Source of the DNA: Candidatus Thioglobus perditus
GTDB taxonomy: Bacteria > Pseudomonadota > Gammaproteobacteria > PS1 > Pseudothioglobaceae
Direction of reading: 5' to 3'
Length of the DNA stretch: 47,762 nucleotides
Assembly: GCA_002909145.1 (NCBI GenBank)
Contig: PNQY01000087.1
Location: 1-47,762 of the forward strand
The notes under the pieces were generated by a model that was not told where the DNA came from, made no database searches, and worked only from the letters and a program-made list of their open reading frames with translations. How positions within the stretch are numbered: position 1 is the stretch's first letter; each line of letters opens with the position of its first letter. Positions 1 to 47,762 of the stretch are shown in pieces. The position numbers were made by a program, and so were the translations under genes.

Positions 1-273
1 CCAGAAATAAACATTAATTTTGACGAACAAGGTCAGCAATTTGAAGCTATGGAAAAACTTGCTAAAAATGTTAGTTTTGAAGATGCTAAGATTACCACTA
101 TTGACGGCGTAAGAGTGGACTATCCAAATGGCTGGGGGCTGGTGCGCCCCTCTAATACTACACCATGCTTAGTATTACGTTTTGAGGCGGATAACCAAAA
201 AACCTTAGAAGAAATTCAAGAAAAATTTAGAATCTGGCTAGAAAATAACAAAATTTCTACTGAAGATTTTTAA
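1..273 (+). CDS. algC: Phosphomannomutase/phosphoglucomutase, C-terminal end (partial)
   Basis: The reading frame is open from base 1 and ends at TAA 271-273, so only the last 90 residues are present. It interconverts hexose 1- and 6-phosphates for nucleotide-sugar, LPS or exopolysaccharide synthesis in the cytoplasm. The fragment is the phosphate-binding C-terminal domain 4 of the alpha-D-phosphohexomutase superfamily. Its hallmark is DGVRVDYPNGWGLVRPSNTTP, close to the AlgC/CpsG form, in which R-x-SNT-x-P grips the sugar phosphate. The ATG at 49 is internal, because homologous sequence continues upstream of it. The choice between AlgC and ManB/GlmM-type naming rests on this fragment alone. 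Confidence 0.85.
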   Translation, partial: PEININFDEQGQQFEAMEKLAKNVSFEDAKITTIDGVRVDYPNGWGLVRPSNTTPCLVLRFEADNQKTLEEIQEKFRIWLENNKISTEDF

Positions 274-370
274 TTTTAATTATTTGCTAAATTTTTAAAA
301 AAATGGTGAAAATAACCCGTTTTTAAGTAAAAAATGGTGTTTTTATGCTGTTTTTTGTCAATTTATTGAT

Positions 371-402
371 TTTTATGAATAAAATTTAGATTATTCATAA
401 AA
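371..402. terminator. AT-rich 12-bp inverted repeat between convergent algC and rluC
   Basis: TTTTATGAATAA (371-382) and TTATTCATAAAA (391-402) are perfect inverted arms around an 8-nt loop. The second arm begins with the rluC stop codon. Its position between two convergent genes suggests a bidirectional transcription end. The stem has very little G+C and no clean T-tract, so termination strength is uncertain. Confidence 0.45.
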
Positions 403-1278
403 TTTGCTAAATTTTGAAGCGATATTGTATTTCTCACCCTTGTAAATAAATGACAATTTGTTTGCATGAAGCATAAGTCTTTTTGCACCAGTGTCTTTAA
501 TTCTTTCTTCCTCTAATAAATTTCTACACAAATATTTATTAGATATTTTTTCATCTACACCATAGATTGGATCGCCCAAAATACTATTGCCTATAGAGTC
601 TAAATGCACCCTTATTTGATGCTGTCTACCGGTAACAGGTATAGCTTTAACCAAAGTTGTGTTATCTTTTTCGTTAAATTTTAAAGGCTGAATATGAGTT
701 ATTGACTCTTTGCCATTTTTATTTTCACAAGTCATCTTAATTGTGATTTTGCTATTTGACTTGGATATCAAATGATTAATCGTAAGACTATTAGATATCT
801 TCCCTCTAACCACGGCCAGATATTCTTTTTTATACTCCTTATCCTCAAACATGGTTTTTAAAACAGTATTTGCTTGTTTATTTTTGGCAATTAAGACCAA
901 GCCAGAAGTTTCTGCGTCAATTCTATGAACTAAATCAGCATTATCACCAAACTGATACCTTATTTCATCAAGCAAGCTATATGGAGTTGTTTTTCGGGTT
1001 GGATGAACCATAAGCCCCGAGGGTTTATCAAATACCGCAAAATCATTTTGTTCAAATATAGGCTTAAGTCCTCTTGTATGGCCTTCAAATACGGCAACTT
1101 GAACAAACCCTCCTGTAACAATATCTCCATTAACAAAAGCCTCTCCTTGGTCGTTAAAAACTCTATTTTTAGCAATAAGTTTTTGTGCTTTGGATAAGGA
1201 TAATTTCACATTTTCTAACAAAAATGTTTGTATTTTTTTACCACTCACAGATTTGTATTTTTTAAGTACAAATGGCAT
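391..1278 (-). CDS. rluC: 23S rRNA pseudouridine synthase, RluA/RluC family
   Basis: This 295-aa protein should isomerise specific uridines in 23S rRNA to pseudouridine. An S4-like RNA-binding region covers roughly residues 10-60, and the RluA catalytic domain follows. The catalytic motif is HRIDAETSG at 118-126, with D121 as the nucleophile; most relatives have HRLD, so the Ile is a mild variant. Downstream R-Q-H-Q-I-R-V-H is the conserved family motif. Length fits RluC/RluD-type enzymes. RluC targets 955/2504/2580 in E. coli; the specificity here is inferred from family resemblance only. It lies 68 bp downstream of a small membrane protein and could be the last gene of the hpf-mgtE unit. 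Confidence 0.85.
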   Translation of the reverse strand: MPFVLKKYKSVSGKKIQTFLLENVKLSLSKAQKLIAKNRVFNDQGEAFVNGDIVTGGFVQVAVFEGHTRGLKPIFEQNDFAVFDKPSGLMVHPTRKTTPYSLLDEIRYQFGDNADLVHRIDAETSGLVLIAKNKQANTVLKTMFEDKEYKKEYLAVVRGKISNSLTINHLISKSNSKITIKMTCENKNGKESITHIQPLKFNEKDNTTLVKAIPVTGRQHQIRVHLDSIGNSILGDPIYGVDEKISNKYLCRNLLEEERIKDTGAKRLMLHANKLSFIYKGEKYNIASKFSKFYE

Positions 1279-1346
1279 ATTTAAGAACTATATAAGGTTA
1301 AGTATTTTTATGAAAGTATTTATCGGTTTATTATCTATCCGATTAA

Positions 1347-1529
1347 TTATTTTTTGATTTTTTCTTTCCAGCTAGAAGCAATAGCAATATTAAAAATAAT
1401 TGCAAATAAAAAAATTACTAATGCTCGCTCCGATCCTTGGTAAAAGTAAGTATAAAAACTAACTGTTAGTAGCACAAAACCAATAATTGTTGATATTGCA
1501 AGACCAATATTTTTTTTAATAATACTCAT
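1347..1529 (-). CDS. Small two-helix membrane protein, function unknown
   Basis: The 60-aa product has a basic N-terminus (KKN), two hydrophobic stretches at about residues 8-28 and 36-52, and a lysine-rich C-terminal tail (SSWKEKIKK). This predicts a hairpin inner-membrane protein with both ends in the cytoplasm. I do not recognise a family. Its ATG lies 3 nt after the mgtE stop codon, so it is probably translated from the same mRNA by coupling. That placement makes a partner or regulator of the Mg2+ channel possible, but nothing in the sequence proves it. Confidence 0.6.
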   Translation of the reverse strand: MSIIKKNIGLAISTIIGFVLLTVSFYTYFYQGSERALVIFLFAIIFNIAIASSWKEKIKK

Positions 1530-1532
1530 AGC

Positions 1533-2885
1533 TTATATAAGTATTGCGGCCAAACCTAAAAAGGCCACAAAACCAATAACATCGGTTATCGTAGTTAAAA
1601 TTACGCCACCTGCGAGTGCCGGGTCAATTTTTAACTTAACAAGCAGTGAAGGTAAAAACGCTCCTGAAAATGCAGCAAAAATTAAATTAGTGACAATTGC
1701 CAAAGCAATAACAATGCTAAGTTGAATATCTGCAAACCACAAATAAGTTGCTATTGCAATTACAACTGACCATAATATTCCATTGAGAAGGCCAATTGCA
1801 ACTTCTTTACTAACAAGCGCCTTAATATTGGCTGTAGTAATTCTTCCAGTAGCAATACCTCTAGTTACCAAGATAAGTGTCTGTGTTCCAGCAATACCAC
1901 CCATAGATGCAACTACAGGCATAAGAATAGCTAGTGCTATTTTTTCTTGTAATGTAGCTTCAAACAAACCAATAAAAAATACCGCAATAAATGCAGTAAT
2001 AAGATTAACTCCTAGCCAAATACTACGACGCTTGGTTGATTGCACAACTGGTGCAAACACATCATCCTCTTCGTCAAGACCAGCCATTGACATCACTGAG
2101 TGCTCAGCCTCATCACGAATTACATCAACCACATCATCAATGGTAATGCGTCCAATAAGTTGATTATTTTCATCTACCACTGGAGCAGAAATCAAATTAC
2201 GATGCTCAAATAGATTTGCCACTTCATTTTCAGACATATCTGCAGCAACTGGCTTTAAATCTTTATTTATTAGCGGCTCAATACTTTGCTCAGCTTCATT
2301 GGTTAATAAAGTAGAGATATAAATTGCGCCAATATAATTGTAGGATCTGTCCACTACAAACACCTGATCGGTATCAACCGGCATTTCTTTTAATAGACGC
2401 AGATAACGAATAACTGTACGCACAGTAACATCATCACGTACAGTGATAATATCAATATTCATAAGTCCGCCAGCAGAATCCTCAGGATATGACAATACTT
2501 GCTTTAGGCGATCCCTGTGTCTATGATCTAGTGTAAGTAATAAATTATGTAATGCAGACTCTGGAAGCTCTGGAACGATATCAGCCAAATCATCCATGTC
2601 AAGACCTTCGGTAGCCTTAACAATAGAATCAACATCCATCTCATATAACAATTGAGACTGAACATCTTCATTTAAATCTTTAAGAGTTTCACCTTGAGTG
2701 TTTGGATCAATTTTAAACCACAGCTTAGTTCTAAATTTAGGCGGTATGGCTTCTAATAGGCGTGCTATTTCACCAGGGTGTAATCCGGATAGTTGAGATT
2801 CTGCCTCTTCATACAAAGAAGCCTCCAAAGAAATTGTCAATCTATGGAGGCGCTCTTCGAAAGAAGTGTTTTCAACTTCTGACAT
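1533..2885 (-). CDS. mgtE: Magnesium transporter MgtE
   Basis: This is a 450-aa Mg2+ channel/transporter of the inner membrane. The order is the standard one: an acidic superhelical N domain (about 15-130), a tandem CBS pair (about 135-255, including DQVFVVD and ISAPVVDENNQLIGRITIDDVVD), then a C-terminal pore domain with five hydrophobic helices (about 285-450). The pore region carries PVVASMGGIAGTQT, matching the conserved selectivity segment. Length is normal. In this family the cytosolic N and CBS domains bind Mg2+ and close the channel. I see no M-box riboswitch in the 57-bp gap upstream; the gene follows hpf and probably shares its transcript. Confidence 0.95.
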   Translation of the reverse strand: MSEVENTSFEERLHRLTISLEASLYEEAESQLSGLHPGEIARLLEAIPPKFRTKLWFKIDPNTQGETLKDLNEDVQSQLLYEMDVDSIVKATEGLDMDDLADIVPELPESALHNLLLTLDHRHRDRLKQVLSYPEDSAGGLMNIDIITVRDDVTVRTVIRYLRLLKEMPVDTDQVFVVDRSYNYIGAIYISTLLTNEAEQSIEPLINKDLKPVAADMSENEVANLFEHRNLISAPVVDENNQLIGRITIDDVVDVIRDEAEHSVMSMAGLDEEDDVFAPVVQSTKRRSIWLGVNLITAFIAVFFIGLFEATLQEKIALAILMPVVASMGGIAGTQTLILVTRGIATGRITTANIKALVSKEVAIGLLNGILWSVVIAIATYLWFADIQLSIVIALAIVTNLIFAAFSGAFLPSLLVKLKIDPALAGGVILTTITDVIGFVAFLGLAAILI

Positions 2886-2942
2886 TATTTTTTTTATATT
2901 CCTTTAAAGTAAACAACCAAATTGCATTATTTACAGTTTATA

Positions 2943-3239
2943 TCAATTTTTTCTATGATTATTTAGCTTTTCTTTATGCTTCCTAATTTGTGAATCTAGC
3001 TTGTTAACCATTTGATCGATAGATGCGTACATATCATTGCTTTCAGCTTTTGCAAATAAATCGGCACCACTAACATGTATTGTCGCCTCGGCTTTCTGCA
3101 CGTCTTTTTCTACTTCTAAAATCATATTAATATTAATCACGTGATCGAAGTGATGTTTAATTTTAGCTAGTTTTTCAGTAGAATGTTGCTTGATTGCTTC
3201 AGTGATATCGAGATGGTGACCAGAAATATTTAATTGCAT
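2943..3239 (-). CDS. hpf: Ribosome hibernation promoting factor, short form
   Basis: The 98-aa protein has only the RaiA/HPF N-terminal beta-alpha-beta domain (starting MQLNISGHHLDITEAIKQH) and a lysine/arginine-rich tail, so it is a short HPF or YfiA type rather than the long form. These proteins bind the decoding region of the 30S subunit and silence or dimerise ribosomes in slow growth. The start is well supported: AAGGAG (complement of 3245-3250) lies five bases before the ATG, and a TATAAT box sits just upstream. In many gammaproteobacteria hpf follows rpoN; here it heads a unit with mgtE. Confidence 0.9.
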   Translation of the reverse strand: MQLNISGHHLDITEAIKQHSTEKLAKIKHHFDHVININMILEVEKDVQKAEATIHVSGADLFAKAESNDMYASIDQMVNKLDSQIRKHKEKLNNHRKN

Positions 3240-3244
3240 ATATG

Positions 3245-3261
3245 CTCCTTATCAAATTATA
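3245..3261 (-). promoter_or_regulatory. Minus-10 box and ribosome binding site for hpf
   Basis: On the minus strand TATAAT (complement of 3256-3261) is followed by AAGGAG (3245-3250) and the hpf ATG. A -35 is poor (TGCAAC at 17 bp). The inferred transcript would have a leader of only about 10-15 nt. Confidence 0.5.
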
Positions 3262-3360
3262 AAATATTCAGTTATATTGTTGCATAAACTTAAACTAAAT
3301 TGTAAAGTATTTATTGCTTCTAATTATAAATAAAAACCCCCGTTAAAGCGTTTTTATGTA

Positions 3361-3397
3361 TATAATAGTACGTTTTAATTATTCTATATTCAGGAGA
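3361..3397 (+). promoter_or_regulatory. Minus-10 box and strong ribosome binding site for the 67-aa ORF
   Basis: A perfect TATAAT lies at 3361-3366, and AGGAGA at 3392-3397 sits five bases before the ATG at 3403. I do not see a good -35 element. This leaves a leader of about 30 nt. Confidence 0.55.
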
Positions 3398-3402
3398 AAA
3401 TT

Positions 3403-3606
3403 ATGGACGCAGTTAGTCAAGAAAATAACGAATTAAGCGCAAAGAGAATTGCTTTACAAGAATCATTTAAAGAGCACACTGATGCAAATGGTTTTTCATA
3501 CGAAGAGTGGATCAACCCTCCAGCTGGATCTTTCTATGAAACTTATAAAAACGAATTACAAGCAATTAACGACGTCATGTCGCCTGAATTGGCTTACCAA
3601 TCATAA
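3403..3606 (+). CDS. Small acidic hypothetical protein, monocistronic
   Basis: The 67-aa product is soluble, with no signal peptide or membrane segment. Its N-terminal half is charged and probably helical (residues 3-25). A central segment holds FSYEEWINPPAGSFYETY, followed by another helix (about 47-62). I recognise no family. A TATAAT box, a strong AGGAGA ribosome site and a good intrinsic terminator frame the gene closely, which argues that it is real and probably well expressed. The flanking genes (hpf/mgtE and argD) give no functional clue. Confidence 0.7.
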   Translation: MDAVSQENNELSAKRIALQESFKEHTDANGFSYEEWINPPAGSFYETYKNELQAINDVMSPELAYQS

Positions 3607-3626
3607 ATACTCTTTCTGATTGGTAT

Positions 3627-3653
3627 AAAAGCCCCATTTTGGGGCTTTTTTGT
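3627..3653 (+). terminator. Rho-independent terminator after the 67-aa ORF
   Basis: AAAAGCCCC (3627-3635), a 5-nt ATTTT loop and GGGGCTTTT (3641-3649) form a perfect 9-bp stem, followed by further T residues. It lies 20 bp past the stop codon and separates this gene from argD. Confidence 0.9.
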
Positions 3654-3691
3654 TTTAGAGACTAAATAAAAAAAACACATTACAAGTCACT

Positions 3692-4849
3692 ATGTCATAT
3701 TTAATGTCAAATTATGCACCGCTTAAAGTTAACTTTGTTAAAGGCGAAGGATGCTATCTAACAGACGACAAAGGTGATAAATATTTAGACGCCCTATCTG
3801 GAGTTGGGGTTGTGAACTTGGGTCATTGCCATAAAGAAATCACTAAAGCAATTCAAAATCAAGCTGGCACATTACTACATACTAGCAACTGGTACCATAT
3901 AAAACACCAAGAAGATTTAGCTGCAAAACTTTGTAAGCTAGCCAATATGGATAATGCATTCTTTGGCAATTCTGGTGCTGAAGCAAACGAAGCAGCAATC
4001 AAAATTGCACGCCTTCATGCTAGGGCTAACAATATTGACAATCCGGTAATACTTAGTGCGAATCAAAGTTTTCATGGTCGCACTATGGCCACACTTTCTG
4101 CAACCGGAAATGAAAAGGTTCAGTCTGGATTTACGCCACTACTTAGTGAATTTATACATATCAACTTTAATGATATCGATGCCATAAATGCACATACTGA
4201 TAATAACAATATAGTTGCTATTATGCTTGAACCCATTCAGGGTGAGAGTGGAGTAATAATGCCAGATAGTGATTATCTAAATAAAGTGCAAAAAATTTGC
4301 AATGACAATAACTACCTGTTGATTCTTGATGAAGTACAAACTGGCATTGGTCGTACAGGAAAGTTATTTGCACATCAATACAACAATATTACTCCAGATG
4401 TATTAACACTAGCAAAGGGTCTCGGTAACGGGGTTCCAATTGGTGCATGTTTAGCAAAAGGCAAAGCTAGTAAATTATTAACACCTGGAAGCCATGGATC
4501 AACTTTTGGTGGCAATCCATTAGTATGTAAAACTGCAATTACAGTACTAGATATTATTGAAAAAGATAATATCTTAGATAACTGTATAAAAATGGGGGAA
4601 TACTTAGCATCTGCATTTAAAGCTAAATTTGCAAATACAGAAAAAGTAGTTGAGATTCGATCCAAAGGTTTAATGCTAGCCATTGAACTTAATCAGGACT
4701 GTTCTGGTCTTTTACAAAAGGCACTAGAAAACAATCTATTAATTAACATTACTGGGAAATCAATACGCCTACTTCCGCCTCTTATTATCAATCAAGATGA
4801 GGCTGATACTATAATCACCAAAATTTGTAGCTTGGTAGATGCTTTATAG
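3692..4849 (+). CDS. argD: Acetylornithine aminotransferase
   Basis: This 385-aa PLP enzyme converts N-acetylglutamate semialdehyde to N-acetylornithine in arginine synthesis, and may also act in the lysine/DAP branch. It is a class-III aminotransferase with the G-N-S-G-A-E-A-N-E phosphate/PLP region near 90-100 and LDEVQTGIGRTG carrying the PLP-nitrogen aspartate. The Schiff-base lysine is K242, in LAKGLGNG. Length is typical. The ATG lacks a clear Shine-Dalgarno sequence. argF follows after 15 bp, making a two-gene arginine unit. Confidence 0.95.
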   Translation: MSYLMSNYAPLKVNFVKGEGCYLTDDKGDKYLDALSGVGVVNLGHCHKEITKAIQNQAGTLLHTSNWYHIKHQEDLAAKLCKLANMDNAFFGNSGAEANEAAIKIARLHARANNIDNPVILSANQSFHGRTMATLSATGNEKVQSGFTPLLSEFIHINFNDIDAINAHTDNNNIVAIMLEPIQGESGVIMPDSDYLNKVQKICNDNNYLLILDEVQTGIGRTGKLFAHQYNNITPDVLTLAKGLGNGVPIGACLAKGKASKLLTPGSHGSTFGGNPLVCKTAITVLDIIEKDNILDNCIKMGEYLASAFKAKFANTEKVVEIRSKGLMLAIELNQDCSGLLQKALENNLLINITGKSIRLLPPLIINQDEADTIITKICSLVDAL

Positions 4850-4864
4850 GCTGGAGATATACTT

Positions 4865-5767
4865 ATGACAAAGCACTTTATTAATCTAGACGACTTATCG
4901 ACCGATGATTTAGCCAAAATTATTGACAATGCAATAAAGCTAAAACAACAACATAAAGCCGGTGAAATTAACAACACCCTAAAAAACAAGACCTTGGCAA
5001 TGATTTTTGATAAATCATCAACACGAACGCGTGTTTCTTTTGAAGCAGGTATGACTCAATTAGGTGGGCATTCTTTATTCTTGTCAGATAGAGATATTCA
5101 GCTTGGACGTGGAGAGCCCATTGTTGATAGTTCTATAGTAATTAGTTCAATGGTAGATGCGGTAATGATGCGCATATCCTCACACGAGGATATCAATACA
5201 TTTGCCAATAACTCTTCTGTGCCTATTATTAACGCCCTATCAGATGAATCGCATCCTTGCCAATTATTGGCTGATATGATGACTTACCAAGAGCATGTTG
5301 GTAATATCAAAGGAAAAACTGTAGCTTGGGTTGGCGATGGAAATAATATGTGCCATACATATATGCAAGCAGCAAAAGCATTTGAGTTTAAGTTAAACAT
5401 AGCAACTCCTGATGGATACAAACCAGATCAAAGTTTTACTGAAAAATATGCAAACTGTATAAATCTATTTGATAACGCAAAAGATGCTTGTACAGATGTT
5501 GACTTGGTTGTAACTGATGTTTGGGCATCTATGGGTCAAGAAGCTGAACAAGCAAAACGTGAACTAGCATTTAAGAATTTTCAAGTAAATGAAGATTTAA
5601 TGGAGAATGCTAAAGATAGTAGTGTATTTATGCACTGTCTGCCTGCCCATCGTGGTGAAGAAGTTTCTGCAGGTGTTATTGATGGTAAACAAAGCCTGGT
5701 ATGGAGCGAAGCTGAAAATAGATTACACGCTCAAAAGGCACTACTATTATATTTGCTAGACAAATAA
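4865..5767 (+). CDS. argF: Ornithine carbamoyltransferase
   Basis: This 300-aa enzyme makes citrulline from ornithine and carbamoyl phosphate. The carbamoyl-phosphate site SSTRTR is at 51-56, HPCQ follows in the linker region, and the C-terminal HCLPAHRGEEV carries the catalytic Cys-Leu-Pro. Length matches the short anabolic OTCase type. GGAG eight bases before the ATG supports the start. Its stop codon directly abuts the convergent queH stop, with no visible terminator between them. No ARG-box-like palindrome was seen upstream. Confidence 0.96.
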   Translation: MTKHFINLDDLSTDDLAKIIDNAIKLKQQHKAGEINNTLKNKTLAMIFDKSSTRTRVSFEAGMTQLGGHSLFLSDRDIQLGRGEPIVDSSIVISSMVDAVMMRISSHEDINTFANNSSVPIINALSDESHPCQLLADMMTYQEHVGNIKGKTVAWVGDGNNMCHTYMQAAKAFEFKLNIATPDGYKPDQSFTEKYANCINLFDNAKDACTDVDLVVTDVWASMGQEAEQAKRELAFKNFQVNEDLMENAKDSSVFMHCLPAHRGEEVSAGVIDGKQSLVWSEAENRLHAQKALLLYLLDK

Positions 5768-6466
5768 CTATTTAGATATATTGTCTAGTTTTAGCTTGGC
5801 ATCTTTGTAAAATTTAACTCCACGTACAATCTTTTCACGGCCATTTTTTTCATGCCAGCTGTTAACATCTCTTAAAGAATATACACAACCACAATACCCT
5901 TGTTGGTAGAATTCTTCACGCTTAGCCACCTCTAGCATACGCTGAGATCCGCCACTCTTTCTCCAATTAAAATCCCAATACGCAACATCATCATAAGTAT
6001 TTACTGCTCTTGATGCGCACTTATTTACTTGATTCATATCTTTCCATCTTGACACCCCAAGAGTAGATGTTAATAAAGGAAAGCCATTTTCATGTGCATA
6101 CAATGCTGATCTTTCAAGACGCATATCAAAACAAGTAGTGCAGCGCTCACCACGCTCTGGTTCGTGCTCTTGACCTTTAGTTTTAGCAAACCAATTATCA
6201 GTATCATAATCAGCGTCCACAAATGGAATGCCTAATTTTTTGGCAAAACGAATGTTTTCTTCTTTACGTAATTCATATTCATCTCTTGGATGGATATTTG
6301 GATTATAAAAGAAAATTGTTACATCAAGATTTGCTGCAACTAATGCCTCCATAATATCACCTGCACAAGATGCACAGCAAGAATGTAGCAGTAGTTTTTT
6401 CTCACCATTTGGAGCGTCTAATTGTGGCCTTTTATAGCCTGCCAATGAGTAATCTACTTTAGACAT
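5768..6466 (-). CDS. queH: Epoxyqueuosine reductase QueH
   Basis: The product should reduce epoxyqueuosine to queuosine in tRNA, the last step of Q synthesis, as the non-cobalamin alternative to QueG. The DUF208 signature is present: [12 protein letters not shown] near the N-terminus (adjacent Cys pair plus a third Cys), a central [11 protein letters not shown], and [10 protein letters not shown] near the C-terminus. These cysteines are the [4Fe-4S] and redox ligands in characterised QueH. I chose ATG 6466 (232 aa, MSKVDYS) over the TTG at 6493. With that start it overlaps the upstream gene by 13 bp. Confidence 0.9.
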
Positions 6467-6873
6467 TGTTTTAAATTTTTTAACACTTCCCAAGCTTCAC
6501 GTTTTAAAGTGTCATTATTAATAATCAAACTTGGATGATGAGTAGAAAAACAATTATTAGTGTTTATTTTAAGATCATTACTCATTATTAATATCGACTG
6601 AGTGTTATATTTACTAACACTATCTTCTAATGTATTTGCATCTACACTAATACATTCTATATCGGTATCAGCAAGAGAAATAGCTCCCAGCATTTTTAAT
6701 AAAAAACCACGTGATTCGCCTTGGACACAAAAAGAATCTTTATTAGCACTCTCAATTACTAAACACTTAGTATTTACTTTCTCTTCTATGGCTTTATTTG
6801 TAGATTTTTGAGAATGCAAATATTTAGGAATGCCTAAGGCATCAAGGTATTTAATTCTCAAAGATTCATGCAT
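6454..6873 (-). CDS. holD: Putative DNA polymerase III psi subunit (HolD-like)
   Basis: This 139-aa protein begins with a conserved-looking segment (residues 5-20, [15 protein letters not shown]) resembling the N-terminal chi-binding peptide of gammaproteobacterial HolD. It ends with an HPS...[13 protein letters not shown] motif, as in HolD and some uracil-glycosylase-like proteins. Psi would link the chi subunit to the clamp loader. The middle is divergent, with no catalytic motif, so this is a family-level guess. It sits 2 bp after leuA and overlaps queH, so it is probably read from the leuA transcript. Confidence 0.5.
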
Positions 6874-6875
6874 AT

Positions 6876-8408
6876 TTAAACCTGAGGATGGGCTTTGCTA
6901 GTTGCTGCCAAAACCTTATTTAAACCATGAATATAAGCCTTAGCACTTGCAGTAATAATATCTGTATCAGCACCCTGACCATTAACAATCTTGCCATTGT
7001 GTTCTAGTCGCACATTTACCTCTCCAAGGGCGTCAGTACCCTGTGTAACATTAGACACTGAATACAATTGTAAATTCATCTCAATATCCATTAAAGAATT
7101 AATAGCACTAAATGTTGCATCCACCGCACCAGGAGTATACGCTGTAGCAGTTTTCTCTTCACCATTAATAGACAACACTACTGTTGCTGAATTTTGCTCT
7201 CCAGTTTCTGTACAAACTTTAAGAGAAACCAATTTAATGGTTTCATTTTCTTCAGTTTGAGATTCTGACACTAGGGCTTGCAAGTCTTCATCAAAAATCT
7301 CATGCTTTTTATCAGCCAATTCTTTGAACTTTCTAAATGCGTCATTTAGACCCTCTTCTGACTCAAACTCAACCCCAAGCTCTGACAATCTAGCCTTGAA
7401 TGCGTTGCGTCCAGAGTGCTTACCCATTACCAATTGATTTGCGTTCCAACCAACATCTTCTGCGCGCATTATTTCATAAGTTTCACGATGCTTTAATACC
7501 CCGTCTTGATGAATACCGGCTTCATGTGCAAATGCATTTGCACCAACAATCGCCTTATTTGGCTGAACAATAAAACCTGTAACACTTGAAACCAGTCTTG
7601 ATGCAGATAAGATATGCGTGGTATCAATACCACTGTCACAATCAAAAACGTCTTGTCGAGTACGAACCGCCATTACTAGCTCTTCCAACGAAGTATTTCC
7701 AGCTCTCTCACCAAGGCCATTAATAGTGCACTCAACCTGTCTAGCTCCATTTAATACTGCAGATAATGAGTTAGCTACAGCTAAACCCAAATCATTGTGA
7801 CAATGTGCTGAAAAAATCGCCTTATCAGAATTTGGTATACGCTCAATTAGTGACTTCATAGTTGCACCAAACTGATGTGGAACGTTATAACCCACAGTGT
7901 CTGGAATATTAATTGTAGTTGCACCAGAATTAATAGCTGCTTCAATCACACGGCACAAAAAATCTTCGTCTGAGCGTCCCGCATCTTCTGGAGAGAACTC
8001 AACATTATCAGTATATCTTCTGGCACGCTCTACTGCATAAACAGCTTGCTCTACTACTTGATCAGGAGTCATTTGTAGTTTCATCTGCATATGAATATCA
8101 CTTGTAGCAATAAAAGTATGAATGCGTGATGAATTAGCACCTTTTAACGCCTCCCCTGCTCTATCAATATCTTTATCCGTTGCCCTAGCAAGTGAACAAA
8201 TAGTTGAGTCTTTTACTGCATTAGCAACAGCCTGAACTGCCTCAAAATCTCCAGGTGAGGCAATAGCAAACCCTGCTTCAATAACATCAACCTGCATTTT
8301 TTCCAATACTTTAGCAATGCGCACTTTTTCATCTTTTGTCATTGATGCACCAGGTGATTGCTCTCCATCACGCAGTGTTGTATCAAAAATAATTAATTTA
8401 TCAGACAT
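6876..8408 (-). CDS. leuA: 2-isopropylmalate synthase
   Basis: The 510-aa protein condenses acetyl-CoA with 2-oxoisovalerate, the committed step of leucine synthesis. The TIM barrel opens with [10 protein letters not shown] (9-18) and carries the metal-binding HCH at 202-204 (AHCHNDLG). The region from about 390 onward is the regulatory LeuA dimer domain, the leucine feedback site in this family. Length is that of the bacterial LeuA type 1 group. AAGGAG lies six bases before the ATG. The 171-bp upstream gap has two small hairpins. ilvBHC lies upstream on the same strand, with pssA in between. Confidence 0.95.
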
Positions 8409-8455
8409 TTAAGTCTCCTTTTTGTGTGTTTATTTGTGTTAAATTTTGGATGCTA

Positions 8456-8496
8456 GGCATTTATGCCACGCGATATGATTTTTTGCCTTACGGCAA
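8456..8496. promoter_or_regulatory. Two small hairpins in the leuA leader
   Basis: In the leuA-pssA gap, GGCA-TTTA-TGCC (8456-8467) and TTGCC-TTAC-GGCAA (8483-8496) are compact perfect hairpins 15 nt apart. Read on the minus strand they lie 48-88 nt before leuA. No leucine-rich leader ORF is evident. They could be leader structures or a weak terminator for pssA; I cannot tell which. Confidence 0.35.
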
Positions 8497-8579
8497 TAAT
8501 CGCTTTAAGAGTAATGTAGCACTCTGCATAGATAAGTAAATAGTTGAATATTTATTCATAAAGTGAATTATAAATGAAA

Positions 8580-9332
8580 TTAAACCTTTTTAGCTCGTTT
8601 TTTTAACCTGCGTTTTTGTCTAACTTCAATCATAGTCATAATTAAACCTGATAAAGCATAAGCAAAAAAGAATACAAATAAAATTGCACTTGGCCACACG
8701 GTTATAACAATTATTATCAATGTCGCAATAAGTAATAATTTAAACGAAGACCTGCCCTTAAGATTGATTTCTTTAAAGCTATAGTAACGGACATTACTAA
8801 CCATAAGTACGCCAGCTCCTACTAAAACAACCCATGCAAACAACACTAAATACTGATCATCATAAGCTGTAATACCTATTATGTCTTTAGTCCACACCAT
8901 TCCGGCAATAAGAGCTGCAGCTGCAGGTGATGGCAAACCTTGAAAATAGCGTTTATCTTCAATGCCAATCTGAGTATTAAATCGTGCCAAACGTAATGCT
9001 CCAGCAGCAACATACACAAACGCACCAAGCCAACCAATATTGCCTAGATCTGCAAATAGCCAAAAATACATAAGTAGGGCTGGAGCAATTCCAAAAGAAA
9101 CCATGTCAGCCATAGAGTCATACTGGGCACCAAATTCACTCTGAGTATTGGTAAGGCGAGCTACACGACCATCAAGACCATCCCACAACATTGCAACAAA
9201 TATAGCAATAGCCGCATCACCATACTGACCTTTGGTTGCTAGAATTATGGCAAAAAATCCAGAGAATAAACCAAACGTGGTTAGAATGTTTGGTAGTAAG
9301 TAAACTCCTCTTTTTACTTTTTTATCTGTCAT
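8580..9332 (-). CDS. pssA: CDP-diacylglycerol-serine O-phosphatidyltransferase
   Basis: This 250-aa inner-membrane enzyme makes phosphatidylserine, the precursor of phosphatidylethanolamine. The CDP-alcohol phosphatidyltransferase motif is complete: D51-G-L-D54-G-R-V-A-R, then G68, D72 and D76. Six or more hydrophobic segments follow, and the tail is very basic (KKRAKKV). Length and N-terminal RGVYLLPNILTT match the type II family found beside ilvC in many proteobacteria. No Shine-Dalgarno sequence is visible. A TATAAT box lies only six bases before the ATG, so a leaderless mRNA is possible. Confidence 0.93.
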   Translation of the reverse strand: MTDKKVKRGVYLLPNILTTFGLFSGFFAIILATKGQYGDAAIAIFVAMLWDGLDGRVARLTNTQSEFGAQYDSMADMVSFGIAPALLMYFWLFADLGNIGWLGAFVYVAAGALRLARFNTQIGIEDKRYFQGLPSPAAAALIAGMVWTKDIIGITAYDDQYLVLFAWVVLVGAGVLMVSNVRYYSFKEINLKGRSSFKLLLIATLIIIVITVWPSAILFVFFFAYALSGLIMTMIEVRQKRRLKKRAKKV

Positions 9333-9338
9333 ATATAG

Positions 9339-9344
9339 ATTATA
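9339..9344 (-). promoter_or_regulatory. Candidate minus-10 box for pssA
   Basis: TATAAT on the minus strand (complement of 9339-9344) lies six bases before the pssA ATG. A weak TTGGGC is 17 bp upstream, inside the stem of the ilvC terminator. If used, transcription would begin at or next to the start codon. Confidence 0.4.
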
Positions 9345-9359
9345 GTGCTTTATAAATAA

Positions 9360-9384
9360 AAACGCCCAACAAAGTTGGGCGTTT
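9360..9384 (-). terminator. Rho-independent terminator after ilvC
   Basis: AAACGCCCAAC (9360-9370), loop AAA, and GTTGGGCGTTT (9374-9384) form an 11-bp perfect stem. On the minus strand it is followed by TTATTTAT. It lies 12 bp past the ilvC stop and separates the ilv operon from pssA. Confidence 0.85.
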
Positions 9385-9396
9385 ATTTAAGAATGA

Positions 9397-10410
<1,014 letters not shown>

Positions 10411-10449
10411 CTATGTAAAAGCACTCCAATGTGCCTAATTTGTTTAACC

Positions 10450-10926
10450 TTATCTTTTCTGACAAACGCCGGTTACGCCTGTTCTAGAAACCTCTAAAAT
10501 CCTAAACGCATCTAATGCATCTAAAAAATCATCAATTTTTTTACCCTGTCCTGCAAGCTCAATAATGTAGCTGTCTTCTGACACATCTACGATCTTGCAT
10601 GCAAAATCATCAATTTTTTTATCTATATCAGCTTGAGTATCTTTGTTAACATATACTTTAACCAACAACAACTCACGCTCGATATGTTCAGTCGCAGTAA
10701 GATCTGTAACCTTAGCAACATCAACTAATTTATTAAGCTGTTTAACAATTTGTTCAATAATTCCATCATCACCTATACTTACAATGGTCATACGTGAAAG
10801 CGTTGGATCATTTGTAGGTGCAACAGTCAATGACTCAATATTAAAACCTCGAGCTGAAAACAAACCAGAAACTCTTGAAAGAGCTCCGGCCTCATTTTCT
10901 AACATTACTGAGATAATATGTCTCAT
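10450..10926 (-). CDS. ilvH: Acetolactate synthase small (regulatory) subunit
   Basis: This 158-aa subunit activates the catalytic subunit and confers valine feedback inhibition. An N-terminal ACT domain covers about residues 1-75 (RHIISVMLENEAGALSRVSGLFSARGFNIESLTV), followed by a second ACT-like half. Length equals IlvH/IlvN of the full-size type. Its ATG overlaps the ilvB stop by 4 bp, the classic arrangement for stoichiometric partners. Confidence 0.95.
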   Translation of the reverse strand: MRHIISVMLENEAGALSRVSGLFSARGFNIESLTVAPTNDPTLSRMTIVSIGDDGIIEQIVKQLNKLVDVAKVTDLTATEHIERELLLVKVYVNKDTQADIDKKIDDFACKIVDVSEDSYIIELAGQGKKIDDFLDALDAFRILEVSRTGVTGVCQKR

Positions 10927-12653
10927 ACTAAATTAACCCCCTGGTTATCACCTTCTATCTTATCACGGTCACCTAAAATCATCTCATTGTGCCCTGCTCC
11001 GGCAGGAATCATTGGGAATACATTTTCAGTATGATCAGTAATAATATCCAAGAATACTGTCCTATCTTTTTGTTTAAATGCCTCAATAAGTGCAGGCTTC
11101 AAATCACTTTCATCTTCAACTTTAATACCTATATGTCCGTAACTTTCAGCTAATTTGACAAAATCAGGAATAGAATCCATATAACTCATTGAATAGCGTT
11201 TTTCATAGAAAAACTCTTGCCATTGGCGTACCATTCCAAGATAGCTATTATTCATATTGATAATCTTAACTGGTGTAGAGAATTGCAGCATAGTTGACAA
11301 TTCTTGCGTCATCATCTGGATACTTCCGTCTCCGGTAACACAAGCTACATCCATATCGGGCATAGCAACCTTCGCACCCATAGCAGCCGGGAGTCCGAAG
11401 CCCATTGTTCCCAAGCCACCAGAAGTAATTAAACGTCTTGGTTCATCAAATTTGTAATATTGTGCTGCCCACATTTGATGCTGTCCAACATCAGTAGATA
11501 CAATTGCATTACCCTTTGTAACATCATACAAAGCTTCAATAACACTTTGTGGTTTAATAACACCTTTAGAGGTTTTATATGCCAATGAATCTATAGAGCG
11601 CCATTTTTTAATATCTGACCACCAAGTAGATATATCTTGTATTGATCTTGTATTCATAGCTGCAATCAAGTCTTCTAGTACAGACTTAACATCTCCAACA
11701 ATCGGAGCGTCAACAGCAACATTTTTTGAAATAGAAGTTGGATCAATATCAATATGTACAATCTTAGCTGCTGGACAGAACTTGTCAACGTTGGCTGTCA
11801 CACGATCATCAAATCTTGCGCCCACAGCTATAACACAATCAGACCCATGCATCGCCATATTAGCCTCATAGGTTCCGTGCATTCCAAGCATACCTAACGA
11901 TAACTTGTCAGTTGCAGGGTAAGCGCCCAAACCCATTAATGTTTGAGTAATAGGGAAGCCTAAGTTTTTAGTGAATTTTGTAAGTTCATTGCTAGCATTG
12001 CCAGTAATGCATCCACCACCTGTATAAATAATTGGTCGCTTAGCATTAGCGATTAAATCTGCAGCTGCATTAATTTGTTCAGCATTGGCACGACCCACAA
12101 CACTATATGAGCGTATATCAACTGAACTAGGGTATTCTTGCTCTTCAATTTCAGCAATAGTAATATCTTTAGGAATATCAATAAGTACTGGACCTGGGCG
12201 TCCAGTGGTAGCAATATGAAATGCCTTTTTAACAGTGCTTGCAATTTTATTAATATCTTTAATCAAAAAGTTATGCTTAACACATGAACGAGTAATACCT
12301 ACAGCATCAACCTCTTGGAATGCATCATTACCAATAAGCTGAGAAGGAACTTGTCCTGAAATAATTACCATTGGAATGGAATCCATATATGCTGTTGCAA
12401 TACCAGTTACAGCATTAGTTATACCTGGTCCACTTGTTACCAAGGCTACACCACACTTTCCACTTGTACGAGCATAACCATCTGCAGCATGTGCAGCACC
12501 TTGCTCATGACGAACAAGAATATGATCTATTTCTGTACAAGCATCAAGAGCATCATAAATATGTAAAACTGCACCACCTGGATAACCAAATATATGCTTC
12601 ACCCCCTCACTTTGGAGACTGTTTACTAAAATTTTAGCGCCATTTAACTTCAT
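10923..12653 (-). CDS. ilvB: Acetolactate synthase large (catalytic) subunit
   Basis: This 576-aa thiamine-diphosphate and FAD enzyme makes 2-acetolactate from pyruvate, or acetohydroxybutyrate with 2-oxobutyrate. The catalytic glutamate E50 sits in VRHEQGAAHAADGYAR. The central FAD domain follows, and the ThDP/Mg motif starts at GDGSIQMM and ends at NNSYLGMVRQWQ. Length matches IlvB/IlvI/IlvG; the isozyme letter cannot be decided from sequence. It is the first gene of ilvB-ilvH-ilvC. A TATAAT box and two direct TATACCTA copies lie just upstream. Confidence 0.95.
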   Translation of the reverse strand: MKLNGAKILVNSLQSEGVKHIFGYPGGAVLHIYDALDACTEIDHILVRHEQGAAHAADGYARTSGKCGVALVTSGPGITNAVTGIATAYMDSIPMVIISGQVPSQLIGNDAFQEVDAVGITRSCVKHNFLIKDINKIASTVKKAFHIATTGRPGPVLIDIPKDITIAEIEEQEYPSSVDIRSYSVVGRANAEQINAAADLIANAKRPIIYTGGGCITGNASNELTKFTKNLGFPITQTLMGLGAYPATDKLSLGMLGMHGTYEANMAMHGSDCVIAVGARFDDRVTANVDKFCPAAKIVHIDIDPTSISKNVAVDAPIVGDVKSVLEDLIAAMNTRSIQDISTWWSDIKKWRSIDSLAYKTSKGVIKPQSVIEALYDVTKGNAIVSTDVGQHQMWAAQYYKFDEPRRLITSGGLGTMGFGLPAAMGAKVAMPDMDVACVTGDGSIQMMTQELSTMLQFSTPVKIINMNNSYLGMVRQWQEFFYEKRYSMSYMDSIPDFVKLAESYGHIGIKVEDESDLKPALIEAFKQKDRTVFLDIITDHTENVFPMIPAGAGHNEMILGDRDKIEGDNQGVNLV

Positions 12654-12682
12654 TGCTTTAGATAGGAATAAAAAACTTTTTA

Positions 12683-12714
12683 ATTATACCTAATGAGGAT
12701 TTAATATATACCTA
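12683..12714 (-). promoter_or_regulatory. ilvB promoter region with paired direct repeats
   Basis: A TATAAT box (complement of 12683-12688) lies about 30 bp before the ilvB ATG. The 8-mer TATACCTA (plus-strand sense) occurs at 12685-12692 and 12707-12714, exactly 22 bp apart, one copy overlapping the -10 box. The spacing of two helical turns suggests a same-face protein site. Confidence 0.45.
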
Positions 12715-12717
12715 GTA

Positions 12718-13629
12718 TTACAAGGAATTTTGCCAGTCTTCAGAATAGAATTGAATAGGCGAATCTTCTTGTTCAAATATCTCTATAGACCACGTTTCTG
12801 GTCTTTCTAAAATTGCCGATAATAACTGATCATTTAATAAATGCCCGGTTTTATACCCCTCATAATGACCAATTAAATTACCGCCAAGCAAATACAAATC
12901 TCCTACAATATCCAAGATTTTATGCTTAACAAACTCATTTTGATAGCGCATACCATCCTCATTTAAAACATCATCATCACTAAGGGCAATAGCATTGTCC
13001 ATACTAGCACCAAGAGCTAAGTTTTGTCTTTGCATTTTTTCTACATCCTTCATATAGCCAAAGGTTCTTGCGCGTGATATTTCTTTTAAATATGATTGTT
13101 TAGCAAAATCAACACTTAATATCTGCCCACTTTCCTTCACTTTTTTATGCTTAAAGTCAATTTCTAGTGAAACCTTAAATCCATCATAAGGTGATACTTG
13201 TGCCCAACTGTCTTTGTTCTCGACTCTAACGGTGTCTTTAATTACAAAAAACCTTTTATGCTCTTTTTGCTCTTCAATACCAGCGGACTGCACTAAAAAA
13301 ATAAATGGTGCAGACGATCCATCCATAATTGGAACCTCAAATGAATCAAGCTCCACCAGAATATTGTCAATTCCAAGAGCTGAAAATGCGCTCATAAGAT
13401 GCTCAACGGTTGATACTTTTACTCCTTGATTTTCAAGACCGGTAGACAGTACAACTTCATTAACATACGCATTGTGGGCCCTGACTAACTTACCACCAAC
13501 ATCCATACGTCTAAAAACAACGCCATGGTCAATCTCTGCAGGTATCAATGTCATATTTACAACGTTTCCACTATGAATACCAACCCCTCTAGCTTTAACT
13601 TCTTTTTTAATTGTTCTTTGCTTAATCAT
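12718..13629 (-). CDS. lpxC: UDP-3-O-acyl-N-acetylglucosamine deacetylase
   Basis: This 303-aa zinc amidase catalyses the committed step of lipid A synthesis. Zinc ligands and catalytic residues are visible: H77 ([15 protein letters not shown]), E76, H236 and D240 in [14 protein letters not shown], and the general acid H263 in YKTGHLLN. Length is as in E. coli LpxC. It follows ftsA by only 6 bp, where ftsZ would normally sit in between. The ilvB gene lies 64 bp downstream on the same strand with no clear terminator. Confidence 0.96.
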
Positions 13630-13635
13630 AGTTTT

Positions 13636-14865
13636 TTATAATTCAAATAGTGACTTTACTTTGCCCATAAAATTATTTTGTTTATCTTGTTGTGTAACTT
13701 CTAAATCAATATCCATATCAGAATTATGCATTAATAATCCTAATGCCGATGAATAAACAGGGTTTGAAATAACAACTTCCTTGCCTTTAATTTTATCAGT
13801 ATTCACTTTAGCAATCTTTGCTCTTATTCTAGAATGTTTTAATAACAACTCATCGCACCCACGCAGAAGTGTGGCTCCACCGGTTAAAACAAAGCCTGAT
13901 TTTATTTTTCTATCCAATTTTTGTTTACTTAAGTCTTGTTTAATTAATGAGTATATACTCGAATAAGAATCCTCTATTACCCCAATAAGATCGTGCATTG
14001 ATAGATAACTATCTTCAGTAGCATCAGTTTGTTTAAACTCAACAAGAGAATCTTCACCAGCAAGGCTTAATTGTGCAGCAACAGCACATTTAGTCTTAAT
14101 TCTTTCTGCCTCTGCAAATGTAGTATTAAATGCATACGAAATATTTTCAGTAACACTATTGCCAGCAAGTTGATAGATGGCACTATAGGTTATACTTCCA
14201 TTAGTAAATACCGATATATTAGTAACTCCAGCACCCATATCAACAAAACAAACCCCGTTGTCTTTTTCATCTTGAGTTATACAAGATTCGCTTCCAGCTA
14301 TAGAATCAAGAACAACTCCTTCTATTGCCAAGTTGTTATTAACCTCGATGCTTTTATGAATGGCACTCATGGACTGATTAGATACAACAGCAATATGCAT
14401 ATGTGCAACTAACAATGAAGCTTTTAAATCAACGGGATTGTCAATAATATCAAGCTCTTTATCAATAGTAAAATGCTTAATAGTAGAACTTAAAACTCTT
14501 TTATTAGTTAATGTGGGAACAACTGATGCGTGCTCGATTGCAGAGCCTATATCAGCACTGGTAATAAAATCTCCTAGTATAGGAAACTCTCTATCTTGGT
14601 TAATTGTGGTTAAGTGTAAATCTGAGATATTGGTAGTGATCTTAAGGATCTCACTATTACAACTTTTACAAGTGTCTACTAAAACTTCTCTAATTGCTTT
14701 TGATGTTTGATCAACATTAACAATAGAGCCTTTCTTGACCCCGGCAGATGAGCCTAATCCTTGGCCAAATACCTCTATTTTCCCATTTATTTCTTCACCG
14801 AACAAAACTACAATTTTGCTAGTGCCAATATCTATACTGGCGAAGAAATTACCATTATTAGCCAT
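13636..14865 (-). CDS. ftsA: Cell division protein FtsA
   Basis: This 409-aa actin-fold ATPase normally tethers FtsZ to the membrane and recruits divisome proteins. The N-terminal phosphate-1 motif SIDIGTSKIVVLFGE (10-24), the SHS2/1C insertion, CFVDMGAGVTNISVF (phosphate-2) and VLTGGATLLRGC (adenosine motif) are intact. A short C-terminal amphipathic segment (NNFMGKVKSLFEL) fits the membrane-targeting helix. A linker before it keeps the usual architecture. ftsQ and ftsZ are both absent from the neighbourhood: dusA is upstream (8-bp overlap) and lpxC is downstream. The protein itself looks functional, not decayed. Confidence 0.93.
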   Translation of the reverse strand: MANNGNFFASIDIGTSKIVVLFGEEINGKIEVFGQGLGSSAGVKKGSIVNVDQTSKAIREVLVDTCKSCNSEILKITTNISDLHLTTINQDREFPILGDFITSADIGSAIEHASVVPTLTNKRVLSSTIKHFTIDKELDIIDNPVDLKASLLVAHMHIAVVSNQSMSAIHKSIEVNNNLAIEGVVLDSIAGSESCITQDEKDNGVCFVDMGAGVTNISVFTNGSITYSAIYQLAGNSVTENISYAFNTTFAEAERIKTKCAVAAQLSLAGEDSLVEFKQTDATEDSYLSMHDLIGVIEDSYSSIYSLIKQDLSKQKLDRKIKSGFVLTGGATLLRGCDELLLKHSRIRAKIAKVNTDKIKGKEVVISNPVYSSALGLLMHNSDMDIDLEVTQQDKQNNFMGKVKSLFEL

Positions 14866-15823
14866 TTTCTTGCTCCATAAATTTTAGCCACATATACAAA
14901 TGATCAAATTCAACTGTCTTTCCACTAAGCAATCGTCTAAATTTTTTGGCATTCTGCTGCCCATGATACAATCCCAAAATATGCCGTGTCATTGACCTAA
15001 TTGGTACAGATTTATCATGTTGAGCTTTCATATATTCAATAAACTTTAACAACACTTGTTCACGACTAATAATTGAATTATTCTGTCCATAAATCAAATT
15101 ATCAACTTTGGCCAAAATATAAGGCTGATGATACACTGACCGACCAAGCATTACATTATCAACACTTTGTAAATGCAATAACGCATCATCAAGTGTCATA
15201 ATACCGCCATTAATGCCAATAGTTAAATTTGGAAATTCTTTTTTAATCCGATACACCCAATCATAATTAAGAGGTGGTATTGTTCTATTGTCTTTAGGAC
15301 TAAGCCCCTCTAACCAAGCTTTTCTAGCATGAATAACAAAATTATCACATCCAGATTTGTTAACTATATCAATAAAATTTACCAATTCAGTGTAACTTTG
15401 CATATCGTCCACACCAATACGCGACTTAACAGTAACAGGTATATCTACTTTTGACTTCATGCTATCTACACATTGCGCAACAATTTCAGGCGTTTGCATC
15501 AAACAAGCTCCAAAATTACCAGAGCGAACCCTATCAGATGGACAGCCGACATTGATATTCACTTCATCATAACCCCAATCTTGCACTATTTTTGCCGCAT
15601 CTGCCATCTCTCTTGGTTCGCTGCCCCCTAATTGCAATACTAGTGGATGTTCTAACTCATCATAGTCAAGAAGTCTATTTTTATCACCATGAATAACGGC
15701 CTTTGCGGTTACCATTTCGCTCCATAGTTGGGATTTTTTAGACATTATTCGGTAAAAATAACGACAATGCCTATCAGTCCAATCCATCATTGGAGCTACT
15801 GAAAATTTATGCTTATAACCCAT
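14858..15823 (-). CDS. dusA: tRNA-dihydrouridine synthase A
   Basis: The 321-aa FMN enzyme reduces U20/U20a in the tRNA D-loop. The TIM barrel begins VAPMMDWTDRHCRYFYR, typical of DusA. The catalytic cysteine is C94 in NVGCPSDRV, and the FMN phosphate region includes INGGI. Length matches DusA. It overlaps pncC by 11 bp upstream and ftsA by 8 bp downstream, so it belongs to the compact pepN-to-lpxC transcript. Confidence 0.94.
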   Translation of the reverse strand: MGYKHKFSVAPMMDWTDRHCRYFYRIMSKKSQLWSEMVTAKAVIHGDKNRLLDYDELEHPLVLQLGGSEPREMADAAKIVQDWGYDEVNINVGCPSDRVRSGNFGACLMQTPEIVAQCVDSMKSKVDIPVTVKSRIGVDDMQSYTELVNFIDIVNKSGCDNFVIHARKAWLEGLSPKDNRTIPPLNYDWVYRIKKEFPNLTIGINGGIMTLDDALLHLQSVDNVMLGRSVYHQPYILAKVDNLIYGQNNSIISREQVLLKFIEYMKAQHDKSVPIRSMTRHILGLYHGQQNAKKFRRLLSGKTVEFDHLYMWLKFMEQENG

Positions 15824-16280
15824 TAATTAAAGTTGCAACAACAAACTCAACACTTGCTGCTACCACCTGCTCTCTAGATCCGTCAAAAGTCTTGGTTGTA
15901 GTAAAGCACTTGCCCAATATGCAAAATCCAAAACAAACCATACCTACAGGCTTATTTTTTGTACCTCCAGTTGGTCCAGCAATGCCAGTAATCGAAACAC
16001 CAATATCAGACCTGGAGTTATTAATAACCCCATCAACCATTTGCCTTGCGGTCTGCTCACTCACCGCCCCAAATTCATCAAGAGTTTCAAGTGTAACCCC
16101 AAGCATATCTATTTTTGCCTGATTTGAATAAGTTATAAACCCTCTATCAAAATATGTGGATGAGCCACTACTACTTGTAAGTAGTGCTGATAAATTTCCT
16201 CCAGTACAAGACTCAGCAACAGAAATACTTAAATTATTCTGTTTTAACAACTTAACTAATTTTATAAAATTATTACTCAC
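15813..16280 (-). CDS. pncC: Nicotinamide-nucleotide amidohydrolase (CinA C-terminal domain)
   Basis: This 155-aa stand-alone CinA_C domain protein should deamidate NMN to nicotinic acid mononucleotide in pyridine nucleotide recycling. The signature AESCTGG is at 22-28, with SGSSTYFDRGFITYSN and GVSITGIAGPTGG downstream. Length equals E. coli PncC (YgaD). The start is GTG at 16278-16280 and overlaps the pepN stop as GTGA, indicating translational coupling. Confidence 0.92.
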   Translation of the reverse strand: MSNNFIKLVKLLKQNNLSISVAESCTGGNLSALLTSSSGSSTYFDRGFITYSNQAKIDMLGVTLETLDEFGAVSEQTARQMVDGVINNSRSDIGVSITGIAGPTGGTKNKPVGMVCFGFCILGKCFTTTKTFDGSREQVVAASVEFVVATLINGL

Positions 16281-18790
16281 TTTAGTGCCGCTTGAACAAT
16301 TTCAAAAATATCCTTAGATAAGTTTTTAGTTGCTAATATTCTTTCTAATTGTTGTTTTTGTAAGTTACGCAATTCAGGTGTAAATTTTTTCCAATAATTA
16401 TAAACTGCAACCAATCTTGCGCCTATTTGTGGATTGGATTTATCCAATTTTATAACAATATCGGTAAAGAACTCATAGCCTCTCTTATTATGAAAATTAA
16501 TATAGTTTTGTGAAAAACTACCAACCACACTACGCAATCTATTTGGGTTGTTAAATGAGAACAGCTCATGCTGCATAAGTTTTTCAATAACTTTAATATC
16601 AGCAAGTGTGGATATTGACTGAACAGCAAAATATTTATCCATTACTTGCACGTCGTCTTTAAATTCTTGAAAAAAACTATCAAGCGCAATGTTTTTATAC
16701 TTATTTTTATTTGTAATCAATGCATTCAAACTAGCTATCTTATCACTCATACAATTAGCCAAGTCAAACTGCTTATAAGCCAAGTCAAACTCACCGTCTT
16801 TGGCTAAATAATATAAACAAATATTCTTAAGAGATCTATTACCAACAGCTTCTGATGTTAATTCGTATTCTTTTTCTATATCAATACTTAAATAAGTATC
16901 TAACAATATTGACTTAAGATTTTCAACAACTTTATTAACAGCCACTTCACGCTTATTATGAATATCAAACACGTCAATTACTTCAACCTGCTGATGAATA
17001 AACCTTTCACTAGGCAGCGTTAATATCTCACAAACAAGAGATTTATCATTTGTATTTTTAATTAATTTTTCAAGCGCACTAAAGAATGAATTCTCATTTA
17101 TTTTTTCAGGAAACAAAATAAGATCTAACCATAGATTTTGGGCATTATCCCAACGACTAAAAGCATCAGTATCATTGCCAACTAAAAATATTCTTTGTTC
17201 AGTATTTAAATCTGTAATTAATTTAACTGGTGCGGAAAACCCTCTCAGCCATGATGGAGTTGGGTTTGATTGTATGTTTTTAAAAGTATAGCTCTCTTCC
17301 TTATTATTTAGAATCAAAACCCCGTCTTCAATCTCTTTTCCATTTTTGTCTATCAATCCAAACTTAATTGGCAAATAATAATTACACTTAGAATTTTGCT
17401 TAATATTAACTTTAAAAATTTTAGTATTTTTATCATAATTAGAACCAATTCTAATCTCTGGTGTTCCTTTTTGAGAATACCAATACATAAATTGAGAAAA
17501 ATCAAAATCATTTGCATCGCTCATACTTGATACAAAATCATCAATAGTCACCGCACTACCATCATGACGCTCAAAGTACAACTTCATACCCTTCTGAAAC
17601 CCATCCTCACCCAATAGTGTATGAATCATACGAATAACCTCCGCACCTTTTTCATATACAGTAAAGGTGTAAAAATTATTCATTTCTATATAACTCTCCG
17701 GTCTAACTGGATGAGACATAGGGCCGGCATCTTCTGCAAATTGAAAAGTCCTAAGAGCATTAACATCTTCAATACGCTTGATAGACCTAGAATGCAAATC
17801 AGAAGTAAACTCCTGGTCTCTAAAAACAGTCAGCCCCTCTTTTAAGCTTAGTTGGAACCAATCTCTACAAGTAACTCTGTTTCCAGTCCAATTATGAAAA
17901 TACTCATGTCCAATTACCGCCTCAACGTTAATAAAATCTTTATCTGTTGCAGTGTGTGGATCAGCAAGTACATAAGTAGAGTTAAATATATTGAGACCCT
18001 TATTTTCCATAGCTCCCATATTGAAATCATCAACTGCCACAATCATATAAATATCTAAATCATATTCAAGACCAAAGCGTTTTTCATCCCAAGAAAATGA
18101 ACGCTTAAGAGCATCCATAGCAAACTTAGTTTTATTTATATTATGCTTCTCTACATAAATCTTAAGCGCCACATTATTGCCAGATTTAGTAGTATAAATA
18201 TCTTCAAGTACCGCAAAATCACCTGCAACAAGTGCAAATAAATAACAAGGCTTTGGTGTGGGATCATGCCAAACAACAGAGCCATCTTCTTTATCAGTTA
18301 AATTGCCATTACTTAATAACACCGGATATTTTTTATTATTAGCTCTAATACGAGTGGTAAATATACTAAGTACATCTGGCCTATCCAAATAGTAAGTTAT
18401 TTGTCTAAATCCATGCGCTTCACACTGTGTGCAAAAACTACCACTTGATTTATATAGCCCGTTTAAAGATGTGTTGTTTTCTGGATGTATTCTAGTCTTC
18501 ACTTGCAATATAAATTCATCTGCAAGGTTGTCTAATTCAATACCGTCATCAACTAACTTGTACTCAGCTTCAGCGCCATTAATCAATACAGAAAGCAATT
18601 CAAGATCAACTCCATTTAAAAATAGTGAATTATCTTTATTGTCTAACTTTGGATTTTTATAAAAACTAATTTTTGATGTAACTATTGTTTCATCTTCAAA
18701 CAACTCAAAATCCAGATCAGTAGTATGAATTAAATACTCACTAGGGGTATAGCTCTTACGATAGATTGGTTGTGGCTCTATATTGTTAAT
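16277..18790 (-). CDS. pepN: Aminopeptidase N, with an apparently non-standard start codon
   Basis: This M1-family zinc aminopeptidase completes cytoplasmic protein turnover. GAMEN (GAMENKGLN) and HEYFH-NW zinc/catalytic motifs are intact. The first ATG/GTG/TTG in frame is TTG 18701-18703, but conserved PepN sequence continues upstream (PQPIYRKSYTPSEYLI), and no standard start precedes it before an in-frame stop at 18812-18814. I place the start at ATT 18788-18790 because GGGAG (complement of 18798-18802) lies seven bases upstream. The protein is then 837 aa, with GAMEN at 259-263 and HExxH at 295-299, only two residues off E. coli numbering. ATA at 18779-18781 is an alternative. It overlaps uppP and couples to pncC. 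Confidence 0.9.
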   Translation of the reverse strand: MNNIEPQPIYRKSYTPSEYLIHTTDLDFELFEDETIVTSKISFYKNPKLDNKDNSLFLNGVDLELLSVLINGAEAEYKLVDDGIELDNLADEFILQVKTRIHPENNTSLNGLYKSSGSFCTQCEAHGFRQITYYLDRPDVLSIFTTRIRANNKKYPVLLSNGNLTDKEDGSVVWHDPTPKPCYLFALVAGDFAVLEDIYTTKSGNNVALKIYVEKHNINKTKFAMDALKRSFSWDEKRFGLEYDLDIYMIVAVDDFNMGAMENKGLNIFNSTYVLADPHTATDKDFINVEAVIGHEYFHNWTGNRVTCRDWFQLSLKEGLTVFRDQEFTSDLHSRSIKRIEDVNALRTFQFAEDAGPMSHPVRPESYIEMNNFYTFTVYEKGAEVIRMIHTLLGEDGFQKGMKLYFERHDGSAVTIDDFVSSMSDANDFDFSQFMYWYSQKGTPEIRIGSNYDKNTKIFKVNIKQNSKCNYYLPIKFGLIDKNGKEIEDGVLILNNKEESYTFKNIQSNPTPSWLRGFSAPVKLITDLNTEQRIFLVGNDTDAFSRWDNAQNLWLDLILFPEKINENSFFSALEKLIKNTNDKSLVCEILTLPSERFIHQQVEVIDVFDIHNKREVAVNKVVENLKSILLDTYLSIDIEKEYELTSEAVGNRSLKNICLYYLAKDGEFDLAYKQFDLANCMSDKIASLNALITNKNKYKNIALDSFFQEFKDDVQVMDKYFAVQSISTLADIKVIEKLMQHELFSFNNPNRLRSVVGSFSQNYINFHNKRGYEFFTDIVIKLDKSNPQIGARLVAVYNYWKKFTPELRNLQKQQLERILATKNLSKDIFEIVQAALK

Positions 18791-19572
18791 AACAACACTC
18801 CCAATATAACCCTATAAACAACAAATGGCATAAGTCCAATTGTATCTAACAATTTAATAAAGAAAACAACAGTAAAGTAAGCACTAAATGCAGAAATAAT
18901 AAACCCTAGTATTAATAGCAGCCAATCTACATTTTGAGGATGTTGGTACAAATCAAATAAAATCAATATTGCAGAAAGTGTAATAACTGGAATGGATAAT
19001 AAAAATGCAAACTGTGTAGACGCCTGCTTAGACAGGCCTAGTAACAATCCAGCGGTAATAGTTATTCCCGATCTTGAGGTGCCAGGAATAAGTGCTAAAG
19101 CTTGCATAATCCCAACAAAACCAACATCCATCCAAGTTACAATATCTCTAGGCTTGTTATTATTGCCGCTAAGCCAACTAGCAACACCTAGTAACAATCC
19201 AAATACTAAAGTTGAATAGGCAATAACCTCAATAGATCGTAAGTTAAGTTCAATAAAATCTTTAAATAAAAGCCCAGATAAACCCACCGGAATTGTTCCT
19301 AATAACACTCCCCAGGCAAGTCTAGATTGGCCATACTCCCGGGTCTTTAACACTGAATAATAAAAATCAACTATTAGAACCTTAATAATCGCTCTGTAAT
19401 AATACACAATTGCACTAAGTGTGCCCATGTGCACTACAACATCAAAGGCCAAGCCTTGATCAGACCAGCCTAACAATTCTTTAGGAAGTAATAAATGTGC
19501 TGATGAAGAAATTGGCAAAAATTCACTCAACCCCTGAATTAACGCCAATATGATCGTTTGAAAAATATCCAT
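18778..19572 (-). CDS. uppP: Undecaprenyl-diphosphatase
   Basis: This 264-aa polytopic membrane phosphatase (BacA family) recycles the lipid carrier for peptidoglycan and O-antigen synthesis. The two active-site signatures are present: GLSEFLPISSSAHLLL at 14-29 and IPGTSRSGITIT in the middle. About eight hydrophobic helices are apparent. It starts 2 bp after the midA-like stop, and its last codons overlap the true 5' end of pepN. Confidence 0.95.
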   Translation of the reverse strand: MDIFQTIILALIQGLSEFLPISSSAHLLLPKELLGWSDQGLAFDVVVHMGTLSAIVYYYRAIIKVLIVDFYYSVLKTREYGQSRLAWGVLLGTIPVGLSGLLFKDFIELNLRSIEVIAYSTLVFGLLLGVASWLSGNNNKPRDIVTWMDVGFVGIMQALALIPGTSRSGITITAGLLLGLSKQASTQFAFLLSIPVITLSAILILFDLYQHPQNVDWLLLILGFIISAFSAYFTVVFFIKLLDTIGLMPFVVYRVILGVLLLTI

Positions 19573-19574
19573 AT

Positions 19575-20669
19575 CTATAGCTTATGCATCAAATCTTGCT
19601 CTTTAAATCCATTTAATTTTACTGACATATTTTTACTTAAAGCCAACACCTTGAAACTTTCACCCATTGCACTTGGTAATACTAATTGTTTTACCTGTTG
19701 AGCCAGGTTTATACGTTTGTTTTCATCCTTTTCCGCCAATAGGTACTCATCAATGCCCAGAGATATTAAAAACATAGCTTGGGTGGCGTAACCTTTAAGT
19801 TCAAAACCACTATATCTAGCCTGATCAGCAATATCAGAAAAATTAACCGAGGTGGTTATATCTTGCTCACCTATATTTACAAATGGATCTTCACTAGCTT
19901 TATGCTGATAATAACAACGCAAAGTTCCATCAAACCTCTGTGGATGGAAATATTCATCTCTACCCATGCCATAATCAATTAACAACACCAATGCATTGTC
20001 TATAGAATCATACAATGAGTCAACCCAAGCTATTGCTCTATGATTTATCTCAGTTGTATAGCCATCAATTTTATTATCAGGAAGTAAAATATTTTTACTA
20101 TTGTAAGGCTTACTATATGCCTTCCATTTAAACTTATCACCTTGATAATCAACTCCCAGTTCATAGAAGTCGTCGTCTTGATAAATGATGCGTTTTGCCG
20201 GCATTGCATCCAATACTTCATTAGCAATGACCACTCCAGAAAACCCGCTAGGTAGCTCATTAATCCAAACCACTATATCTACAAGCTCTGGCAATACCAC
20301 TTCAATAGTTTGTTTTTGTCTTTGTTTTAATTCTGAGCTTAATTCTAAAATATAGTATTTTTTTGGTAATTTTTTTAATCTTCCCAATTCAAACAATATT
20401 TGTGCAACCAAAGCCCCACTGCCGGCTCCAAACTCCAAAATATCATTATTACCATTCATTACTTGAGAACACTGACGTGCCAAACAAAATCCAAATAAAT
20501 CAGATGTTTCTGGTGCAGTAACAAAATCACCGTGCTCTCCAAACTTCTCCAGCCCTGCACGATAATAACCAAATTTAGAATGATACAAACTGATATCCAT
20601 AAATTCATCAAAACCTATAGGCTCAGCATTTTGTATAATAGTATCTTTAATAATTTCTTCAAGGTTCAT
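19575..20669 (-). CDS. SAM-dependent methyltransferase, MidA/NDUFAF7 family
   Basis: The 364-aa protein belongs to the DUF185 (Methyltransf_28) family, whose eukaryotic member NDUFAF7 methylates an arginine of a complex I subunit. Visible motifs are FGYYRAGLEKFGEHGDFVTAPETS near the N-terminus, the SAM site ILEFGAGSGALVAQIL, and IANEVLDAMPAKR. LIDYGMGRDEYFHPQRFDGTLRCYYQH, characteristic of the family, lies in the C-terminal half. Length is typical. The bacterial substrate is not known to me. It heads the long minus-strand run and is divergent from the reductase at 20687, only 17 bp away. Confidence 0.88.
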   Translation of the reverse strand: MNLEEIIKDTIIQNAEPIGFDEFMDISLYHSKFGYYRAGLEKFGEHGDFVTAPETSDLFGFCLARQCSQVMNGNNDILEFGAGSGALVAQILFELGRLKKLPKKYYILELSSELKQRQKQTIEVVLPELVDIVVWINELPSGFSGVVIANEVLDAMPAKRIIYQDDDFYELGVDYQGDKFKWKAYSKPYNSKNILLPDNKIDGYTTEINHRAIAWVDSLYDSIDNALVLLIDYGMGRDEYFHPQRFDGTLRCYYQHKASEDPFVNIGEQDITTSVNFSDIADQARYSGFELKGYATQAMFLISLGIDEYLLAEKDENKRINLAQQVKQLVLPSAMGESFKVLALSKNMSVKLNGFKEQDLMHKL

Positions 20670-20686
20670 TGGATTAGTATTTTAAT

Positions 20687-21406
20687 ATGAAAACAGCATT
20701 AGTAACAGGAGGAGCCCACCGTATTGGAGCACAAATTTGCCGCACCTTGCATGACAACAATTTTAATGTAATTATTCACTACAAAAACTCAGCATCTGCA
20801 GCGCAAGATTTAGCTACAGAGCTAAATAAAAAACGCAAGAACTCAGCATCAATAATTCAAGCCGATCTATCCAACATAAAAAGTATTGAAAAATTATGCT
20901 CAGCAATTAATAGCTTGGATGTACTGATAAATAATGCTTCAGTATTCTATCCAACGCCAATCAGTGAAATAAATAAAGACTCGTACCAGCAAATTATGAA
21001 TACAAATCTCATGGCTCCACTATTTTTATCAACCACACTTGCAGACAAAATGTCGGACAACAATGGATGCATTGTAAATATTGTTGATATTCACTCACAA
21101 CGTCCATTAAAAAATTACACTATTTACAATATTTCAAAAGCTGCAATTGCAATGATGACCAAAACCCTTGCTAAAGAATTAGCCCCAAAATTGCGAGTAT
21201 GCGGAGTATCTCCTGGGTCAATTTTATGGCCTGAAAATTCAGCTGAGATTGACCAAAATAAAAAAAATAAGATGCTAAATAAGATTGCCTTAAAAAAGCA
21301 AGGTAGCAGTGAAGATATTGCGCAGACCGTTCTATTTTTAATAAATTCCAACTACATTACTGGACAAATAATTAGTGTTGATGGCGGTCGCACACTTAAT
21401 CAATAA
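20687..21406 (+). CDS. Pteridine reductase-like short-chain dehydrogenase
   Basis: This 239-aa SDR protein probably reduces dihydro-monapterin or dihydrofolate, as FolM does. The cofactor motif is TGGAHRIG at 7-14; Arg in place of the usual Gly-x-Gly spacing is typical of pteridine reductases. NNAS, the active-site YNISK and a C-terminal GQIISVDGG are also present. The serine of the catalytic triad appears replaced by Asp (NIVDIHSQRP), again as in pteridine reductases. The gene name folM is plausible but not proven. No Shine-Dalgarno sequence is obvious. Confidence 0.8.
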   Translation: MKTALVTGGAHRIGAQICRTLHDNNFNVIIHYKNSASAAQDLATELNKKRKNSASIIQADLSNIKSIEKLCSAINSLDVLINNASVFYPTPISEINKDSYQQIMNTNLMAPLFLSTTLADKMSDNNGCIVNIVDIHSQRPLKNYTIYNISKAAIAMMTKTLAKELAPKLRVCGVSPGSILWPENSAEIDQNKKNKMLNKIALKKQGSSEDIAQTVLFLINSNYITGQIISVDGGRTLNQ

Positions 21407-21437
21407 CAAATTTTTGATTAATATCATACTATCTTTG

Positions 21438-21446
21438 TGATATAAT
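21438..21446 (+). promoter_or_regulatory. Extended minus-10 promoter upstream of rne
   Basis: TGATATAAT is a perfect extended -10 (TGN-TATAAT). The predicted start, about 21453, leaves a leader of about 410 nt before the rne ATG. No clear -35 at 17 bp is seen, which extended -10 promoters can tolerate. Confidence 0.6.
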
Positions 21447-21493
21447 CAAAAGGCTTGAGTACTTTTGTGCTATGCAAAAAAGAATTTTTTAAT

Positions 21494-21855
21494 ATTTTTG
21501 TGCTAAGAATAAAATCACAAAAATTTTTATATATTTTGGGCTTTTTTATTGCCACATATAGAGAATTAATTATCATTTTACCTCAAGGTGAAATGCAATG
21601 AAAAAAGGTGAAAAACCTTTAAGAAATAGGCTTTATAGTTATTTATGTTTTTGATAAATTACAGTTTGACTCCTATAAAAAGTGCGTAAGCGCTAAAATC
21701 TCTACGTGTAATAAAAAGTCCGTTTAAGGACACTTTTAATAAGCTATAAATCGCTAATATTTGAATTATTTTATTGCCAATTTACAAACAATTAATCTAA
21801 TAAATTACTATATTTAGCCATATGTAGGTTGTTATCAATGTCCTCATTATAGGAC
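21494..21855 (+). promoter_or_regulatory. Long structured 5' leader of rne with candidate SD-sequestering switch
   Basis: The 455-bp gap before rne holds a series of hairpins: ATTTTTGTG/CACAAAAAT (21494-21524), AAAGGT/ACCTTT (21604-21620), AGTGC-GTAA-GCGCT (21681-21694), GTCC/GGAC (21718-21731) and GTCCT-CATTAT-AGGAC (21840-21855). The last one buries the AGGA ribosome site of rne. AGGAC at 21727-21731 can pair instead with GTCCT at 21840-21844, which would free that site. In E. coli a long rne leader mediates RNase E autoregulation; a similar role here is inferred. Confidence 0.5.
21598..21654 (+). CDS. Possible 18-aa upstream ORF in the rne leader
   Basis: ATG 21598 opens an 18-codon frame (MKKGEKPLRNRLYSYLCF) ending at TGA 21652-21654. 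AAGGTG at 21585-21590 lies seven bases upstream. Its codons 3-7 form the AAAGGT/ACCTTT hairpin, so translation and structure would interfere. Very short frames occur by chance in AT-rich DNA, so this is tentative. Confidence 0.25.
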   Translation: MKKGEKPLRNRLYSYLCF

Positions 21856-21861
21856 TTAACA

Positions 21862-23901
21862 ATGAATCATATTTTAATAAATGCAACTCATAAAGAAGAA
21901 ATTCGAGTTGGTATCGTAAAAAACAAAAAACTTACTGGCCTTAACATTGAAACCAGTTTAAATAAAAAAACCAAAGGCAACATTTACCGTGGAAAGATCT
22001 CTCGAGTAGAGCAATCATTAGAAGCTGCATTTGTTGATTATGGTAAAGAAAGACAAGGCTTTTTACCTTTTAAAGAAGTTGCAGAATCACTATACAATGG
22101 CGCAAAGCCCAAGGGTGACAAGTTAACAATTTCTGATGTTTTAAAAGAAGGTCAAGAAATAATTATTCAGGTTGAAAAAGAAGAGCGTGGCAACAAGGGT
22201 GCAGCACTTAGTACTTATATAAACCTTGCTGGCGCATATATGATATTAACGCCAAATAATGCAAAAAGCCACGGCATATCAAGACAAATAAACTCCTCAG
22301 ACAGGCAATCGCTTAAAGAAATTCTAGGCAAGATAAACATGCCTAACAATTCTGGGTTAATTATTCGCACTGCAGGTGCAGGAAAGGATTTAGAAGAACT
22401 ACAATGGGAGGTTGATTACCTTTCAGATTTATGGAAATCTATAAATAAAGTTGCTGAAGAGCGCCCTGCCCCATTTTTGATTTATCAAGATAGTGATATC
22501 ATTATCCGCACTCTGCGTGACTACCTAAGAGAGGATACCGACAGTGTTATTATTGATGAACTTGAAGCTTTTCAAAATGCCAAAGAGTTTGTTAGCTTTG
22601 TATTGCCACACTATCTAGATCGCATTAAATTCTTTGATGTCTCACAACACTCCTTGTTTAATCACATGGGTGTTGAGGCTCAAGTTAGAAGTGTATTTAA
22701 CCGTGAGGTATCACTACGCACAGGCGCAACAATTGTATTTGACCCAACAGAGGCATTGACCGCAATTGATATTAACTCTGCACGCGCAACCAAAGGTTCT
22801 GATATTGAAGAAACTGCATACAATACTAATTTAGAGGCAGCCAAAGAGATAGCTATACAATTGCAACTTCGAGATATTGGAGGATTAGTTGTTATTGACT
22901 TTATTGATATGTCATCTGAAGAGAATCGTAAATCAATTGAAAAGGCTATGGAAAAAGCCACCAATGCTGATCGTGCTCGCATCCAAATTGGCACTATCTC
23001 TCAATTTGGTTTGCTTGAAATGTCGAGACAGAGACTAATGAATTCTGTTACAGAATCAGTAGAAAAATCTTGCCCAGCATGTAGTGGTCGCGGCACAACA
23101 CCAACCATTCCAACGCTTGCTCTAAATATACTAAGACAGCTTGAAGATGGTTGTAACGCTTCCAATCAAACTGCACGTCTAACTATTCAATCAAGTGTAG
23201 AGGTAATAACCTACATATTAAATGAAAAACGTCAAGATATACTAAAACTAGAAGACAAACATGGGATAAAAGTTACATTGTTGCCTAACCCTTATATGCA
23301 GTTCCCTAACTTTACTATTAATAAGCAAAAAGGTGAAAAGAAATCACAACATAAGAGCTACCAAGGCATCTCAAAGCCTCAGCATACATTAGCTGAAAAT
23401 GGCTTAACAACTCAAGATGAATTGCCGGCTATTGATGTTAATAGACCAAAGACTCGTATGCCTGAGAAGCAAATTTCTTTATTTGAAAAAATCAAAGCTG
23501 CACTATTTGGCAAAAAGAAAAAGAAAACCAATAAGCGTAGAACCAATCCTAATAATCGTAATAAAAATCGTAATCGTAATAGGAATCGTAATAGAAATCC
23601 TAATAGAAATCCTAAACAAAACAATAACCCTAATCAAAACAAAGGACAGAATAAACAAGGTAAAAAACAACCACAAAAAACTAATAAACCTCAAACAAGG
23701 ACTCAAAATAATAAAAACCCACAGTCACAAGGCAACAAGGTAAAACAGGAGTCTGAAAATAAAACCAAGACTAATCCACAGTCACAAGGCAACAAGGTAA
23801 AACAGGAGTCTGAAAATAAAACCAAGACTAATCCACAGTCACAAAATAACAGCCCTAAGGTCAAAGAAGATAAAAAGCAAGAGATTGCAAAAACAGAATA
23901 A
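21862..23901 (+). CDS. rne: Ribonuclease E
   Basis: This 679-aa endoribonuclease should process rRNA and tRNA and start mRNA decay. The N-terminal catalytic half aligns residue for residue with E. coli: the S1 domain (about 36-120), Mg2+ ligands D303 (TAIDINS) and D346 (VIDFIDM), and the Zn-link C404-P-A-C407. The C-terminal region (about 500-679) is much shorter than in E. coli. It is low-complexity, with an RN/KN-rich tract (about 555-585) that could bind RNA, and two exact 19-residue repeats near the end. I see no clear membrane-anchor helix or known degradosome motif. aroE follows after 2 bp. Confidence 0.93.
   Translation: MNHILINATHKEEIRVGIVKNKKLTGLNIETSLNKKTKGNIYRGKISRVEQSLEAAFVDYGKERQGFLPFKEVAESLYNGAKPKGDKLTISDVLKEGQEIIIQVEKEERGNKGAALSTYINLAGAYMILTPNNAKSHGISRQINSSDRQSLKEILGKINMPNNSGLIIRTAGAGKDLEELQWEVDYLSDLWKSINKVAEERPAPFLIYQDSDIIIRTLRDYLREDTDSVIIDELEAFQNAKEFVSFVLPHYLDRIKFFDVSQHSLFNHMGVEAQVRSVFNREVSLRTGATIVFDPTEALTAIDINSARATKGSDIEETAYNTNLEAAKEIAIQLQLRDIGGLVVIDFIDMSSEENRKSIEKAMEKATNADRARIQIGTISQFGLLEMSRQRLMNSVTESVEKSCPACSGRGTTPTIPTLALNILRQLEDGCNASNQTARLTIQSSVEVITYILNEKRQDILKLEDKHGIKVTLLPNPYMQFPNFTINKQKGEKKSQHKSYQGISKPQHTLAENGLTTQDELPAIDVNRPKTRMPEKQISLFEKIKAALFGKKKKKTNKRRTNPNNRNKNRNRNRNRNRNPNRNPKQNNNPNQNKGQNKQGKKQPQKTNKPQTRTQNNKNPQSQGNKVKQESENKTKTNPQSQGNKVKQESENKTKTNPQSQNNSPKVKEDKKQEIAKTE
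23720..23843 (+). repeat. Perfect 57-bp tandem repeat inside the rne 3' end
   Basis: Two identical 57-bp units lie at 23720-23776 and 23777-23833, followed by the first ten or so bases of a third. Each encodes 19 residues (QSQGNKVKQESENKTKT within the unit). The units are multiples of three and identical in sequence, indicating a recent in-frame duplication. Confidence 0.95.
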
Positions 23902-23903
23902 TC

Positions 23904-24707
23904 ATGTATAAATTAGCTGTTTTTGGCAATCCAATAAATCATAGCTTATCTCCTATTATTCACACCCAGTTTGCTGAGCAAACTGGGGTTAAAATTAGCT
24001 ACGAAAAAATCTTAGCACCAGTAGACGACTTCATATCTTCAGCAACTGACTTTATCAATAATGGTACAAATGGTTTTAATATTACCGTACCTTTTAAACT
24101 TGACGCTTTTAAACTTGCTACCAAGCTAACTCTTAACGCAAAAACCGCAAAAGCAGTAAACACCATTAAGATTGATGGTGATAAATTAATTGGTGAAAAC
24201 ACTGATGGTGCAGGCTTAGTAAACGATTTAACCAATAATCTAAATATAGACTTAAAAGGAAAAATTATATTAGTTTTAGGTGCTGGTGGAGCAACACAAG
24301 GAATACTGCTGCCACTCCTCAATCAACAACCAAGGCGAGTTATGATTGCCAATCGTACAGCAATTAAAGCCTCGAAACTAAAGCATGATTTTGCTAAATA
24401 CGGCAAAACCTGTGGATTTGGTCTGGAGAAGATCAAGCACAATCCAGTAGATATAATTATCAATGCAACTAGTGCATCACTCGATGGAAAGATGCCTGAC
24501 ATTGCTAAAGGGTGTGCAAACGGTGCAATATGTTACGATTTAATGTATGGCCAACAAACACCATTTATGAATTGGTCTAAGGCAAACAATGCAAAAATGA
24601 CTGTAGATGGACTAGGGATGCTAGTCGAGCAAGCTGCCATCAGTTTTGAATTTTGGACTGGAAAGAAACCCGACACCAAATCTGTAATTGATAGCTTAAG
24701 GAGCTAG
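23904..24707 (+). CDS. aroE: Shikimate dehydrogenase
   Basis: This 267-aa enzyme reduces 3-dehydroshikimate with NADPH in aromatic amino-acid synthesis. The shikimate site is HSLSPIIH (13-20) and FNITVPFK, whose Lys is the catalytic base; GENTDGAG carries the partner aspartate. The nucleotide-binding loop is LGAGGATQG, and NRT follows as the NADPH clamp. Length is normal. It starts 2 bp after rne, so its expression is probably tied to the rne transcript. Its 3' end overlaps the convergent pdxH by 12 bp. Confidence 0.95.
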
Positions 24708-25334
24708 GCGATCTATTTTCCAAGAGTTACTCTCTTTCCTATAAATAAACCTATCATGTAGGCGATTTTCCCTTCCCTGCCAAAATTCAATTGTATCTGG
24801 AATAACTCTATAACCACCCCAAAAATCCGGCAATGGCACCTTACCATTGTTAAATTTTTGTTTCATTCTGGCAAATTCAGAAAGCAATATTTGCCTTGAG
24901 CTAATAGTTGATGATTGTGAAGACGTCCAAGCTCCAAGCTGTGTGTCTTTGGGCCGCGTGGCAAAATATTTAATTGACTCTAATGTTGGCACTTTTTCAA
25001 CAGAACCAGAAATCTTTACCTGCCTTTCAAGATCGACCCAAGGGAAAAGCAAAGCTACCTTTGGATTGTTGTCAATTTGTTTAGATTTTTTGGATCCGTA
25101 ATTAGTAAAAAATATAAAACCACTTTCATCAAAAGACTTAAGCAATACAGTTCTAATACTTACACCACTTTCATCACTTGTGGCCAGACTCATAGCATTT
25201 GGTATTGTTAATTTAGCCTCTGTAGCATCATTCATCCACTTTTCAAACTGAATAAACGGATCTTTACTTAAACTATCACGACTAATGCCGTTGCTGGTAA
25301 ATTCTCTTCTTAAGCTGTTAAGATCAATACTCAT
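24696..25334 (-). CDS. pdxH: Pyridoxamine/pyridoxine 5'-phosphate oxidase
   Basis: This 212-aa FMN enzyme makes pyridoxal 5'-phosphate. Conserved features are [26 protein letters not shown] (FMN/PLP contact region), [14 protein letters not shown], and the C-terminal [18 protein letters not shown]. The protein ends WKIDRLAP, the usual PdxH terminus, so it is complete. Its ATG overlaps the ubiM stop by one base (TAATG), so the two are co-translated. PLP is needed by argD and metY in this window. Confidence 0.96.
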
Positions 25335-26527
25335 TAGAATGGTAAAAACTTATTCTCTTTAGCTTCGGTCAAATGATGCGAGATTATGTATTTAATCGGC
25401 GGAAAATTCTCAGCAAATTTAAGCACAAATCTCCTTACCTGTTTTATCACCGGAGCATCATTAGTAAACAGTGCAACAATGCCATTAGTGCCAAAGAACA
25501 TTAAACGTGTAAGATTTATATGCTTTTTCTGATACAGTTTTAACAAAGACTCAGACCCAATATCTTGACCATGCGCCAAAGCATCTTGCACTAAGTTTGC
25601 CAAAACATTTTGACCTCTTAACCCAAGATTAAAACCATGTGCAGTAACTGGATGCATTCCTACAGAAGCATCTCCAATAAGAGCGAAGCGTTTAGCCACA
25701 AAAGCTTGTGCATGAGTACCGATAAGAGGATAAGAGTGCCTAGTTCCGTCTTGAGTCATTTTCCCAAATTCACCTTTAAAAAATTCAGTGACAAAATTAT
25801 TAAACTCCTCTTCTGGCATATCCAACATATTTTGCGATTCGTTAGTTTTAACTGTAATCACAATAGATGATGCGTCGCCAACCATTGGCAATAGGGCAAA
25901 AGTTTTGCCATAATCAAAGCACTCCAATGCAGTATTATTGTGTGATTTCTCATGCTTCATCTTGGTTATTATCATAACCTTAGAAAAATCCTTCATTAAT
26001 GTTGGAATACCTACCTTACGACGAATCTCAGAAAAACGTGAATCTGCAGCTACCACAAGCTTAGTATTAATATTTTCACCACTGTTCAACATAACAGTAG
26101 ATGAACTATCTCCCTGCTTAACATCTTTAACTAACGAATCAGTAACTAAATCAATATTCTGTGCATCATTTACTCTATCGTACAATGCTTTTCTAATAAG
26201 ATAATTAGGCACCAAATAACCCAAAGCATCAATACCTTTTTGATCTGGTTTAAAGTTAAGTAGCGGTGGAGAATCTCCATCAAAAACTTTAGCCTCTTTG
26301 AGTGGTGACACTTGAGATTGATCAATCAGACTCCAAATTTTAAGTTTTTTTAAAATTTTTACTGATAAGTGTGTAAGTGCTATTTCTCTACCATCCTCTT
26401 TAGGGTTGGCAATTGCATCAATATCTGAACGCTCTAATAGTAGAACCTTAACATTAGCATCAATCATAGAGGCAGCAAAGCTAAGACCTGCAGGGCCGCC
26501 ACCTATAATTACAATATCATATTTCAT
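25334..26527 (-). CDS. ubiM: FAD-dependent ubiquinone hydroxylase, UbiM type
   Basis: The 397-aa flavin monooxygenase hydroxylates the aromatic ring in ubiquinone synthesis. [11 protein letters not shown] (9-19) is the FAD dinucleotide site, [10 protein letters not shown] the segment typical of the UbiM subgroup, and [23 protein letters not shown] the second FAD motif. From memory, sequence and length fit the Neisseria-type UbiM better than UbiH/UbiF, but regiospecificity within this family varies. The motif AHGFN replaces the G-Q-G-x-N of UbiH/F, which supports the UbiM call. The gene is upstream of pdxH in a two-gene unit. Confidence 0.8.
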
Positions 26528-26581
26528 TTGCGATTTATTTGCGATAATGTATCTATTATAACTAAGTAGTAAATATAAACT

Positions 26582-26998
26582 ATGATTTACGTTGTTATTC
26601 AGTTCAGTGCAATACTTCTATTGATTATTAATACCAATATTAACAACATCAGCACATACTCTTTAATTCTATTTATAGCTTCAGCTATTATTGGAGTAAC
26701 AGCCATTATAAATATGAAAATTTCAAATTTAAATATTATGCCTGAACTTAAAGATAATCATAAATTGGCAACTAATGGTATATATAAATATATTCGCCAC
26801 CCTATGTACACTAGTGTAATTTTGTTGTGTTTGGGTTTTTTATTAACTGAAATAACTACTGTTAATATAATAGCTATGCTAATACTAACAATTAATTTAT
26901 TTTTAAAATCCAGGCTTGAAGAAAAACTACTAGAACAAAGATTCAACAACTACAAAGACTATAAAAATAACACTTATAGATTTTTACCTTTTATTTAA
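26582..26998 (+). CDS. Small membrane methyltransferase, ICMT/PEMT-like
   Basis: The 138-aa protein has four hydrophobic helices and the signature LATNGIYKYIRHPMYTSV (around 61-79), followed by a C-terminal EEKLLEQRF...YK. This matches the isoprenylcysteine carboxyl methyltransferase/phospholipid methyltransferase superfamily. RHP and the C-terminal glutamate pair form the SAM site in ICMT. The bacterial substrate is unknown. It is divergent from ubiM by 54 bp, and its 3' end overlaps the convergent Sel1 gene by 15 bp. Confidence 0.75.
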   Translation: MIYVVIQFSAILLLIINTNINNISTYSLILFIASAIIGVTAIINMKISNLNIMPELKDNHKLATNGIYKYIRHPMYTSVILLCLGFLLTEITTVNIIAMLILTINLFLKSRLEEKLLEQRFNNYKDYKNNTYRFLPFI

Positions 26999-28039
26999 TC
27001 CACTCAACAAATCTCTAGCTTCTTGATTATCGTTTTTCTTAAGCTTGTCCAGCCAATATCTAGCCTTTCTTATTGATTTTTCCGTTCCAACGCCGTTTAT
27101 ATAAAGCTTGGCAACTTCTAATTGCGCCTTCTCGTGTCCTTTTCTTGCTGCAGCAATAGTAAAACTATATGACTTTTCTAAATCTTTCTTAACCCCGTCA
27201 CCATTTTTATAATGCCTAGCAATATCTAAATACGCATCTAAATTTCCAGCATCTAAAGACTGACGGTACAGTTTGTGTGATTTTTTATAATCTATTTCAA
27301 TACCCAGACCATAGTCATACATATTCGCTAATTTATAACCAAGGCCCTCATCTCCTTCTTTGTATGCTTGCAAATAATAGTCAAATGTTTTTTTTGGATT
27401 CTTCTCTACTGCTAATCCATTCTCATAGAAATACGCAAGTCTTGATTTGGACTTTGTATTTCCGCCAGATACAGATTTTTTATACCAATTTAGCGCATTT
27501 GCAAAATCCTTTGAATCTTCATAAACTTTAGCAACAAAATACTGGGCTTCACTACTCCCAGAATTAGCAGCTGCAATGCGCCACTTATTTGCCAATAGTT
27601 GGTTTTTATTAACACCATTGCCATTTTCATACATCGATGCTAAATTATTTTGCGCATCAGCATATCCACCTTTAGCAGATAGCTTTATCCAATTGAATGC
27701 TACCTCAACATTACGTTCAACCCCAACACCTAAAAAATACATAGATCCAAGATCATATTGAGATTTGGCATGACCTTTTTCTGCAGCCTTGGTTAAATAT
27801 TCAATGCCTTTTGTGTCATCAATTTCAACACCTTTACCATTAATATATAGAAAACCTAGTGCGTTTATAGCATCTAAATCACCAAGTTTTGCAGCATATT
27901 CAAAGGCGGATTTTGCTTTTTTATAATCCTTTCCGGTGACTATAGTTCCATAATAATAGTCCTTTCCTCTTTGATACAAAGACAATTCAGCAGAAACTAA
28001 ATTTGATATCAATATAGAAAGAATTAACAAATATTTCAT
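26984..28039 (-). CDS. Exported Sel1-repeat protein
   Basis: A signal peptide (MKYLLILSILISNLVSAE) is followed by about eight Sel1-like repeats of roughly 36 residues with the A-x-x-G-x-x-x-A-x-x-x-L-G-x-x-Y pattern (for example DLDAINALGFLYINGKGVEID). The solenoid should mediate protein binding in the periplasm or outer membrane. I chose ATG 28037-28039 because it opens the signal peptide; a longer frame to 28087 would bury it. The protein is then 351 aa. No enzymatic motif is present and the partner is unknown. A second, shorter Sel1 protein lies at 44873. Confidence 0.82.
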   Translation of the reverse strand: MKYLLILSILISNLVSAELSLYQRGKDYYYGTIVTGKDYKKAKSAFEYAAKLGDLDAINALGFLYINGKGVEIDDTKGIEYLTKAAEKGHAKSQYDLGSMYFLGVGVERNVEVAFNWIKLSAKGGYADAQNNLASMYENGNGVNKNQLLANKWRIAAANSGSSEAQYFVAKVYEDSKDFANALNWYKKSVSGGNTKSKSRLAYFYENGLAVEKNPKKTFDYYLQAYKEGDEGLGYKLANMYDYGLGIEIDYKKSHKLYRQSLDAGNLDAYLDIARHYKNGDGVKKDLEKSYSFTIAAARKGHEKAQLEVAKLYINGVGTEKSIRKARYWLDKLKKNDNQEARDLLSGLNKR

Positions 28040-28087
28040 AAGTACAAATTGTAAACTATAAATAATTTCAATTATAAAAATAACCAA

Positions 28088-28299
28088 ATAATGGCAATCA
28101 TAAGTGAACTTGGATTGCCAGCCATTATTATTTTAAAATGGGGTTTAAGGTTTTTATACTGTCAACTATAACATAATATGAAACGATGTATATTTACCCA
28201 AATTATTGTTTGATATATGCTTGCATTATTTTGCAAGAATCCTAAGATATAAAACATTAGGTAAATTACAAAAAAATATCTCGCAAAGCAACAAGATAT
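28088..28299. promoter_or_regulatory. Inverted repeats between the Sel1 gene and metY
   Basis: This 299-bp divergent gap has four inverted repeats: ATAATGGCAATC/GATTGCC-a-GCCATTAT (28088-28128), CTTGCA/TGCAAG (28220-28237), CCTAA/TTAGG (28241-28261) and ATATCT/AGATAT (28276-28299). The last three lie just before metY, where its promoter must be. I could not match them to a SAM riboswitch or a known Met operator. Confidence 0.35.
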
Positions 28300-28338
28300 G
28301 GTTATCATTATAATTTTATAAATTAACAAAGAGCAATT

Positions 28339-29610
28339 ATGAAGCTAGAATCTATCGCCCTACATCAAGGATATAAATCTGAAGAAACTACAAAAGCTGC
28401 AGCCGTTCCTATTTATCAAACAACATCATATACGTTTGACAACACTCAGCATGGTGCAGATCTATTCGATCTTAAAGTACCGGGTAATATTTATACCCGT
28501 ATTATGAATCCAACCACCGATGTATTGGAACAACGTATAAGCGCTATGGAAGGTGGAATTGGTGCACTAGCACTCGCTTCTGGTATGGCTGCAATTACTT
28601 ACTCACTACAAAGCATCTGTGAAGTTGGTGATAACATTGTCAGCACCAGTCAGCTATATGGTGGTACTTACAACCTTTTTGCACATTCACTGCCAAGACA
28701 AGGGGTTGAGGCGCGTTTGATCGCGCATGATGATTATGAAGGCTTTGAAAAAGCTATAGATAATAAAACTAAAGCAGTATTTTGTGAATCTATCGGCAAC
28801 CCCGCTGGTAATGTTGTGGATATTGCTAGGCTAGCTGAAATTGCTCATAATCATGGTGTGCCACTGATTGTTGATAATACTGTTGCTACGCCATATTTGT
28901 GTCGCCCTTTCGATCTTGGCGCCGACATTGTTGTGCATTCTCTTACCAAATATATTGGTGGACATGGGACCTCTATTGGTGGTGTGATTATTGATTCTGG
29001 AAAGTTTGATTGGGCTGCTAATAAAGAGCGCTTCCCAATGCTAAATGAACCAGACCCTTCTTATCATGGTGTTATTTATACAGAAGCGTTAGGTGAGGCT
29101 GCTTATATTGGTCGTTGCCGAGTTGTGCCATTAAGAAATACAGGTGCCGCTATCTCGCCAATGAATTCATTTCAAATCTTACAAGGACTAGAGACATTGA
29201 GTCTTCGTATGGATCGTCACTGTGAGAATGCTGAAAAGTTGGCGCAATATCTGCAAAATCATAATAAAGTAGAGTGGGTTAACTATGCAGCACTGCCAAA
29301 TAGTCCTTATTTTGAGAGCTGCCAAAAAACCACAGGTGGTCAAGCCTCAGGTATTTTAAGCTTTGGTATTAAAGGTGGTATCGAAGCAGGTACGAAATTT
29401 ATTGATGCTTTAGAAATGATTCTTCGTCTTGTTAACATTGGTGATGCTAAATCCTTAGCCTGTCATCCAGCCTCAACAACTCATCGCCAGCTTAACGAAG
29501 AAGAATTGGCCAGCGCAGGTGTTAGCTCTGACCTAATAAGAATATCGGTTGGTATTGAGCATATTGACGATATTATTGACGATGTTAGTCAGGCATTAGA
29601 TAAGGCCTAA
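28339..29610 (+). CDS. metY: O-acetylhomoserine sulfhydrylase (aminocarboxypropyltransferase)
   Basis: This 423-aa PLP enzyme of the Cys/Met metabolism family makes homocysteine directly from O-acetylhomoserine and sulfide. The PLP lysine lies in [29 protein letters not shown] and ALASGMAAI are substrate and PLP contacts, and [12 protein letters not shown] holds the PLP aspartate. The long insertion ([21 protein letters not shown]) distinguishes MetY from MetB/MetZ. Direct sulfhydrylation suits an organism rich in reduced sulfur. It stands alone, followed by a strong hairpin. Confidence 0.93.
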
Positions 29611-29683
29611 TAAGTTAAAAATAGATCGCGCGCCTTGCTAAAGGTTTATATAAATTTAATTATATTCATTTTTTAAATATCAA

Positions 29684-29708
29684 GTTTATCTCTGTTAAAG
29701 AGATAAAC
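29684..29708. terminator. Hairpin between convergent metY and the nitroreductase gene
   Basis: GTTTATCTCT (29684-29693), loop GTTAA and AGAGATAAAC (29699-29708) form a perfect 10-bp stem. It lies 74 bp past metY and 41 bp past the end of the nitroreductase gene, as expected of a bidirectional terminator, although T-tracts are weak on both sides. Confidence 0.6.
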
Positions 29709-29748
29709 ATCAAGGTTATTTATAGCTTGGCGCTCAAGTATTATTTTA

Positions 29749-30414
29749 TCAGTCGAAATAACGTACTATCTTATCAAGGTCTTCTCGCTCAGTACGATAA
29801 CTGTTAATCAAATGGTCGGTGTCTTCATAACCTAAAGCCATGCCACAAATTAGCATTTGGTCATCACCATAATCCAACACCTCTCTGGCAATCTCTGGAT
29901 ATTCGGCCAAAGCTGCCTGTGGGCAGGTGCTCAAACCGTGCTCAGTGGCTGAGAGCATCACTGACTGTAAAAACATACCATAATCTAAGTAAGATCCAGT
30001 TTCCATAACTTTATCCATAAAGAATAGTAGCATCACCGGTGCATCAAAAGCGCGATAATTTGCCGCCCATTGATCCGTTTGACGTGCTCTATCTTCTCTA
30101 GAAATCTCTAGAGTTGAATACATTAACAACCCACAAGCCTTACGGCGCTCTTTGTATGCCCCTTGCCAATCTAGTGGATAGTACTGATAATCCATCTCAC
30201 CCTTGGTGCCAGATCTAAAGGTTTCTTCCATTTTTTTACCAAGTTTCTGCTTGGTTTCACCGGTAATAACTGCCACTTGCCAAGGTTGGGTATTCACCCC
30301 TGAAGGGGCATTTTTTGCTTGTTCTAGAACGGCATTGATTAGATCAGTTGGTACAGCTTTATCTAAAAAAGCTCGTACCGATTTTCTATTCTCTAGTGCA
30401 TTTTTAACATCCAT
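29749..30414 (-). CDS. Nitroreductase-family flavoprotein
   Basis: The 221-aa protein is an FMN-dependent oxidoreductase of the nitroreductase superfamily. RKSVRAFLDKAVP near the N-terminus and APSGVNTQPWQVAVITG (36-52) bind FMN. A C-terminal CGMALGYED completes the fold. It resembles the PnbA/NfnB-like group, but the substrate cannot be read from sequence. It is the last gene of the propionate operon, 19 bp after the metallo-hydrolase, so a role in handling an enoyl or quinone intermediate of that pathway is conceivable only as speculation. Confidence 0.85.
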   Translation of the reverse strand: MDVKNALENRKSVRAFLDKAVPTDLINAVLEQAKNAPSGVNTQPWQVAVITGETKQKLGKKMEETFRSGTKGEMDYQYYPLDWQGAYKERRKACGLLMYSTLEISREDRARQTDQWAANYRAFDAPVMLLFFMDKVMETGSYLDYGMFLQSVMLSATEHGLSTCPQAALAEYPEIAREVLDYGDDQMLICGMALGYEDTDHLINSYRTEREDLDKIVRYFD

Positions 30415-30433
30415 ATAACTCTCCTTAAAAGTT

Positions 30434-31378
30434 TTAACTTTGATTTAATCGTTTTTGCCAAAAAATCAAACCTTGAGTATTAAGGTTCACATCATTAGCG
30501 AGTTTTTTTCGCGCTGCTTCAAGATTTTCAATACCTCTGGCGGCCAATGAAACTAGTAAATTCTCCATCATTAATTCTTCAATCAGCATCTGTGCATCTT
30601 CCTTATCATGGTATGCAATAGCCAAATCAGTCATCATTTTAACGCCACTTTTAAGCTCATTAACCACCGCTATACTAGGACTTATAGCGCCAAAATGCGT
30701 GAGCATAATGCGTTGTGGTTGGTAGTCCATAATCCGATCAATGCTTTTAATCATCTCATCAGGATCAAACTGTACAGGTGTAGTTGTTGGGAAGATAAAC
30801 ACCTGGCCTGGCGTGTCAAAATCACGATAAGATAGACCAAAGGTGTCACCAGTAAACATAGAGCCACTATTTTGATCCCAAACACAAAAATGATGTCGAG
30901 CATGACCTGGCGTGTCTAGAAATTTAAGCTTTCTGCCGGATAAATCCACCTCAAAACCATCAGATGCTTCAATCACACGCATCTCATCAACCGGGACTAT
31001 CTCGCCATACAGTCGAACAAATTTCTCCTCACCATACACAGCAATGGTACCAGCAATCAGCTTGGAAGGATCAATCAGGTGTCTAGCACCACGTGGATGC
31101 ACTACCAAGGAGGCGTTTTCGCAACGCTGCATAAGGCTGCCAGCACCACCAGCATGATCCAAATGCACATGGGTAGTAATGATGTACTTCACATGAGAAA
31201 AATCCAAGTTTTGTGTAATAAGTAATTTTTCAATATCTATCACGCTATGCGCTGTACCGGTTTCAATAATGGCAACCTGGTTGCCTTCTCTTAACAAGTA
31301 AACAGCCGCCACATCTTCGCTGATGTAGCAAGCATCAATAAGACTAATCCCCTGTCCTAGGTCGATAATCTCACTCAT
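30434..31378 (-). CDS. Metallo-beta-lactamase-fold hydrolase
   Basis: This 314-aa protein has the zinc motif HVHLDH at 70-75 (TTHVHLDHAGG). A third ligand lies in TPGHARHHF, the bridging aspartate in FTGDTFG, and the last histidine in LTHFGA, so the dinuclear site is complete. A helical C-terminal region of about 60 residues follows. Closest in layout are glyoxalase-II-like or thioesterase-like MBL proteins. Its start overlaps the prpE stop by one base, so it is translated with the propionate genes. Hydrolysis of an acyl-CoA or lactone by-product is a possibility, not shown. Confidence 0.85.
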   Translation of the reverse strand: MSEIIDLGQGISLIDACYISEDVAAVYLLREGNQVAIIETGTAHSVIDIEKLLITQNLDFSHVKYIITTHVHLDHAGGAGSLMQRCENASLVVHPRGARHLIDPSKLIAGTIAVYGEEKFVRLYGEIVPVDEMRVIEASDGFEVDLSGRKLKFLDTPGHARHHFCVWDQNSGSMFTGDTFGLSYRDFDTPGQVFIFPTTTPVQFDPDEMIKSIDRIMDYQPQRIMLTHFGAISPSIAVVNELKSGVKMMTDLAIAYHDKEDAQMLIEELMMENLLVSLAARGIENLEAARKKLANDVNLNTQGLIFWQKRLNQS

Positions 31379-33255
31379 TAGCGCTCGTTAATTTTGTCTT
31401 TAATTTCATCTAAAATAGCTGGATCATCAATGGTTGAAGGCATCACATAGGATTCACCATCTACAATCTGACGCATGGTCTTTCTAAGAATCTTGCCAGA
31501 ACGGGTTTTTGGCAGACGCTCAACAATTAAACTTTCTTTGTAACAAGCCACCGCGCCAATCTTCTCTCGCACCATTTGTACCAGATCTTGTTTAATCCCT
31601 TCTACATCGGCCTCAACACCAGCTTTAAGCACCACAAAACCTAGCGGCATTTGACCCTTAAGCTCATCAGAGCGACCCACCACTGCACATTCTGCAACGG
31701 CATCGTGCTTACCAACAATCTCTTCCATCTCACCAGTGGAGAGTCTGTGACCTGAGACGTTAATCACATCATCTGTACGACCCATAACAAATAGATAACC
31801 CTCTTCATCAATATAGCCACCATCACCACTGACATAAAAACCCGGAAAGGTTTCTAGATATCCCGATTTAAAGCGCTCTAAATCGCCCCAAATGTTGGTT
31901 AAAGAACTAGGTGGCATTGGTAATTTAACCGAAATATTACCCTGCACGCCGGCTGGTAATTCTTCGCCATTGTCATCAAGAATATGCACATCAAAACCTG
32001 GCGCTGGCACCGTAGAAGATCCCGGTTTAACTGGCATTAACTCCACACCTGCCATATTGGCTGAGATTGCCCAACCGGTTTCAGTCTGCCACCAATGGTC
32101 AATAACTGGAACCGTAAAATGAGCACTCAACCACTCATAAGTTGGAGGATCAAGACGCTCACCAGCAGCAAACAAATACTTTAGTGATGACAGGTTGTAT
32201 TTTTTAATAAGCTCACCATTTGGATCTTCTTTCTTGATTGCACGATAAGCGGTTGGTGCAGTAAATAAAGCCTTAACTTGATACTGCTCAATCACGCGCC
32301 AAAATGCACCAGCATCTGGAGTCATAATTGGCTTACCTTCGTAAAATACCGTGGTGCAACCTTGTAGTAGTGGCGCGTAAACAATATAAGAGTGACCAAC
32401 CACCCAGCCCACATCCGATGCTGAAAAGAACACATCCCCTGGGTCCATATCGTAGATCGCTTTCATTGAGTATTTCATAGCCACCGCATGACCAGCATTC
32501 TCTCTAACAACGCCTTTAGGCTTACCAGTGGTACCTGAAGTGTAGAGAATATAAAGTAGATCATCACCACGAACTGGAGTGCATTCTGCCGGCTCAACCA
32601 TCTCAACCGTATTCTTCCAATCGACATCACGACCTTCAATCAAAGCAGCTTCAGCTTGTTCTCTTTGGTAGATGATACAACCCTCTACCTTGTGTTCAGC
32701 CAGATCAATAGCTGCATTTAGTAGTGGCTTGTATTCGACCACGCGTTGAATTTCAATACCGCAGGAGGCACTTATAATTAACTTAGGTTTAGCATCATTA
32801 ATACGCACTGCCAACTCAGACGCAGCAAAACCACCAAACACTACCGAGTGAATCGCTCCCAAACGGGCACAAGCCAACATCGCCATAGCCGCCTCAGGAA
32901 TCATTGGCATATAGATAATCACACGATCGCCTTTTTCCACACCTTGTGCTTTAAGCATGCCAGCGACTTTTGCGACCTCATCTCTAAGCTGACGATAAGT
33001 GTAAGAGCGCTCAGTACTGGTAACAGGCGAATCATATATCAGTGCTGTTTGTTCGCCTCGACCGTTATTAACATGATAATCTAATGCCATATGGCAGGTG
33101 TTCATCTGCGCATCCGCAAACCAATGATGAATACCGTGCTCGTCTTCTGAAAGTACCTGCCCTGCAGGCTCAAACCATTCCAGGGTATTGGATTTTTCTC
33201 GCCAAAACTCTTCTGGATTGTTCTTTGATGCCTCTAATTCTTTTTGATAGCTCAT
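31378..33255 (-). CDS. prpE: Propionate-CoA ligase
   Basis: The 625-aa AMP-forming acyl-CoA synthetase activates propionate to propionyl-CoA. An N-terminal ACAS_N region is followed by the AMP-binding loop YTSGTTGKPKGVV and WWQTETGWAI. The C-terminal KTRSGKILRKTMR carries the acetylatable lysine. Length and the WFADAQMNTCHMALDYH start match PrpE rather than Acs, and the prp context confirms it. It follows prpF after 119 bp, the largest gap in the operon, with AGGAG before its ATG. Confidence 0.93.
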   Translation of the reverse strand: MSYQKELEASKNNPEEFWREKSNTLEWFEPAGQVLSEDEHGIHHWFADAQMNTCHMALDYHVNNGRGEQTALIYDSPVTSTERSYTYRQLRDEVAKVAGMLKAQGVEKGDRVIIYMPMIPEAAMAMLACARLGAIHSVVFGGFAASELAVRINDAKPKLIISASCGIEIQRVVEYKPLLNAAIDLAEHKVEGCIIYQREQAEAALIEGRDVDWKNTVEMVEPAECTPVRGDDLLYILYTSGTTGKPKGVVRENAGHAVAMKYSMKAIYDMDPGDVFFSASDVGWVVGHSYIVYAPLLQGCTTVFYEGKPIMTPDAGAFWRVIEQYQVKALFTAPTAYRAIKKEDPNGELIKKYNLSSLKYLFAAGERLDPPTYEWLSAHFTVPVIDHWWQTETGWAISANMAGVELMPVKPGSSTVPAPGFDVHILDDNGEELPAGVQGNISVKLPMPPSSLTNIWGDLERFKSGYLETFPGFYVSGDGGYIDEEGYLFVMGRTDDVINVSGHRLSTGEMEEIVGKHDAVAECAVVGRSDELKGQMPLGFVVLKAGVEADVEGIKQDLVQMVREKIGAVACYKESLIVERLPKTRSGKILRKTMRQIVDGESYVMPSTIDDPAILDEIKDKINER

Positions 33256-33374
33256 TTTTATCTCCTCTTAATATCAGCCCAGCTTAAAAAACCTTTACAG
33301 CTTGACGTGTTGTTTTATTTTATCTCTTAACTCTATATTAACTTATTACCTATTGCTCACTGTAGATGACATGA

Positions 33375-34553
33375 TTAAAAGCCATCATCAGGAATATACA
33401 CTGAGCCCTTCATTAAAACTCTTGCGCTACGACTCATAATCACTTTATTTGCAATCCACTCAGACTCTTCTTTCACCGTCTCTGCCCCAACTTTTAGTGT
33501 ACCAGAGGGATGGCCAAACCTAACGGATTCGAACTCAAAACCGCCAGCAGCCAAATTAACCAAAGTTCCAGGAATGGTAGCTGCAACTCCGATCGCCACC
33601 GCAGCCGTTCCCATCATTGCATGATGCAACAACCCCATAGATAAGGCGCGAACATTTAGATCAATGCTGCTCTTGTTAATTTCTTTACCACTTGAGGCAG
33701 TATAACCTTGGGCTTTGCCGACAAAAGCCACCTTAGGGGTGTGTTGACGCGTGGCAGCTTCTTCAAGTTTGTCAATCAAACCCATTTTGATAGCTCCATA
33801 CGCACGTATGGTTTCAAACATAGCCAATGCTTTTTCATCACCATTAATGTCTGCTTGCAATTCGCTACCCGTATAACCAACATCTTCAGCATTTAAAAAT
33901 ATCGTTGGAATACCAGCGTTGATCATCGTTACTTTAAATGTACCAATGCCTGGAACCTCTAAATTGTCTACCAGACTACCCGTCGGGAACATAGCGTTAG
34001 AACTATCCACAGGACTTATAAATTCAATCTGCACTTCGGCTGCTGGAAAAGTTACCCCATCCAACTCAAAATCACCGCTTTCTTGCACCTGTCCATTGGC
34101 TATTGGCACTTTTGCCACAATGGTTTTGCTGATATTTTTCTGCCAAATGCGAACCGTAGCAATACCATTCTCAGGAACACGGCTTGCGTCAACCAGACCG
34201 CTGCTAATAGCAAAAGATCCTACTGCTGCAGTGAGATTTCCACAATTACCACTCCAGTCGACAAAAGGCTTATCAATTGATACTTGACCAAACAAATAGT
34301 CAACATCGTGATTATGTTTTGAGCTTTTCGAGAGAATAACCGTTTTACTGGTACTTGAGGTTGCACCACCCATACCGTCAGTTTGTTTGCCATACGGATC
34401 AGGACTGCCAATCACACGAAGCAACATATTATCGCGTGACTCACCCGCAACTTGGCACGACTCGGGCAGATCTTCTAGACTGAAAAATACCCCTTTACTG
34501 GTGCCACCACGCATATAAGTGGCAGAAATACCTATTTGCGCTGCAAAGCTCAC
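33375..34553 (-). CDS. prpF: AcnD-accessory protein PrpF, 2-methylaconitate isomerase
   Basis: The 392-aa protein has a diaminopimelate-epimerase-like fold and isomerises the 2-methylaconitate product of AcnD so that aconitase can finish the conversion. The start of the domain is IGISATYMRGGTSKGVFF; a GMGGATSSTSKT segment and WSGNCGNLTAAVGSFA follow. I chose GTG 34551-34553, which overlaps the acnD TGA as GTGA. An ATG at 34646 would add 31 unconserved residues inside acnD. Confidence 0.92.
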   Translation of the reverse strand: MSFAAQIGISATYMRGGTSKGVFFSLEDLPESCQVAGESRDNMLLRVIGSPDPYGKQTDGMGGATSSTSKTVILSKSSKHNHDVDYLFGQVSIDKPFVDWSGNCGNLTAAVGSFAISSGLVDASRVPENGIATVRIWQKNISKTIVAKVPIANGQVQESGDFELDGVTFPAAEVQIEFISPVDSSNAMFPTGSLVDNLEVPGIGTFKVTMINAGIPTIFLNAEDVGYTGSELQADINGDEKALAMFETIRAYGAIKMGLIDKLEEAATRQHTPKVAFVGKAQGYTASSGKEINKSSIDLNVRALSMGLLHHAMMGTAAVAIGVAATIPGTLVNLAAGGFEFESVRFGHPSGTLKVGAETVKEESEWIANKVIMSRSARVLMKGSVYIPDDGF

Positions 34554-37156
34554 GACGCACTCCCTTCTAAGAAGTCTTGGGCAAAACGCTGTAGAACTCC
34601 GCCGGCTGAGTAGACACGCACTTCTGCTGCAGTATCTAGACGACACCTAACACTTATGTTCTGAATATCACCATTAGCACGTGTCATTTTCACTCTTAAC
34701 AAGGCGCCAGGAGCAATCTCACCCTCAACATCAAATGTTTCTGTGCCATCAATATCATAAGTTTTGCGCGTCTCTCCAGTACTAAATTCAAGTGGCAAAA
34801 TACCCATACCCACAAGATTAGTACGATGAATACGCTCAAAACCCTCAGCAACAATGGTTTCAACACCGGCTAGGCGAACACCTTTTGCCGCCCAATCTCG
34901 GGAAGATCCCTGGCCATAGTCTGCACCAGCAATAATAATCAGTGGTTGAGCACGATCCATATAGGTTTCAATCGCCTCCCACATACGCATCTGCTTGCCT
35001 TCTGGCTCAACACGTGCGAGTGATCCTTGGGTAATTTCTCCTTCACTATCACGACACATTTCATTTAACAACTTAGGATTGGCAAAAGTAGCACGTTGCG
35101 CGGTTATGTGGTCACCACGATGCGTTGCATAAGAATTAAAATCTTCTTCTGGCAGGCCCATCTTGTGTAGGTATGCGCCGGCAGCACTCTCGAGCATAAT
35201 GGCATTGGATGGTGACAGATGGTCCGTGGTAATATTGTCACCAAGCACTGCCAGAGGACGCATACCTTTCATAGTTCGCTCACCTGCCAAGGCTCCTTCC
35301 CAATACGGTGGACGACTGATGTAAGTACTTTTATCGTCCCAATTATACAAAGGACTGCTTGCAGATTGCACCACTCCAAGATCAAACATTGGGTTGTATA
35401 TCTGCTGAAACATTTCTGGCTTCACACTGGTCTTAATAATATCATCAATCTCCTCATCTGAAGGCCAAATATCTTTCAAAGTGATTGGATTACCATCTGC
35501 ATCATTACCCAAACTATCTTTTTCAATGTCAAAGCGCATAGTGCCAGCAATAGCATAAGCAACCACCAGTGGCGGTGAGGCTAAGAAGGCTTGTTTAGCA
35601 TAAGGATGAATACGTCCATCAAAATTACGATTACCCGACAGTACAGCTGTTGTATACAAATCGCGATCGATTATTTCTTCTTGGATTAAAGGATCAAGCG
35701 CACCAGACATACCATTACAGGTTGTACAGGCAAAACCAACAATACCAAAACCCAGTCTCTCAAGATCGGTCAATAAATCAGCCTCTTTTAAATAAAGTTC
35801 TGCAACTTTCGAGCCTGGGGCAAAGGAAGTTTTAACCCAAGGCTTGCGAACCAAACCAAGCGCATTTGCCCTGCATGCAACCAAGCCGGCAGCCACAACG
35901 TTTCGTGGATTAGATGTGTTGGTACAAGATGTGATTGCAGCAATAATAACTGCGCCGTCTGGCATTTTGCCCTCGGCCTCCTCAGCCTGTGCTTTACCTA
36001 ACTCCTTAGCAATGCCGCTTGAGGTAAGATCGGCCGTTGGTAGGCGGCGATGAGGATTTGATGGACCGGCCATATTGCGCCCAACCGTTGACAAATCAAA
36101 GCGCAGAACACGCTGATATTTAACCTCAGTCAGCTCATCTGCCCAAAGACCAATTTCTTTTGCATATTGCTCAACCAAAGCCACTTGTTCTGGCGCTCTT
36201 CCGGTTAGCTTAAGGTAGTCAATAGTTTGCTCATCAATATAAAACAATCCGGCCGAGGCACCATATTCTGGAGTCATATTAGAGATAGTTGCACGGTCGC
36301 CAATCGTTAAACCTTTGGTGCCCTCACCAAAGAACTCAAGATAGGATGAAACCACTCTCTTATTACGTAAAAATTCAGTGATGGCTAAGACGACATCAGT
36401 TGCAGTAATGCCCGGCTGACGCTCACCAATTAACTCAACACCGACAATATCTGGTACACGCATCATTGATGGCAGACCTAGCATCACTGTTTCTGCCTCT
36501 AAGCCACCAACACCGATTGCCATAACACCTAATGCATCGACATGCGGTGTGTGTGAGTCGGTACCCACACAGGTATCTGGAAAAGCAACACCATCACGTG
36601 TTTGAATAACAGGTGACATTTTCTCTAAATTAACCTGGTGCATAATGCCATTTCCTGCTGGAATAACATCAACATTTTCAAAAGAGGTTTTGCACCATTC
36701 AATAAAATCAAAACGGTCTTTATTACGGCGATCTTCAATCGTGCGATTTTTCTCAAATGCTTCAGCATCAAAACCTGGCGCCTCCACAGCAAGTGAATGA
36801 TCCACAATCAACTGCGTTTGAACAACCGGATTAACCTTGGCAGGATCACCACCTTGATCTGCAATCGCATCACGTAAACCAGCCAAGTCAACCAGTGCAG
36901 TGAGTCCTAAAATATCATGACAAACGACACGCGCAGGATACCAAGGAAAATCCAACTCCTGCTTATTTTCAATCAGCTGTTTGAGCGAATCTGTCAAAGA
37001 TTCTGGAGCGCAACAACGCACTAGCTGCTCTGCCAAAATCCGAGCAGTATAGGGCAGTTTTACATAGGATCCAGGAGTAATATCTTCAACTGCCTGACGC
37101 ACATCGAAGTAATCTAATTTTGAATCCTGAAGATGCTTACGATAATCTTTATTCAT
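34550..37156 (-). CDS. acnD: Fe/S-dependent 2-methylcitrate dehydratase AcnD
   Basis: This 868-aa aconitase-family enzyme dehydrates 2-methylcitrate. The [4Fe-4S] ligands are in AITSCTNTSNP and FACTTCNG; DSHTPHVDALGVMAIGVGG and the C-terminal swivelling domain (GADYGQGSSRDWAAKG) complete the fold. The prp context and the downstream prpF identify it as AcnD rather than housekeeping AcnA. It replaces PrpD, which is absent from this operon. Start ATG 37156 is 14 bp after prpC. Confidence 0.95.
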   Translation of the reverse strand: MNKDYRKHLQDSKLDYFDVRQAVEDITPGSYVKLPYTARILAEQLVRCCAPESLTDSLKQLIENKQELDFPWYPARVVCHDILGLTALVDLAGLRDAIADQGGDPAKVNPVVQTQLIVDHSLAVEAPGFDAEAFEKNRTIEDRRNKDRFDFIEWCKTSFENVDVIPAGNGIMHQVNLEKMSPVIQTRDGVAFPDTCVGTDSHTPHVDALGVMAIGVGGLEAETVMLGLPSMMRVPDIVGVELIGERQPGITATDVVLAITEFLRNKRVVSSYLEFFGEGTKGLTIGDRATISNMTPEYGASAGLFYIDEQTIDYLKLTGRAPEQVALVEQYAKEIGLWADELTEVKYQRVLRFDLSTVGRNMAGPSNPHRRLPTADLTSSGIAKELGKAQAEEAEGKMPDGAVIIAAITSCTNTSNPRNVVAAGLVACRANALGLVRKPWVKTSFAPGSKVAELYLKEADLLTDLERLGFGIVGFACTTCNGMSGALDPLIQEEIIDRDLYTTAVLSGNRNFDGRIHPYAKQAFLASPPLVVAYAIAGTMRFDIEKDSLGNDADGNPITLKDIWPSDEEIDDIIKTSVKPEMFQQIYNPMFDLGVVQSASSPLYNWDDKSTYISRPPYWEGALAGERTMKGMRPLAVLGDNITTDHLSPSNAIMLESAAGAYLHKMGLPEEDFNSYATHRGDHITAQRATFANPKLLNEMCRDSEGEITQGSLARVEPEGKQMRMWEAIETYMDRAQPLIIIAGADYGQGSSRDWAAKGVRLAGVETIVAEGFERIHRTNLVGMGILPLEFSTGETRKTYDIDGTETFDVEGEIAPGALLRVKMTRANGDIQNISVRCRLDTAAEVRVYSAGGVLQRFAQDFLEGSAS

Positions 37157-37170
37157 TTTTATTTAATTTA

Positions 37171-38301
37171 TTAATCTCTAGTTTCAATAGGCTCTACGCT
37201 TCTTAACTCTGGACCCGTGTAATCGGCATTTGGTCTAATGATGCGATTATTGTGTCTTTGTTCAAAAATATGTGCACACCAGCCAGTCACACGCGAACAA
37301 ACAAATATTGGTGTAAATAGCTTAGTGGGAATTGCCATAAACTGATACGATGAGGCATGGAAAAAATCGGCATTCGCAAACAGATTCTTCTCGCGTTTCA
37401 TCACCGCTTCAACGCGCTCTGATACCTTATAAAGATGGGTATCTCCCACTTCATCTGAGAGCTTTTTAGACCAGCCTTTGATTACCGCATTACGTGGATC
37501 AGATTCAGTGTAAACCGCATGACCAAAGCCCATAATCAGCTGCTTAGTTTCCAGCATATTCATAATCGCCGCCTCAGCCTCCTCTGGAGTTTTCCACTGA
37601 TCAATCATATCACTGGCAGCTTCGTTTGCACCACCATGTAATGGACCACGCAAAGTACCAATCGCACTAGTAACTGCTGAGTGGATATCTGATAAAGTTG
37701 AAGCGCAGACACGGCCAGCGAAAGTTGAAGCATTAAACTCATGCTCGGCATAAAGAATCAACGACACACCCATTACTTTTGCATGTAAATCGCTTGGCTT
37801 CTCTCCATGCAATAAGTGCAAGAAATGCCCACCAATGGTGTCGTCATCGGTTTCTACTTCAATGCGTTTGCCATTATGTGAGTATTGATACCAATAGTTA
37901 ATAATTGATGGGAAAGCTCCCAACATACGATCGGCACTTTCTTGTTGCTCAGAAAAGTCATTTTCCATCTCTAGATTGCCCAACATTGAACAGCCAGTAC
38001 GCAGCACATCCATCGGATGTGAGTCCTTAGGAATGTTTTCCAATACCAGCTTAAGCTCTGGCGAAAGACCTCTCAAGCCTTTAAGTTTGGCAATATATGC
38101 ATCCAACTCCTGTTGGTTTGGTAGCTTGCCATACAAAATTAAATATGCCACTTCTTCGAAACTAACGTTCTCAGCCAGATCCACCACATCGTAACCACGG
38201 TACGTTAGACCTGAACCACTAACACCTACGGTTGATAGTGCTGTTTCACCTGCGCTTTGACCACGAAGGCCTGCACCACCTGTTTTTTTTGCTTCACCCA
38301 T
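37171..38301 (-). CDS. prpC: 2-methylcitrate synthase
   Basis: This 376-aa citrate-synthase-family enzyme condenses propionyl-CoA with oxaloacetate. GSGLTYRGYDVVDLAENVSFEEVAYLILYGKLP is the typical short-form N-terminus. The catalytic histidines are in LHGGANEAA and GFGHAVY, and FHASSYQFMAIP carries the aspartate-equivalent region. Its short length and position between prpB and acnD favour PrpC over GltA. Its ATG shares one base with the prpB stop. Confidence 0.95.
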   Translation of the reverse strand: MGEAKKTGGAGLRGQSAGETALSTVGVSGSGLTYRGYDVVDLAENVSFEEVAYLILYGKLPNQQELDAYIAKLKGLRGLSPELKLVLENIPKDSHPMDVLRTGCSMLGNLEMENDFSEQQESADRMLGAFPSIINYWYQYSHNGKRIEVETDDDTIGGHFLHLLHGEKPSDLHAKVMGVSLILYAEHEFNASTFAGRVCASTLSDIHSAVTSAIGTLRGPLHGGANEAASDMIDQWKTPEEAEAAIMNMLETKQLIMGFGHAVYTESDPRNAVIKGWSKKLSDEVGDTHLYKVSERVEAVMKREKNLFANADFFHASSYQFMAIPTKLFTPIFVCSRVTGWCAHIFEQRHNNRIIRPNADYTGPELRSVEPIETRD

Positions 38302-39176
38302 TATTTATTCTCCTTGTTAAATAGTTCGTCTAGTTTTTGTTCATATTGGTGATAATCTAAGAAATCATACAACTCCATACGTGTTTGCATAGAATCCACC
38401 ACCTGTATTTGATCGCCATCAGCCAAAATATGCTCGTACACATTTAATGCTGCCTTGCTCATAGCTCTAAAAGCGCTGAGTGGATACAGCACCATATCAA
38501 CACCTGAGTCGTGCAACTCTGATTTGTTAAATAGTGGTGTGGCACCAAATTCGGTAATATTGGCCAGAATTGGCACATCGACTACAGCTGAAAATGTCTG
38601 ATACTGCTCTAAAGTGTTTAGCGCTTCAGGAAAAATCATGTCCGCACCAGCCTCAACAAAAGCCGCGGCTTTATCTACCGCTGAGTCCATACCTTCAACT
38701 GCCAAAGCATCAGTTCTGGCCATAATAACAAAATTCTCATCAACTCTGGCATCCACCGCAGATTTAATACGCTCGCACATCTCTTCAGTGGAAACAACCG
38801 TCTTATTTGGACGGTGGCCACAGCGTTTTTGAATCACTTGATCTTCAATGTGAATCGCCGCCACATTCGCACGCTCCATCTCACGCACACAACGGGCAAT
38901 GTTAAAAGCACCACCCCAACCAGTATCCACATCAACCAGTAGTGGCAGATCAGAAGCGTCAGTAATACGCTTGGCATCTTCTAGCACATCATGCAAAGTA
39001 CTAATACCTAAATCCGGAGTGCCTAACGAACAAGCAGCCACACCACCGCCAGAAAGATAAATGGCCTGATGACCAACCTTCTGCGCCATAATGGCGCTAT
39101 AGGCATTCACCGTACCAACAATTTGCACTGGGGCTTCATTGGTAATTAATTCTCTAAATTTTTTTCCTTGACTCAC
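38301..39176 (-). CDS. prpB: 2-methylisocitrate lyase
   Basis: The 291-aa enzyme cleaves 2-methylisocitrate to pyruvate and succinate. It is an isocitrate-lyase/PEP-mutase superfamily barrel with the loop motif QKRCGHRP, where the Cys is the general acid. DVDTGWGG provides Mg2+ ligands, and MARTDA follows. The start is GTG (39174-39176), supported by AGGAG about seven bases upstream. It follows the regulator gene by 35 bp and is the first structural gene of the operon. Confidence 0.95.
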
Positions 39177-39211
39177 TTTAATACTCCTATTTGTTATGCA
39201 CTATTGGCATT

Positions 39212-39892
39212 TTATTGTTGGTTCTGTTCGCTCAACATGGACTCAACTAGCTTCCAAGAGCTTTGAATATGACGACGCATTAACATCTCGGCAAACTCAG
39301 CATCTCGATTATTAATAGCGTCCACAATTGAACGATGCTCAGAAAGAGCTTTTTCTGCACGATAAGGCAGACGACTGGTGCGATGACGGCACATTCTCAA
39401 TAGTTGATACAATTGATTCTCTAAATAGTTGACCAGCTGAACATTGCCACATTTAGAAAAAATATAATAATGAAAATCTGGATCACCCTCTTCTTGGAAA
39501 TAAACTTTGCCACCGGTATCATTAATACCAGCCTCATGTTGATCCAACAAGCGATATAAATTGTTAATCTCATTCTTTGACATTACCTGGGTTGCCAGGC
39601 GAGTGGCAAAGCCTTCCATAGCTTCACGCATTTGATAGACTTCACGCATTTTCTCAGCATCAAGTGTCACTACGTGCGTACCCGCGTGCGGAGCCTTTAC
39701 CACCAAATTAATTGCCTCTAGTTTTTGCAGAGCCTCACGCAAAGGGCCACGACTAATATCATAATGCTTAGCCAGCTCAGCCTCACCCATTTTTTGCCCC
39801 TGTGGGGTTACGCCAGTAACAATATCTTCCTTGATGCGCCAAAACACCTGATCCGATAAAGTCCCTTGTCTATTGTCTGTTACAGTATTCAT
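39212..39892 (-). CDS. GntR-family (FCD domain) regulator of the propionate operon
   Basis: The 226-aa protein has an N-terminal winged helix (about 12-75; GEAELAKHYDISRGPLREALQKLEA is the recognition region). The C-terminal FCD domain has candidate metal ligands D137/D139, H141, H186 and H208. FCD regulators usually bind a carboxylic acid; here 2-methylcitrate or a related acid is a reasonable inducer. It is the first gene of the prp transcript and two TATTGTCAACAATATA sites sit directly upstream, implying autoregulation. It is not the Fis-type PrpR of E. coli. Confidence 0.9.
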   Translation of the reverse strand: MNTVTDNRQGTLSDQVFWRIKEDIVTGVTPQGQKMGEAELAKHYDISRGPLREALQKLEAINLVVKAPHAGTHVVTLDAEKMREVYQMREAMEGFATRLATQVMSKNEINNLYRLLDQHEAGINDTGGKVYFQEEGDPDFHYYIFSKCGNVQLVNYLENQLYQLLRMCRHRTSRLPYRAEKALSEHRSIVDAINNRDAEFAEMLMRRHIQSSWKLVESMLSEQNQQ

Positions 39893-39897
39893 TGTCT

Positions 39898-39911
39898 TAT
39901 TGTCAACAATA
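39898..39911. promoter_or_regulatory. Candidate GntR operator, proximal copy
   Basis: TATTGTCAACAATA is a dyad with ATTGT/ACAAT arms around CA. It lies six bases before the regulator's ATG, downstream of the predicted -10 box. TTGT-NN-ACAA dyads are common for FCD-type GntR proteins. Confidence 0.7.
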
Positions 39912-39939
39912 TAACCAAAAAATAGTAAAATATGGCTAA

Positions 39940-39968
39940 ATAATAGCTAAAAATTATACTATTGTCAA
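39940..39968 (-). promoter_or_regulatory. Near-consensus sigma-70 promoter of the prp operon
   Basis: On the minus strand TTGACA (complement of 39963-39968), a 17-bp spacer and TATTAT (39940-39945) give a near-perfect promoter. The -35 box is part of the distal operator. The predicted start, near 39933, leaves a leader of about 40 nt. Confidence 0.7.
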
Positions 39969-39973
39969 CAATA
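39960..39973. promoter_or_regulatory. Candidate GntR operator, distal copy overlapping the -35 box
   Basis: This is the same TATTGTCAACAATA dyad, 62 bp from the proximal copy and identical over 16 bases. Its right half contains the TTGACA of the prp promoter, so a bound regulator would block RNA polymerase directly. It also lies 146 bp before sucA. Confidence 0.7.
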
Positions 39974-40118
39974 TATGAAAAAAAATAGCAAAATAGTTAA
40001 ATTTCAAGGCTTCACTTATAAAAATAAATTAAACAATTAAGCATAATAAGCTTGGTATCATAGGGGAAAAATAATTATTTATAAGTTCAATACCTTTCTC
40101 CGATAAATTATAGAAACA

Positions 40119-42824
40119 ATGAGCAATAATTTTAACTCGCACAAAGATGTTATCAATCGCTTTATAGATTATGGCAAATCTAACTTTGAATCAAATAATA
40201 CTCCGAAAACACTAAGCCAAAACGATGCTCAGCTTAAGGTTCTTAGGCTTATATATGCATTTCGATTTTCTGGACACCTAAGAGCCACCTTAGATCCGCT
40301 TAAAAGACCAAGACATCACTCTCACTCAACACCTCCATTTACTCTTGAAGAGTTTGGTCTGAGTGAAGCAGATTTAGACACAGCTTTTGATATAGGTTCT
40401 TATCAAGGATCAAATTGCAACACCCTTAGGGAGCTTTTTAAATCGCTCAATAAAACTTATTGCGGTAATCTTGGCGTTGAGTATATGCACATTCCCAATC
40501 TTGAAGAGAGGAAATGGATCCAAACTAAGATTGAAACCATGTCTTTGGATCAAGAAGACACTCCTGAATATAAAAAATGGCTCCTTCAAAGAGTTACTGC
40601 GGCTGAAGTTTTTGAAAAATTTCTTCATAATAAATATGTGGGTCAAAAACGCTTTTCTCTTGAGGGAGGTGAAACCCTAATTCCACTATTAAATGTACTG
40701 ATTGAGTACTCTGGCAACCACTCAATGAAAAGAATTTCTTTAGGTATGGCGCATCGAGGCCGACTGAATGTTCTTATTAACATTATGGGTAAAAAGGCCG
40801 AAAAATTATTTCAAGAGTTCGCTGGTGATCTTGGTTTAAACAAAAATCAAACAGGTGATGTTAAATATCACCAAGGGTTTTCCTCTGACATTCAAACAGA
40901 AAAGAATGATGTTCACCTGGCACTCATGTTTAATCCGTCTCACCTTGAGTTAGTTAACCCGGTTATTGAAGGGTGCGCAAGATACCATCAGGACGAGGGT
41001 AGTAAAGAGGATCGACAGAAAATTCTTCCAGTTCTCATTCATGGTGATGCAGCCTTTTCAGGTCAAGGCATTATCATGGAAACATTAAATATGTCTCAAT
41101 CACGAGGCTATAGCACTATGGGCACCGTCCACATTGTTATTAACAATCAGATTGGTTTTACAACTTCGAAACAATATGACGCTAGGTCAACTGATTATTG
41201 TACTGACGTTGTTAAGATGATTAATGCCCCTGTATTTCATGTCAACGCAGAAGACCTTGAAATGGTCAGCTATATTACGAAGCTTGCTCTTGATTACAGA
41301 ATGCGATACAAAAAAGATGTCGTAATTGACTTGATGTGTTACAGAAGGCAAGGACACAATGAGGCTGACGAGCCCGCTGTAACCCAACCTTTAATGTATG
41401 AGGCAATTAGAAAACTTCCTACAACGCGTACCAACTATGCAAACACCCTGATGAAACAAGGTGTTATTGATCAAACAGAAGTTGATGCTATGGTGAATGA
41501 CTATAGACAACAACTAAAAGATGGTGAAGTGGTTGCCTACAATATAGTTAAACCAAAAAGCAAAAAAATGTTGGAAGAAATGCCTTGGGAAGAGTACCTT
41601 AACTCTACATGGCTTGAGCCTTACGAATCTGCAATAAGTAAAAAGCATATTCAAAAATTAAATAAAAAACTTCAACATGTGCCAGATGGATTTGAAGTGC
41701 ATCCACGTGTTAAAAAAATTCTCTCAGAAAGACAAAAAATGGCTGACGACAAAATCAACGCCGACTGGGGGTTTGCTGAGACTATGGCATACGCCAGCCT
41801 TACTGAAAGTGGTGTATCCATTAGACTAGCAGGACAAGATTGTGGAAGGGGAACTTTCTTCCATAGGAATGCAGTTTTACACAATCAACTAGCTAATGAA
41901 GATTACACCCCGCTAAAGCATATTAGTGATAAGCAAGGAAGAGTTCAAATATATGATTCTATTTTGTCAGAAGAAGCAGTACTTGGATTTGAGTACGGTT
42001 ACGCAACTGCAAACCCTGAATCGCTCGTTATATGGGAGGCACAGTTTGGAGACTTTGCTAATGGTGCTCAGGCAATCATTGACCAGTTTATTGTTTCAGC
42101 CGAAGCAAAATGGGGTCGCCTATCGAACCTAGTTATGCTTCTTCCTCATGGTCTTGAGGGGCAAGGTCCTGAGCACTCCTCTGGAAGGTTAGAGCGCTTT
42201 CTTCAACTTTGTGCTAGTCACAATATGCAAGTTTGTGTTCCATCAACTGCATCTCAAATATTTCATTTAATGAGGCGTCAAGTTCTAAGAAAATTCCGAT
42301 CCCCTCTCATTATTATGTCTCCAAAAAGTTTGCTCAGAAATCCTCTTGCAGCCTCATCTCTATTTAAATTTACTGAAGGCAAATTTAAAAATGTTTATGA
42401 AGAGCAATATGACAACATCAAGCCTAATAAGGTTAATCGGGTTATTATGTGTAGCGGTAAAGTTTTTTATGAACTATTAACACGTCGTCAAGATGAACAA
42501 ATGAATAATGTTGCTATTCTTAGACTGGAACAGCTCTACCCATTTCCAGCAGAGCAACTTATGAATGAGCTTGTCAAATTTCCAAAGGCCAAAGATATTG
42601 TATGGTGCCAAGAAGAGCCAATTAACCAAGGCGCATGGTACACCTCCAGGCATAACTTTATGGAAAGTATCGTTAAAAATCAAACTCTTCATGTTGTAGC
42701 TCGAGATCTCTATGCCGCCCCAGCTGAAGGCAGCATCAGACTGCACAACGTAAATCAAAACCAAGTAATTGAAACGGCCCTAGGTATTCAACCTATCAAC
42801 AAAGCTAGGAGTATTAAGAAATGA
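40119..42824 (+). CDS. sucA: 2-oxoglutarate dehydrogenase E1 component
   Basis: This 901-aa thiamine-diphosphate enzyme decarboxylates 2-oxoglutarate in the TCA cycle. The N-terminal E2-binding segment (about 1-50), the [11 protein letters not shown] region, and the ThDP motif starting [10 protein letters not shown] and ending NNQIGFTT are all present. [20 protein letters not shown] and the transketolase-like C-terminal domain ([23 protein letters not shown]) complete it. Length is slightly below E. coli's 933. It is divergent from the prp regulator (226-bp gap) and overlaps sucB by 4 bp (ATGA). Confidence 0.95.
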
Positions 42825-43924
42825 AAGAAGTAAAAGTACCAGTCCTCCCTGAATCAATAAATGAAGCTACTGTCGCAGCCTGGCATAAAAAACCTGGTGA
42901 CTATGTAGAGCTTGATGATGTCATTGTTGAAATTGAAACGGATAAAGTCGTTCTAGAGGTTCCAGCGGAAGACGCAGGGGTATTAACTGAAATCTTAGCT
43001 GAAGAGGGGGAAACAGTTAATGAGCAACAAGTTCTTGCTATTTTAGATAATGAGGCTGAGGCTCCAAATGAGGCTGCGCCAGCGCAAAATAAATCCACTC
43101 AAGAAAAGTCGCCAGATACTATCAAAGAAGACAAAACAATTGAGCCAGAAATTATAAAAAAAGAGGTGCAAATAGAGGAACCAAAAGCTGCGCCTGAGAA
43201 ACAATCATCTCAACCAATGAGCAATCGAATGGAGGAGAGAGTCCCGATGACTCGCATTCACAAAACGACTGCAAGCAGGCTCCACTCAGCCACTCAAAAT
43301 ACCGCCATGCTGACAACATTTAATGAGGTTGATATGAGCGAAATCTTGACAATGAGATCGAACTACAAAGAAGCTTTTGAGAAGAAGTACTCTGTTAAAT
43401 TAGGATTTATGTCTTTCTTTGTTAAGGCTGCTGTCGAATCACTCAAAAAATTTCCCACTGTAAATGCTTATATTGATGGAGATGAAATAATCTATCATGC
43501 ATTCTGTGATGTCTCTGTTGCTGTATCTTCAGATCGAGGCCTTGTTGTTCCAGTTCTCCGTGATGCACACAAAATGACAATGCATGACATCGAAAAAGGA
43601 ATTATGGATTACTCTTCAAGAGCTCAGAACGGAACCCTTGGTATTGAAGAAATGAGTGGTGGAACCTTTACTATCTCAAATGGCGGGGTATTCGGATCAC
43701 TTCTTTCAACACCAATCCTTAATTCACCTCAAAGTGCCATTCTAGGAATGCATAAAACGCAAGAACGCCCTGTTGTAGTAGATGGTGAAATTGTTATAAG
43801 GCCGATGATGTACCTGGCTCTATCCTATGACCATAGAATTATTAATGGAAAAGAAGCAGTTCAGTTTTTAATCTCAATTAAAGAAGCTCTAGAGGATCCT
43901 GTAAGGTTATTACTTAAAGTTTAA
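42821..43924 (+). CDS. sucB: Dihydrolipoyl succinyltransferase (E2), lacking the subunit-binding domain
   Basis: The 367-aa protein has one lipoyl domain (1-76, lipoyl lysine K42 in [11 protein letters not shown]) and a charged Pro/Glu/Lys linker (about 78-138). The catalytic domain starts at [15 protein letters not shown] (140 on) and includes [12 protein letters not shown] and [20 protein letters not shown]. The roughly 40-residue peripheral subunit-binding domain found between linker and core in E. coli SucB is absent, which accounts for the 38-residue shortfall. The catalytic motif reads DHRIING (337-343), with Asn342 where DHRxxDG has Asp. No lpd or sucCD follows. Confidence 0.93.
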
Positions 43925-43939
43925 TAATTTAATTTTACG

Positions 43940-43968
43940 AAAAAAGCTATTTTAATACCGCCTTTTTT
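43940..43968 (+). terminator. Possible weak terminator after sucB
   Basis: AAAAAAG (43940-43946) and CTTTTTT (43962-43968) could pair around a 15-nt loop, starting 16 bp after the sucB stop. The stem is almost entirely A-U, so this is uncertain. Confidence 0.3.
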
Positions 43969-44029
43969 AATTCTATTACTTTTTACAGTTTGCTATTTAT
44001 AGTAATCTTATTCGTCAAGTGATTTAAGG

Positions 44030-44106
44030 TGGTAGTCACGGTCAGATTTGAACTGACGACTTCCAGCATGTCATGCTGGCACTCTAACCAACTGAGTTAC
44101 GCGACT
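44030..44106 (-). tRNA. tRNA-Val (anticodon GAC)
   Basis: Read on the minus strand, a 77-nt cloverleaf begins AGTCGCG and ends CGTGACT-A-CCA; the CCA is encoded (complement of 44030-44032). The D-arm is ACTCAGTTGGTTAGAGT, the anticodon arm CCAGC-ATGACAT-GCTGG, and the T-arm contains GTTCAAATC. Loop bases 34-36 are GAC, which reads GUC/GUU valine codons. The acceptor stem has one G-U pair. It starts with A rather than the usual G. Confidence 0.92.
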
Positions 44107-44144
44107 ATTATTTAGAGTTGTTAATTAGTAATCAACAGCGGTGA

Positions 44145-44174
44145 ATTATACTTAGGATTATTTACTAAAAACAA
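44145..44174 (-). promoter_or_regulatory. Candidate promoter of tRNA-Val
   Basis: On the minus strand TTGTTT (complement of 44169-44174), an 18-bp spacer and TATAAT (44145-44150) precede the tRNA by about 38 bp. The -35 lies at the extreme 3' end of pyrF. Confidence 0.5.
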
Positions 44175-44860
44175 CCCTTGATTATTTCTTGAATGCTGCT
44201 TGCCGCAGCATAAGGGTCATCAGCATTTTTAATTGGTCGACCAACTACAATATAATCCGATCCCGACTTAAACGCTGTGGCAACATCAACTACACGCTTC
44301 TGATCGTCATCATTTGCAACTGGGCGAATACCTGGAGTCACAGCAATAAGCTTATTGTCTACATATTCTCTTAAGAATGGCACCTCAAGACCTGAAGAAA
44401 CCACACCATCACAGCCCGCTTCAAAAGCGCGCTTAGCACGAGAAATTACCAAATCTTGCACATCACAATCAAAACCAAGATCATCAAGATCTCCACGATC
44501 AAGGCTAGTAAGTGCAGTAACAGCTAGGATTTTAAGATCACCCTTATTTTCAGCAGCCTTCTCCATTAAGCCTTGATTGCCATGAATGGTAGCAAATGTT
44601 GCTCCATATTGGCTCAATCTATTAATAGTTCTGCCAACTGTCTCTGGAACGTCAAAAAACTTAAGATCAACAAAAACTTTTTTGTCTTTAGCAATCAACC
44701 AATCCATTAGTTGAAAGTATTGACCAGTCATTAACATTTCCATGCCAATTTTATAAAAATTAACACTCTCGTCTAGTTGATTAACTAGATCTTTAGCTTG
44801 ATTTACCTCTGGCACATCTAATGCAAAAATTAATCTGTCTTCAATCTTAATGTTTTTCAT
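44165..44860 (-). CDS. pyrF: Orotidine 5'-phosphate decarboxylase
   Basis: This 231-aa TIM-barrel enzyme makes UMP, the last step of de novo pyrimidine synthesis. The catalytic charge network is in DLKFFDVPETV (Asp-x-Lys-x-x-Asp). RLIFALDVPE opens the barrel, and VTPGIRP plus VVGRPI bind the phosphate. Length matches the short bacterial group I form. It lies 12 bp after the small Sel1 gene. tRNA-Val lies downstream on the same strand. Confidence 0.96.
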   Translation of the reverse strand: MKNIKIEDRLIFALDVPEVNQAKDLVNQLDESVNFYKIGMEMLMTGQYFQLMDWLIAKDKKVFVDLKFFDVPETVGRTINRLSQYGATFATIHGNQGLMEKAAENKGDLKILAVTALTSLDRGDLDDLGFDCDVQDLVISRAKRAFEAGCDGVVSSGLEVPFLREYVDNKLIAVTPGIRPVANDDDQKRVVDVATAFKSGSDYIVVGRPIKNADDPYAAASSIQEIIKGCF

Positions 44861-44872
44861 TGTAATCCTATA

Positions 44873-45163
44873 TTAAAAAATACTACCACCCGAATAGCCA
44901 TTTTCATTGGCCTTTCTGATCCAGTGCTTTGATTGCTCGATATCTTTATCAACTGACTTGGCAAGCGCATAAAAAATGCCTAAATTATACTGTGATTTTG
45001 CATAATCTTGTTCGGCAGATTGTGAATACCATTCAAATGCTTTAGATAAATCTTTTTGTACACCCACACCTAAATCGTAAGCTAGGGCTATCTCATACTG
45101 AGACTCAGCATCACCCTGTTCAGCAAGTTGCAAAACCTGCTCAAAAGTTTTTCCCTTTTCCAC
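44873..45163 (-). CDS. Small Sel1-repeat protein
   Basis: The 96-aa product has two to three Sel1-like repeats (AEQGDAESQYEIALAYDLGVGVQKD, then AEQDYAKSQYNLGIFYA, then a partial unit) and no signal peptide, so it should stay in the cytoplasm. It resembles a fragment of the longer exported Sel1 protein at 26984. It is sandwiched 3 bp after the glycine-zipper gene and 12 bp before pyrF. Function unknown; protein-protein contact is the only prediction. Confidence 0.7.
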   Translation of the reverse strand: MEKGKTFEQVLQLAEQGDAESQYEIALAYDLGVGVQKDLSKAFEWYSQSAEQDYAKSQYNLGIFYALAKSVDKDIEQSKHWIRKANENGYSGGSIF

Positions 45164-45166
45164 TAG

Positions 45167-45670
45167 CTACCTAGGAGAAACTTCTATACGCACCTTAATA
45201 GTATCTCCATAAGGCTTACTTCTAGTTGTATAGGTAAATGTACGACCATCATACTCATACTCAACCCTATAGTGGTTAAGCTGTTGTTGTGACTCTGTAC
45301 GGTATTTGGTCTCACAAACCTCTTTACTAACTACACGAGCATTTTTTGATTTTTCTAGCTCATCATCGTGTGCAAGTGATGCGCCCAAAAGAGCTCCAGC
45401 GGCGGTCATGGCTTTTTTACCATCACCCTTGCCAAATTGATTACCAATTAATCCGCCAAACAATCCACCTACAATTTCATTAGTAGCCGAGCCATCGCCT
45501 TCATTTTGATAAAACTCTTGAATATAACAATCTTGATATGGTTCGCGAATAGTATGAGTTTTGTAGACTTTATCTACAGAAATCACTGTTGCAGTATCAG
45601 TAAAACTACCAGCAAATGATATTTGAGCTGCCAGCATCAAAGGTAGAAAAATTAATATTTGTTTTTTCAT
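45167..45670 (-). CDS. Glycine-zipper envelope protein (17-kDa antigen/2TM type)
   Basis: The 167-aa protein has a signal peptide (MKKQILIFLPLMLAAQISFA) without a lipobox cysteine, so it is probably periplasmic or outer-membrane associated. The glycine zipper is at about 66-97 (IVGGLFGGLIGNQFGKGDGKK then AAGALLGASLA). Two cysteines (CYIQE and VCETKYRTES) flank it and may pair. The C-terminal half, VEYEYDGRTFTYTTRSKPYGDTIKVRIEV, is seen in this family. The role of such proteins in envelope integrity is poorly defined. Confidence 0.8.
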   Translation of the reverse strand: MKKQILIFLPLMLAAQISFAGSFTDTATVISVDKVYKTHTIREPYQDCYIQEFYQNEGDGSATNEIVGGLFGGLIGNQFGKGDGKKAMTAAGALLGASLAHDDELEKSKNARVVSKEVCETKYRTESQQQLNHYRVEYEYDGRTFTYTTRSKPYGDTIKVRIEVSPR

Positions 45671-45738
45671 ATTAATACTCCATTATTTTTTTATATGTAA
45701 TGTAATATATATTGTACGCCCATATATAAATTTGTTTT

Positions 45739-46353
45739 ATGAATTCATACACACTTTATTACGTTTACGACCCAATGTGCTCCTGGTGTTGGGGTTTTAA
45801 TAAAACTTGGAACAAGGTTAAAAAATCACTACCTAAAAACATTAATATTCAATATGTTTTAGGGGGTCTGGCGCCTGATAGTGATGAAATAATGTCAGAC
45901 AAAATGCGTGAATATATACAATACAACTGGCAAAAAATTGAAAAAAACATACCTGGTACAATTTTTAATTATGATTTTTGGACAAACTGCACACCAGTGC
46001 GCTCCACCTATCCTGCTTGTCGAGCAGTAATTGCAGCTAAAAATCAAAACGATCAGCTTGAAATAAGCATGATAAATGCAATTCAAGAAGCCTATTATTT
46101 ATATGCTAAAAACCCATCTAAGGATACTACTTTAATTAATATAGCTAAAGCTATTGGACTGAATGTAACTCAATTTAAAAAAGACTTAAATTCGAAAACC
46201 ACACAACAACAATTAGATAATAATATCAATCTTTCAAAATCACTTGGTGCAAAAGGATTTCCTTCAATTATTCTAGAGAAAGACAGTGTTGCAAAATTAA
46301 TTAAAATCGATTACAACAATTCAGATTTTATTCTTAAACAAATATTGACTTGA
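45739..46353 (+). CDS. DsbA-family thioredoxin-fold protein, cytoplasmic
   Basis: The 204-aa protein has the active-site motif DPMCSWCWGF (C14-S-W-C17) and a cis-proline loop KGFPSII near the C-terminus, with the helical DsbA insertion between. There is no signal peptide, which separates it from periplasmic DsbA and places it with the FrnE-like/YjbH-like cytosolic group. Substrate unknown; protein disulfide or glutathione chemistry is likely. It is divergent from the glycine-zipper gene by 68 bp and its stop overlaps the tRNA-Arg -35 box. Confidence 0.82.
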   Translation: MNSYTLYYVYDPMCSWCWGFNKTWNKVKKSLPKNINIQYVLGGLAPDSDEIMSDKMREYIQYNWQKIEKNIPGTIFNYDFWTNCTPVRSTYPACRAVIAAKNQNDQLEISMINAIQEAYYLYAKNPSKDTTLINIAKAIGLNVTQFKKDLNSKTTQQQLDNNINLSKSLGAKGFPSIILEKDSVAKLIKIDYNNSDFILKQILT

Positions 46354-46378
46354 ATTATCACCACTCAACGTTGATAAT
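46350..46378 (+). promoter_or_regulatory. Promoter of tRNA-Arg
   Basis: TTGAAT (46350-46355), a 17-bp spacer and GATAAT (46373-46378) match sigma-70 boxes well. The predicted start is about 4 nt before the tRNA. The -35 overlaps the TGA of the DsbA-family gene. Confidence 0.65.
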
Positions 46379-46388
46379 ATAACCCCTA

Positions 46389-46465
46389 GCCTTCGTAGCT
46401 CAGCTGGATAGAGCAGCCGCCTCCTAAGCGGCAGGTCAGAGGTTCGAATCTTCTCGAGGGCACCA
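46389..46465 (+). tRNA. tRNA-Arg (anticodon CCU)
   Basis: This 77-nt cloverleaf runs from GCCTTCG to CGAGGGC-A-CCA with the CCA encoded. The D-arm is AGCTCAGCTGGATAGAGCA, the anticodon arm GCCGC-CTCCTAA-GCGGC, and the T-loop is GTTCGAATC. Bases 34-36 are CCT, so it reads AGG. tRNA-Arg(CCU) genes are frequent integration targets in bacteria. Confidence 0.94.
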
Positions 46466-46531
46466 AATTCATATCACAAAACATGCAGCAACCTCTACTT
46501 GTTATAATTAAATATTTGGCAAGTAGTGTGC

Positions 46532-47728
46532 ATGATGAAAATCAACTTACTCGACAGGGATAGCAACTTCAATATCTTGTTGGCAGGCATTGTGAGCTTG
46601 TTTATCGGGGTAGGCGTTGCCAGATTTGCATACACATCTTTGTTGCCGTCTATGCTTAATGATGAGTCCCTGTCGCTAACTTTTTCTGGCGTTCTGGCCT
46701 CAATTAATTATGTGGGTTATTTGTCAGGCGCACTATTTGCAATTTTCATCAAAGACATAAACACCAAAGTCAAATACTTCAGGTTGGGTCTGTTTTTGTG
46801 CGTTATTACAACAATCATTATGGGGCTCACTACACATGAACTATGGTTACTATTTAGTAGAATAGTTGCAGGATTCGGGGCGGCCATGACTCTAGTAGTT
46901 GGGGCGGCCATCGTCATGATAAAGCTTAACTTTAAAGACAAAACTAAAGCAATGGGTATTTACTTTTCTGGTATTGCCATCGCCTTGGCAGTATCTGACG
47001 TCATTGCCAGATTAGCTCTGTCTATAGGCTCATGGCAAAGCTCTTGGCTAGTATTGGCACTAAGCGCTGCATTGGTTGCACCTTACTCTTGGCACATACT
47101 ATCTACCGACCAGGGAGCACGGCAAAACAACAAATGGAGCTATTTAGACAGGGGTTTGTTCTCTAATTTTGTAGTTATTCTAATTTTGGCATACTTTACT
47201 GAAGGTGTAGGTATGGTTGTCCAAGGAACCTTCCTACCTACCATTGTTCAGTCATTGCCAGGCCTGGAATCATTCTCCGGATCAACATGGCTCTTGGTGG
47301 GGTTGGTAGGAATACCCTCTTCAATTATCTGGATGCGCCTTGCGCACCGGCACGGCAGTATCAATATTATTATTATTGCTATGAGCATCCAAGTAGTTGG
47401 GATTCTGATTCCGACCTTGAGCCATAACCTTTACCTTAACTTGTTGTCTGGAGCCTTGTATGGCGGCACATTTGTAGGACTGGTGGCGTTATTTATGCAC
47501 TTAGGCGGGAAAATCGCTGGAAGCAACCCTGTCATGCTTATGGGAGCACTTACCACCGCATACGGTATAGGGCAAGTAGGCGCCCCCCTGTATGCGGTCG
47601 CATTAACGGAACATTCCGGCAATTATAATAATGCACTATATGTTACCGCAGCTATTGTATTTACTGGAATAGTGATGTTGATAGCAACAAAAATATTTAG
47701 CATTAACCAACAAACTGATAAGACTTAG
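46532..47728 (+). CDS. MFS transporter, YbfB/YjiJ family
   Basis: The 398-aa inner-membrane protein has about 12 hydrophobic helices and the opening LLAGIVSLFIGVGVARFAYTSLLPSML, typical of the YbfB/YjiJ (MFS_4) group. FSRIVAGFGAAMTLVVGAAIVMI and AMGIYFSGIAIALAVSDVIAR are loop-helix segments of the N-half. The substrate is unknown. I chose ATG 46532; a GTG at 46526 and ATG 46535 are alternatives and no strong ribosome site decides. The coding sequence looks more G+C-rich than the genes before it, and it lies 66 bp after tRNA-Arg. Confidence 0.82.
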   Translation: MMKINLLDRDSNFNILLAGIVSLFIGVGVARFAYTSLLPSMLNDESLSLTFSGVLASINYVGYLSGALFAIFIKDINTKVKYFRLGLFLCVITTIIMGLTTHELWLLFSRIVAGFGAAMTLVVGAAIVMIKLNFKDKTKAMGIYFSGIAIALAVSDVIARLALSIGSWQSSWLVLALSAALVAPYSWHILSTDQGARQNNKWSYLDRGLFSNFVVILILAYFTEGVGMVVQGTFLPTIVQSLPGLESFSGSTWLLVGLVGIPSSIIWMRLAHRHGSINIIIIAMSIQVVGILIPTLSHNLYLNLLSGALYGGTFVGLVALFMHLGGKIAGSNPVMLMGALTTAYGIGQVGAPLYAVALTEHSGNYNNALYVTAAIVFTGIVMLIATKIFSINQQTDKT

Positions 47729-47762
47729 TAGTACAAACTACAGGCTAAAAAATGCTTTTTTT

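Follow-up and report, generated by a model that had tools for sequence, protein, structure and literature searches.

RNase E sets global mRNA decay. Upstream of its gene, rne, the stretch of Candidatus Thioglobus perditus DNA that we analysed (47,762 nt, hereafter the window) carries a long region that an initial annotation read as a switch-like RNA leader, in which mutually exclusive hairpins would hide or expose the ribosome-binding site. Does this region control the translation of RNase E, which of its segments pair with each other, and is the arrangement shared with other species?

The rne locus and its predicted leader

The window belongs to a GC-poor gammaproteobacterium. Judged by rne, it is nearest to Candidatus Thioglobus, Ruthia/Ruthturnera, Bathymodiolus symbionts and SUP05 genomes (family Thioglobaceae). 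This family contains marine sulfur oxidizers as well as symbionts of clams and mussels. The rne gene lies between a pteridine reductase gene on one side and aroE on the other. Its product matches TIGR00757 at 475.8 bits, above the cut-off, and NCBIfam PRK10811 with an E-value of 1.7e-179, below the cut-off of that model. The C-terminal part of RNase E (window 23545-23844) is of low complexity: it contains Asn/Arg repeats, and a 57-bp unit is repeated perfectly 2.2 times. The gene and the elements of its leader outside the switch segments are as follows.

21438..21446, + strand: extended -10 promoter element of rne, TGATATAAT
21480..21492, + strand: conserved A/U-rich segment between the first two hairpins, AAGAAUUUUUUAA (alignment; AAGAATTT in 52 of 65 leaders)
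21495..21523, + strand: hairpin UUUUUGUG ... CACAAAAA (MFE fold; kept in most long leaders)
21553..21563, + strand: CACAUAUAGAG, 5' strand of a long-range helix closing a branched domain (RNAalifold, pair counts, swap test p ~0.016)
21681..21694, + strand: hairpin AGUGC-GUAA-GCGCU, counterpart of a covarying CAGCAC/GUGUUG hairpin in relatives
21700..21709, + strand: CUCUACGUGU, 3' strand of the long-range closing helix (RNAalifold, pair counts)
21862..23901, + strand: rne, RNase E, 679 aa, with its ATG at 21862 (NCBIfam and TIGR00757 profile matches)

The extended -10 element had been proposed in the initial annotation, and the comparison with other genomes bears it out: an element of the TGNTANNAT type recurs in 64 of 65 relatives, 230-327 nt 5' of the rne ATG. 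In the window the distance to the ATG is 424 nt, about 118-124 nt more than in the closer relatives. From this conserved promoter, a leader of about 400 nt is predicted to be transcribed. The leader of the window folds better than dinucleotide shuffles (z -3.5), and no + strand terminator was found in it, for which reason we rejected control by transcription termination. Among the hairpins, CAGCAC/GUGUUG of the relatives is paired in 99% of cells, with both sides changed in two pairs; in the long-range closing helix, the column pair 26-171 is G-C in 13 sequences and A-U in 4.

A conserved anti-SD segment with two predicted partners

When upstream regions of the relatives are aligned, they end in AAGTCC, a short loop, AGGACTT, about 4 nt and the ATG, and some symbionts deviate from this pattern. 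In nearly all relatives, the Shine-Dalgarno sequence (SD) pairs with the AAGTCC-like segment just 5' of it, mostly across a loop of 6-10 nt. We refer to this pairing as OFF and to the alternative pairing of the same segment with an upstream G-rich block as ON. The segments involved in the window are the following.

21538..21550, + strand: G-block GGGCUUUUUUAUU, the anti-anti-SD, 5' strand of the ON helix (unconstrained duplex search; unsupervised RNAalifold)
21710..21721, + strand: AAUAAAAAGUCC, which holds the anti-SD AAGUCC (21716-21721, the counterpart of the AAGTCC-like segment of the relatives) and pairs with the G-block (ON) or the SD (OFF)
21851..21857, + strand: SD AGGACUU of rne, 3' arm of the OFF hairpin (OFF helix paired in relatives)

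The G-block lies about 180 nt 5' of the anti-SD, or about 115 nt in a Pseudothioglobus-like genus. An unconstrained search for duplexes with the 13-nt anti-SD segment ranks it as the best 5' partner in 57 of 65 leaders, namely 56 relatives and the window with an insert (described below) removed. Unsupervised RNAalifold on 44 long leaders likewise paired the anti-SD with GGGCUUU about 180 nt 5' of it and not with the SD, and the ON helix was recovered again without constraint on 18 cleaner sequences. It was missed on 25 diverse leaders because the U-run was misaligned there.

The two strands of the ON helix differ together between lineages. For instance, G-block and anti-SD read GGGCUUUUUUAUU/AAUAAAAAGUCC in the window and GGGCUUUUUGUUGC/GCAACAAAGUCC, GGCUUUUUU/AAAAAAGCC, GGGCUUAU/AUAAGUCC or GGGCUUAUUGA/UCAAUAGUCC elsewhere. 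Among eight lineage representatives, which comprise few independent lineages, native ON partners reach -11.1 kcal/mol compared to -8.1 kcal/mol for swapped ones, a mean cost of 3 kcal/mol per swap, and none of 20,000 permutations was as good. For the pairing extension outside the shared core alone, 19 of 20,000 permutations were as good. Furthermore, the ON column pair 9-184 is U-A in 11 and A-U in 7 sequences and thus paired in 18 of 18, a double-sided covariation. We counted 18 double-change cells compared to 6.1 in shuffles (0 of 500 had as many), with far lower values in slid controls. Pair counts in our alignment A2 gave 88% of cells paired. A G.U wobble in the ON core is retained in 17 of the 18 sequences of A2, as expected if its U must also pair with an A of the SD in the OFF state.

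The OFF helix is paired in 94% of cells in 18 relatives and is nearly invariant. Since the SD is fixed, hardly any covariation is seen in its core; in one leader (L080), both arms have changed, to UUGUC/GGACAA. Support for the OFF helix consists of conservation, this one compensated case, the energetics (the 6-bp SD hairpin has -5 to -7 kcal/mol) and the wobble retained in the ON helix. AAGUCC is thus conserved together with two predicted, mutually exclusive partners, the SD and the upstream G-block. Anti-SD/anti-anti-SD translational switches are a known general class, in which a single segment pairs either with the SD or with a partner 5' of it. The Thioglobaceae leader resembles them in that one segment, conserved across species, is complementary to both. 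A local GGC...GCC hairpin is a third possible partner for the G-block, and it may accompany the OFF state.

A leader without regulated exchange, whose SD hairpin would do no more than dampen translation and whose long-range helix would be a fixed part of the structure, would agree with an OFF helix that hardly covaries. We consider such a static leader unlikely, since one set of anti-SD nucleotides is conserved to fit both partners and the ON helix keeps its wobble.

Predicted balance of the two states

The same question can be addressed with partition functions, whose energy models are rough for A/U-rich RNAs of 300-450 nt. By this measure, 63 relatives have a median of 0.47 for ON and 0.32 for OFF, and the window has 0.74 and 0.25. 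When the leaders are shortened to 3' fragments without the G-block, the median for OFF rises to 0.99 in the relatives, and OFF reaches 0.77-0.99 in the window. A strong bias to one state, as in some species, is what a static leader would allow; against it, in most species ON and OFF together account for nearly all pairing of the anti-SD, and on average the two are balanced.

The switch segments vary among the symbionts. ON is weak or lost in five leaders (L004, L008, L070, L071 and L077), and OFF is weak in several mussel and clam symbionts. In some clam/vesicomyid symbionts with reduced genomes (L004, L008, L070, L071 and L140), the anti-SD is altered to AAAUCC or AAAUUC and the SD hairpin is largely lost. 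The decay of the anti-SD in vesicomyid symbionts would fit a loss of control during genome reduction.

Family range and known rne leaders

To delimit the leader, we used a covariance model (R1). It has 54 matches at E<=0.01 among 73 loci, every one of them from within the family, and no match in the searched loci from outside the family. Almost all of these matches end at the rne ATG. With strict filters, a search of 369 class-wide genomes gave matches in the four family members among them only.

Rfam has no match at gathering score in the leader of the window or in those of seven relatives (L002, L005, L007, L010, L013, L018 and L022), and no known aptamer or thermosensor family above threshold in the leader. 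The sole Rfam matches at gathering score in the whole window are two tRNA genes, at 44033-44106 (- strand) and 46389-46462 (+ strand). The initial annotation had already set the leader apart from rne5, and the rne5 model (RF00040, gathering score 180 bits) indeed has no match in the window or the seven relatives; it is also missing from the matches at E<=10 in 21300-21960. The positive control, E. coli rne, is matched by rne5 at 260 bits. Similarly, rne-II (RF01756, gathering score 50 bits) has no match in the window or in the Thioglobaceae leaders searched, and its positive controls from Pseudomonas/Serpens (L116 and L118) score 194-202 bits. As both models are silent while their controls match, we rejected membership in either family.

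The leader shares some general properties with these elements. Like rne5, it is a cis element, located in the long 5' UTR of rne, with a multi-hairpin domain and a long-range closing helix that ends shortly before the start codon; however, RF00040 contains no SD pairing and stops short of the E. coli start region. The rne-II element of Pseudomonadales is likewise a structured 5' UTR of rne from a lineage of gammaproteobacteria, whereas its model does not match the Thioglobaceae leader. The rne 5' UTR of Synechocystis is also long and has U-rich segments, and RNase E cuts a U-rich site in it, which has been proposed as self-cleavage (PMC10989929). What is reported there is cleavage and premature termination, not SD sequestration (PMC10989929), and the likeness is one of layout. 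Neither this leader nor control of rne by such a layout is described in the literature searched, most of which lay outside subscription papers.

An insertion in the loop of the SD hairpin

The strings on which the initial annotation built its switch are present in the window: TGATATAAT at 21438-21446, GTCC-GTTTAA-GGAC at 21718-21731 and GTCCT-CATTAT-AGGAC at 21840-21855. It took the last two as local hairpins that compete with a pairing of AGGAC (21727-21731) and GTCCT (21840-21844). These latter segments are the two ends of an insertion specific to this genome.

21727..21844, + strand: 118-nt insertion with inverted-repeat ends AGGACA/UGUCCU (upstream alignments; fold; end of the R1 match)

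The insertion lies within the ancestral SD hairpin, in its loop (AAGTCC GTTTA, then AGGACA ... TGTCCT as the insert, then CATTAT AGGACTT) and removes neither the OFF nor the ON helix. Its borders are ambiguous (118-124 nt): taken as a candidate target-site duplication, the flanks GTTTA/CATTA match at 3 of 5 positions, and other boundaries, e.g. an AGGAC duplication, fit equally. R1 matches the window at 21537-21734 with 83 bits, so that the match ends 127 nt before the ATG, whereas it ends at the ATG in nearly all relatives.

The start hairpin GTCCT-CATTAT-AGGAC is not the conserved element, as the SD of nearly all relatives pairs with the upstream AAGTCC-like segment instead. The segments 21727-21731 and 21840-21844 are absent from all relatives; for this pair, that is the outcome which the initial annotation itself had named as a refutation. 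In addition, the two states would not hide and expose the SD by turns: it is paired when both local hairpins form, and it is hidden when AGGAC and GTCCT pair because the released AAGTCC takes it. In the full-length ensemble, the insert stem AGGACA/UGUCCU is predicted at about 97%, in favour of the proposal, and the local SD hairpin is populated at about 2.5%. Dinucleotide shuffling of the leader yields a perfect 5-bp local SD hairpin in 0.17% of cases, and the hairpin is therefore not a trivial chance find. From the relatives and the ensemble, we rejected the AGGAC/GTCCT pair as the switch and regard this version as hardly tenable. The long structured leader, the sequestration of the SD and the exclusive pairings of the initial annotation stand, with different partners from those it named.

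Where does the insertion come from? It folds into a single long imperfect hairpin (z -3.05) with terminal inverted repeats AGGACA/TGTCCT and 31-nt arms that are 74% complementary. It is absent from all other genomes among the 83 family genomes searched. Its own genome contains no second copy; the matches there are short, A/T-rich and chance-like, and we rejected a repeat family of this genome. Matches to the centre of the insert in two further species (G089 and G014) lie antisense in a receptor-like coding gene, and we therefore ascribe them to chance. We also considered a partial tandem copy of the leader. The similarity of the insert to its own leader is in slight excess over that to 65 relatives and is not significant (34 of 300 shuffles were as good), and R1 gives the insert just 8.6 bits, carried by the SD end; this origin was not adopted. 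Most likely, and as the simplest reading, the insert is a decayed MITE-like element.

A similar case is found in Ca. Thiodubiliella endoseptemdiera (L073), where one rne leader contains two MITE-like copies of 161-162 nt (L073:1966-2127 and L073:2322-2482) with the ends GAGACCTTTGCATAA/TTATGCAAAGGTCTC and 5-bp duplications, ATATT and CTACT. The downstream copy, flanked by CTACT/CTACT, occupies the SD-hairpin loop, the same loop as the insert in the window, and the other copy lies upstream. The GGTCTC end of the element in the loop could act as a surrogate anti-SD.

A possible mechanism of rne feedback

Taken together, the region of about 400 nt 5' of rne is probably a family-wide bistable leader that controls the translation of RNase E and is read by RNase E itself. 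Most likely, it represents a new class of rne feedback leader that acts via SD sequestration, with a putative trigger. That RNase E is the sensor is suggested by analogy, because feedback through the rne 5' UTR is established in E. coli and acts there by cleavage (PMC10989929).

In the ON state, the pairing of G-block and anti-SD would extend the long-range closing helix of the branched domain, and the SD would be free. In the OFF state, the anti-SD would fold onto the SD just downstream. With little RNase E, the leader would stay intact, the ON helix would form and rne would be translated. Excess RNase E would cut in A/U-rich single strands between or 5' of the two ON strands and thereby separate them; the conserved segment at 21480-21492 is a candidate cleavage site. 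The anti-SD would then fold onto the SD, translation would stop, and the naked mRNA would be degraded. Both the control of translation and cleavage as its trigger are thus presumed steps of this model.

The same E. coli precedent (PMC10989929) and the A/U-rich segments conserved in Thioglobaceae leaders could instead indicate feedback without SD switching: RNase E would bind or cleave the leader, the mRNA would decay, and the SD pairing would be incidental. We judge this distinctly unlikely, as it leaves the near-universal SD hairpin and its dedicated competitor helix unexplained and the rne5 model finds no match. Alternatively, the same switch might respond to temperature, a small molecule, an sRNA or a ribosomal protein. 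The energy of the 6-bp SD hairpin is within the range of thermosensors and a binding site could lie in the branched domain, yet such a trigger seems very improbable given the silence of the aptamer and thermosensor families and given that the controlled gene encodes RNase E, to which its known leaders respond.

Returning to the switch read by RNase E, we tentatively put forward a more specific version: a third, unrelated class of rne leader, conserved across Thioglobaceae, in which a cut between G-block and anti-SD might irreversibly flip the SD hairpin to OFF, and which decays in some reduced symbionts and tolerates the insertion of a mobile element in the SD-hairpin loop. The rne leader of Pseudomonas is unrelated to that of E. 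coli, and the Thioglobaceae leader would be the third. If true, the autoregulation of rne would have been re-invented in the abundant SUP05/Thioglobaceae with a different RNA architecture that contains an explicit SD switch. Such a switch makes the reading of RNase E levels by the leader testable with small reporters. Two species, that of the window and Ca. Thiodubiliella endoseptemdiera, carry insertions in the same loop, which serve as natural experiments on the tolerance of the switch.
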